DNA from: Parcubacteria group bacterium
Lineage (GTDB): Bacteria > Patescibacteriota > Minisyncoccia > Phycocordibacterales > Phycocordibacteraceae
Direction: 5' to 3'
Assembly (NCBI GenBank): GCA_028286605.1
Contig: JAQBRE010000007.1
Coordinates: 1-44,536 of the forward strand
Length of the DNA: 44,536 bases
The translations under genes and the position numbers were made by a program. The notes beneath the pieces were generated by a model. The model worked only from the letters and a program-made list of their open reading frames with translations, did no database searches and was not told where the DNA came from. The first letter of the stretch is position 1. Each line of letters begins with the position of its first letter. Below, one piece after another: positions 1 to 44,536 of this stretch.

Positions 1-112
1 CAAGGAAGTTGGAGGTGCCCGATATCTTGGTTTATCCAGGACTACGGCAAATTCAATGACAGGGAGTAAGTCGTAACAAGGCACGGCTAGCGGAAGCTGG
101 TCGTGGAACATA
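1..112 (+). rRNA. rrs: 16S rRNA, 3' end only (partial)
   Basis: Universal AAGTCGTAACAAGG at ~68-81, followed by an h45-like hairpin GGCTAGC-GGAA-GCTGGTC (85-102) with the conserved GGAA loop. Exact 3' end uncertain. Confidence 0.9.
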
Positions 113-335
113 TCCAATCGGAACAGAGATGGTAGAGATACCACTCATGTCGATCATTCAACAGAGCAATTTGATGAATGGGGAAATGGCATTTATCCCT
201 AAATAATGCACGGACGCCGGAAAAACGCACCGGTGGGTGTTGGAAGTATCAATTGAGCTTCTAACACTCTGAATAGGCGGAACACAAGAGTACGTGTTCT
301 TGGCTCCACTTTCTTTTCTAGATTTTTGCTACGGT

Positions 336-392
336 AAAAGCCCCGTATGGAGAGATTTTCTTCGGAAGATCTCTCCATACGGGGCTTTTTCC
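336..392 (+). terminator. Strong intrinsic terminator ending the 16S transcription unit
   Basis: AAAAGCCCCGTATGGAGAGATTTTC-TTCG-GAAGATCTCTCCATACGGGGCTTTTT: long stem, cUUCGg loop, U tract. Confidence 0.92.
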
Positions 393-499
393 TTTTCTGC
401 CAGATCTAACAAGTCTTGAAAAGCTTCAGAAATATTTTATATATTCCGCATCGTGCCACCATGTTGCACAAGCTATGCTAAAGGAATTAAAATATAACG

Positions 500-817
500 A
501 TGCTGACCGCCATGGAACAAAATTCTCTTGAGAAGCGCTTTGATCAGCTCACTGTCACGCTTGATAAACGCTTTGAAGCAATTGATAAACGATTTGATGC
601 CATGTATGAGTACATGAGTACTTCTTTCAATCAGATTCATCAGGATATGCGTGCAATACACGGACGACTCACGGATGTTGAAGAGAAGGCAATTGATACG
701 GAAGACCGTCTCACGGGAGTTGAGAAGGCAGTAGATACAGATTCTATAAAGCTTATGGATCATCAGAAACGAATTGGTCGTCTTGAAAAGAAAGAGAAAA
801 AGGAGAAGAAGGCATAG
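500..817 (+). CDS. Small coiled-coil protein with heptad-like KRF/D repeats and a Lys-rich tail; start may be ATG 512
   Basis: ORF of 105 aa; 'LDKRFEAIDKRFDAMYEYM...VEEKAIDTEDRLTGVEKAVD'. Confidence 0.6.
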   Translation: MLTAMEQNSLEKRFDQLTVTLDKRFEAIDKRFDAMYEYMSTSFNQIHQDMRAIHGRLTDVEEKAIDTEDRLTGVEKAVDTDSIKLMDHQKRIGRLEKKEKKEKKA

Positions 818-873
818 TTGGCCAAAGTGAGTATATTTGATACTATCCCTTCACGTGCGATAGATGCCAACAT

Positions 874-949
874 GCAAGCGTAGCTCAGTTGGTAGAGCAC
901 CCGACTGATACTCGGGCGGTCGAAAGTTCGAATCTTTCCGCTTGCACCA
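874..949 (+). tRNA. tRNA-Ile (anticodon GAU), CCA encoded
   Basis: Acceptor GCAAGCG/CGCTTGC, D-arm GCTC..GAGC, anticodon stem CCCGA/TCGGG with loop CTGATAC, T-arm GAAAG-TTCGAAT-CTTTC, 3' ACCA. Confidence 0.95.
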
Positions 950-952
950 GAG

Positions 953-983
953 AAGAAAACCGCCGAAAGGCGGTTTTCTTCGT
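953..983 (+). terminator. Terminator downstream of tRNA-Ile
   Basis: AAGAAAACCGCC-GAAA-GGCGGTTTTCTT. Confidence 0.8.
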
Positions 984-1070
984 TCTCTCGAGCAATTGAC
1001 ATATATGTTTATTTGTACTATTTTGCGCATACGTTCTTTTCGTTCATAATCTTCAGAAGGGAGGTGCCAA

Positions 1071-1604
1071 GTGCACCACGAAGTGGTTATGGTCACCGCG
1101 CGTGACCTTAAGTGGAAGGACAAAGAAACAACTATGGTTGTTGTCGGTCCGGATACGGCTCGCGTATGCCGTGCTGCAGCACGTCGGTATGACGAACTGT
1201 CAGAAAATGCCGAGTTGGTGGTGACAGCTGGCTTCTCGGAGAAGTTCAAGGTAACTATGGGTAACGGTCCCATGTATCGATATCTGAGGCGCACATGTAG
1301 AATCGATATGGATCGAGTCTACATGCGAACGGCCGGAGACTTCAACACCAACGGTGAAATGAAAGCGCTCGCTAGCTATCTTGAAGATCTGCAATGCGAA
1401 TCGCCGGACGATACGTTCGAGATCCATCTGGCAGCTAGCTGGTGGCACTGGCTCCGCGCTTATGCAACGCTGACTGCCCGACTCAAGGACACTGATCTGA
1501 AGGTGACGAAGATTCACGCTGTCTTGGCGCCTTCTTGGTCACCGGCGATGTTTCTAGAACCGCTTGCTTGGGCGAAGAACATTCGCAAAGGCAATATCTT
1601 CTGA
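1071..1604 (+). CDS. YdcF/SanA-like (DUF218-type) hypothetical protein, GTG start
   Basis: 177 aa; 'MVVVGPDTARVCRAAARRYDEL...ELVVTAGFSEK...NTNGEMKALASYL'; SD-like GGGAGGTG just upstream. Family call tentative. Confidence 0.6.
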   Translation: MHHEVVMVTARDLKWKDKETTMVVVGPDTARVCRAAARRYDELSENAELVVTAGFSEKFKVTMGNGPMYRYLRRTCRIDMDRVYMRTAGDFNTNGEMKALASYLEDLQCESPDDTFEIHLAASWWHWLRAYATLTARLKDTDLKVTKIHAVLAPSWSPAMFLEPLAWAKNIRKGNIF

Positions 1605-1627
1605 TGCTCGCACAGTCGCGAATTCAG

Positions 1628-1662
1628 CCCGCCGCTCCCTCCTTGGGATGCGGCGGGTTTCT
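1628..1662 (+). terminator. Intrinsic terminator
   Basis: CCCGCCGC...GCGGCGGG followed by TTTCTGTTT. Confidence 0.75.
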
Positions 1663-1709
1663 GTTTATTAGTCGTTGAGCACGCGCAACGGTGCGCTATA
1701 CTTTTATAT

Positions 1710-2210
1710 ATGAAAGATCTAATGATCGTCCTTGGAACGATTGTGGCCGTTATCGTGATCGGGGCTTTGCTGTTCTTCTACGGACCGCAATCCTTCCGCG
1801 TTGCGCTCGGCAGCATGTCGCCACGTGTGACGCCTACTCTCCTAAAGGAGGGAACTAACGCTACGGGAATGTCGGACCGCGCGAACTATCGCATCACCGA
1901 TAATGATGAGCTGAATCAGCTTTGGAGCTATCTAGACAATACTCCGGGTTCCGCACCAAGCGTAGATTTCAGCAAAGATGAGGTGCTCGCTATCTTTGAC
2001 GGTACGCACACTACGGGCGGGTACAATATTCAGGTGAGCAGTATTACGGATGCGAATGGTACGCGCACGGTACATGTGTCTCGTATCGCACCCGGTGCGA
2101 ACTGTTTTACGACTGATTCGATCACGAGCCCGTATGAGATTATCGCGGTGCCGAAGAGCACGCTAAGTCTAACGCACGTTGATACGAGCGTTACGCAGAA
2201 TTGCCCTTAG
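1710..2210 (+). CDS. Membrane-anchored protein with PrcB-like C-terminal domain
   Basis: N-terminal TM; 'FDGTHTTGGYNIQVSSI...APGANCFTTDSITSPYEIIAVPK' resembles PrcB_C. Confidence 0.7.
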   Translation: MKDLMIVLGTIVAVIVIGALLFFYGPQSFRVALGSMSPRVTPTLLKEGTNATGMSDRANYRITDNDELNQLWSYLDNTPGSAPSVDFSKDEVLAIFDGTHTTGGYNIQVSSITDANGTRTVHVSRIAPGANCFTTDSITSPYEIIAVPKSTLSLTHVDTSVTQNCP

Positions 2211-2914
2211 GCGCCCTGTTCGTCGAGACGCATCAGTTCTTGTAGCTTGCGCGCGTCTCCGCTCCATTCGTTACCACTCCAATATTCAAGAGAGGGAATA
2301 TTTGTCTTGTAGCGGGCCTTTCCCCCGTATGCGGTTCCTAAATAGAGATGCGTACGATTGTCCGCCGCTGCGCGGCGGACCGCATCAAGCATCAGCCACA
2401 TGCCAAGCGATGTATTCATGTATTCAAGGCTGTAGCAGGAATACCAATAGTGACTGAAGCTGTCCTCAGCTACCTCGAGCACGTAGGCAACTGGCTCGCC
2501 ATCTTTCGTATATACGGCTGCACGGAGCGGAAGGTCGCGTGCAAGAATCTGCTCGAGCCGCTCTGCGGGCATGACGTCTGCTCCGTGACGTTCAGCGAAG
2601 TACGTGAGCATGAGGATGCGGAAAGAAGAGGACGCGCGAAGCGCGTCCTCTTCGATATACGAACACTCGAACTGCTCATCGAACTTGCGCAGGATGCGTC
2701 GATTCTCGCTCGATGCAGTATAGGCAGCTACCGCCACGCGCACGCTGCGGCTCATATAGAAAAGGTTCGGATCCATGTCGACCGCAGAATACGGAAGGAA
2801 CCCTTGTGCGTACGAAACAGAAAGCTCATCGTGCGCTTCGCGCACGCCGTGTACGGTATAACCGAACGAATAGGAATCGTATTCGTGCCCGAACTCTGCA
2901 AAGCTGAGGCGCAT
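2207..2914 (-). CDS. GNAT / arginyl-tRNA-protein-transferase-like protein
   Basis: 235 aa; 'YSFGYTVHGVREAHDE...FYMSRSVR...AAVYTKDGEPVAYVLEV...YYSLEYMNTSLGMWLMLDAVR'-type pattern; lies 2 nt after the Mpl-like gene. Confidence 0.6.
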   Translation of the reverse strand: MRLSFAEFGHEYDSYSFGYTVHGVREAHDELSVSYAQGFLPYSAVDMDPNLFYMSRSVRVAVAAYTASSENRRILRKFDEQFECSYIEEDALRASSSFRILMLTYFAERHGADVMPAERLEQILARDLPLRAAVYTKDGEPVAYVLEVAEDSFSHYWYSCYSLEYMNTSLGMWLMLDAVRRAAADNRTHLYLGTAYGGKARYKTNIPSLEYWSGNEWSGDARKLQELMRLDEQGA

Positions 2915-2916
2915 AG

Positions 2917-4344
2917 CTAGGAGGTGGGGAAGCGCGTCTGTATCTTCTGCGCCAAAGAATCAAGCGTTCCTTCGAAATCTCCCGAGGTGAGAAGGAGTAC
3001 GACGTCGCTCTCTGCAAGTTTTGCTACGACCGCATCTACATTTTCAGAATCATATTCTTCTACGCGGATACCAGCATCCTGAATACGCTGCGCAATCTCA
3101 TCATAGGAAAGCTGATCGTGCGTGTTCGCGCCCTGAAGCGCAGGGGCTGCAAGGAAGACCGCACTCGCGCCATCGAAGACGGTGTCATACCAAGTTAGGT
3201 TCGCGCGATTACGCCATCCGAAGGTATGGGGCTCGAACATGATCACGAGCTGACGCGTCGCGAAATGCAGAAGGATCGCATCGATAGCGGCACGTGCTTT
3301 CTCGAATGATGAGCCGAAGCCTTCGAATACCGGCACCTGCGAAGCAGGTGCAATGTTATCAAGACGGCGACGCACGCCGGCGAAATCAGCAACCGCTCCG
3401 GCAAGTGCCTCAGGTGTAACTAACTCACGTGCCAGCACGTACGCGCTTGCCGCAACGATATCTTCCACATTATGCCGACCAAGCAGGCTGGTCTCAAGCG
3501 TTGCAACAGGATACTCGTCCTTAAGTAGAGTGAACGTGGTGCGTTCGCCGTATACTATTTCGCTCGCTCGGTAGATGCCTTCCTGGATGCCATACAGAAC
3601 AACTTTCTTTCCTGAAGCTTCCGCCATCGCACGTGCGCCAGGTTCGTCCGCACAGGCAACGATGATACCGTCTTCAGGCACGAGTGCGAGCAACTCTTCA
3701 AAGGGTGCCTGATAGCTTTCGTAAGTCGGGTACACGTTCACGTGGTCATGTACGACCGATGTTAGTACTAAATCTCTCGGATGCAGGTGCAGGAACTTCG
3801 CACGTGAGTCGTCATGCGCGCTCGGATATTCATCACCCTCAAGCACGAAGCTCGGTGCACTGCCGAGTTTCGCAGGAAGGGGAAGCGCCTTCGAAGGTAC
3901 GGGTTCGGCGCCGATAAAATATCCCGCATCAACGCCTGCGTGTCGCAGGATGTGCGCGATCAGGCTCGTCGTCGTGGATTTTCCATAGCTGCCGACGACC
4001 ACGACATTGTCGCGATCTTTCGTAAGCTCGCCGAGCACTTCGGGAAACGATTTTATAGGAAGACCCGTTTCATGAGCTGCACGCACCTCCGCATTCTCTT
4101 CCGGCGAAAGTTTCGCATTGCGGCCGATCATGAACATAGTCACGTCGTCAGGGATATTGGATGGATCGTACGAAAGGCGAAGCACGGAATCCAGTTCGCC
4201 ACGCTTCAGGATCTCTCGGGGAGGCCCGTAGCATTCGGCGTCGGAGCCGGTTACGTCCCAGCCGGACTCCTTCAATAACAGTGCGGTGCCGCTCATGCCG
4301 ACCCCGCAGAGCCCGATAACATGCGCATGTCCCTTTTCCTCCAT
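2917..4344 (-). CDS. Mur ligase family protein, Mpl/MurC-like
   Basis: 'HVIGLCGVGMSGTALLLKESGWDVTGSD', 'VVVVGSYGKSTTTSLIAHIL', 'FVLEGDEY', 'VFEGFGSSFEKARAAIDAI'. Confidence 0.87.
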   Translation of the reverse strand: MEEKGHAHVIGLCGVGMSGTALLLKESGWDVTGSDAECYGPPREILKRGELDSVLRLSYDPSNIPDDVTMFMIGRNAKLSPEENAEVRAAHETGLPIKSFPEVLGELTKDRDNVVVVGSYGKSTTTSLIAHILRHAGVDAGYFIGAEPVPSKALPLPAKLGSAPSFVLEGDEYPSAHDDSRAKFLHLHPRDLVLTSVVHDHVNVYPTYESYQAPFEELLALVPEDGIIVACADEPGARAMAEASGKKVVLYGIQEGIYRASEIVYGERTTFTLLKDEYPVATLETSLLGRHNVEDIVAASAYVLARELVTPEALAGAVADFAGVRRRLDNIAPASQVPVFEGFGSSFEKARAAIDAILLHFATRQLVIMFEPHTFGWRNRANLTWYDTVFDGASAVFLAAPALQGANTHDQLSYDEIAQRIQDAGIRVEEYDSENVDAVVAKLAESDVVLLLTSGDFEGTLDSLAQKIQTRFPTS

Positions 4345-4360
4345 ATCCTCCTATCGTATC

Positions 4361-4393
4361 AAAGAAAAGGCCGGCTCCGAAGAGCCGGCCAAA
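4361..4393 (-). terminator. Terminator of the 4400-5209 minus-strand gene
   Basis: Minus strand: GGCCGGCTC-TTCG-GAGCCGGCC followed by TTTTCTTT. Confidence 0.8.
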
Positions 4394-4399
4394 GTGGAC

Positions 4400-5209
4400 T
4401 TAGCGATGTCGCGCGAGAATGATCAGGTTGCGACTGTCTTTCATACCAGGTTCTCTGGTGGTTACGAAGCCGCTACCGCGCCGTATCATTCTGGAGGATG
4501 CTATCTCCCTGAAACGATACGGTTTTGCACTTGCCCTGAAAAGCAAATCAAGATCGAGTTTTCCCTCGATTCCTCTCATCACTTCCGGTCCGTAGCGCGC
4601 GTGCAACGAGTGCGCCAGCGCCTGGTTCTTTTCAGCCCATTCCGGATCCTCATGATTCAGAGGGTGGGTGAAAAGCTCAGGATCGATGCTAAAGAGAAGC
4701 CGAAGAGAGACTCTTCCCAACGGAACGCCTTTCTTCTTGTAGAATTCGGCGAGTGAGTCCACGATGGTTCGTTCGCCGACCAGCCCTGCTCGTCCGGCGT
4801 GAGTCCCTGTTAAGATTCCTCCGCCGTTACCGACGATGAATCCACAGCCAGCGTAACTACCCGAAATTCCTTCCCCGGGATCAACTGAAACACCGTCTAG
4901 AGGAAAGTCTGGATTGCGTAGCATGAGTACGCCGTATGGCATGTAAATCGGCGTATTCAGATCCTTCCGTTCGCCGATATTCATGCTAGAAGTAGCGACT
5001 GCAGGCGCCAGAACTTTATATACTCCTCGCGAAGCATGTTCTTGCGCCACGCGGGCCCGGAATATCGGCTTATCCAGATTCTTATAGGACCAACCGGTGT
5101 TATCGTGCGTCTGGTCAGGAGCGATGATGTGAATGGTGTACTCAACACCATCACCACTGCCCTTGAAGTAGCTCTTCCGAGCCCGTGGCATCAATGTGCT
5201 GTCGTTCAT
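4400..5209 (-). CDS. Possible divergent YfiH/laccase-domain family protein
   Basis: 269 aa; 'AGCGFIVGNGGGILTGTHAGRAGLVGERT' resembles the YfiH DC...HAGWRG arrangement only weakly. Confidence 0.45.
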   Translation of the reverse strand: MNDSTLMPRARKSYFKGSGDGVEYTIHIIAPDQTHDNTGWSYKNLDKPIFRARVAQEHASRGVYKVLAPAVATSSMNIGERKDLNTPIYMPYGVLMLRNPDFPLDGVSVDPGEGISGSYAGCGFIVGNGGGILTGTHAGRAGLVGERTIVDSLAEFYKKKGVPLGRVSLRLLFSIDPELFTHPLNHEDPEWAEKNQALAHSLHARYGPEVMRGIEGKLDLDLLFRASAKPYRFREIASSRMIRRGSGFVTTREPGMKDSRNLIILARHR

Positions 5210-5303
5210 TTGAGCTCCCCTGATTTATTTTGAACGTCTGAGAAAACCATACATTTCTTATCAGGTATCGTCAATTCAGGCCGAAACTGCTACAGTCCTA
5301 TAT

Positions 5304-5987
5304 ATGAATGGCACCCTTTCCGTCGTCGCGACCCCGATAGGGAATCTCGGAGATATCACGCTCCGAGCGCTCGAAACGCTTAAGAATGCGGATGCTATCG
5401 CGTGCGAGGATACGCGTGTTTCGGCGAAGCTGCTGGCGCGATACGAGATCAGCAAGCCGTTGCTCGTGTATCACGCGCAGAGCGGCCGTTTGGCCGCTAC
5501 CCGCATACTCACCATGCTTGGGGAGGGGAAGCATATCGCGCTGGTAACAGACGCCGGTACGCCAGGCATTTCAGACCCCGGCACGATGCTGGTGGCCGAG
5601 GTTAGGGCAAAACTGGGCGATGATGTGCGCATCGAGGCTATTCCAGGCCCGTCTGCTGTTACTGCGGCGCTATCTATCGCAGGTGTCCCTACGGAACAGT
5701 TCGTCTTCCTTGGCTTCCTTCCGCACAAGAAAGGTCGTCAGACCCTCATGAAGGAGATCGCAGCGAGCGATCGCACCATCATTTTCTATGAATCTACGCA
5801 CCGAATCGAGAAAGCACTCGGTGAGTTGGAGGCAGTGCTGCCGGAAGAGCGAAAAACAGTGGTATTGCGGGAGCTTACGAAGATGTTCGAGTCCGTTATC
5901 AGCGGATCTGCGTCAGAGGTGAAGGAATACTTCGCTACACATCAAAAAGAAGTGAGGGGAGAATTTGTCGTGATAATCGCGCCTTGA
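5304..5987 (+). CDS. rsmI: 16S rRNA (cytidine(1402)-2'-O)-methyltransferase RsmI
   Basis: 'LSVVATPIGNLGDITLRALETLKNADAIACEDTRVSAKLL', 'LVTDAGTPGISDPG', 'PGPSAVTAALSIAGVPTEQFVFLGFLPHKKGRQ'. Confidence 0.95.
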   Translation: MNGTLSVVATPIGNLGDITLRALETLKNADAIACEDTRVSAKLLARYEISKPLLVYHAQSGRLAATRILTMLGEGKHIALVTDAGTPGISDPGTMLVAEVRAKLGDDVRIEAIPGPSAVTAALSIAGVPTEQFVFLGFLPHKKGRQTLMKEIAASDRTIIFYESTHRIEKALGELEAVLPEERKTVVLRELTKMFESVISGSASEVKEYFATHQKEVRGEFVVIIAP

Positions 5988-5999
5988 TACACTAGAGGC

Positions 6000-6203
6000 A
6001 TGACTCGTGAACGCCTCTTGATGCTCCTTGGAATCTTGATATTGGTATCGCCGTTCGTCGGCTTGCCGCTCACTATCCTTACTTGGATTCTTCCGGTACT
6101 CGGTGGTCTTACGTTTGGTATCGGCGCTTCGTACGTGATGCGCAAACGAAACGAAATGAATGAACGTGTGCAGCGCTCCCCGGAGCTAAGCGGACGATTC
6201 TGA
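6000..6203 (+). CDS. Small membrane protein
   Basis: 67 aa with hydrophobic segments; -10-like TACACT 6 nt before ATG. Confidence 0.65.
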   Translation: MTRERLLMLLGILILVSPFVGLPLTILTWILPVLGGLTFGIGASYVMRKRNEMNERVQRSPELSGRF

Positions 6204-6204
6204 T

Positions 6205-7314
6205 ATGTTTCCTTCAAAGTTTTTGCCTTCCTTCAGTGTTGATCGCCGCAAGCTCGTGCTTGTTCTTGGTACAGCTTTTTTCGTCGTGCTTATTTATATA
6301 ATCGGATTCTCGAATGTGTTCGCGGTTGAATACAGCAAGGACAACGCCTCGGCTACACTCGGCGGCGTCGCACAGAAAGTTGCTGCTGCCGTACAGGCGC
6401 CGCAAACCATTAATCCTGCGCAGTACGATTTGAAGATGCAGGCGATCGCGAACTACGCTTCTACCACTTCAACAACCACGACGCGCCTCTGGCCAGCGAA
6501 AGGTGCGATAGGTATTTACCCCACAGCAGGCGCATTGCTTCCTGATCATCGCATCATCGCGTACTACGGTAATTTCTATTCAACAAAGATGGGTATTCTT
6601 GGACAGAATCCGCCGAGCGTCATGATTCCGCAGCTGCAGGCAGTGGTAGCGAAGTGGAATGCAGCGGATCCTTCTACACCGGCGATTCCTGCTATCGACT
6701 ACATTGCCGTTACTGCGCAGGGAAGCCCGGGTGCAGATAATAAGTATCGTTTCCGCATGCCACCAGACCAAGTGAATGAAGCGATTTCGCTTGCGAACCA
6801 AGTGCACGGCATCGTCATTCTCGACATTCAAATAGGGGACAGCAATCTGCAGACCGAGCTTCCGCTTCTTACTCCGTATCTTAAACAGGCGAACGTGCAT
6901 CTTGCGATAGATCCGGAATTCGCCATGCATAACGGCGCAGTGCCTGGTTCGGTCGTCGGCACGTTCAGTTCTGCAGATATAAACTATGCAGCAACGTTCC
7001 TTCAGAAGATCGTGCAGGATAACAATCTTCCGCCGAAGATTCTGGTGGTGCATCGCTTCACTCAGAATATGGTGACCGGCTATCAGAATATCAAGCCGCT
7101 TCCCGAAGTGCAGATCGTGATGGACATGGACGGCTGGGGTTCGCCTGCAAAGAAGCTGAATACGTACCAAACATTCATCGCTTCGCAGCCTGTGCAGTTC
7201 ACCGGATTCAAGCTCTTCTATAAGAATGATCTCAAGCCGCCTTCTACGCGTATGCTCACGCCGAGCGAGCTCCTGAAACTCACGCCGCAGCCTCTTTTCA
7301 TTCAGTATCAGTAG
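6205..7314 (+). CDS. Exported/membrane-anchored conserved hypothetical protein
   Basis: N-terminal hydrophobic segment; 'GYPTAGALLPDHRIIAYYGNFYS'-type segment; Ser/Thr-rich linker. Confidence 0.65.
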   Translation: MFPSKFLPSFSVDRRKLVLVLGTAFFVVLIYIIGFSNVFAVEYSKDNASATLGGVAQKVAAAVQAPQTINPAQYDLKMQAIANYASTTSTTTTRLWPAKGAIGIYPTAGALLPDHRIIAYYGNFYSTKMGILGQNPPSVMIPQLQAVVAKWNAADPSTPAIPAIDYIAVTAQGSPGADNKYRFRMPPDQVNEAISLANQVHGIVILDIQIGDSNLQTELPLLTPYLKQANVHLAIDPEFAMHNGAVPGSVVGTFSSADINYAATFLQKIVQDNNLPPKILVVHRFTQNMVTGYQNIKPLPEVQIVMDMDGWGSPAKKLNTYQTFIASQPVQFTGFKLFYKNDLKPPSTRMLTPSELLKLTPQPLFIQYQ

Positions 7315-7378
7315 CTAGACGATAGGGTACTTAGGGCGTATCGTTTGCTTAGGATAGGCAGGTTTCAAGGAGGGGACC

Positions 7379-7618
7379 ATGGGCAACATGACAGACCAGA
7401 AATCGAAGGCTCGCGAGGCGCAAGCGTTGGGCATATTCAATTCTCTGACGCACGGACTGAAGGATGACATGATCGACCGCATCAAGAATGGTTCCACAAC
7501 AAATGGTGACCGTGCTTTCGTTACGGTGCGGCAAGCCATCTGTGCGTGGAATGACTTTCTCATCACTTCTGACGGCGAGATTGAAACGCCCGGTAAGCCG
7601 ATTCATATGCGCGCATAG
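7379..7618 (+). CDS. 79-aa hypothetical protein preceded by a canonical SD
   Basis: AAGGAGGGGACC-ATG; downstream hairpin 7641-7662. Confidence 0.6.
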   Translation: MGNMTDQKSKAREAQALGIFNSLTHGLKDDMIDRIKNGSTTNGDRAFVTVRQAICAWNDFLITSDGEIETPGKPIHMRA

Positions 7619-7640
7619 CCAACGCAAACGAATAAGAAGC

Positions 7641-7672
7641 CCGCGCACTGAAAAGTGCGCGGATTTTCTATT
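7641..7672 (+). terminator. Hairpin / probable terminator
   Basis: CCGCGCACT-GAAA-AGTGCGCGG then ATTTTCTATT. Confidence 0.6.
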
Positions 7673-7704
7673 ATTCATGAGCGTCGAGCGGTATAATAGA
7701 GGTA

Positions 7705-9585
7705 ATGGATAATCCCGAACGGGTAACGTACTTTGCAGCAACAGATTCGCGCGGAAAGCGCGTGCCGTTTGGCTTGAAAGCGAAGGACCGTAATCGCCAC
7801 ATGTACGTGATCGGCAAGACGGGCATGGGTAAGTCGACGCTGCTTGAGAACATGGCGGTGCAGGATATTCGCAATGGCGAGGGATTGGCGTTCATCGATC
7901 CGCACGGTAGCGCCGTTGAGAAGCTGCTGGAATACGTGCCGGAGCATCGCTTGAAAGACGTAGTCTATTTCGCTCCGTTCGACCTCGACCAGCCGATCGC
8001 CTTCAACATCATGGAAGATGTGGGCTACGACAAGCGCCACCTCGTGGTGTCCGGCCTCATGGCGACGTTCAAGAAGATATGGGAAGACGCATGGAGCGCG
8101 CGTATGGAGTACATCCTTACCAACACGCTGCTCGCATTGCTTGAGTATCCGGGCGCCACGCTGCTTGGCGTGAACCGCATGTATACCGATAAGGCATACC
8201 GCAAGAAGGTGGTGGATAACATCAAGGACCCGGTGGTGAAGGATTTCTGGACGAAAGAATTCGCGAACTATGGCGACCGGTACACTCAGGAAGCGACGCC
8301 GGCGATTCAGAATAAGATCGGACAGTTCACGAGCAATCCGCTCATTCGCAATATCATCGGACAGGAAAAATCTTCCTTCGATATCCGTGAGCTGATGGAT
8401 GGCAAGAAGATATTACTCATCAATCTTTCAAAAGGACTGGTGGGTGATACGAACATGCGCCTGCTTGGCTCGATGCTAACGACGCGTATTTTCCTTGGCG
8501 CGATGAGCCGCGCGGAACTGGACCCGGGAGCGCTCCAGGCCAGCGTGCCGTTCTATTTCTATGTGGACGAATTTCAGAACTTCGCGAACGAGACATTCGC
8601 TGAGATTCTTTCCGAGGCTCGTAAATATAATCTGAACCTTATAATCGCGCACCAATACGTGGAGCAGATGGAGGAGCAGGTGCGTGCCGCCGTGTTCGGC
8701 AACGTAGGTACGACCGTCGCGTTCCGTGTGGGCCCATTCGATGCGGAAGTGCTGGAGACCGTGTTCAGTCCTGAATTCATGAAAGAGGATCTCGTGAACC
8801 TTGGCGCGTATCAGCTCTATCTTTCGCTGATGATCGACGGCGTGGGTTCTCGCCCCTTCTCTGCGACCACGATTCCTCCTATCGAAGTGCCGGCACGATC
8901 GTTCAAGAAAGAAGTGATAGAGATGTCACGACAGCAGTTCGGCAATGTGCGTGCTGGCATCGAGGAATCTATCCTTACCGAGCTCAATTCAACAGAAGGG
9001 GAAAACGGGCCGCCGGAACCGCCTGCAAAGAAAAACTATTCAAAAGCGCCAAGCAGTTCAGGTTCAAACTCAGGCTCAAGCGCACCGCGTGCTTCAACGC
9101 CACGGCCGACTGAAACCCGTACACCGCGCAGCGATGAGAATCGCGTGCCGCGCCCGAGCAGCGATCGTCCTGCGCGCGCGAATGATGATAGACCGCGCCC
9201 AAGCGAAGAGCGTCCGCGGCGCGTTGATGCGCCTCGGCCGCAGCAACCGCAAGAAGAACGCCCGCGTGCTTCAACGCCACGTCCTGCTGAGAATCGCGCA
9301 CCGCAGCAGACCCCGCAGAAATCTTCAGAAGACCTGAAAGCGATCCTTCGTGGCATGTCGGAATCTGCAGCGAAAGATAAACAGCAGTCGAAGCCGCAGC
9401 CGAAAGATGGCCCGAGTCCTCTTAAGGGCGCGCTCGCTGATGTACTTAAGAAGGACACGTCCGTGAGCGAGCCGATGCCCGCTCCGGCGCCGAAGGCGCC
9501 GGCCCAACCACAAGCCGAACCAGCAGCTGGTCCGTACGAAGTTCCTGAAGAAACATTACGTTCGCTCTTCCGCGACGGGAAGTAA
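7705..9585 (+). CDS. VirD4/TraG/HerA-like P-loop ATPase (type IV secretion-type DNA-binding) with disordered Pro/Arg-rich C-terminal tail
   Basis: 'MYVIGKTGMGKSTLLENMAVQDI', 'FIDPHGSAVEKLL', 'YFYVDEFQNFANETFAEILSEARKYNLNLIIAHQY'; low-complexity tail. Confidence 0.87.
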   Translation: MDNPERVTYFAATDSRGKRVPFGLKAKDRNRHMYVIGKTGMGKSTLLENMAVQDIRNGEGLAFIDPHGSAVEKLLEYVPEHRLKDVVYFAPFDLDQPIAFNIMEDVGYDKRHLVVSGLMATFKKIWEDAWSARMEYILTNTLLALLEYPGATLLGVNRMYTDKAYRKKVVDNIKDPVVKDFWTKEFANYGDRYTQEATPAIQNKIGQFTSNPLIRNIIGQEKSSFDIRELMDGKKILLINLSKGLVGDTNMRLLGSMLTTRIFLGAMSRAELDPGALQASVPFYFYVDEFQNFANETFAEILSEARKYNLNLIIAHQYVEQMEEQVRAAVFGNVGTTVAFRVGPFDAEVLETVFSPEFMKEDLVNLGAYQLYLSLMIDGVGSRPFSATTIPPIEVPARSFKKEVIEMSRQQFGNVRAGIEESILTELNSTEGENGPPEPPAKKNYSKAPSSSGSNSGSSAPRASTPRPTETRTPRSDENRVPRPSSDRPARANDDRPRPSEERPRRVDAPRPQQPQEERPRASTPRPAENRAPQQTPQKSSEDLKAILRGMSESAAKDKQQSKPQPKDGPSPLKGALADVLKKDTSVSEPMPAPAPKAPAQPQAEPAAGPYEVPEETLRSLFRDGK

Positions 9586-9672
9586 GGTGAAACTTTTTCA
9601 CTCGCCCATGCGTAGTAATGAGTGAAGAGATTACCCGACGCTAACGAGCCTTTACATGATTCGAGCATAGAT

Positions 9673-9709
9673 GGCCCATCCAGCTGCATAGAATGCAGCT
9701 GGATGGGCC
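9673..9709. repeat. Perfect 17-bp inverted repeat, 3-nt loop
   Basis: GGCCCATCCAGCTGCAT-AGA-ATGCAGCTGGATGGGCC, ending 6 bp upstream of TATACT (9716-9721). Confidence 0.95.
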
Positions 9710-9733
9710 GCTTGCTATACTGTCCGTACCACT

Positions 9734-10579
9734 ATGTCTAAACTCATCCTTGTTACCGGAGGCGCCGGCTTCATCGGTTCGCACCTCTGCGAACGCCTTG
9801 TGGCCGAAGGAAACACGGTTATATCTCTCGATAACTACTTCACCGGTTCACGCGAGAATCCCGTCGCGGGCGTGGAATATCGCGAAGGGCACACGAAGGA
9901 CATAGCAGCACTTATTCCAGAAACTCCGGACCTCGTATATCATCTTGGCGAATATTCGCGCGTCGAGAAAAGTCTGGAAGAGCCTGCGCTCGTGTGGGAC
10001 CTGAACAAAGCCGGTACGTTCGCTGTCGCAGAATTCTGTCGCACGAAGAAGGTGAAGATGCTCTATGCAGGTTCATCGACGAAGTTCGGCGATGGCGGCC
10101 TCGGTCGTGATCAGAGTCCGTATGCATGGACGAAAGCCACGAATACCGAACTCGTGCGTAACTATGGTGCATGGTACGGCATGAAGTATGCGATAACGTA
10201 TTTCTATAATGTGTACGGTCCGGGTGAGCGTGCAGGCTCATACGGAACCGTGATCGAGATATTCCGCCAGAAGCGGCTCGCAGGCGAGCCGCTCAGTGTT
10301 ACTGCGCCTGGCACGCAGAAGCGTAACTTCACGCATGTCGATGACATAATCGATGGTCTTATGCTTGTGGGTGCGAATGGCGAAGGAGATGAGTTCGGTA
10401 TCGGTAATGAGAAAGCGTATTCGATACTGGAAGTCGCGCAGCTATTCGGAAGCGAGATAGTCATGCGTCCGGAAGTGGCAGGGAATCGCATGGGCTCAGA
10501 TATCGATACGAGCAAGACACGCCTGCTCGGCTGGGAACCGAAGCGCAATTTAGAGGAGTATATCCGCGCGACTGCGTAA
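9734..10579 (+). CDS. NAD-dependent epimerase/dehydratase (extended SDR)
   Basis: 'ILVTGGAGFIGSHLCERLVAEGNTVISLDNYFTG', 'YNVYGPGER', 'RNFTHVDDI'. Confidence 0.92.
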   Translation: MSKLILVTGGAGFIGSHLCERLVAEGNTVISLDNYFTGSRENPVAGVEYREGHTKDIAALIPETPDLVYHLGEYSRVEKSLEEPALVWDLNKAGTFAVAEFCRTKKVKMLYAGSSTKFGDGGLGRDQSPYAWTKATNTELVRNYGAWYGMKYAITYFYNVYGPGERAGSYGTVIEIFRQKRLAGEPLSVTAPGTQKRNFTHVDDIIDGLMLVGANGEGDEFGIGNEKAYSILEVAQLFGSEIVMRPEVAGNRMGSDIDTSKTRLLGWEPKRNLEEYIRATA

Positions 10580-11799
10580 TGCCTATGAAGAAGATACTAA
10601 TCTTCTCGCTCAATTATTATCCGCGTTTCATCGGCGGAGCAGAGGTCGCTATAAAGGAGATTACGGATCGCATTGCGCCCGAGGAAATCGAATTTCATAT
10701 GATAACGCTTCGCTTCGATTCGAATCTCCCGAAGATTGAGAAGATCGGAAATGTGCTCGTACATCGTATCGGTTTCGCGAAGCCAGATGCGACGATCGCT
10801 GAGCTGAAAAAGTTTCCGCTGCACCTGAATAAATATTTCTATCAGTTCTTCGCAGCGAATTATGCAGCGAAGCTGCACCGGCAGCATCACTATGACGCTA
10901 CATGGGCAATGATGGCGCACTCGTGTGCGATACCTGCAGGCATCTTCAAGAAACGATACCCGAACGTAAAATATCTTTTGACGCTGCAGGAGGGAGATCC
11001 GCCTGAGTATATCGAACGGATGATGAAACCAGTCTGGTGGCTTTTCAAAGAAGGCTTCACGCGCGCTGATGCACTGCAGCCGATTTCGAATTTTCTGCTG
11101 GCATGGGGAAAGCGAATGGGGTTCGTGGGTACGGCTGATGTGATACCGAACGCGGTTGATACGAAGAAGTTCGGGGCTACGTTTCCTTTCGATGCGATTG
11201 CTGCAATGAAAGAGAAGCTTGGTAAGAAAGAGGGTGATACATTCCTTGTAACCACGTCGCGTCTCGTGCATAAGAATGCAGTGGACGACGTGATACGCAC
11301 GCTCCCGCTTCTTTCGGAGAATGTATCCTTTCTTATATATGGAATCGGACCGGATGAAGCGAAACTACGCGCACTTGCGAACGAGCTTGGAGTGGAATCA
11401 CGCGCACGCTTCATGGGGCAGATCGCGCATGCTGAGATGCCGCTGATGCTTGCGAGCTGTGATATTTTTATCCGCGCATCACGCTCGGAGGGAATGGGGA
11501 ATTCATTCCTTGAGGCTATGGCGGCAGGGCTTCCGGTTATCGCAACGCAGGAAGGAGGTATCGCAGATTTCCTATTCGATGCAGAATGTAACCCGGCCCA
11601 GCAGCCGACGGGGTGGGCAGTAGACGCTGATGCGCCGGATCAGATCGCGCACAAGGTTGAGAAGATACGCGCGTCGCCGGAGGCGACGCGCACGACCGTC
11701 GCGAATGCCCGTGCGATGGTCTTCTCAAAATATGATTGGGACACAATCGCTGCAGACATGAAAAATCTCTTTTATGAAGTGCTGAGCCCTGCTTCATGA
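10579..11799 (+). CDS. Glycosyltransferase family 4
   Basis: 'PRFIGGAEVAIKEIT', 'VIPNAVDTKKF', 'TSRLVHKNAVDDVIRTLPLL', 'SRSEGMGNSFLEAMAAGLPVIATQEGG'. Confidence 0.92.
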   Translation: MPMKKILIFSLNYYPRFIGGAEVAIKEITDRIAPEEIEFHMITLRFDSNLPKIEKIGNVLVHRIGFAKPDATIAELKKFPLHLNKYFYQFFAANYAAKLHRQHHYDATWAMMAHSCAIPAGIFKKRYPNVKYLLTLQEGDPPEYIERMMKPVWWLFKEGFTRADALQPISNFLLAWGKRMGFVGTADVIPNAVDTKKFGATFPFDAIAAMKEKLGKKEGDTFLVTTSRLVHKNAVDDVIRTLPLLSENVSFLIYGIGPDEAKLRALANELGVESRARFMGQIAHAEMPLMLASCDIFIRASRSEGMGNSFLEAMAAGLPVIATQEGGIADFLFDAECNPAQQPTGWAVDADAPDQIAHKVEKIRASPEATRTTVANARAMVFSKYDWDTIAADMKNLFYEVLSPAS

Positions 11800-11830
11800 A
11801 GCGACAAAGCAATCTTTAAATAGCGTACAC

Positions 11831-11870
11831 AAAAATGAACGCCGCCCCGAAAGGGCGGCGTTCATTTTTT
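11831..11870 (+). terminator. Intrinsic terminator
   Basis: AAAAATGAACGCCGCCC-cgaaa-GGGCGGCGTTCATTTTTT. Confidence 0.88.
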
Positions 11871-11976
11871 GCTCATGCCCTATACGTAAAATAGTTTTTA
11901 CGCGCAGAACGCTGAGGTCGGTTGAGCATCGCGCAGGGCGCAATTATTTATTTCGAAACTTTACTTAACACTCGTA

Positions 11977-13164
11977 ATGAAAATCAGTATGAAAATCTTA
12001 AAAGTTATACCTTCGATTCTTGCAATGCTTGGCATGCTCGCATTCGGCGCTCCTGCAGCATTCGCATCGACCATCAGCGTAGACAACAGCGGTAGCGCGA
12101 CGGTCACGAACTCAATTAATATCACCGCACACACCGGCGGCAACACTTCACACGGAGGTGCGTCAGGAACCGGCGGCATGGGTGGCAGCGCTACAAGCAT
12201 GAGCGGCGGCGTCGCTAGCGGAGGCACGGGCGGCTACGGCGGCTTTGGCGGTAACGGCGGCAGCATCACGACAGGTGCCGCTACCGGCGATGTCTCTATC
12301 GGAAACGATGTGAACACCACAGATACAGAGATCAGCGACACCGGCTCTGCAAATGAATTCAACACGAGCCTCGACACGTCTTCGGATGTTGGCGCTTCTC
12401 AGAACGCATCGATGAATGATGCAGCAAGCCACAGCGATCATTCGTCAACGGCTAACAGCACATCGAACACGAACGCTGCCTCGAATCAGGCAGGACAGGC
12501 AGCATCGTCTGCATCTCAGAGCGGTTCGAACAGCTCAGCTACCGATAACGGCGGTAGCTCGAATTCGAGCAACGCAAGCAACTCGTCGAGCGGAAATACC
12601 GCTTCGACAACGAACAATAGCGCAGCTCAGAATGCTTCCGCTTCCAACACGGATAACGGCAGCAGCGCGAATTCCGCGAGCTCGACCGCAGCGAACAGCA
12701 GCTCTAACTCGAACAGTTCTGCTTCACAGAACGCTTCTGCAAGCACGAGCAACTCGACACAGAATGCAGTAGACAATTCCGCAAGCGATTCAGCTTCTAG
12801 TGCATCTGCAAATCACAACGTAACGTCACTTCACTTCACGCGCACGTACGTCGGCGGCACTGATTCTGTAGTCGTGCATAACGGTGCTACGTCTAACGTA
12901 AGCAATGGCGCTTCGTTCGATGCATCAACAGGCAACAACACCTCGACGGGTGCAGCTGGTTCTAATGGTGGAAACGGCGGTACGGGAACTTCCTTCGGAA
13001 ATACCACGGCGACGACCACTCAGAACGGCGCATCTTCCGGTGCAAACGGCGGTGCAGGTGGTGACGGAGGCGTGGGTGGAATGATTTCTACCGGCGCATC
13101 TGCTCTTCACACGAATCTCGTTACCAGCTCTGGCTGGACTGTAACGCACATCACGCACTCATAA
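11977..13164 (+). CDS. Secreted Ser/Asn/Ala/Gly-rich repetitive surface protein
   Basis: Signal peptide ending 'GAPAAFAS'; long SNASNSSSG-type low-complexity segment flanked by related modules. Confidence 0.75.
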   Translation: MKISMKILKVIPSILAMLGMLAFGAPAAFASTISVDNSGSATVTNSINITAHTGGNTSHGGASGTGGMGGSATSMSGGVASGGTGGYGGFGGNGGSITTGAATGDVSIGNDVNTTDTEISDTGSANEFNTSLDTSSDVGASQNASMNDAASHSDHSSTANSTSNTNAASNQAGQAASSASQSGSNSSATDNGGSSNSSNASNSSSGNTASTTNNSAAQNASASNTDNGSSANSASSTAANSSSNSNSSASQNASASTSNSTQNAVDNSASDSASSASANHNVTSLHFTRTYVGGTDSVVVHNGATSNVSNGASFDASTGNNTSTGAAGSNGGNGGTGTSFGNTTATTTQNGASSGANGGAGGDGGVGGMISTGASALHTNLVTSSGWTVTHITHS

Positions 13165-13175
13165 TAGAGTCTCTC

Positions 13176-13201
13176 GAAAACAGGAGTTAACTCCTGTTTT
13201 C
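13176..13201 (+). terminator. Perfect 26-bp palindrome between the two surface-protein genes, possible terminator
   Basis: GAAAACAGGAGTTAACTCCTGTTTTC. Confidence 0.6.
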
Positions 13202-13277
13202 AGATATGGCTTTCTTCGCAGGAGGGCATATGTGAAAACAGGCAGAAAAGTTATTACACGCGCTAGCACCCTTACTC

Positions 13278-15818
13278 ATGACACTTCCTAGACTCAGTCG
13301 CACTATCGCGCTCGTGCTTATGGTCACGCTGGTCGGCAGCTCATTCGCCGGAGCGTTTCCACGTTCTGCGTATGCAGACGATGGTGGCAGTGATGCAGGA
13401 GGTGCACCCGCCATATCTGCTCCAGCGTCCGACCCCGCACCTGCAGCGACTGATTCAGCTCCAGCAACAACCGACCCTTCACCTCCTGCGAATACTATTG
13501 CAGCGGATACGTCAGCGACAGATACGCCTGCGGCGAATACGGAAATCGCTGCGAGCACAGCGAGCAGCACGCCTGGTACTTCTCCTGTAGATACTGCAGT
13601 GGTGACCGTAGATTCGGGCGCGCCTTCCGTACCTTCAGCTCCAAGCGGTGACAGTATCGCGACCACATCTTCTACCGAAGCAGCGAATACTGTTTCTACC
13701 ATTGCTTCTACAACGCAGCGGATCGTAGACACGATTGCTTCGAGTACCGGAACGACTACAACGCCGATAATTCAGTCCGGTGAAGCTGTCGCTGTCGCGA
13801 ACATTCTTAATATCGTGAATACGAACATCGTGAACTCGCAGGGCGCTGTCGTTCTGGGAAACTATTTCAATACTGCCACCAGTACTATCGATCTTCGTTC
13901 CAGCAATCCGTTTGGTGCGCTTGCCTGTGATCTTCTTTCCTGCGACAGCGGTGGAATCACGGTGAATGTAGGAAGTAACGCATCTATCGATAATGCGGTC
14001 GCGCTTTCTGCGGATTCCGGGGGCAACAATATAACCAGTAATACCAACGGCGTCATCAATACCGGAAATGCCTTCGCCGGCCTCAATCTGATAAATCTTG
14101 CGAATATGAATATCATCGATTCGAATTATCTGCTCGTCACGCTGAACGCCTTTCAGGGAATTAACGGTGATATCGTTTTCCCGAGTCTTACGAATTTCCT
14201 GAGCTCGCTCGCGCAAGGCGGTAATGGCGGATCATTCTCGGCGGACTCGACCGCTAACGTGCAGAACAATATAACGACGAATGCCGATTCAGGAAGTAAC
14301 AGCACAGACGCGGCTTCGTCTACCATCGCCACCGGCTCAGCACAAAGTTCGGGTAGCGTCTTCAATCGCATCAATGCCGCAAGCATCGGTGGCGGGAATG
14401 TCTCGATACTATTTCGCGTACAGGGTAATTGGGCAGGACAGATATTCGATGCGCCTGCAGGATTGAACTGGACGCGCGGAGCTGACGGCAGCATTCTTCT
14501 GTTCGGTGACCCGGGTTCAACGGGTACCGGTGCTGATCTTTCCAATACGAATATCACCGGCAGTACTACTGCGCATATTAATAACAATGTAAGTGTCACG
14601 GCGCTTACGGGCGACAATCATGCGGATGTTGCTGGCTCTGCACTCATTACGACGGGGAACGCGCTTGCGAGCGCGAATGTAGTGAATGTGGCGAACACGA
14701 ACGTTGTCGGTAAGAACTGGATTCTTGCGGTAGTGAATATCTTCGGCGATTTCAACGGCAACATCGCTTTCGGTCGCCCCGACCTATGGGTGGGGGAACA
14801 AGTTAGTACGCCCTCCTTCATTCAGAATGGCAGCCAGGTTACGTACAAATATTCGGTGATAAATAACGGTGATTCCAATGCGTCTGATGCGACCCTCACG
14901 GATACGCAGGATCTTGCTCATCTTGATATCTCGAATCCATCTGTGCCCTATACGACAGACGCGAACGGTCACTTGGTGTGGCAGCTCGGTGCGATTCCGG
15001 CAGGACGGGCAGTAGAAGTTACGTATCAGGCAACGGTTAAAGATTCGCCACCAGGCACCGCGATAACGAATTCAGTTACGGTGGGTGAGCACGAGACCGA
15101 TAACAACACGGTAGATAATACCGACACCGCAACCATCAATGCTTCTGAGCCGTCATTCAGCAGCCTCTCTTCAGCTTCCTTCGCGAACGATCTCGACCTT
15201 CATATCAAGGATAATAATCTCACTACAGCAGTTCCTGATCTTTCGAATATCACCGTTGAGCGTGGTGCTGCAACGACGACGATTTCGCGCGGCCATCAGG
15301 CACATGAAACGCTGACCGTTCGCAACGGTGGTTCTGCAGCGTCGCCAGCGCTTACGCTGCATGACATCATGCGCGATCCTTCCGGCACGATGATTCAGGA
15401 TCAGTCCGGATCGATCGGCGTACTTCAGCCGGGCGATGCCGTGACTATTGGATACGACCTCGCGTTTGCAGACGACGCGCCCGCAGGAACCTATGCGCTT
15501 ACCACCGTACTTTCTGCAGGTGACATGAGCGCCGCTGCGAACGATAACGGTACGCTCATATTGCAGGGCGCAGCGACAGGCGCGAAGGGCAGTGCAACCA
15601 AATCCGGAACGAAGTTTGATTCCGTGGGTTCGATTGCTGCAACGGTCGCGGGTTCGCTTACGACTAAGGTAGCGCATGCGTCTGATGGCAGCTTGGCAGC
15701 AGGGGCCGGCTTCGCCGGCATCTCCTGGCAGCTCGGCCTGATACTCTTCGTTCTGATTGCGCTTGCGCTTGGTCTCGGAACCACAGCCTTACGTATGCGC
15801 CGAACGCGCTCATCCTAG
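13278..15818 (+). CDS. Large exported surface protein: repeated modules, DUF11-like region, C-terminal TM anchor
   Basis: Signal peptide; repeated 'TGNA.A..N.VNxANxN(I/V)(V/I)...N' units; 'NGSQVTYKYSVINNGDSNASDATLTDTQDL'; C-terminal 'LGLILFVLIALALGLGTTALRMRRTRSS'. Confidence 0.78.
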   Translation: MTLPRLSRTIALVLMVTLVGSSFAGAFPRSAYADDGGSDAGGAPAISAPASDPAPAATDSAPATTDPSPPANTIAADTSATDTPAANTEIAASTASSTPGTSPVDTAVVTVDSGAPSVPSAPSGDSIATTSSTEAANTVSTIASTTQRIVDTIASSTGTTTTPIIQSGEAVAVANILNIVNTNIVNSQGAVVLGNYFNTATSTIDLRSSNPFGALACDLLSCDSGGITVNVGSNASIDNAVALSADSGGNNITSNTNGVINTGNAFAGLNLINLANMNIIDSNYLLVTLNAFQGINGDIVFPSLTNFLSSLAQGGNGGSFSADSTANVQNNITTNADSGSNSTDAASSTIATGSAQSSGSVFNRINAASIGGGNVSILFRVQGNWAGQIFDAPAGLNWTRGADGSILLFGDPGSTGTGADLSNTNITGSTTAHINNNVSVTALTGDNHADVAGSALITTGNALASANVVNVANTNVVGKNWILAVVNIFGDFNGNIAFGRPDLWVGEQVSTPSFIQNGSQVTYKYSVINNGDSNASDATLTDTQDLAHLDISNPSVPYTTDANGHLVWQLGAIPAGRAVEVTYQATVKDSPPGTAITNSVTVGEHETDNNTVDNTDTATINASEPSFSSLSSASFANDLDLHIKDNNLTTAVPDLSNITVERGAATTTISRGHQAHETLTVRNGGSAASPALTLHDIMRDPSGTMIQDQSGSIGVLQPGDAVTIGYDLAFADDAPAGTYALTTVLSAGDMSAAANDNGTLILQGAATGAKGSATKSGTKFDSVGSIAATVAGSLTTKVAHASDGSLAAGAGFAGISWQLGLILFVLIALALGLGTTALRMRRTRSS

Positions 15819-15834
15819 ATAAGATACAAGATTT

Positions 15835-16587
15835 CTAAGTCTTTTCTAAAAGAGCAATCGAGCGGCTGGCGCTGATAGGCCTGATAGTACTTCTATATCC
15901 TCTGAATAACGTAAGGAATGTCTCTAAGTCTGCTCCCATGAGATCGTAATGCAATTCACCAATGAATATTCTTGGAGCCTGCCTTCGCTTGCTCGAAGAG
16001 AACATACGATACTCAGCACCTTCAATATCAAACTTCACGACATCGACCGGATCTTTCAGAATTGAATCGAGCAGAATTGACCTTACCTGGATCTTCTTTG
16101 AATTCTTGCGCTCGTAGATAGAAGATGCAATTGAAGACTGAGAAGCATAAAAGTCTATCGTTCCTTCCGTATCAGAAACAGCAGCGTTTATGCAGGATAC
16201 ATTCTTGATTGAATCCATGTTTTTCTCGAGGACAGCGAAGTTTCCTGGCTCAGGCTCGTATACCGTTATGTGCGCCTGCGGATACTTCGATGCAAAAAAT
16301 AACGTCGCGGTACCGATGTGGCCGCCGATGTCGATAATAGTCTTTAGAGAATCTCCGTTGAAATTATATTCTTTATCGACGAACACTTCGTGCAGCGCAG
16401 CGATGTCTGCCGCGTCTCGCAAGTAGAAAGCATATTTGTTCTTACTAATGTACAAATGTACCTTGCGCGGCTTACGGCCAAGAGTCTTTTTTCTGAGCGG
16501 AATCGAAATCAGAGAAAGAAAAAGCAAAGGGGGGGTTTTGCCCCCTAAAGCTTTTGCTATGGACCAGTAGGAGATTATTGTTCGCAT
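15835..16587 (-). CDS. FkbM family methyltransferase, start trimmed to internal ATG
   Basis: 'TIIDIGGHIGTATLFFASKYPQAHITVYEPEPGNFAVLEKNM', 'VVKFDIEGAEYRM'. The full ORF to 16821 would overlap the divergent GT gene. Confidence 0.85.
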   Translation of the reverse strand: MRTIISYWSIAKALGGKTPPLLFLSLISIPLRKKTLGRKPRKVHLYISKNKYAFYLRDAADIAALHEVFVDKEYNFNGDSLKTIIDIGGHIGTATLFFASKYPQAHITVYEPEPGNFAVLEKNMDSIKNVSCINAAVSDTEGTIDFYASQSSIASSIYERKNSKKIQVRSILLDSILKDPVDVVKFDIEGAEYRMFSSSKRRQAPRIFIGELHYDLMGADLETFLTLFRGYRSTIRPISASRSIALLEKT

Positions 16588-16665
16588 AGAAGTGTGTCTT
16601 TGGCAGAAGTATATCAGTTCGGTGTCTGAAACCTCAGGCGGCGCGGGCTGGTACAATGAATATAT

Positions 16666-17733
16666 ATGCGGCTCTGCATAGCCACTCCTTTGTACCCGCC
16701 TGAACCTGGCGGCCCTGCTACCTATGCAAAAACGCTGGAAGAAGGCCTCCCTGCGCTCGGCTGGGAAGTATCCTTGGTTACATTCAGTGAGGTTCGGCAT
16801 CTGCCCAGCGGTATACGCCATATCGCGTACATGCTTCGCGTATTGAAGGCAGGCAAAGATGCAGACGTGATACTGGCACTTGATCCTGTTTCAGTAGGAT
16901 GGCCGGCGGCTATCGCCGCCGGCCTCATGCGCAAACCATTCGTCGTAAAGATCGTCGGCGATTTCGCCTGGGAGCAGGGCACGCAGCGTGCAGGTATAAC
17001 TGTGCCGCTCGATGTCTTCGCGCGTACGCGTCGCGTACCATTCTTCGTTTCCATTCTTCGCTCCGTGCAAGAATATGTCGCGCAGCACGCACGCACTATC
17101 ATCGTGCCAAGCATCTATCTGAAAAGTATCGTCACCGCATGGGGAATCGATCCAACGAAGATCGAAGTCGTATACAATGCGCTTTCTATCGATGAAGTAA
17201 TTCCTGAAAAAATACTTCCGCCACACACGATCGTTTCCGTCGCACGACTCGTACCATGGAAAGGAATGCGGGAACTTATCGATGCAGTCGCACAGGTGCG
17301 AAAAGAAGTACCGGATGCGACGCTCATTATTATTGGCGACGGACCGGAGCGTGCGGCACTGGAAGCGCATGCGCGCGACACCGCATCAGATTCTGTACAG
17401 TTCTTAGGCGCACTCTCGCACCCGGAGACCTTGGCCAATATGCGTGCAGCGAGCGTTTTTGCATTGAACTCAACGTACGAAGGTCTTTCACATGTCCTTA
17501 TCGAGGCGCTGCTGTTCGGTACACCGATCGTCGCAAGCGACGCAGGAGGTAACCCGGAACTCATTACGAACGAACAGAATGGTTTACTCGTACCAACGGG
17601 AGATACGCAGGCGCTCACGCAAGCGCTCGTACGTGCACTGCAGGGCCCCAAATTCTCTGCATCACCTGTGGTAGAACGTTTCGCGCTCCCGACGATGCTC
17701 AAAGAAACGAGTGCGATCCTTTCTCGCATATGA
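16666..17733 (+). CDS. Glycosyltransferase family 4
   Basis: 'YPPEPGGPATYAKTLEEGL', 'VSVARLVPWKGMRELIDAV', 'STYEGLSHVLIEALLFGTPIVASDAGGNPE'. Confidence 0.92.
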   Translation: MRLCIATPLYPPEPGGPATYAKTLEEGLPALGWEVSLVTFSEVRHLPSGIRHIAYMLRVLKAGKDADVILALDPVSVGWPAAIAAGLMRKPFVVKIVGDFAWEQGTQRAGITVPLDVFARTRRVPFFVSILRSVQEYVAQHARTIIVPSIYLKSIVTAWGIDPTKIEVVYNALSIDEVIPEKILPPHTIVSVARLVPWKGMRELIDAVAQVRKEVPDATLIIIGDGPERAALEAHARDTASDSVQFLGALSHPETLANMRAASVFALNSTYEGLSHVLIEALLFGTPIVASDAGGNPELITNEQNGLLVPTGDTQALTQALVRALQGPKFSASPVVERFALPTMLKETSAILSRI

Positions 17734-18869
17734 ACATCCTTTTCATATCTAACGACCCTGCGATCTTCGAAGAAGGAAGTGCAGTGCGCACCCGTATGCG
17801 TTCGTATGCAGATGAAGTAGCAAAGACGGGAGGCATGCTGCATATTCTTTCGCACGCTAAAAAACATATCGAAACATCTGATGGGCCACTCGTGCTGCAC
17901 GGTGTCGGCGGAAACAGATTGCTTGTGCTCCTTTCTATGCGAAGCCGTGCTCGCGCTCTTGTCCGAAAGGAAAATATAGCAATCGTGTCCGCACAAGATC
18001 CGTTCGAGCAGGGAAGGATAGCGCTGCACGCCGTGCGCGGTACGAACGCGAAGTTGCACATGCAACTGCACACGGATGCCTTTTCGCCTTGGTTCACGCG
18101 CGGCGGCATAGCCCGCAGCCCGCGCGTTCGTGTACCGTTCCTGAATCGGATACGAAAGCGTATCGCAGACCGCATCTTGCCGAAAGCCGACGGCATACGG
18201 GTCGTCTCGCAGCGTATCAAGGATTCACTTATTACCCGGTATGGCGAACGGATGCAAAAAGCAGTCGTGATTCCTATACACGTCGATACCGTCATCCCGC
18301 CGAAGGTGGCACTTCCGGAACCAGTGTTCCCGTTCTCGCTCATCAGCGTCAGTCGCCTTGAGCCCGAGAAGCGCATCGAGGATATCTTGTACGCGCTGGC
18401 GGGCCTGAAAGACTCATACCCTGCGGTGGGGCTGATGATAATTGGAAGCGGAAGTCAGCGAGAGCATCTGGAACAACTCACGAAGAAACTCGATATCGAA
18501 AGTCGTGTGCGGTTCCTTGGTGCGCGCGCAGACGCGCGCGGCCTCATGCAAAGCGCGCAGGCATATATACAAGCCAGCGCCTATGAAGGGTATGGCATCA
18601 CGCTCATCGAAGCAGCGCTCGCACGCATACCGATCATCACGACGGATGTCGGTATCGTCGGCGAAGTATTCAAGGGTAATGATTCTGTACTGGCTGCGCC
18701 GCCAGGCGATCCGGCGCAGCTGCTGTATCTTATCCGCCGTCTCGTTGAAGATTCATCTTTGCGCACTTCGCTTGCGATGCGCGCGGAAACGGTAGCAAAG
18801 GAACATCTTGCAGCTATGCATAGCGAACCGGCTGATATTATTGCAGATATGCTTCGCCTCGCTTTATGA
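17730..18869 (+). CDS. Glycosyltransferase family 4
   Basis: ATGA overlap with previous gene; 'ISVSRLEPEKRIEDILYALAGL', 'ASAYEGYGITLIEAALARIPIITTDVG'. Confidence 0.9.
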   Translation: MNILFISNDPAIFEEGSAVRTRMRSYADEVAKTGGMLHILSHAKKHIETSDGPLVLHGVGGNRLLVLLSMRSRARALVRKENIAIVSAQDPFEQGRIALHAVRGTNAKLHMQLHTDAFSPWFTRGGIARSPRVRVPFLNRIRKRIADRILPKADGIRVVSQRIKDSLITRYGERMQKAVVIPIHVDTVIPPKVALPEPVFPFSLISVSRLEPEKRIEDILYALAGLKDSYPAVGLMIIGSGSQREHLEQLTKKLDIESRVRFLGARADARGLMQSAQAYIQASAYEGYGITLIEAALARIPIITTDVGIVGEVFKGNDSVLAAPPGDPAQLLYLIRRLVEDSSLRTSLAMRAETVAKEHLAAMHSEPADIIADMLRLAL

Positions 18870-19891
18870 AATTCTTAATCGTATGTCAGGTCGTAGATAC
18901 GGAAGATCCAGTGCTGGGCTTCTTTCATGAATGGATTGCACGCCTCGCGCTGCGTTTTGAGAGCATCGCCGTTATTTGCTTGAAGGAAGGTGTGCACCAG
19001 CTACCAGGGAATGTACGAGTCTATTCTTTGGGCAAGGAGAAGGGCAGCGTGCCAGGGTTCATGTATGGGTTGCGATTCCTTTCACTGGCATGGAAGCTGC
19101 GTGCAGAATACGATCGCGTCTTCGTGCACATGAATCAGGAATACATCCTTATCGCGGGCTGGATGTGGGAAATCCTGAATAAGCCTGTCTATCTATGGCG
19201 TAATCACTATGCCGGTTCATGGCTGACAGATCTCGCTGCATCAACCTGCACGAAAGTCTTTTGCACATCGCAGCATTCCTATACCGCGAAGTATAAGAAG
19301 ACGGTATTGATGCCGGTGGGTGTTGATCTTGAGCTGTTCAGCATGAACAGAAATATCCGCCGCGAACCGCATTCAATATTGTTTCTGGCGCGCGTCTCTC
19401 CGTCTAAGCATCCCGACATTCTTATCGAAGCGCTCGGTGCACTGCTGAAGCGAAGCATCAGCTTCATTGCTTCGATATACGGATCGCCTCTCCCTGCGGA
19501 CATGGCGTATTACGGGAACCTTAAAGCACGTGCGGAATCGCTCGGACTGCATGATCGCGTACGTTTTTATCCAGGCGTTTCGCATGAGGAAGCCGCCGCA
19601 GTATTCAGCGCGCACGAAGTATTCGTGAACTGTTCACCCAGCGGCATGTTCGATAAGACGCTGTTCGAGGCAGCCGCTTGCGGCTGCCTCGTTATCGCCG
19701 CGAGCCAGGACTTCGCTGCGCAGGCAGGGCCGCAAGCATTCTTCAATGGAACCGCGGAAGATCTTGCTACGCATCTTGAATCGCTCCTGACCACGGAACC
19801 TGATTCTGACCTCAAGCAGAGGCTCACGGAGTCTGCCTCAGAGAACAGTCTGGATGCGCTTATGGGCCGTCTTGCTGCTGCGCTACAATAA
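18866..19891 (+). CDS. Glycosyltransferase family 4-like
   Basis: ATGA overlap; 'LFLARVSPSKHPDILIEALGALL', 'CSPSGMFDKTLFEAAACGCLVIAA'. Confidence 0.87.
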   Translation: MKFLIVCQVVDTEDPVLGFFHEWIARLALRFESIAVICLKEGVHQLPGNVRVYSLGKEKGSVPGFMYGLRFLSLAWKLRAEYDRVFVHMNQEYILIAGWMWEILNKPVYLWRNHYAGSWLTDLAASTCTKVFCTSQHSYTAKYKKTVLMPVGVDLELFSMNRNIRREPHSILFLARVSPSKHPDILIEALGALLKRSISFIASIYGSPLPADMAYYGNLKARAESLGLHDRVRFYPGVSHEEAAAVFSAHEVFVNCSPSGMFDKTLFEAAACGCLVIAASQDFAAQAGPQAFFNGTAEDLATHLESLLTTEPDSDLKQRLTESASENSLDALMGRLAAALQ

Positions 19892-19895
19892 CGGC

Positions 19896-20642
19896 ATGTC
19901 TTCCTATAAGAACCTTATAAAGCAGCTGCTTGCCGCGCGCGGTTATGAAATTCGGAAGATAGACGAACCGGATAGCGACCCTGCATTCAAGGTTGTTCAC
20001 GAAGCCGTGCGCGATGCCACCATGACCTCGCGCGAGCGCCAGCAGGCGCTCTATCAGGCAGTCAATTACATCGCAGACAATAATATTGAAGGCGACATCG
20101 TTGAGTGCGGCGTGTGGAAGGGAGGAAGCTCTATGATTTCTGCGCTCGCACTTAAGGCGAAGCATCAGACTGACAGAAAACTCTACTTGTATGACACCTT
20201 TGCAGGCATGTCTGCGCCGACTAAGGAAGATGTGAGTTTGCACGGTACGGCAGCGCAAGGGAAGTGGGAAGCGCTCGCAGACGGCGATAAGAATCTCTGG
20301 GATTATGCTTCGCTCAAAGAAGTGCAGGGTAATCTTGCGACGACAGGTTATCCAAAAGATAATCTCATCTTCGTGTCAGGAAAAGTGGAAGATACGATTC
20401 CTGCGACAATGCCAGAACGTATAGCAGTGCTCCGGCTTGATACTGATTGGTATGAGTCGACGAAGCATGAGCTTGAGCACCTGTTCCCGCTCCTTGTTCC
20501 AGGTGGCGTATTAATAATTGATGACTACGGCCATTGGCAGGGTGCTCGCCAGGCGGTCGACGAATACCTTGCGACGCAGCCGCCTATGTTCCTTGCGCGT
20601 ATCGATTACACAGGTCGGATCGGCATAAAGGCGAGGCTATGA
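19896..20642 (+). CDS. TylF/MycF-like O-methyltransferase
   Basis: 'GDIVECGVWKGGSSMISALALK', 'LYLYDTFAGMSAPT', 'LRLDTDWYESTKHELEHLFPLLVPGGVLIIDDYGHWQGARQAVDEY'. Confidence 0.9.
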   Translation: MSSYKNLIKQLLAARGYEIRKIDEPDSDPAFKVVHEAVRDATMTSRERQQALYQAVNYIADNNIEGDIVECGVWKGGSSMISALALKAKHQTDRKLYLYDTFAGMSAPTKEDVSLHGTAAQGKWEALADGDKNLWDYASLKEVQGNLATTGYPKDNLIFVSGKVEDTIPATMPERIAVLRLDTDWYESTKHELEHLFPLLVPGGVLIIDDYGHWQGARQAVDEYLATQPPMFLARIDYTGRIGIKARL

Positions 20643-21277
20643 GAACCCGAAGTACGATTTCCTGTATCTGGAGCGGACAAACGTTGCTACGCATCCGCAT
20701 GAACCGCGCTTTCAGCGCGTTCACCCTTTCGGGAAAGACTATCGACGTAGGCGGCGGCCATCATCCTGATTACTTCGACTACTTTCAGCAGGAACCTGGC
20801 ACGCAGATCGAAGCACTCGATGCATCGCTTTCAGGTATCGATTTCGAAACCGATGCGCTTCCGTATGCAGACGCATCGATAGATACGATTATCTGTGCGA
20901 ATGTGCTTGAACACATATTCAACTATCAGCACCTCACAAATGAGATGCAGCGCATCCTGAAACCGAGTGGCCAGCTCATCGGCTTCGTACCATTTTTACA
21001 GCAGTATCATCCAGATCCGAATGATTATTTCCGCTACACGCGTACGGCGCTCGAACGAATCCTGCATCATGCAGGATTCAATACGGTACAGGTAAGGGAA
21101 GTAGGCGGCGGGCCGTTCCTGGTTAACTACAATATTCTCATGCTTTCGTTGCCGCGTATCCTGCGCGTGCTCCTGTATCCACTCCATAGTGCGCTCGACG
21201 TGGTCTTTCTGAGCCTTCGGCCGGGAGCCGCGAAGCGGCTCCCGCTGGGCTTCACGTTCAGCGCTACTATTTCCTAA
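20639..21277 (+). CDS. Class I SAM-dependent methyltransferase
   Basis: 'GKTIDVGGGHHPDYFDYF', 'DTIICANVLEHIFNYQHLTNEMQRILKPSGQLIGFVPF'; ATGA overlap. Confidence 0.87.
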   Translation: MRTRSTISCIWSGQTLLRIRMNRAFSAFTLSGKTIDVGGGHHPDYFDYFQQEPGTQIEALDASLSGIDFETDALPYADASIDTIICANVLEHIFNYQHLTNEMQRILKPSGQLIGFVPFLQQYHPDPNDYFRYTRTALERILHHAGFNTVQVREVGGGPFLVNYNILMLSLPRILRVLLYPLHSALDVVFLSLRPGAAKRLPLGFTFSATIS

Positions 21278-21295
21278 AGTGCTAGAATGCCTGGT

Positions 21296-21961
21296 ATGAC
21301 TGTCTCGGATCGTGATCTTCCAGCGCACAAGCGTGCGCTCGTTGCATTCATGCGTGCGCTCCCGCAGGGAGCGCACCTTCTCGATATAGGCTGCGGTTCA
21401 GGAAAAGCTATACGCTGGCTGCATAGCATACGCCCCGACGTCATCATTTCGGGAATGGATATAAATGATAATCAAGAATACATGCCAGCTGGCGTTGTCT
21501 TCAAGTAAGGCTCGGTCGACGATCTGGCTGCAATGTACGCAGCCGATTCGTTTGATGCGGTCATCTGTCAGCATGTGATCGAGCATCTCGTAAATCCGGT
21601 CCCAATGATCGAAGGCATCAAGATGATCCTGAAGAAAGGAGGGAAGCTCTATTTGGAGACGCCGAACTGGACGCGTCTCTTCGTTCCGTTCTCGCATCTG
21701 TATTTCTGGGGAGATTACACTCATATCCATCCATACTCGGTTTCGACGATGTATCGAATGTTCAATGATTTCGATATGCAGGCACGCGCGTGGAGCGTCT
21801 CCTCATGCACGTGGTTTCCGAAGCGCGTAGCCAAGGATTTTTCGAAAAGTACAGCAGATAAGCTTCCACTATATGACGGACGTGGATTCTTTTCTCGTTC
21901 CTTTGCGCGCCTTATTAATCCGTTGCTGCACGATATCCTTATCGCGATTGCAGAGAAATAA
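21296..21961 (+). pseudogene. Class I SAM-dependent methyltransferase interrupted by one in-frame TAA (21506-21508)
   Basis: Motif I 'LLDIGCGSGKAIRWL' before the stop; 'FDAVICQHVIEHLVNPVPMIEGIKMILKKGGKLYLETPN' in the same frame after it. Confidence 0.85.
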
Positions 21962-21978
21962 TCTCTAGAAAAGAATTA

Positions 21979-23253
21979 TTAAGGTATAAGGTCACCCCGT
22001 AAGTAACTGCCTGCCTGAATTGCCGTGCCCCCGCTAGACGCAGTTGCTTGCGCCCACTTCAATTGAACGTCACCGACAGTTCCTGCTGTGAATACTGTTC
22101 CAGCCAAGTGAATCGGACTAGAAGTATTGGGAACTGGAATTACTATGCGCGAGCTAGTGCTACTAGCCATGATCACTCCTTGGCTGGAGCCACTCTGATA
22201 TCCAATTGTGAGAATTGCTCCTGCTGGAGCGCTAAATTCAATAACCAAATCAGCAGATGAGCTGGCAATCGCGAAAAGCTCGCCGTCAATAATGTATCCA
22301 ACGCTAGGTTGAAGGTTTTGTAGAACTAGAGTGTTGTCGTTTGTTGGAGTCGTAGAATTCGTAACGACCTGATCACTAGTCTTTGCCACCTTGGTAATTG
22401 TGTTAAGTGGTGTGGTATAGCTGATAATCACTATTCCTGATCCACCAGAACCACCCGCTGAAGTTCCTCCGCCGTTACCGCCACCCCCACCGCCCGTATT
22501 TGCTGTAGCATTTTGTCCGGCTGCGCCCGTGGCTCCGTTTCCTCCACCCCCGACACCGCCGCTGCCCGAGGTTACTGATCCGCCACCGCCCCCACCGCCA
22601 GCATAGTAAACCGTACTGCCGCTGATGCTCGAAGAGAGACCGTCACCACCATTTCCCGCAACGCCACTCGGCGAACCATTTTGACCTGCTGTGTTCGCGC
22701 CGCCACCGCCACCTGCGCCGTTTGCATTTCCGCCTGGCGTTCCGCCATCATGACCCTGGCCTGGTGTACCTGCGCCACCATTATTATAGGCTGAACCATT
22801 TGAGTTTCCGCCACCACCTGAACCGCCCGGATTAGTAACTGCACCACCACCAATTGCGGTCATAATGGAACCTAAAGAGGAATTACCGCCGTCATTATTT
22901 CCACCGCCCGCCCCGCCCGAACCAACTGTTATTGGATATGATGTTGCACTAACGTGCAGGCTCGTCGTTGCTAAAAAACCACCAGCACCACCTCCTGCAC
23001 CATTGATATCATCTTCACCGCTACCACCCCCGGCCACGACCAGGGCAGAAACCGTTCCACTACCAACACCACTACAATCAAACGTTCCGCTTGAAGTGAA
23101 TGTATGTATCGTATTACCGCCCGAATGCGTAATTGTGCCTCCGATACATTCAGTAGTGAATGCCAAAGCCGGGCTAGTACCAAGAGTCCAGAACAATACA
23201 ACTATAAATAATGGCGAGAGAACCCTCCCCGTGAATATTGTATGTTTTTTCAT
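21979..23253 (-). CDS. Secreted glycine-rich protein
   Basis: Signal peptide 'LFIVVLFWTLGTSPALAF'; 'VSALVVAGGGSGEDD...GSGGSGIVIISYT' Gly-rich domain. Confidence 0.78.
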   Translation of the reverse strand: MKKHTIFTGRVLSPLFIVVLFWTLGTSPALAFTTECIGGTITHSGGNTIHTFTSSGTFDCSGVGSGTVSALVVAGGGSGEDDINGAGGGAGGFLATTSLHVSATSYPITVGSGGAGGGNNDGGNSSLGSIMTAIGGGAVTNPGGSGGGGNSNGSAYNNGGAGTPGQGHDGGTPGGNANGAGGGGGANTAGQNGSPSGVAGNGGDGLSSSISGSTVYYAGGGGGGGSVTSGSGGVGGGGNGATGAAGQNATANTGGGGGGNGGGTSAGGSGGSGIVIISYTTPLNTITKVAKTSDQVVTNSTTPTNDNTLVLQNLQPSVGYIIDGELFAIASSSADLVIEFSAPAGAILTIGYQSGSSQGVIMASSTSSRIVIPVPNTSSPIHLAGTVFTAGTVGDVQLKWAQATASSGGTAIQAGSYLRGDLIP

Positions 23254-23332
23254 GCCTACATTTTAGCTCCGTTACTAGTCGTTTTATCTAAGGGGGTGGA
23301 TAAAGATTCCCCACATAGTAGAGTGTATCGAC

Positions 23333-24049
23333 ATGCACGCTTTCTTGAACGACTCGAAGAATAAGGAGCATGCGCTCGAACGAGCGCATGCTCAGCCTGT
23401 CAGCAAAGAGGGTATAGATTATTTTTCATACGAAGATACGCTTGGCATACCCAAAGAAGTAGGATATTGGGAAGATGTAATACTTGGCGAACTTCCGACA
23501 GAAGATGCGAAGGTCTTTCCCGCCGAGTTCCTGAAAGCGGTGCCAGTCGGCGCAGATCTTTCAACGCTTCCGGCGCGCTTCATGCTGTGGCAGTTCGAAG
23601 ATGCTCGTTATGGACTTAAGAATATCCGTGCAGTTCGGAAAGATGCTGTACTCATGGGGTTCTGCGATGAACTCGCTGCGCTGTATCGCAGGGAAATTGG
23701 CGGGACACCGATAGCTCCTCAGGAATTGCAGGAGCTGTTCGATCGCACCGCTGCTGCATGGGCAGTGATCGGCGACCGCCAGCGCATCGCTTCCATGCGC
23801 TTCGCACGCAAATGGGCATGGCTCGGCGCACGCAAATGGGCATGGATTCCTATCAAGGGATGGACCAGTACCTGGAAATGGCTTCTCGCTGCGACGCGCA
23901 ACCGCGCGCGCAGTGGAGCGACCATCATGCTACTTTCCTGGGCAGACGCGTTCAAGTGGATCAGGCCGTGGGAATCGTCCGCACAACGGGTAAGAATAGG
24001 TAAGGCGTGGTTCCTTTCAGCCTTGCAAACTGCGTTTACAAGAGCCTGA
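23333..24049 (+). CDS. Hypothetical protein with Trp/Lys/Arg-rich C-terminal region
   Basis: 238 aa; short tandem 'ARKWAWLGARKWAWIPIKGW'; TAGAGT 8 nt before ATG. Confidence 0.6.
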   Translation: MHAFLNDSKNKEHALERAHAQPVSKEGIDYFSYEDTLGIPKEVGYWEDVILGELPTEDAKVFPAEFLKAVPVGADLSTLPARFMLWQFEDARYGLKNIRAVRKDAVLMGFCDELAALYRREIGGTPIAPQELQELFDRTAAAWAVIGDRQRIASMRFARKWAWLGARKWAWIPIKGWTSTWKWLLAATRNRARSGATIMLLSWADAFKWIRPWESSAQRVRIGKAWFLSALQTAFTRA

Positions 24050-24080
24050 AATAAGGATAAAATCCAACCAAATAAGCTCT

Positions 24081-24917
24081 ATGAACGTCAACATCGTCAA
24101 CTATGAAATGGCCTTCGTAAACGGCATTCTGAGCAAGTTCGCCTGGAAGATGAACGAGGAGTTGGAAAAGATGGGCATAAAGAGCGTCGTCACGGATGCT
24201 CCCGATCCTAAATACGATATAAATCATCATATTATTTATTTCGGGTATAAGCATGTCGATTCCTTGAATACAGTGATGATTACGCATCTGAATACTGAAG
24301 AAAAGATCGAACGGCTCCGCGAGGTCATGAAGACCGCAGATGTTGGCGTGTGCATGGCACAACAGACGATCGACGAGCTCGTCGCGCAAGGATTCGACGG
24401 AAGCAAGCTCAAATATGCGGTGCCGGCTGCCGGCGATGAGAAGCTGCCGATTCCGATTACTATACTCACGAATGTGTATCCGGACGGTGTGAAGCGCGAG
24501 ACGATGCTGAACGAGCTCGCGAAGGTAATTAATCCTGAACGATTTATCTTTCGTATAATGGGAAAAAATTGGGATGTCGATGCGCTACGCGCACTCGGTC
24601 TCAATATTGAATACCATTCGGAATTCGATAGAGAGGTACAGAATAATTTCCTCATAAATTCTAAATACAATCTGTACTTTGGCCTTGATCAAGGCTCGAT
24701 GGCAGTACTCGATGCTATTAACGCTGGCTTGCAAATCATTGCACCGCTCGATGGCTTCCAAAATCATTCTGGCGTCGATTTCCCGTTCACGACGCAGGAA
24801 GAGCTTAATGCCATATTCCTCAAGCTGCAGGAATTTCCACTTAAGGACTGGACGTGGGAGCACTACACTAAGAAGCATGTAGAGATCTGGAAGGAACTCA
24901 TGCAAGAAAAGACATAA
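24081..24917 (+). CDS. Glycosyltransferase-like protein (tentative)
   Basis: 'KYNLYFGLDQGSMAVLDAINAGLQIIAPLDGFQNHSG' resembles a GT-B C-terminal domain. Confidence 0.6.
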   Translation: MNVNIVNYEMAFVNGILSKFAWKMNEELEKMGIKSVVTDAPDPKYDINHHIIYFGYKHVDSLNTVMITHLNTEEKIERLREVMKTADVGVCMAQQTIDELVAQGFDGSKLKYAVPAAGDEKLPIPITILTNVYPDGVKRETMLNELAKVINPERFIFRIMGKNWDVDALRALGLNIEYHSEFDREVQNNFLINSKYNLYFGLDQGSMAVLDAINAGLQIIAPLDGFQNHSGVDFPFTTQEELNAIFLKLQEFPLKDWTWEHYTKKHVEIWKELMQEKT

Positions 24918-24919
24918 TT

Positions 24920-25786
24920 ATGGAACTGCGCTTTCTAAAACAGAATCGATTCTTCAAGCATCTAAAGCAAGAAGAATATAACGGAAGGATGGCCATGGCG
25001 TTCAGCCGTGCAGCGGCTACAGCGCCTTTGCGAAAAATTGACAGCACAAACCTGCAGTCATGGGAGTTCTCTGGGTTCTGCCAGAATCGTGAAGACGGGG
25101 TCATCGACTATTTAACAGCGAATATTAAAGATAAGAATCGATATTTCGTAGAGATAGGCTCCGCAGATGGCCTGGAAAATAATTCAGCCTGGCTCGCTTT
25201 TGGAAAGAAGTATAGCGGCGTTATGATAGACGGCAGCAAATTGAAATCGGAAGAGAGTAAGGAATTCCTCCAAGCCTACAACCACGGAGTAAAGCATATG
25301 AACGCATTCGTGGATCGCGATACGCTTCCGGAGCTTCTGAAAGGGATACGTGTCCACGATCCGGATTTCTTTTCGCTCGATATCGACGGGAATGATTTCT
25401 ATATCATGAACGGCCTGCTAAACCTGGAGTTCAAGCCAAAAGTGATCTGCGTCGAATATAATTCCGCGTATGGGCCTGATGCTGCGAAGACGATCGTGTA
25501 TGATCCTACGTTCAATTACAAATACGCGACGCCGACGAAGCTTTATTACGGAGTCTCGATACAAGGGTGGAAAACGCTTTTTAAGAAGCATGGATATCAA
25601 TTCGCCGGTATCGAATCTAATGGAGTAAATGCGTTCTTCATCGACCCAACGCAATTCGAACCTGGCTTCTCGAACTCTTTTACGGGGTCGGATTTCATCG
25701 AGAATTTCGTTCAGCTGTATCGTCACCCCGGCGGATGGAAGGCGCAGTTCGCGATCATCAAAGATATGCCGTTTTACGACCTGTAA
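24920..25786 (+). CDS. FkbM-like methyltransferase
   Basis: 'QNREDGVIDYL', 'YFVEIGSADGLENNSAWLAFGKKYSGVMIDGS', 'DFFSLDIDGNDFYIMNGLL'. Confidence 0.7.
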   Translation: MELRFLKQNRFFKHLKQEEYNGRMAMAFSRAAATAPLRKIDSTNLQSWEFSGFCQNREDGVIDYLTANIKDKNRYFVEIGSADGLENNSAWLAFGKKYSGVMIDGSKLKSEESKEFLQAYNHGVKHMNAFVDRDTLPELLKGIRVHDPDFFSLDIDGNDFYIMNGLLNLEFKPKVICVEYNSAYGPDAAKTIVYDPTFNYKYATPTKLYYGVSIQGWKTLFKKHGYQFAGIESNGVNAFFIDPTQFEPGFSNSFTGSDFIENFVQLYRHPGGWKAQFAIIKDMPFYDL

Positions 25787-25832
25787 CCTTCGTAAATCAG
25801 GAATGGTATACTAGTGTATAAAGCCTTATATT

Positions 25833-26819
25833 ATGGAACGAAGCATCAGAGATACTAATGTGTGCGTCATCGGCGGAGCTGGATTTATCGGCTCGCATCT
25901 AGTCAATTATCTAGTCAATGAACGGAATTGCCGCGTGCTTGTTCTTGATAACCTGATCACCGGTCAGAAACGATTCGTACATCCGAAGGCAGAATTCGTG
26001 TGGTTCGATATTACCGGTTCTGAAGAACAGCTTCGCAAACTATTGGAATTTCATGAGATCGAGTACATCTTCAACTATGCTGCCGAGCCATATATTCCCG
26101 TTTCGTTCGAACGCCCGCTTCATGTTTTTAATATCAACGCCTTCGCTGCGCTGAAAGTGATGAATGCCGCCCATGAGAAGAAGGGGGGTGTGAAAGGTAT
26201 CCTTCAGGTCTCGTCCGCCGAAATATATGGCAATACTGATGGAAAGATAAGCGAAGAGGCAAAGGTTGAGCCGCACAGCACCTATGGTGCATCTAAGGCT
26301 GCGATCGATTCGATCGTGCAAGTCGGATGGAAGGAGCGCAAGACTCCTGCTATCGCAATGCGCCAATTCAACTGCGTAGGTGAGCGCGAGACACACCCCT
26401 ACATCATTCCCGAGATTATCGAGCAGATCGGACGTTATGAGGAACAAGGATCACAAGAGAAGCCATTCGTCGTGAAGCTTGGCAATAATTCATTCCGCGA
26501 CTTCCAGTATGCTGGGGATGCCGCACGCATGGCCGTTGAACTGCTAGAAAAGGGAAATTTTGGCGAAGTCTATAATATGGGTAGTGAGGAGGGCGTGCAG
26601 ATGTATGACTTGGCGCAGATGATCGGAAAGCTGATGGGAGTTGCTGTCGAGGTGAAGGAAGATCCTGAGCGTGTACGACCATGGGAAATATGGCATCTTC
26701 AGTCAGATAACACGAAGCTTTATAAGACTATCTCAGGAAGGCCGGAGGTTCCGCTAGAGGAAGCGCTCGCTCGCACCATACATTCTTATAAAGAGAACGG
26801 GAATAAGTGGGATTTCTAA
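25833..26819 (+). CDS. NAD-dependent epimerase/dehydratase (extended SDR)
   Basis: 'VCVIGGAGFIGSHLVNYLVNERNCRVLVLDNLITG', 'QVSSAEIYGNTDG', 'STYGASKAAID'. Confidence 0.92.
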   Translation: MERSIRDTNVCVIGGAGFIGSHLVNYLVNERNCRVLVLDNLITGQKRFVHPKAEFVWFDITGSEEQLRKLLEFHEIEYIFNYAAEPYIPVSFERPLHVFNINAFAALKVMNAAHEKKGGVKGILQVSSAEIYGNTDGKISEEAKVEPHSTYGASKAAIDSIVQVGWKERKTPAIAMRQFNCVGERETHPYIIPEIIEQIGRYEEQGSQEKPFVVKLGNNSFRDFQYAGDAARMAVELLEKGNFGEVYNMGSEEGVQMYDLAQMIGKLMGVAVEVKEDPERVRPWEIWHLQSDNTKLYKTISGRPEVPLEEALARTIHSYKENGNKWDF

Positions 26820-27757
26820 TGGAGCCATATAAGGAGCTTGAAGAGAAATACGCCGCATTTGCCGGAAGCACGCATGCAGTTTCCTGTTCTTCGGGTACGG
26901 CAGCCCTGCATTTGTCGTTGCTCGCATTCGGCGTCGGCGCAGGCGATGAAGTGATCGTGCCCGATTTCTGTATGGCAGCGTGTGCATTCGCCGTAAGCTA
27001 TTGCAACGCGACGCCAGTATTCGTTGATGTGCTTCCCGATACGTACGCACTTGATCCTGCGCTCCTTGAGGTCGCCATCACACCACGCACAAAAGCGATT
27101 ATTGTCGTTCATACCTATGGGCGTCTTGCGGACATGGATGCAATCATAGCTATTGCAAAGCGCCACAGCATTCCTGTCATAGAAGATGCCTGCGAAGCGC
27201 AGGGTGCCGTGCACGCATCAAAGGCGGACGTAACGGTGTATTCCTTTTTCCGTAACAAGATCATTCCTGCCGAAGAGGGTGGTCTTATCACGACGGAATC
27301 GGAGCACATCGTCGAGCGCGCGAACTTCCTGAAGAGTATGGCCTTCAATACTGAACATGACTATTTTCATACTGAGATAGGCTACAACTACCGAATGCCT
27401 GATGCGGAAGCGGTTCTTGCGCTTGCAAGCCTGCGGGCCTACGAAGCAAATGTAGCGAAGCGAACGGCAATTGAAGCCTGGTATGACCAATATCTTACAC
27501 AGCCAATGCCAAAGCGTGATGCGGTCTGGTTCTATGAAGTGAACGTTCCGAGCAATGCAAAGGAAGCCATACTTGCAGCAATACCGCGGGCACGACACAG
27601 TTTCAAGCCGCTCTCATCACTGCCGATGTATGGAAGTGGTGCAGGAAAGCCAGTTTCTCGAGCGCTCTCAGAATCTTTGCTCCTCCTGCCCGCATGGACA
27701 GATCTTATCGAATCAGACGTACGAGATATCGCGGAACGAGTGAATGGATTGATATGA
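26819..27757 (+). CDS. DegT/DnrJ/EryC1/StrS aminotransferase family
   Basis: 'SCSSGTAALHLSLLAFGVGAGDEVIVPDF', 'VIEDACEAQGA', 'VYSFFRNKIIPAEEGGLI'; TAATG coupling to previous gene. Confidence 0.92.
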   Translation: MEPYKELEEKYAAFAGSTHAVSCSSGTAALHLSLLAFGVGAGDEVIVPDFCMAACAFAVSYCNATPVFVDVLPDTYALDPALLEVAITPRTKAIIVVHTYGRLADMDAIIAIAKRHSIPVIEDACEAQGAVHASKADVTVYSFFRNKIIPAEEGGLITTESEHIVERANFLKSMAFNTEHDYFHTEIGYNYRMPDAEAVLALASLRAYEANVAKRTAIEAWYDQYLTQPMPKRDAVWFYEVNVPSNAKEAILAAIPRARHSFKPLSSLPMYGSGAGKPVSRALSESLLLLPAWTDLIESDVRDIAERVNGLI

Positions 27758-28908
27758 AGATAGCACTCTGCATCTCTGCATTTCATGCGGGTGGTGGTGA
27801 GCGTGTAATGATTACGGTAGCGAATGAGCTCGCAGCTCGCGGGCACAGCATTGACCTTCTTGTACTAAAATCCGTGGGCCCATACGCATCGCATGTTACT
27901 TCAAGCGTGCGCGTGATACCGCTTGATGCGAGCCGGATGCTATTCTCGCTCCCCAAACTGGTCTCCTATTTGAAGGATCAAAAGCCTAACTCACTTATGG
28001 CACTTGATGAGTATAGTCATCTTCTATCGCTTGCAGCCCGTTATATAAGCAAAAGCGATACGCGTATTGTATTGCGGGTAGGGAATATGTTTACGGAAGT
28101 TTTCAAAAGATATGAAGGCATCAAAGGCAGGACGCTCGAATTCCTGATACGTCGCTGGTATCGCTATGCGGATGGAATCATAGCTGTTTCTCAGGGCGTG
28201 AAAGATGACATCGTCGCCCTTACGCATATCGCTTCGGAACACGTCACCGTTATCTACCACCCCAAAGATATCGTGAGAATACAAGCGCTGGCTGAGGAGC
28301 CTGTAGATTTTGCATGGATCGCGAATAAGACAGTCCCCGTCTTTATCGCTTCAGGACGCTTGAATGCGCAGAAAAATTTTCCACTATTACTTCGCGCGTT
28401 CGCGCGGGTACAGAATGATATGCCGTCTCGGCTCATCATCCTTGGCGCTGGTAGGGAAGAGGAAGCGCTTAGGAATATCGTCCGCGAATTGCGCATCGAG
28501 AACGAGGTATCTTTTTCGGGTTATATCGATAATCCGTATGCCTGGCTTGCGAAAGGAACGGTGTTCGTCAGCACCTCGCTCTGGGAAGGAATGCCGAATG
28601 CGCTTATCGAAGCAATGATATGCGGTCTTCCGGTCATCTCTTCGGACTGCGCATCGGGGCCGCGCGAAGTGCTTGCACCAGATACCGATTATCGCGCGCG
28701 ACGTACTGCAGGGTGGGAAGAAGCCGAGTACGGCATACTTACGGCTGTAAATGATGAACAGGCGCTGGTTGAGGCAATGCAGAAACTCGGTTCCGACGAA
28801 ATACTGCGTGCGACGTATGCAAAGAAGGGTATCGAGCGCGGTCGTGACTTTTCAATGGAAACGATATTACCGGCATACGAAAAAGCCCTCGGCGCTTCAC
28901 TCACATGA
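27754..28908 (+). CDS. Glycosyltransferase family 4
   Basis: 'SAFHAGGGERVMITVANELAARGHSIDLLVL', 'TSLWEGMPNALIEAMICGLPVISSDCASGPREVL'. Confidence 0.93.
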   Translation: MKIALCISAFHAGGGERVMITVANELAARGHSIDLLVLKSVGPYASHVTSSVRVIPLDASRMLFSLPKLVSYLKDQKPNSLMALDEYSHLLSLAARYISKSDTRIVLRVGNMFTEVFKRYEGIKGRTLEFLIRRWYRYADGIIAVSQGVKDDIVALTHIASEHVTVIYHPKDIVRIQALAEEPVDFAWIANKTVPVFIASGRLNAQKNFPLLLRAFARVQNDMPSRLIILGAGREEEALRNIVRELRIENEVSFSGYIDNPYAWLAKGTVFVSTSLWEGMPNALIEAMICGLPVISSDCASGPREVLAPDTDYRARRTAGWEEAEYGILTAVNDEQALVEAMQKLGSDEILRATYAKKGIERGRDFSMETILPAYEKALGASLT

Positions 28909-29963
28909 AACCGCAACGTACCACCAAGCAGGTAATATTCCTGGCACTCGGACCAATCGGTGAGGCACTCATGATGCTGGCAGTACTAGCCGAAGTAGCT
29001 GCGAAAAATCCGGATATGCAGATACGCGTACTGGCGCGGCGCAACGCCGCGCTTATTCGCGCACTTGCTACGCACTATCCGGCGTTCTATATAGATGACA
29101 TATCAACGACAGGCAGCGCACTTCGTACTACCACGCGCATGCAGAAGAATACGACGATCGTCATACAGCCCACATTCGGTACTCATACGATCTTGATAAA
29201 AGGCCTTGCAGCACTTTGGTCTCTTGTCCCTGGTGTCCAGATATTAGGGTTCCGTGACCATGGATGGTTTATGCCTTATGACGTAACGCGTCTTTGTGAT
29301 TTCAATTCCCGCTATATAGACAATATTCGTATGCTCCTGACGGATGGTGGGATCGATACAAATCCGCTCGGTACCGCACCTCTGCTCTCTCTTTCCTCGC
29401 GACCTCCGGTTGAATTCGCCTTACCTACTGAACCATTCATCATCATTCATGCATTCGCATCGAATGATATGCGTTCTTTGCCGCCGCACCGTTGGAAAGA
29501 GCTCGTTAATGTGCTGAATATTCGTTACCCCAAAGCACGTATCGTCATTACTGGTTCTGAAGCGGATAGAGCGAAAGCACAGCATTGGTTCGGTTCGAAA
29601 GGAACGGTACTCATCGCATGCGGTCTCGCTATGCCAGAGATTACGTATCTAATAGAGCATGCCGTACTCTATATCGGCGTCGATACGGGCATAACGCATC
29701 TAGCAGGCGTATTACGCAAGCAGAGCGTCGTGATCGGAAACAATTCGAACCCGCTCTGGTTGCCAACATACAATCCGAACGCGCAAGTGCTCTTGGCAAC
29801 AGAGCACTGCACTTGCGACGGAAAGAAAGGAGGTGAATGCTATGTCGAAGAAGAAGGGCAACGGTATTACCGTTGCTTGTACGAGATCGCTGATGCCACG
29901 ATATATGATGCAATCGATTCAGTGATGAAACGTGTTACGCCTGAACTCGCTGCACGAAGATAA
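28905..29963 (+). CDS. Glycosyltransferase family 9 (heptosyltransferase-like)
   Basis: 'IFLALGPIGEALMMLAVLAEVA', 'ARIVITGSEADRAKAQHW', 'YIGVDTGITHLAGVLRKQSVVIGNNSN'. Confidence 0.85.
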   Translation: MKPQRTTKQVIFLALGPIGEALMMLAVLAEVAAKNPDMQIRVLARRNAALIRALATHYPAFYIDDISTTGSALRTTTRMQKNTTIVIQPTFGTHTILIKGLAALWSLVPGVQILGFRDHGWFMPYDVTRLCDFNSRYIDNIRMLLTDGGIDTNPLGTAPLLSLSSRPPVEFALPTEPFIIIHAFASNDMRSLPPHRWKELVNVLNIRYPKARIVITGSEADRAKAQHWFGSKGTVLIACGLAMPEITYLIEHAVLYIGVDTGITHLAGVLRKQSVVIGNNSNPLWLPTYNPNAQVLLATEHCTCDGKKGGECYVEEEGQRYYRCLYEIADATIYDAIDSVMKRVTPELAARR

Positions 29964-31188
29964 CTCCCAGCGCAATAAATATTAGATTGCCGAGGATCTT
30001 CGCGATTATTAAACCCCAAAGACCAAAGAAAATTATTCCAAATACTTGCAGTATGAGCTGAACTGCCGGTACTAATATATTAAATGCATAGAGCGCGCGA
30101 ATATTCCCCATCGCATTAAGTGCATATGAAAGCACGCTTCCGAGCGGCGCAAGGACGATAAATGCATATAGCTGCGTATACGGGACTGCAGAGAGGTACG
30201 CGGGAAAGAAGATACTAAAGAATAGATGCGCAATGAGCGTATACATAAGGGCAATGATTGCCATGCCACCAGCAGCGATCCACAAGCGTCGCGCCAAAGA
30301 AAAGCGAATTTCGTCCGGCGTCTTCTCAGAGAATTTAGGAAAAGCAGCGACCGGAATGAACTTAAAGATACCCGCCAGGCGATCAGGCACGGCCGTCGCG
30401 AAGCTGTAGGTGGCGAGCGAGGCAGCGCCCAGGAAATGGAAGGCAAGGATGCTATCTATCTGTGATGCAATGCTGCTGAATATGCTCATTACGCTGAGAT
30501 GATTTCCATAGGTGATTGTCCCGGGATCCGCCGATCCGCTTGGAGGATAAAGTGCAAGGGTTTTCCGATAGGCGATGTAGAGGCCGAGTGTCTGAGTTGC
30601 CAAGTTCACTGCGAGCAGTACAACCGCTATCTTGAAGAAGAATGCTGCAAGCGCAACGCCGATATAATAGGGAATGTTCCACCATAGGCTATATGTGAAC
30701 GTGCGCTTAAAATCCTTATGACCCTGAAGTATGGCCCCGTATGAATTCAGTGTGCTGTTTATAGGTACGAGCACGGCGATGAACAGTAAGCCGATACCCA
30801 GTGTCGAATTATGCATCGCAAGATAGTAGAGGCCGAGGAGTGTCGCGCCAGCGAAGGGAATCAGATTCCATATCATCTGCCGGCGCATTGCCTGGTGTAT
30901 GATGCCGCTTTGACCCATGGCAACGGCTCGTGTAATTGCCGTGTTCATTCCTGTAAGGGTGAATGCTCCCACTATCGCAGCGACAGAAAGAAGATACTGG
31001 TAGTTTCCATATGTTTCCTTCGTCAGGACATGACTGAAAATTACGTAAAGTAAGAATGAGCAGCCTGCGACGAAGATACTGCCCGCATTCGACCAGAACC
31101 CAGTCTTGAATACGTAGGCCATATCCGTCTTCGTATATCGTTCAGTGAGGCGCAGGAGCGCCAAAAACCTCGTTTTAATGCTGTTCAT
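29935..31188 (-). CDS. Polysaccharide flippase (Wzx/MOP superfamily), start trimmed
   Basis: Multi-TM; 'VFKTGFWSNAGSIFVAGCSFLLYVIFSHVLTKETYGNYQYLLS'; convergent 29-nt overlap with the GT9 gene. Confidence 0.87.
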   Translation of the reverse strand: MNSIKTRFLALLRLTERYTKTDMAYVFKTGFWSNAGSIFVAGCSFLLYVIFSHVLTKETYGNYQYLLSVAAIVGAFTLTGMNTAITRAVAMGQSGIIHQAMRRQMIWNLIPFAGATLLGLYYLAMHNSTLGIGLLFIAVLVPINSTLNSYGAILQGHKDFKRTFTYSLWWNIPYYIGVALAAFFFKIAVVLLAVNLATQTLGLYIAYRKTLALYPPSGSADPGTITYGNHLSVMSIFSSIASQIDSILAFHFLGAASLATYSFATAVPDRLAGIFKFIPVAAFPKFSEKTPDEIRFSLARRLWIAAGGMAIIALMYTLIAHLFFSIFFPAYLSAVPYTQLYAFIVLAPLGSVLSYALNAMGNIRALYAFNILVPAVQLILQVFGIIFFGLWGLIIAKILGNLIFIALGVIFVQRVQA

Positions 31189-31222
31189 AGAGAGGGTAGT
31201 ACTGGTATATACTATCAGTACT

Positions 31223-33367
31223 ATGAAAAAAGTTGCCTGGTGGATCACCGTCGTCGCCCTCTTTATTATCCCGTTCCTCGTTCTATATGTAGATAACAGC
31301 ATATTTTTCCCATTCATCGCCGGAAAGGCTTTTGCATTCCGCATACTGGTGGAAATCGCCACAGCAAGCTGGGTGCTGCTCGCATTCGCTGATAAGAGAT
31401 ATCGCCCGCAATTCTCGTGGATCCTCGTGTTCTATGCGCTCTTCACGGCATGGATGTTCATCGCCGATTGTCTTGCAGTAAATCCGCACAAGGCGCTTTG
31501 GAGCAACTTCGAGCGTATGGATGGCTGGGTAACGCTCGTCCATCTATTCCTATTCTTCGTCGTGGCAGGTAGCGTGTTCGGCGTCGACAAGCTCTGGCGC
31601 AAATGGTGGCTCACGTTCAACGGCGCGAGCGCGCTCGTTTGCGGATACGCTCTCTTGCAAATGGCGCACGTGCTCGCGATTCATCAGGGCTCATCACGTT
31701 TGGACGCGACGCTCGGCAACTCAGAGTACCTCGCCGGCTACATGCTCTTCTGCATCGCGACCACGCTATGGCTCGCCTTTGATTTCAAAGAGAAGAAAGA
31801 GCGATGGTTGCGCTACGTGCTGTTCGTGCTCGCTATCGTGCAGGTTATCGTACTCATCGGTACTGGCACGCGCGGTACGCTGATCGGTTTCATTGTTGCT
31901 GCAGGCTTCGGCACATTGCTTTGGCTCTTCGAGGCAGGAAAGCGCGGCCGCCAGGGTGCCGCTGCGGCGCTCGTCGCGCTCATCATAGTTGTCGGCGGAT
32001 TCCTCGCGGTGCAGCATCAGCCGTTCATAACGAATAATCCGATACTTTCACGTTTCTCCTCTATCGGCGTCAGTGACCTCACCGTTCGCTTCACGATATG
32101 GCACATGGCGTGGGAAGGCATTCAGGAAAAGCCAATAGCAGGCTGGGGCCAGGAAGGCTTCAACTATGTCTTCAATAAGTTCTATGACCCATCATTATAT
32201 GGACAGGAGCCGTGGTTCGACCGCGTGCACAACGTGTATCTCGACTGGACGATAGCAGGCGGTTTCCCTGCATTGCTGTTATTCCTCGCGCTTTTCGGTA
32301 GCGCTATATACGGTTTGTATCGCGGTAGCGCAAGCCGTGCAGAACGTATTCTCGTTCTCTCTGCATTCGTGGCGTATGCGGTACAGGGTCTCGTCGTCTT
32401 CGACAACCTATTCACCTACATACCGCTTGTCGCACTCTTTGCCTTCGCGCATGCGGCACGCTCGAAACCGATTCCTACTCTTGAGAACGCATCGGAAGTT
32501 TCGGTATCGACACTCGGAACAGTCGTCGTGCCGGTTGCGGTCATCGTTCTCGCCGTTACGCTCTGGTTCGTGAATGTGCCGGGCATATTGGGCGGAAAAG
32601 ATCTCATCAAGGCGCTTTCTTCAGGTAGTAACGTAGATTCTGAGTTCGCATACTTCAAGCAGACGATTGGAACGGGCACGTTCGCTACGCAGGAAGTTCG
32701 CGAGCAGTTGCTGCAGTTCGCATCAAATGCGGTAGGGTCGCAGACGGTACCGGATGCAACGAAGGAAGCTATCGCGAGCTACGCAGCTGATCAGATGAAT
32801 CAGGAGCTTGTTCGCGCGCCGATGGATGCACGTTTGCACACGACGTTCGCGATGTTCTATCGCAGCGTCGGCGATTATAAGGACGCGCTTACGCAGAGCG
32901 CGCTCGCCGTTGCCAATGCGCCGACTAAGCAATCGATCATTATCGAACAAGGATTGGAAGAATGGCAGAACGGAGACCTGACGGATGCACGCACGATACT
33001 TGTGCACGCATACCAGCTCGATACGCAGTATGACGCTGCCGCTGCGTACGCAGCAGCAGGCGACATCATCAATGGCGATATCGCAGGAGGAAAGGCTATT
33101 CTGCAGACGCACTTCGGGGCTACCGTCGTTGATCAGTCTATTCTCGTTCCTGCGTACTATCAGGTGAAGGATTGGAATGACTTGATCGCGGTACTCGTGC
33201 TTCAGGCAAAGGATAAGGGCGACGCAGCGAGCGCGTTCCAGCTTGCTGCCGCTTATTCTGAATCCGGACAGAAGGCGCAGGCCGTAGCGGTGATTCGTGC
33301 AGCTATCGCTGCGCACCCCGATGCAGCCGTGCAGGGCAACGCCTTCATCGCGCAGCTCGGCGGATAG
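31223..33367 (+). CDS. O-antigen ligase/Wzy-like membrane protein with C-terminal TPR-like region
   Basis: ~10+ TM; 'LDATLGNSEYLAGYMLF', 'GTGTRGTLIGF', 'GWGQEGFNYVFNKFYDPSLYGQEPWFDRVHNVYLDW'. Confidence 0.87.
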   Translation: MKKVAWWITVVALFIIPFLVLYVDNSIFFPFIAGKAFAFRILVEIATASWVLLAFADKRYRPQFSWILVFYALFTAWMFIADCLAVNPHKALWSNFERMDGWVTLVHLFLFFVVAGSVFGVDKLWRKWWLTFNGASALVCGYALLQMAHVLAIHQGSSRLDATLGNSEYLAGYMLFCIATTLWLAFDFKEKKERWLRYVLFVLAIVQVIVLIGTGTRGTLIGFIVAAGFGTLLWLFEAGKRGRQGAAAALVALIIVVGGFLAVQHQPFITNNPILSRFSSIGVSDLTVRFTIWHMAWEGIQEKPIAGWGQEGFNYVFNKFYDPSLYGQEPWFDRVHNVYLDWTIAGGFPALLLFLALFGSAIYGLYRGSASRAERILVLSAFVAYAVQGLVVFDNLFTYIPLVALFAFAHAARSKPIPTLENASEVSVSTLGTVVVPVAVIVLAVTLWFVNVPGILGGKDLIKALSSGSNVDSEFAYFKQTIGTGTFATQEVREQLLQFASNAVGSQTVPDATKEAIASYAADQMNQELVRAPMDARLHTTFAMFYRSVGDYKDALTQSALAVANAPTKQSIIIEQGLEEWQNGDLTDARTILVHAYQLDTQYDAAAAYAAAGDIINGDIAGGKAILQTHFGATVVDQSILVPAYYQVKDWNDLIAVLVLQAKDKGDAASAFQLAAAYSESGQKAQAVAVIRAAIAAHPDAAVQGNAFIAQLGG

Positions 33368-33377
33368 CGATTCCGCT

Positions 33378-34385
33378 ATGCCGCGCGAGAACGTTCCGCT
33401 TGCATCACTTACGACGCTGCGCGTCGGCGGACCGGCACGATTCGTGCATACGGGAGATTCGATGGAATCCATAAAGGCCGCAGCTGCGCATTCGCGCAGC
33501 TGCGGCCTTTCGCTGTATCCGCTTGGGCAGGGAAGCAATGTACTAGCGGGGGACGCACCGATAGACGTGGTGATTCTGAAGATGGAGACGAATGAGCTTA
33601 CATTTAAACCAGACAGCGATTTCGTAGAAGTAATCGCCGACGCTGGCGTCTCGTGGGAACGGCTCGTGCAAGAGTGTACGGAGCAAGGCTTGTGGGGCGT
33701 AGAGAATCTTGCCGGCATACCCGGCACTGCCGGTGCAGCACCGGTGCAGAACATCGGCGCCTACGGCGCCGAACTCGCCGACACCTTCGCGTGGCTCGAG
33801 TGCTACGACACTGCTACCGATATGCTCATGCGCCTAGATGCCGAAGGCTGCGCCTTCGGCTATCGTGAAAGCCGTTTCAAGCATGAACCGAATCTCATCA
33901 TCACGCGCATCGCTTTGCGTCTCGCGCGTACGAGCACGCCGAAGACATCGTATGCCGATTTACAGAAACTCATGGATGCAGGCGAGCTACTAAATACTCC
34001 GCAAAAAATCGCAGATGCTGTACGCCGCGTACGCCGCGTGAAATTCCCTGACCTTACGCAAGAGGGAACCGCTGGATCGTTCTTCAAGAATCCGACTATC
34101 ACTGCGAATGCATACGAAGAACTGCAGGCGAAGTATCCGGCACTTCAAGGATTCGCTGCGCCAAGCGGAATAAAAATTCCGCTCGCATGGATTCTTGATC
34201 ACGTACTCGGCTTGCGCGGCTACCGTGAAGGACGTGCGCATCTCTTTCAAAATCAACCGCTCGTACTCGTTACAGAAAATAATGCAACAGCACAGGATGT
34301 CGAAATGCTTGCGAATAACGTCAGTGAAAAAGTTTTTGCCGCGACGAATATTTTAATTGAACGCGAAGTACGTTCACTGAAGTAA
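33378..34385 (+). CDS. murB: UDP-N-acetylmuramate dehydrogenase MurB
   Basis: 'ASLTTLRVGGPARFVHTGD', 'LGQGSNVLAGD', 'GVENLAGIPGTAGAAPVQNIGAYGAEL', 'GTAGSFFKNPTI'. Confidence 0.95.
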   Translation: MPRENVPLASLTTLRVGGPARFVHTGDSMESIKAAAAHSRSCGLSLYPLGQGSNVLAGDAPIDVVILKMETNELTFKPDSDFVEVIADAGVSWERLVQECTEQGLWGVENLAGIPGTAGAAPVQNIGAYGAELADTFAWLECYDTATDMLMRLDAEGCAFGYRESRFKHEPNLIITRIALRLARTSTPKTSYADLQKLMDAGELLNTPQKIADAVRRVRRVKFPDLTQEGTAGSFFKNPTITANAYEELQAKYPALQGFAAPSGIKIPLAWILDHVLGLRGYREGRAHLFQNQPLVLVTENNATAQDVEMLANNVSEKVFAATNILIEREVRSLK

Positions 34386-34401
34386 AAAGTTTTTTGAAAA
34401 G

Positions 34402-34410
34402 TTATCCACA
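34402..34410 (+). promoter_or_regulatory. Single DnaA-box-like 9-mer TTATCCACA
   Basis: Exact match to TTATNCACA in an AT-rich intergenic region. Confidence 0.4.
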
Positions 34411-34467
34411 CATTATTTTTTTTTCACACAAAATTTAAAATTGCGCGCAATAATATACGTACAACAC

Positions 34468-34522
34468 ATACGCGCACAAAAATAATTTTATATTTCGATT
34501 GAAATTACTTTTGTGCGCATAT
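34468..34522. repeat. Long inverted repeat, 21-nt arms, 19/21 complementary
   Basis: ATACGCGCACAAAAATAATTT ... AAATTACTTTTGTGCGCATAT, 13-nt spacer. Confidence 0.9.
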
Positions 34523-34563
34523 GGGTCGACATTAGTCGTAGTTATTTTCATTCAACCAAACAT

Positions 34564-34704
34564 ATGGCTGCAAAGAAGAAGGCTGCTAAGAAGTCCGTAA
34601 AGAAGACTGCAAAGCGCCGCCCAGCAAAGAAGTCGGTCAAGAAGGCCGCAAAGAAGACAACGAAGAAGACTGCAAAGCGCAAGACTGCAAAGCGCAAGAA
34701 GTAG
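34564..34704 (+). CDS. Small Lys/Ala-rich histone-H1-like protein
   Basis: 'MAAKKKAAKKSVKKTAKRRPAKKSVKKAAKKTTKKTAKRKTAKRKK'. Confidence 0.85.
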   Translation: MAAKKKAAKKSVKKTAKRRPAKKSVKKAAKKTTKKTAKRKTAKRKK

Positions 34705-34713
34705 TTCTACTGG

Positions 34714-34748
34714 AAAAACACCCGCTCTCACGAGCGGGTGTTTTTCTT
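34714..34748 (+). terminator. Intrinsic terminator
   Basis: AAAAACACCCGCTC-tca-cGAGCGGGTGTTTTT. Confidence 0.9.
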
Positions 34749-34775
34749 TATATAGATTGCTATTTGATACACGTA

Positions 34776-34872
34776 CAGAATAGTGCTGAAGAAGGGCTCA
34801 CGGAGCGCGACGGCGCGAGTGGGAGCAAATTTTCAGCAGAAAATTATGCGTACCTTCTGAAGTACTGTTCTG
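34776..34872 (+). ncRNA. Structured element copy A (candidate ncRNA / foldback element)
   Basis: 20-position outer stem 34776-34795/34853-34872 with two mismatches and two G-U pairs; core aligns with copy B at 44/56 positions. Confidence 0.65.
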
Positions 34873-34940
34873 GAAGTGTCTCGCCGTAACGTACCTATTA
34901 TAGGTGCAAAATACCCCTCAAAACGCTATAGTAGGCTGAT

Positions 34941-37472
34941 ATGGCTAACGTATTAGGCAAGATATTCGCCCAGAACCAGTCAGCGACCTTTATTAGAGGC
35001 GGTAAAGGCGTAGTGGATGCTGCTGCGGCGCTTTCGGAGCAGTTCGAAGGCCTTTCCAAGGAGGAACTCCAGGCACGCCTTCAGGTCGTTAAAGAACGCA
35101 CAGACGGGCATCCCGAGAAGGATGCAGATATCGCCGAAGTATTCGCGCTCGTGCGTGAAGCATCGCGCCGCATGCTGAAAGAGCGTCACTATGACGTGCA
35201 GCTTATCGGCGGCCTCGCGCTCGCAAAAGGGAAGATCGCCGAGATGCGCACCGGTGAAGGAAAGACGCTCGTCGCGACGCTCGCGATAACGTTGCGCGCG
35301 CTCGCGGGCAAGGGCGTGCACTTGGTGACGGTGAACGATTACCTCGCACGTCGCGATGCTGCATGGATGGGACAAGTGTATGACTATCTCGGCCTTAGTC
35401 TCGGTGTCATTTCTTCCAGCGGTGCATATGTATATGATCCATCGCACGTGACGCAAGGCGAAGACGAAGCCCGTGATGAGACAGGCTCGTTCCGCGTGTT
35501 TTACGACTACCTTCGTCCTGCATCGAAGAAGGAAGCGTACGATGCTGACATCACCTACGCGACGAACAACGAGCTCGGCTTCGATTATCTTCGCGACAAC
35601 ACCGCGTATGATGCGTCGCAGATCGTGCAGCGCGGCCATCACTATGCGATCGTGGACGAGATCGACTCGATCCTTATCGATGAAGCGCGTACGCCGCTTA
35701 TCATCTCGGGCCCTGCGGCAGACGCAGAACAGCTCTACGATCGCTTCGCTGCTATCGCGCGAACGCTCAATCCGGAAGAAGACTATACGGTTGATGAGAA
35801 ACAGAAAGCGATTCAGCTCACTGACGCTGGCATAACGAAAGCAGAGAAGGCACTCGGTATCGAGAATTTATATACGGAGGGCGGCGTGAAGTTCGCCCAT
35901 CACCTTGAAACTGCCGTACGCGCGCAGGCATTGTTCCATAAGGATAAGGAGTACGTGGTGAAAGACGGCGAGGTCATGATCGTGGATGAATTTACGGGCC
36001 GCCTGCAGCCAGGACGTCGCTGGAGCGAAGGCTTGCATCAGGCTATCGAAGCGAAGGAAGGTCTTGCCGTGCAGAAGGAGACGCGCACATACGCGAGCGT
36101 TACATTCCAGAACCTGTTCCGCATGTATGAGGCGCTTGCGGGTATGACTGGTACCGGCCTTTCTTCGGAGGAAGAATTCTACACGGTGTACAAGCTCGAT
36201 GTGGTGGTTATTCCGACGAACCGCGTCGTGCAGCGTATCGATCACGACGATCTTATCTTCCAGACGAATGCAGGGAAGTACACGGCGCTCGCACGCGAGA
36301 TCCAGGAACTGCAGGAGAAAGGTCAGCCGGTCCTCATCGGTACGGTTTCGATCGAAGACAACGAGGTTGTCAGTCAGTATCTTACGGATGCGAAGGTGCC
36401 GCACGAAGTGCTGAACGCCAAGAACCATGAACGCGAAGGCGAGCTTATCGCGCAGGCAGGCCGTAAGGGTCGCGTGACGGTGGCGACGAATCTCGCTGGT
36501 CGCGGCGTGGACATCAAGCTCGGCGGCGCACCGGTAGACCCCCAAGAGCAGGAAGCCGTCCGACAGCTCGGCGGCCTCGCCGTTATCGGAACGGAACGCC
36601 ACGAAGCGCGCCGTATCGACAACCAGCTGCGCGGCCGTTCGGGTCGCCAGGGCGACCCGGGTGAAACGCGTTTCTACGTATCGCTCGAAGATAAGCTCAT
36701 GCGCGTCTTCGCTTCAGACATGCTCAAGCGCGTCATGGGTACGTTCAAGATCCCTGAAGACGAACCTATTGCCAGCGGCATGATCAGCAAGAGCCTCGAG
36801 ACCGCGCAGAAGCGCATCGAAGGATTCAACTTTGACGCCCGCAAGCAGGTCCTTGCCTACGACGACGTGATGAACACGCAGCGCCTTTCCATATATGAGC
36901 GCCGTCGCATCGCGCTTACAGGCAGTATCGAGGATATAGAGACGGCCATCATGGATATGATCGGTACTGATGAAACAGCACTCGCCGCATACAAGGCGAA
37001 GAAGGAAGAGTTCGGTCCTGAAATATGGAGCGGCCTCATGCGTCGTCTTATCCTGCAGATTACGGATGCATTCTGGCTTGAGCAGCTCGAGACCATGGAC
37101 TATCTGCGTCGCACCGTCTCACTCCGTGCCTATGGCCAGCGCGATCCGCTCATTGAGTATCGTCGTGAAGGATTGATGCGCTTCCAGCAGATGGAAGACG
37201 GTATCGCAGCCCAGATCCGCGAAGCGATTCCTCATGTCATTCCTTCCGATGATTCCCTCATACGCGCACAGGAAGAGAAGACCCGTCGCCAGCTCGTTGC
37301 CGCAAGCGAAGGCGGAGATGGTTCTGATGAACAGGAAAAGACACCGATCGTTAAAGTTGATACGCCAAATCGGAACGATACCGTCACTATCCGCAAAGGC
37401 GATCAGACGCAGACGCTTAAATATAAGAAGGCAGAAAATCTTCTTGAAGAAGGATGGGTACTCGAGCAATAG
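34941..37472 (+). CDS. secA: Preprotein translocase ATPase SecA
   Basis: 'AEMRTGEGKTLVATLAITLRALAGKGVHLVTVNDYLARRDAAWMGQVYDYLGLS', 'TVATNLAGRGVDIKLGG', 'RRIDNQLRGRSGRQGDPG'. Confidence 0.98.
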   Translation: MANVLGKIFAQNQSATFIRGGKGVVDAAAALSEQFEGLSKEELQARLQVVKERTDGHPEKDADIAEVFALVREASRRMLKERHYDVQLIGGLALAKGKIAEMRTGEGKTLVATLAITLRALAGKGVHLVTVNDYLARRDAAWMGQVYDYLGLSLGVISSSGAYVYDPSHVTQGEDEARDETGSFRVFYDYLRPASKKEAYDADITYATNNELGFDYLRDNTAYDASQIVQRGHHYAIVDEIDSILIDEARTPLIISGPAADAEQLYDRFAAIARTLNPEEDYTVDEKQKAIQLTDAGITKAEKALGIENLYTEGGVKFAHHLETAVRAQALFHKDKEYVVKDGEVMIVDEFTGRLQPGRRWSEGLHQAIEAKEGLAVQKETRTYASVTFQNLFRMYEALAGMTGTGLSSEEEFYTVYKLDVVVIPTNRVVQRIDHDDLIFQTNAGKYTALAREIQELQEKGQPVLIGTVSIEDNEVVSQYLTDAKVPHEVLNAKNHEREGELIAQAGRKGRVTVATNLAGRGVDIKLGGAPVDPQEQEAVRQLGGLAVIGTERHEARRIDNQLRGRSGRQGDPGETRFYVSLEDKLMRVFASDMLKRVMGTFKIPEDEPIASGMISKSLETAQKRIEGFNFDARKQVLAYDDVMNTQRLSIYERRRIALTGSIEDIETAIMDMIGTDETALAAYKAKKEEFGPEIWSGLMRRLILQITDAFWLEQLETMDYLRRTVSLRAYGQRDPLIEYRREGLMRFQQMEDGIAAQIREAIPHVIPSDDSLIRAQEEKTRRQLVAASEGGDGSDEQEKTPIVKVDTPNRNDTVTIRKGDQTQTLKYKKAENLLEEGWVLEQ

Positions 37473-38713
37473 TCTCTAAGGAGACGTACGACGTCATTGT
37501 GATCGGCGGCGGAGCCGCCGGCATGATGGCTGCAGCTATGGCCGGCGCGGGCGGGAAGCGCGTGCTTCTTCTGGAGAAGAATGGAAAGCTTGGCGAGAAG
37601 CTCGCTATTTCAGGTGGCGGTCGCTGCAACATCCTGAACGCGGAAGAGGATGCGCGCGTCCTTGTTGCAAACTATGGTGCTGCGCAGCCGTTCCTTCATT
37701 CGCCATTCGCTACGTTCGGCATGCTGGAAACATACGGATTCTTCGAATCTAATGGCTTGCCGCTTACAGTGCAGGCGAAGCAGCGCGCCTTTCCGGAAAG
37801 TGAGCGTGCACGTGATGTCGTCGATTTCTTTCGCGAACAGCTCACTGCAGGAAAAGTAATCGTGAAGCTGCGCGCGCCGGTAGAGGAGATTCGTGCCAAG
37901 AGCGGCAAGATTGAATCAGTACTTGCAGGCGGTATCGAATATCGCGCACCTGCATACGTACTTGCTACGGGCGGCGTCTCGCACCCTGAGACTGGCTCTA
38001 CGGGCGATGGCTTCGATTGGTTGCGCGATCTCGGTCATACCGTTATCGCACCGACACCGACCATCGTGCCGCTCAAGGCGAAGGAAGGCTGGGTGAAAGA
38101 TCTTGCTGGAAAGAGCGTGCCGGAAGCGAAGGCGACATTCTTCGCGAACGGTACGCGCAAATTCTCCACGACGGGCCCTATCCTGTTCACGCATCAGGGT
38201 CTTTCTGGTCCCACCATCCTTAATGCTGCAGGCAAGGTTTCAGACCTTCTGCACGAGGGTGTCGTTACGGTAGAGATAGATATGTTCCCGAAAACGGACC
38301 TCGGCATTCTTGATCGCGAGCTTCGAGATTATTTTGATACCAGCAAGAACAAGTCACTAAAGAATGCATTCAGAGGATTCGTACCGAACGGCCTGAGTGA
38401 TGTGCTACTCGCACGCCTGCCCGAGATCGATCCTGAAACGAAGACGCATAGCGTTACGAAAGAGCAGCGCCGACTCCTCGCGGAACTCCTTAAGGGACTC
38501 ATGCTCACTATCACCGGACTGCTCGGTTTCGAGAAAGCCGTGGTTGCAGATGGCGGCGTTCCGCTTACGGAAATCGACATGCGCACGATGCGTTCGCTCA
38601 AGATCGAGAACCTGCACGTAGTGGGGGACCTGCTCCACATCAGCCGCCCTTCGGGCGGCTACTCCCTCCAGCTCTGTTGGACCACCGGTTTCATCGCAGG
38701 CACGAACGCGTAG
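37454..38713 (+). CDS. HI0933/YhiN-type NAD(P)/FAD-dependent oxidoreductase
   Basis: 'DVIVIGGGAAGMMAAAMAGAGGKRVLLLEKNGKLGEKLAISGGGRCNILN', 'GGVSHPETGSTGDGF', 'RPSGGYSLQLCWTTGFIAG'. Confidence 0.93.
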   Translation: MGTRAIVSKETYDVIVIGGGAAGMMAAAMAGAGGKRVLLLEKNGKLGEKLAISGGGRCNILNAEEDARVLVANYGAAQPFLHSPFATFGMLETYGFFESNGLPLTVQAKQRAFPESERARDVVDFFREQLTAGKVIVKLRAPVEEIRAKSGKIESVLAGGIEYRAPAYVLATGGVSHPETGSTGDGFDWLRDLGHTVIAPTPTIVPLKAKEGWVKDLAGKSVPEAKATFFANGTRKFSTTGPILFTHQGLSGPTILNAAGKVSDLLHEGVVTVEIDMFPKTDLGILDRELRDYFDTSKNKSLKNAFRGFVPNGLSDVLLARLPEIDPETKTHSVTKEQRRLLAELLKGLMLTITGLLGFEKAVVADGGVPLTEIDMRTMRSLKIENLHVVGDLLHISRPSGGYSLQLCWTTGFIAGTNA

Positions 38714-38778
38714 CATCTTTCGTTCGCCGTATTCGCATTGATATCTTTATATCGTGTGTTGTGATAAGATGCATCTAT

Positions 38779-39762
38779 ATGGCATTCGTAGATGAGATGC
38801 AGATTCATGCAAAGGCAGGTCACGGCGGAAACGGCGTGATTCGTTGGCTGCATATCAAAGGTAACGAGAAAGCCGGCCCTGCAGGCGGGGACGGCGGACG
38901 CGGTGGAGACATCGTGCTTCGCGCGGTGCGCGACCTCGGAATCCTTGCACGCTATCGATACTCGAAGAAGTTCCGTGCAGAGAACGGCGCACCAGGCGGC
39001 GGTAATGATAAGCACGGCAAAGATGGCGAAGACATCGTCATCCTCGTACCGGTCGGTACGGTAGCAAAGAACTGCACCACGCAGGAACTAGTCGAGTTCT
39101 TCGAAGACGGAGAAGAGAAGATCATCTTCAAGGGCGGCATTGGCGGTCTCGGTAATCCGCACTTCAAAAGCTCCATAAATCAGAATCCTAAGGAGGCTAC
39201 ACCCGGCAAACCAGGGCAGGCTGGGGATATCCAAATCACCCTTAAACTCATCGCTGACGTCGGTTTCGTAGGATTCCCGAATGCAGGGAAGTCCTCCATC
39301 CTGAACGAGCTCACTCGTGCGCAGTCTAAGGTCGGCGCGTACCCATTCACCACGCTCGAGCCGCACCTCGGTGAATTCTACGGGCACATACTCGCAGACA
39401 TTCCAGGCCTCATCGAAGGCTCCTCGGTAGGCAAAGGTCTCGGTTCTCGCTTCCTTCGCCACATAGAACGTACTAAAATCATTACGCATCTTGTCTCGGC
39501 TGAGCAAGAAGACATTGCAGAAAGCTATACCGCCATACGAAAGGAGCTTGAAACGTTCAGTGGCAACCTGGAAGGGAAGGAGGAGATAGTCGTACTTTCA
39601 AAGGCAGATCTTCTGACTCCTGAAGAGCTCGAATCGAAGCTCAAGATTCTTTCTGACGTCTCGGGTAAGCAGGCTATCCCGCTTTCGGTTATCGACGATA
39701 CGCTCCTGAAGGCCTTTTCAGACACGCTCTCCAAGCACCTCGACGCCATAAAAAAGGCGTAA
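38779..39762 (+). CDS. obg: GTPase Obg/CgtA
   Basis: 'AFVDEMQIHAKAGHGGNGVIRW', 'GPAGGDGGRGGDIVLRA', 'VGFVGFPNAGKSSILNELTRAQSKVGAYPFTTLEPHLG'. Confidence 0.97.
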   Translation: MAFVDEMQIHAKAGHGGNGVIRWLHIKGNEKAGPAGGDGGRGGDIVLRAVRDLGILARYRYSKKFRAENGAPGGGNDKHGKDGEDIVILVPVGTVAKNCTTQELVEFFEDGEEKIIFKGGIGGLGNPHFKSSINQNPKEATPGKPGQAGDIQITLKLIADVGFVGFPNAGKSSILNELTRAQSKVGAYPFTTLEPHLGEFYGHILADIPGLIEGSSVGKGLGSRFLRHIERTKIITHLVSAEQEDIAESYTAIRKELETFSGNLEGKEEIVVLSKADLLTPEELESKLKILSDVSGKQAIPLSVIDDTLLKAFSDTLSKHLDAIKKA

Positions 39763-39804
39763 CCCGCGGTTGCGCGTTTGCCTCAGAACCTCTAGGCTAG
39801 AGCT

Positions 39805-41226
39805 ATGTCCGACCCCCGTTCAGAATATAAAACGACTATCGGCCTCGAGGTCCATGCCGAGCTCGCTACGCAGACCAAGATGTTCTGCGACTCTCCGAAT
39901 GACTCGGAAGAGACGCGACCGAACCAGAACGTATGCCCGGTCTGCCTTGCGCACCCAGGAACGATTCCTGTACCGAATCGCGAAGCGATTCATCATGTAC
40001 TGCGTGTCGGCAGCGCGCTCGGTTCGAAGCTCGCCGACTACAGCGAGTTCGATCGTAAATCATATTTCTATCCGGACATTCCGAAGGGATACCAGATCAG
40101 TCAGTTCGAATATCCATTCGTCTCCGGCGGTTCGCTCGGCGGCGTTGACATCACTCGCGTGCATCTTGAAGAAGACACGGCGCGCTCTTCGCATGCGAAC
40201 GGCGCAAGTCTCGTTGATTTCAATCGTGCCGGCGTGCCACTCATGGAGCTCGTTACCGAGCCGGTGATTCATGACGCAGAGACTGCAGGCAAGTTCGCCC
40301 GTGAACTTCAGCTCCTTCTTCGCACGCTCGGTGCATCGCATGCGAACCTCGAGAAAGGGGAGATGCGCATAGAAGCGAACATTTCCGTATCAAAGACCGA
40401 CACCTTCGGAACGAAAGTTGAGGTTAAAAACATTAACTCGTTTCGTTCTGTGGAGCGCGCGATCGCCTATGAAGTTGATCGCCAGATTAAACTTATCGAA
40501 GAAGGCGGAGCCGTCGTGCAAGAAACGCGCGGCTGGGACGAAGGCAAGCAGGAGACATTCCATCAGCGCCTCAAAGAGGGTAGCGCAGACTATCGTTATT
40601 TCCCTGAGCCTGATATCCCGAAGATATATCGCTCTCGTATTGCTGAATGGAGCGATGAGGCATTAAAAGCCTCGCTGCCAGAACTGCCGTGGGAGAAGCG
40701 TGCACGCTACACAACGTTCGGCATGAAGGAAGAAGATGCTGTATACGTTGCGAACGACGTAGAGCGCGCGGTATTCTTCGACGCCGTTATAAATGCGATA
40801 GGTGATGACACGAACATGCGTATGCTCGCGGTTAATTATTTCGTATCGGATCTTGCAGGAATTTATGCGAATGCAACGAGTGAAATAAAAATTACACCGG
40901 AAACATTTACAAAACTCATACAGATGATCGGCGCGAACAAGCTTTCATCACGCGGCGCGAAAGACACGCTCGCACTGATGGCTACAGAAGGTGGCGATCC
41001 TGAAGCTCTCGCTACCGCGCATGGCCTCGTACAGGTTAGCGATACAGGCGCTTTGCTCAAGGCCGTTCAGGAGGTTATCGCAGCGAACGATGCGGTGGTA
41101 GCTGAGTACCGAGCGGGCAAAGAAGCCTCTCTTCAGTTCCTCCTTGGCCAGGCCATGAAGGCCACCCGCGGCGCCGGCAATCCTGGCGTGCTCAAGGAGC
41201 TGCTCATCGCTGAACTAAAGAAATAG
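39805..41226 (+). CDS. gatB: Asp-tRNA(Asn)/Glu-tRNA(Gln) amidotransferase subunit B
   Basis: 'TTIGLEVHAELATQTKMFCDSPN', 'NQNVCPVCLAHPGTIPVPN', 'IEANISVSKTDTFGTKVEVKNINSFRSVERAIAYE'. Confidence 0.97.
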   Translation: MSDPRSEYKTTIGLEVHAELATQTKMFCDSPNDSEETRPNQNVCPVCLAHPGTIPVPNREAIHHVLRVGSALGSKLADYSEFDRKSYFYPDIPKGYQISQFEYPFVSGGSLGGVDITRVHLEEDTARSSHANGASLVDFNRAGVPLMELVTEPVIHDAETAGKFARELQLLLRTLGASHANLEKGEMRIEANISVSKTDTFGTKVEVKNINSFRSVERAIAYEVDRQIKLIEEGGAVVQETRGWDEGKQETFHQRLKEGSADYRYFPEPDIPKIYRSRIAEWSDEALKASLPELPWEKRARYTTFGMKEEDAVYVANDVERAVFFDAVINAIGDDTNMRMLAVNYFVSDLAGIYANATSEIKITPETFTKLIQMIGANKLSSRGAKDTLALMATEGGDPEALATAHGLVQVSDTGALLKAVQEVIAANDAVVAEYRAGKEASLQFLLGQAMKATRGAGNPGVLKELLIAELKK

Positions 41227-41327
41227 ATAAAAGCCATTTTGGGGACTACGCAGCGCGACGGCGCGAGTCGGAGGAATTTTCCAGCAGGAAAATATCCGTG
41301 CCCCAAAATGGCTTTTATCTATTTCTT
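41218..41327 (+). ncRNA. Structured element copy B (candidate ncRNA / foldback element); left arm includes the gatB stop codon
   Basis: 27/27 perfect arms 41218-41244 and 41301-41327; 56-nt core; inner stem ATTTTCC-AGCA-GGAAAAT. Confidence 0.7.
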
Positions 41328-41380
41328 ATACACAGTCCCCATCTATTTCATACAAGACAAGATAGCCTTATACTTTCTAT

Positions 41381-42313
41381 ATGAATGAACTTACTATCGA
41401 TGGCAAGATATACATCTCGTCTAAGAAGGCCGCTGATCTGACGGGGTATGCGAAGGACTACATCGGGCAGCTTTGTCGTGAAGGTCACGTTGAAGCGCGC
41501 ATGGTCGGTCGCAGCTGGTATGTGCTTGAAACCTCGATACGTGCCCATCGTTTCGGCGGTGATCCGCACGCAACGCCTATTGAAGCTGCGGTTGAAGCGC
41601 CTCTGGCTGTTTCAGTAACGGATGCCTGGGAAAAGCCTACGTATGTTCAAGAAACAGTGCCCTCCATGCTTATTCCAACCGTACAGCGCCCCGCAGAGCC
41701 TGAAATAACGCCTGTAGAAGCGGTTTCTTCTGCTGAATCCTTAACTGATATGCAGGCAGCGTGGAAGGAATGGTTCTCACAGAAGCAAGATACGCTCATT
41801 GAAACGCCTGAAATCATTGATGCACGTGAGGAGGCACACAATCACGAGGACGAGATCGCTCGCAACATTCAGGCATTCAAGGATGCGCATCAGGATATCG
41901 AGGCTTCGGAGCACGAAGTAGAGCCACAGGAAGCGCTAGAAGAGCAGGTTTCAATCACTCCTATACATCATGCTGAGCCAGAGGAGCCAGTATTCGACGA
42001 GATAGAAGAGGAGTCAGAGCCGGTATTGATTCACCATGCTCCAGAAGTATTGCACGTTGCTCGTGTGGAGCAGCCTGTACTAAGCAAGAAAGAGCGTAAG
42101 CAGGCACAGGTTCGTGCCCGTAAGGCGCGTCGTGCACGTACGGAGAGCACTGGAGGATCGTTTGTTCTTCAGGCGTTACTATTCGTACTGATTCTCGTCG
42201 CTATTGTGGTAGCGATTATTGGAACTGGGTATGCGGCGAATTACGTTCGCGTTAACCCTATTCTTCTTCCTGTGTTCGATTATCTCGGTGGAACGAGCAC
42301 ATTCACTAAGTAA
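41381..42313 (+). CDS. N-terminal HTH (MerR/excisionase-like) protein with C-terminal transmembrane helix
   Basis: 'YISSKKAADLTGYAKDYIGQLCREGHVEARMVGRSWYV'; basic stretch then 'FVLQALLFVLILVAIVVAIIGTGYAANY'. Confidence 0.75.
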   Translation: MNELTIDGKIYISSKKAADLTGYAKDYIGQLCREGHVEARMVGRSWYVLETSIRAHRFGGDPHATPIEAAVEAPLAVSVTDAWEKPTYVQETVPSMLIPTVQRPAEPEITPVEAVSSAESLTDMQAAWKEWFSQKQDTLIETPEIIDAREEAHNHEDEIARNIQAFKDAHQDIEASEHEVEPQEALEEQVSITPIHHAEPEEPVFDEIEEESEPVLIHHAPEVLHVARVEQPVLSKKERKQAQVRARKARRARTESTGGSFVLQALLFVLILVAIVVAIIGTGYAANYVRVNPILLPVFDYLGGTSTFTK

Positions 42314-42372
42314 ATAAAGGGTATTCTATCTCGGATAGAATTAGTTAAAGAAATAAATAGTTACTAGATAGT

Positions 42373-42405
42373 AAAAGAACGAGCCCGAAGGGCTCGTTCT
42401 TTTAT
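42373..42405 (+). terminator. Intrinsic terminator
   Basis: AAAAGAACGAGCCC-GAA-GGGCTCGTTCTTTT. Confidence 0.9.
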
Positions 42406-42536
42406 CTTATAAGCCTATATAAGAGGACTTTCAATCAAAATATTGTGGCGCTTACATACCTATCTATAGATCCAAACGCCTTAGAAACGAATATAGAGGC
42501 ACGAATAATCATTCATATCAGTTATACAGAATGACT

Positions 42537-42626
42537 ATGTCAAAGTGCGATGAACAATGCGATCAATGTAGTAAGAATGCAGGCATTTCAAGGTTTAAAT
42601 ATGGATACACTCAAATACTGAAATAG
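42537..42626 (+). CDS. Putative 29-aa Cys-containing small ORF (speculative)
   Basis: MSKCDEQCDQCSKNAGISRFKYGYTQILK*; TATACA 8 nt before ATG. Confidence 0.25.
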   Translation: MSKCDEQCDQCSKNAGISRFKYGYTQILK

Positions 42627-43060
42627 TAAGCAAACACTAGGCTTGTCGGTCATTCGACCACTGTAACTATAGAAGTGAATGTAGTGCACGTTGCCTATAT
42701 AAAAACGCTATAAATTTAATCGAACAGGGTGTGTCCAGAGAAAATTTCTCTAAAAACTTAAAATCTATGTTCACGTGAAGCGAGTCATAAGAGTTTTTTG
42801 AAAAATTATGCTCATTGCGATCTCGAAGAGGCATTCCGAGAGCGTAGCTAGGGGTGAATAGCTAGCGTTCGCTCTTGAAGCTCTCCTTGGTCGGAGAAAT
42901 TCTTTAGAATTTTATCTTCTTACGTGGCAAATTTTACTATCCCGACTTAGCTATATTCCGTGAAGAATTCTTCATGAGTGTTTGCGGAATTTTATCCCCA
43001 CCCAAAACTGAAGAGATTATGAATTAACGCGGTAGTATTTAGTTAATTCGGTTATCCGAC

Positions 43061-44536
43061 ATGACTTTGAACCTTGATCAACACCTCCTCTCCACGAAAG
43101 ATGCTTCGGCTCTTTCGGGATACAACGCGGACTATCTTTCGCGTCTCTGTCGCTCTGGAAAAATCGCTGGAACGCAGATAGGACGAACGTGGTTGGTGAA
43201 CAGTGAATCGCTACAGCAGTTCGTGCGCGAACAGGAAGAGCGCAAGCAGCAGATTTCTTCAGAACTTTCGCAGTCGCGTGAGAAAGAATATCAGCACGCG
43301 CAGAAGAATACTCCAGCACGCGCAGAAAAGAAGTCAAAGAGCACTATAGGTGCGGTTCGAAGTCCGTTCACCACGTTCGTTCGCACGCCGGCATTCGCGT
43401 TCGCGCTTTCTATCCTGGTCATGGGAACGAGCGTGTACGCAGCGACCTTCGGTCCTATCAGCTCCGTGATGGAACATGCGGGCGCGCTTACGTCTGCAGC
43501 GCAGCAGACGATTACGGGTTCAACGAATACGGTTGCACCGCGCCTGCGCATCGCATCGAACGTAAGCGCAGCACGCACGAGTACGCCTGCGACACTCGCG
43601 GTGAATACGAAGCCGCTCAAGCCAGTGATCGACGGCAATGCGATCGCGACGCGCCTTGCACGCATCGACGCGCCGAACGCACGCGACGGAGATACGTACC
43701 GGCTTGTCGCCTACGATGCTGCTGCGAACAACGCAGCAGCACTGCACGCATCGCGCGCTCAGAATGAGCGCGCGTTCGGTCGTTTTATAGAGAGCGATGA
43801 ACCGATTTCTGCACGTGTAGCAGACGCAGGAACCGCACTGACCTCGAGCACGCGAGATGCGTACGATACGATCCTTAATTCATATGCGTTCTCGCTCAAC
43901 CGAGCTGGCGATGCATCGCTCGCATTCGCTGCAGATATGCGCGATACAGTCGTACGTTCGCCGCAACTTTCCACAGCATTGCTCGATACCTATTCGAATA
44001 GCATGTACGCATGGGTCGATGGTTCGCAGATGCTGACGGCACGCACGGCTGATGCTGAAGTCGCCGCAGGACCTGCGGCGCTTGCGATCGCAGACGACAC
44101 GCAGCAGAACGTGCACGCGCTCGCGCTCGCGACGCAGTCTGCCGTTGATAGTCAGCTCGATGCGACGCATGGCGCCGCATCGCTCGCGATGGATTTCGCG
44201 CCACATGCGGTTGGCGGAGTCGTCGCTCTTGGCGACAAGATTCCTTCTACGATTCCCGTCATCAATGCACAGAGCGTTCTTGTTCCAACGAATATCGTCG
44301 CCAGTGCAGCATCGTTCTCGCCCTTCGACGGAACCGTCTTCTTGACGCAGGGCCGTCAGATAGCCTTTGCGGCATATGGCGCGATTCATAGTTTCGCAGA
44401 CTCTGTTCGTGGCGCGTACGCGAAGACGCTAGCCTATATGTTCGGCACGAAGACGCAGCTCGCGGTCGTTCCGCTTCCGCCTGCAATCACGATTCCTGGC
44501 TACACTATTCGCGAACCTCAGAATGGCCAGGCGCCT
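43061..44536 (+). CDS. HTH-TM protein paralogous to 41381-42313, with large C-terminal region; truncated by window end
   Basis: My translation is open to the window end: 'MTLNLDQHLLSTKDASALSGYNADYLSRLCRSGKIAGTQIGRTWLVNSESL...FAFALSILVMGTSVYAATFGP...'. Absent from the ORF track because no stop is reached. Confidence 0.8.
   Translation, partial: MTLNLDQHLLSTKDASALSGYNADYLSRLCRSGKIAGTQIGRTWLVNSESLQQFVREQEERKQQISSELSQSREKEYQHAQKNTPARAEKKSKSTIGAVRSPFTTFVRTPAFAFALSILVMGTSVYAATFGPISSVMEHAGALTSAAQQTITGSTNTVAPRLRIASNVSAARTSTPATLAVNTKPLKPVIDGNAIATRLARIDAPNARDGDTYRLVAYDAAANNAAALHASRAQNERAFGRFIESDEPISARVADAGTALTSSTRDAYDTILNSYAFSLNRAGDASLAFAADMRDTVVRSPQLSTALLDTYSNSMYAWVDGSQMLTARTADAEVAAGPAALAIADDTQQNVHALALATQSAVDSQLDATHGAASLAMDFAPHAVGGVVALGDKIPSTIPVINAQSVLVPTNIVASAASFSPFDGTVFLTQGRQIAFAAYGAIHSFADSVRGAYAKTLAYMFGTKTQLAVVPLPPAITIPGYTIREPQNGQAP

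Follow-up and report, generated by a model that had tools for sequence, protein, structure and literature searches.

In families of the MITE type the ends are conserved and are recognised by a transposase, and in the attC sites of integrons the base is conserved, the tip is variable, and the site is recognised as folded DNA. MITEs and other small mobile sequences (e.g., ERIC/IRU, Correia/NEMIS, RUP, and YPAL) are short, non-coding, intergenic, palindromic, dispersed, and patchily distributed between relatives (PMC2229807, PMC10969869). The REP/REPIN sequences, which are mobilised by RAYT Y1 transposases, are extragenic palindromes that may act as folded single-stranded DNA and occur as singlets and inverted doublets (PMC3116915, PMC3733652). 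Quasipalindrome hairpins are formed by a mutational process and involve no element; template switching, which has no need of a route through G-U pairs, is known to generate perfect stems and to keep them perfect (PMC8794818).

In the 44,536-nucleotide window (the whole stretch of DNA that was analysed), we found two copies, A and B, of a palindromic element of about 80-150 nt with no coding content which resembles each of these systems in part. Like the small mobile sequences named above, it is short, intergenic, dispersed, and patchy between relatives, with terminal inverted repeats and no open reading frame, and in one relative (G057), in which it has moved recently, it is flanked by target duplications and its ends match those of an autonomous insertion sequence. 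Unlike MITEs, the centre of the element is conserved across the phylum, whereas the arms vary between lineages and between copies of one genome and are nevertheless mirrored; the usual conservation pattern of such elements is thus inverted, with the centre constant and the ends varying. Like REP sequences it is an extragenic palindrome occurring singly and as inverted pairs, but its unit of 80-150 nt contains a three-way junction where REP is a hairpin of 20-40 nt, and its copy number shows no correlation with the presence of a Y1 transposase. No REP tag (GTAG/CGTC) was seen by eye at the hairpin foot; where CGTC did appear, it was the P2 loop read on the complementary strand. Compared by description only, it is like attC in that the arms are defined by pairing more than by sequence, and unlike attC in that the tip is conserved and the copies are dispersed, with no cassette arrays seen. 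The template-switch process would account for perfect stems and for multi-base compensatory changes without G-U intermediates, but its substrate in the present case would be a mobile unit whose tip is conserved. Since the defining features tested were found only in part, we place the element outside the MITE, REP, and attC families, and it is best read as a previously unnamed, MITE/REP-like family of small palindromic mobile DNA in Patescibacteria. In the literature searched on repeats and structured RNAs of Parcubacteria, CPR, and Patescibacteria, we found no description of it.

Structure, host range, and covariation of the element

Copy A lies between a short basic gene, for which the Pfam search gave no family, and secA (Table 1). 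Sequence and fold agree with the original prediction that its 20-nt arms pair with two G-U pairs and two mismatches, the latter forming a tandem G.A/A.G step, and they add a further helix outside these arms (GATAC 34766-34770/GTGTC 34876-34880). The arms close a tip with two hairpins, P2 and P3, and P3 reads GCA-AATTTTC-AGCA-GAAAATT-(A)-TGC, the bracketed A being bulged. Copy B (41218-41327) carries a tip of the same type inside a perfect 27-bp palindrome. The ungapped alignment of the two cores, identical at 44 of 56 positions (copy B stretch 41248-41302), was reproduced, and the 17-mer AGCGCGACGGCGCGAGT matches exactly in both. The outer arms were said to be unrelated in sequence and yet each paired, which is borne out, the arms of B being perfect 27-nt mirrors unlike those of A. 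Against dinucleotide shuffles, RNA folding gave z = -7.0 for copy A and z = -9.7 for copy B, and in neither case did any shuffle (0) fold as well.

Table 1. Coordinates of copies A and B and of neighbouring genes in the window
Feature	Position	Strand	Evidence
Short histone-like (basic) gene preceding copy A, then intrinsic terminator ~34718-34745	34564..34704	+	sequence; orthologues in G356, G357
Copy A, whole foldback including outermost helix GATAC/GTGTC	34766..34880	+	sequence, fold
Copy A, P1 left arm	34776..34795	+	pairing with 34853-34872
Copy A, P2: outer stem CTCAC/GTGGG, inner GCGC-GACG-GCGC (34805-34816)	34797..34823	+	fold, covariation
Copy A, P3: stem, AGCA loop 34835-34838, bulged A 34846	34825..34849	+	fold, covariation
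Copy A, P1 right arm	34853..34872	+	sequence, fold
secA, downstream of copy A	34941..37472	+	Pfam
gatB, upstream of and overlapping copy B	39805..41226	+	Pfam
Copy B, P1 left arm, holding last codons and stop codon (41224-41226) of gatB	41218..41244	+	
Copy B, core: P2 inner stem 41253-41264, P3 41273-41297	41245..41300	+	sequence, fold
Copy B, P1 right arm, perfect 27-nt mirror of the gatB end	41301..41327	+	
Weakly helix-turn-helix-like gene downstream of copy B	41381..42313	+	Pfam, below cut-off

The genome itself (G000) has five copies, two of which are those in the window. Copy C lies between ftsZ and trxB, and copy D between hsp20 and a gene resembling a transglutaminase (genes named by reading their translations). 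The fifth, of the copy B type, is on a 4.1-kb contig (G000:C4, L275) that also holds a second gatB (82% protein identity); this second gatB and its element probably come from a related strain mixed into the bin. The outer arms of C and D are common to both and parts of their outer ends match copy A, while copy B is unrelated. Elsewhere in the window (333-392), an almost perfect inverted repeat of 28 nt, interrupted by a gap of 4 nt, follows the 16S rRNA end and is perhaps a terminator or processing hairpin.

Further copies are present in related genomes. A first covariance model, built from four copies, found the element in 39 of 59 close relatives (0-41 copies each), and a broader model built from 114 sequences found it in 32 of 294 genomes across the Patescibacteria phylum and, at E up to 0.1, gave 60 copies in one close relative (G050). 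An exact scan for the P3 hairpin in 85,488 species returned at least 119 stretches; among the 80 matches listed, the titles precise enough to give a group all point to Patescibacteria (Kaiser-, Nomura-, Taylor-, Adler-, and Wildermuthbacteria, Parcubacteria), the remaining titles reading only 'bacterium' or 'uncultured bacterium'. The family is apparently specific to this large group with very small genomes. Rfam, in line with the earlier failure to recognise a known family, gave no match for copies A and B (Rfam 15, gathering threshold), for the copies in L001-L004 (E<=5), or for 17 loci of a second form, class II (gathering threshold). A phage or virus origin was rejected: 13 viral contigs hold the 17-mer, none (0) with the second hairpin, and the P3 pattern had 0 viral matches.

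The constant part of the element is an 80-nt unit in which a 12-bp proximal stem closes a three-way junction with two hairpins, P2, which has a GNCG loop in most copies, and P3, which has a bulged A and in most copies an AGCA loop, and the loops, the bulged A, and the tandem G.A steps are conserved across the phylum. Across 113 distinct sequences, 94.1% of cells pair and all 29 pairs change on both sides (885 cells with double changes vs 252 in shuffles), an overwhelming covariation measured on an alignment that was fitted to the structure and hence leans towards it; sliding the partners, a clear control, abolished the signal. In RNA helices, compensatory change is usually taken to proceed via G-U pairs. 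Such pairs are less frequent here (0.5% of pairs in P3, 1.1% of those in inner P2, and 3.3% of those in P1) than in T-tailed hairpins (4.5%) or in 48 tRNAs from the same loci (6.7%). When orthologous copies were compared, 90 P1 pairs had changed, 75 of them from Watson-Crick to Watson-Crick and 11 on one side. The scarcity of G-U together with the pair-by-pair rewriting of arms points to templated DNA copying and not only to selection on RNA. The proposed selection on the fold stands in part: conserved loops, bulge, and linkers speak for it, and arm changes with hardly any G-U intermediate speak against it. Since templated palindrome repair also yields such changes, covariation alone is no proof of a functional RNA here, and this observation emphasizes the caution that strong covariation at dispersed palindromes is not in itself evidence for one. 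With dozens of paired arms at orthologous loci and compensatory replacement almost without G-U intermediates, the family offers a natural test bed for template switching.

Insertion, mobilisation, and persistence

The closest relatives found (G356 and G357, gatB protein 78-80% identical) have 0 copies, and all four sites examined (gatB, ftsZ, hsp20, and upstream of secA) are empty in them. The empty ftsZ site has an ordinary terminator instead, at the empty hsp20 site two convergent stop codons lie about 6 nt apart, and the site upstream of secA is empty in both relatives. A possible 6-bp direct repeat at copy A (ACGTAC) is the sole candidate target duplication in the own genome; clear target duplication was found in G057 only. 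There, a recently amplified subfamily (94-100% identical over ~145 nt) is flanked by direct repeats, mostly 7-bp TNNNNNA, with a mean length of 6.5 nt vs 2.6 with permuted flanks (maximum 4.0 in 2000 permutations, most sites being read on both strands). The suggestion of a mobile foldback element is thus upheld by empty orthologous sites, by 7-bp target duplications in one relative, and by up to 60 copies per genome.

The ends of the G057 elements are shared with an IS982-like element (PF13612), which itself interrupts an IS66-like transposase gene (L099:208-2453). That the whole family is an ordinary MITE of IS982-type transposons is nonetheless very unlikely. The shared ends, the 7-bp duplications, and the matching insertion sequence in G057, with similar ends at several other loci of the order, are what such an account predicts, but the transposase is present in only 4 of 59 relatives and absent from the own genome, and in G000, G052, and family f86 the conserved centre is bounded by other ends. 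The account holds for the G057 subfamily and is contradicted as a general explanation by the absent ends and transposase elsewhere; IS982 as a general mobiliser was rejected on the distribution of its transposase. Mobilisation by RAYT was likewise rejected, copy number being uncorrelated with Y1_Tnp presence: no Y1 transposase (PF01797) was found in the own genome, G047, or G052, which have 5, 28, and 32 copies.

Fourteen groups of loci are common to congeners at 64-98% DNA identity. With so many shared loci, copies persist long, as a functional element would, although some of these loci may reflect independent insertion at the same gene end, as with gatB in G000 and G020.

Arms as mirrors of the local sequence

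Many copies in G052 have a near-identical 82-nt unit and unrelated, perfect outer arms. In one copy (L356) the unit is flanked by CAAAGTAAAAGAG and CTCTTTTACTTTG, and in another with the same unit (L357) by CAAAAGAAAATAG and CTATTTTCTTTTG. At gatB, the core lies in opposite orientations in G000 and G020, each mirroring its own gene end; the G020 arms (GGACGACGTAAAG and CTTTACGTCGTCC) mirror that gene's different end. Of the 72 elements lying no more than 45 nt from a stop codon, 10 mirror that codon in full. The gene end being coding sequence, it is likely that the far arm was derived from it, and since C and D share arms, arms can travel with the element as well as be rewritten. One G052 subfamily has a short, variable paired stretch between two conserved parts, a distal end (TTTGC..GCAAA) and the proximal unit, a pattern not expected from target-derived arms alone and one which repeated rewriting of the arms would give. 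An apparent superfast evolution of arms at L264/L270 was set aside, the flank identity being mosaic (28-100% along the locus), such that recombination or re-insertion is possible.

The arms probably mirror each other because one was copied from the other, and we consider it fairly probable that the element is a non-autonomous dispersed mobile DNA of the MITE/REP kind with a conserved three-way-junction tip and host-templated arms. Such an element would insert mainly just beyond stop codons, in either orientation, and would fold back on itself in single-stranded DNA, where one arm, at times host flank including the gene's own stop codon, would template the other. Outer arms would thereby be kept as Watson-Crick mirrors through DNA copying, with templating at insertion or in later replication (quasipalindrome template switching). 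Mobilisation would be in trans, in G057 by an IS982-type transposase whose ends the arms would have acquired and elsewhere by another putative enzyme. The data show that the family exists, that its matches with a named group are all Patescibacteria, that it inserts, that it is placed at gene 3' ends, and that its locus-specific arms are mirrored; from these patterns we infer that the templating is of the snap-back kind, that the tip is recognised in its folded DNA form, and that mobilisation is in trans outside G057 as well. The conservation of the tip (loops, bulged A, and G.A steps) needs a reason beyond arm repair and counts against this explanation, as do the long persistence of copies, the negative searches of the own genome for Y1 and IS982-type transposases, and the clear target duplication in G057 only. 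As a tentative and rather doubtful extension, the element could be a self-written palindrome, the tip of which would be recognised as folded single-stranded DNA by a putative Patescibacteria enzyme, each round of insertion or replication snap-back-copying host flank into the mirror arm, such that every copy would be fenced by a private, locus-specific, perfect inverted repeat.

Placement at gene ends and the class II form

In a survey of 100 class-I elements with crude gene calls, the 3' end of the right neighbour faces the element in 40 (35 of these within 40 nt, most 12-18 nt beyond the model), and that of the left neighbour in 23 (14 within 40 nt). Class-I elements sit in both orientations at gene 3' ends, with the conserved loops on one strand, an arrangement that fits poorly with a role in the transcript of the gene itself and well with DNA landing beyond stop codons. 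Copies C and D end in a T-tract and a terminator role for copies like them is possible; many other copies, read by eye, are without one. It is on this evidence that a functional structured RNA, or a processing or terminator element at gene 3' ends (e.g., a bidirectional terminator or an RNase III substrate), with its fold under selection and its mobility incidental, has to be weighed. Positions conserved between species, the tight placement beyond stop codons, occupation of the ftsZ terminator site, the T-tracts of C and D, the strong covariation, and a tip conserved across the phylum all suit such an RNA. We regard it as unlikely in view of both orientations relative to genes with the loops on one strand, G-U pairs that are nearly absent, the many copies without a T-tract, and copy numbers of 0 to 60 per genome with none in the closest relatives.

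In class II elements P1 is reduced to 7 bp and P3 is extended, and a third hairpin often precedes them. They lie beside or within tRNA genes (L165, L172, L177, L137, L146, L184, L186, and L330), at the end of rplK, named from its C terminus (L132, L153, and L169), or beside or within another common repeat, and they are surrounded by direct as well as inverted copies of the tRNA or gene end. These copies look as if made locally, and the arrangement resembles site duplication at tRNA 3' ends. A folded-DNA recombination site (e.g., an integron attC or a Xer/integrase attachment site) is favoured by such tRNA-end copies and by the sequence-variable, well-paired arms, but in the present element the tip is constant and not the base, and the copies are dispersed over several kinds of insertion site and form no arrays; of the explanations considered, we hold this one to be the least probable.

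Adjacent divergent pairs of elements, about 30-80 nt apart and similar to REP doublets, were observed at L345, L346, L347, L135, L108, and L139. A second mini-element, some 55 nt long (CCA - stem - CTTATGAGCGRAGCGAGTTAG - stem - GAAGTACTCxTGTGGTG), was seen as a small mobile hairpin nested in the P3 loop, in P2, or in a class-II copy at L272 (G002:C20, element near 1000-1140), L258:2108-2243, and L113 (upstream of 1953, minus strand). LOOT RNA (RF03000) occurs at L163:5018-5146 in the RAAC4_OD1_1 genome. The ftsZ 3' regions of four genomes (L249, L252, L234, and L254 in G018, G059, G006, and G001, respectively) carry another recurring foldback, its outer motif (GCGCTCGCTC ... CACTCGCTTGGTAGTAA) resembling the tandem G.A feet of the present element.
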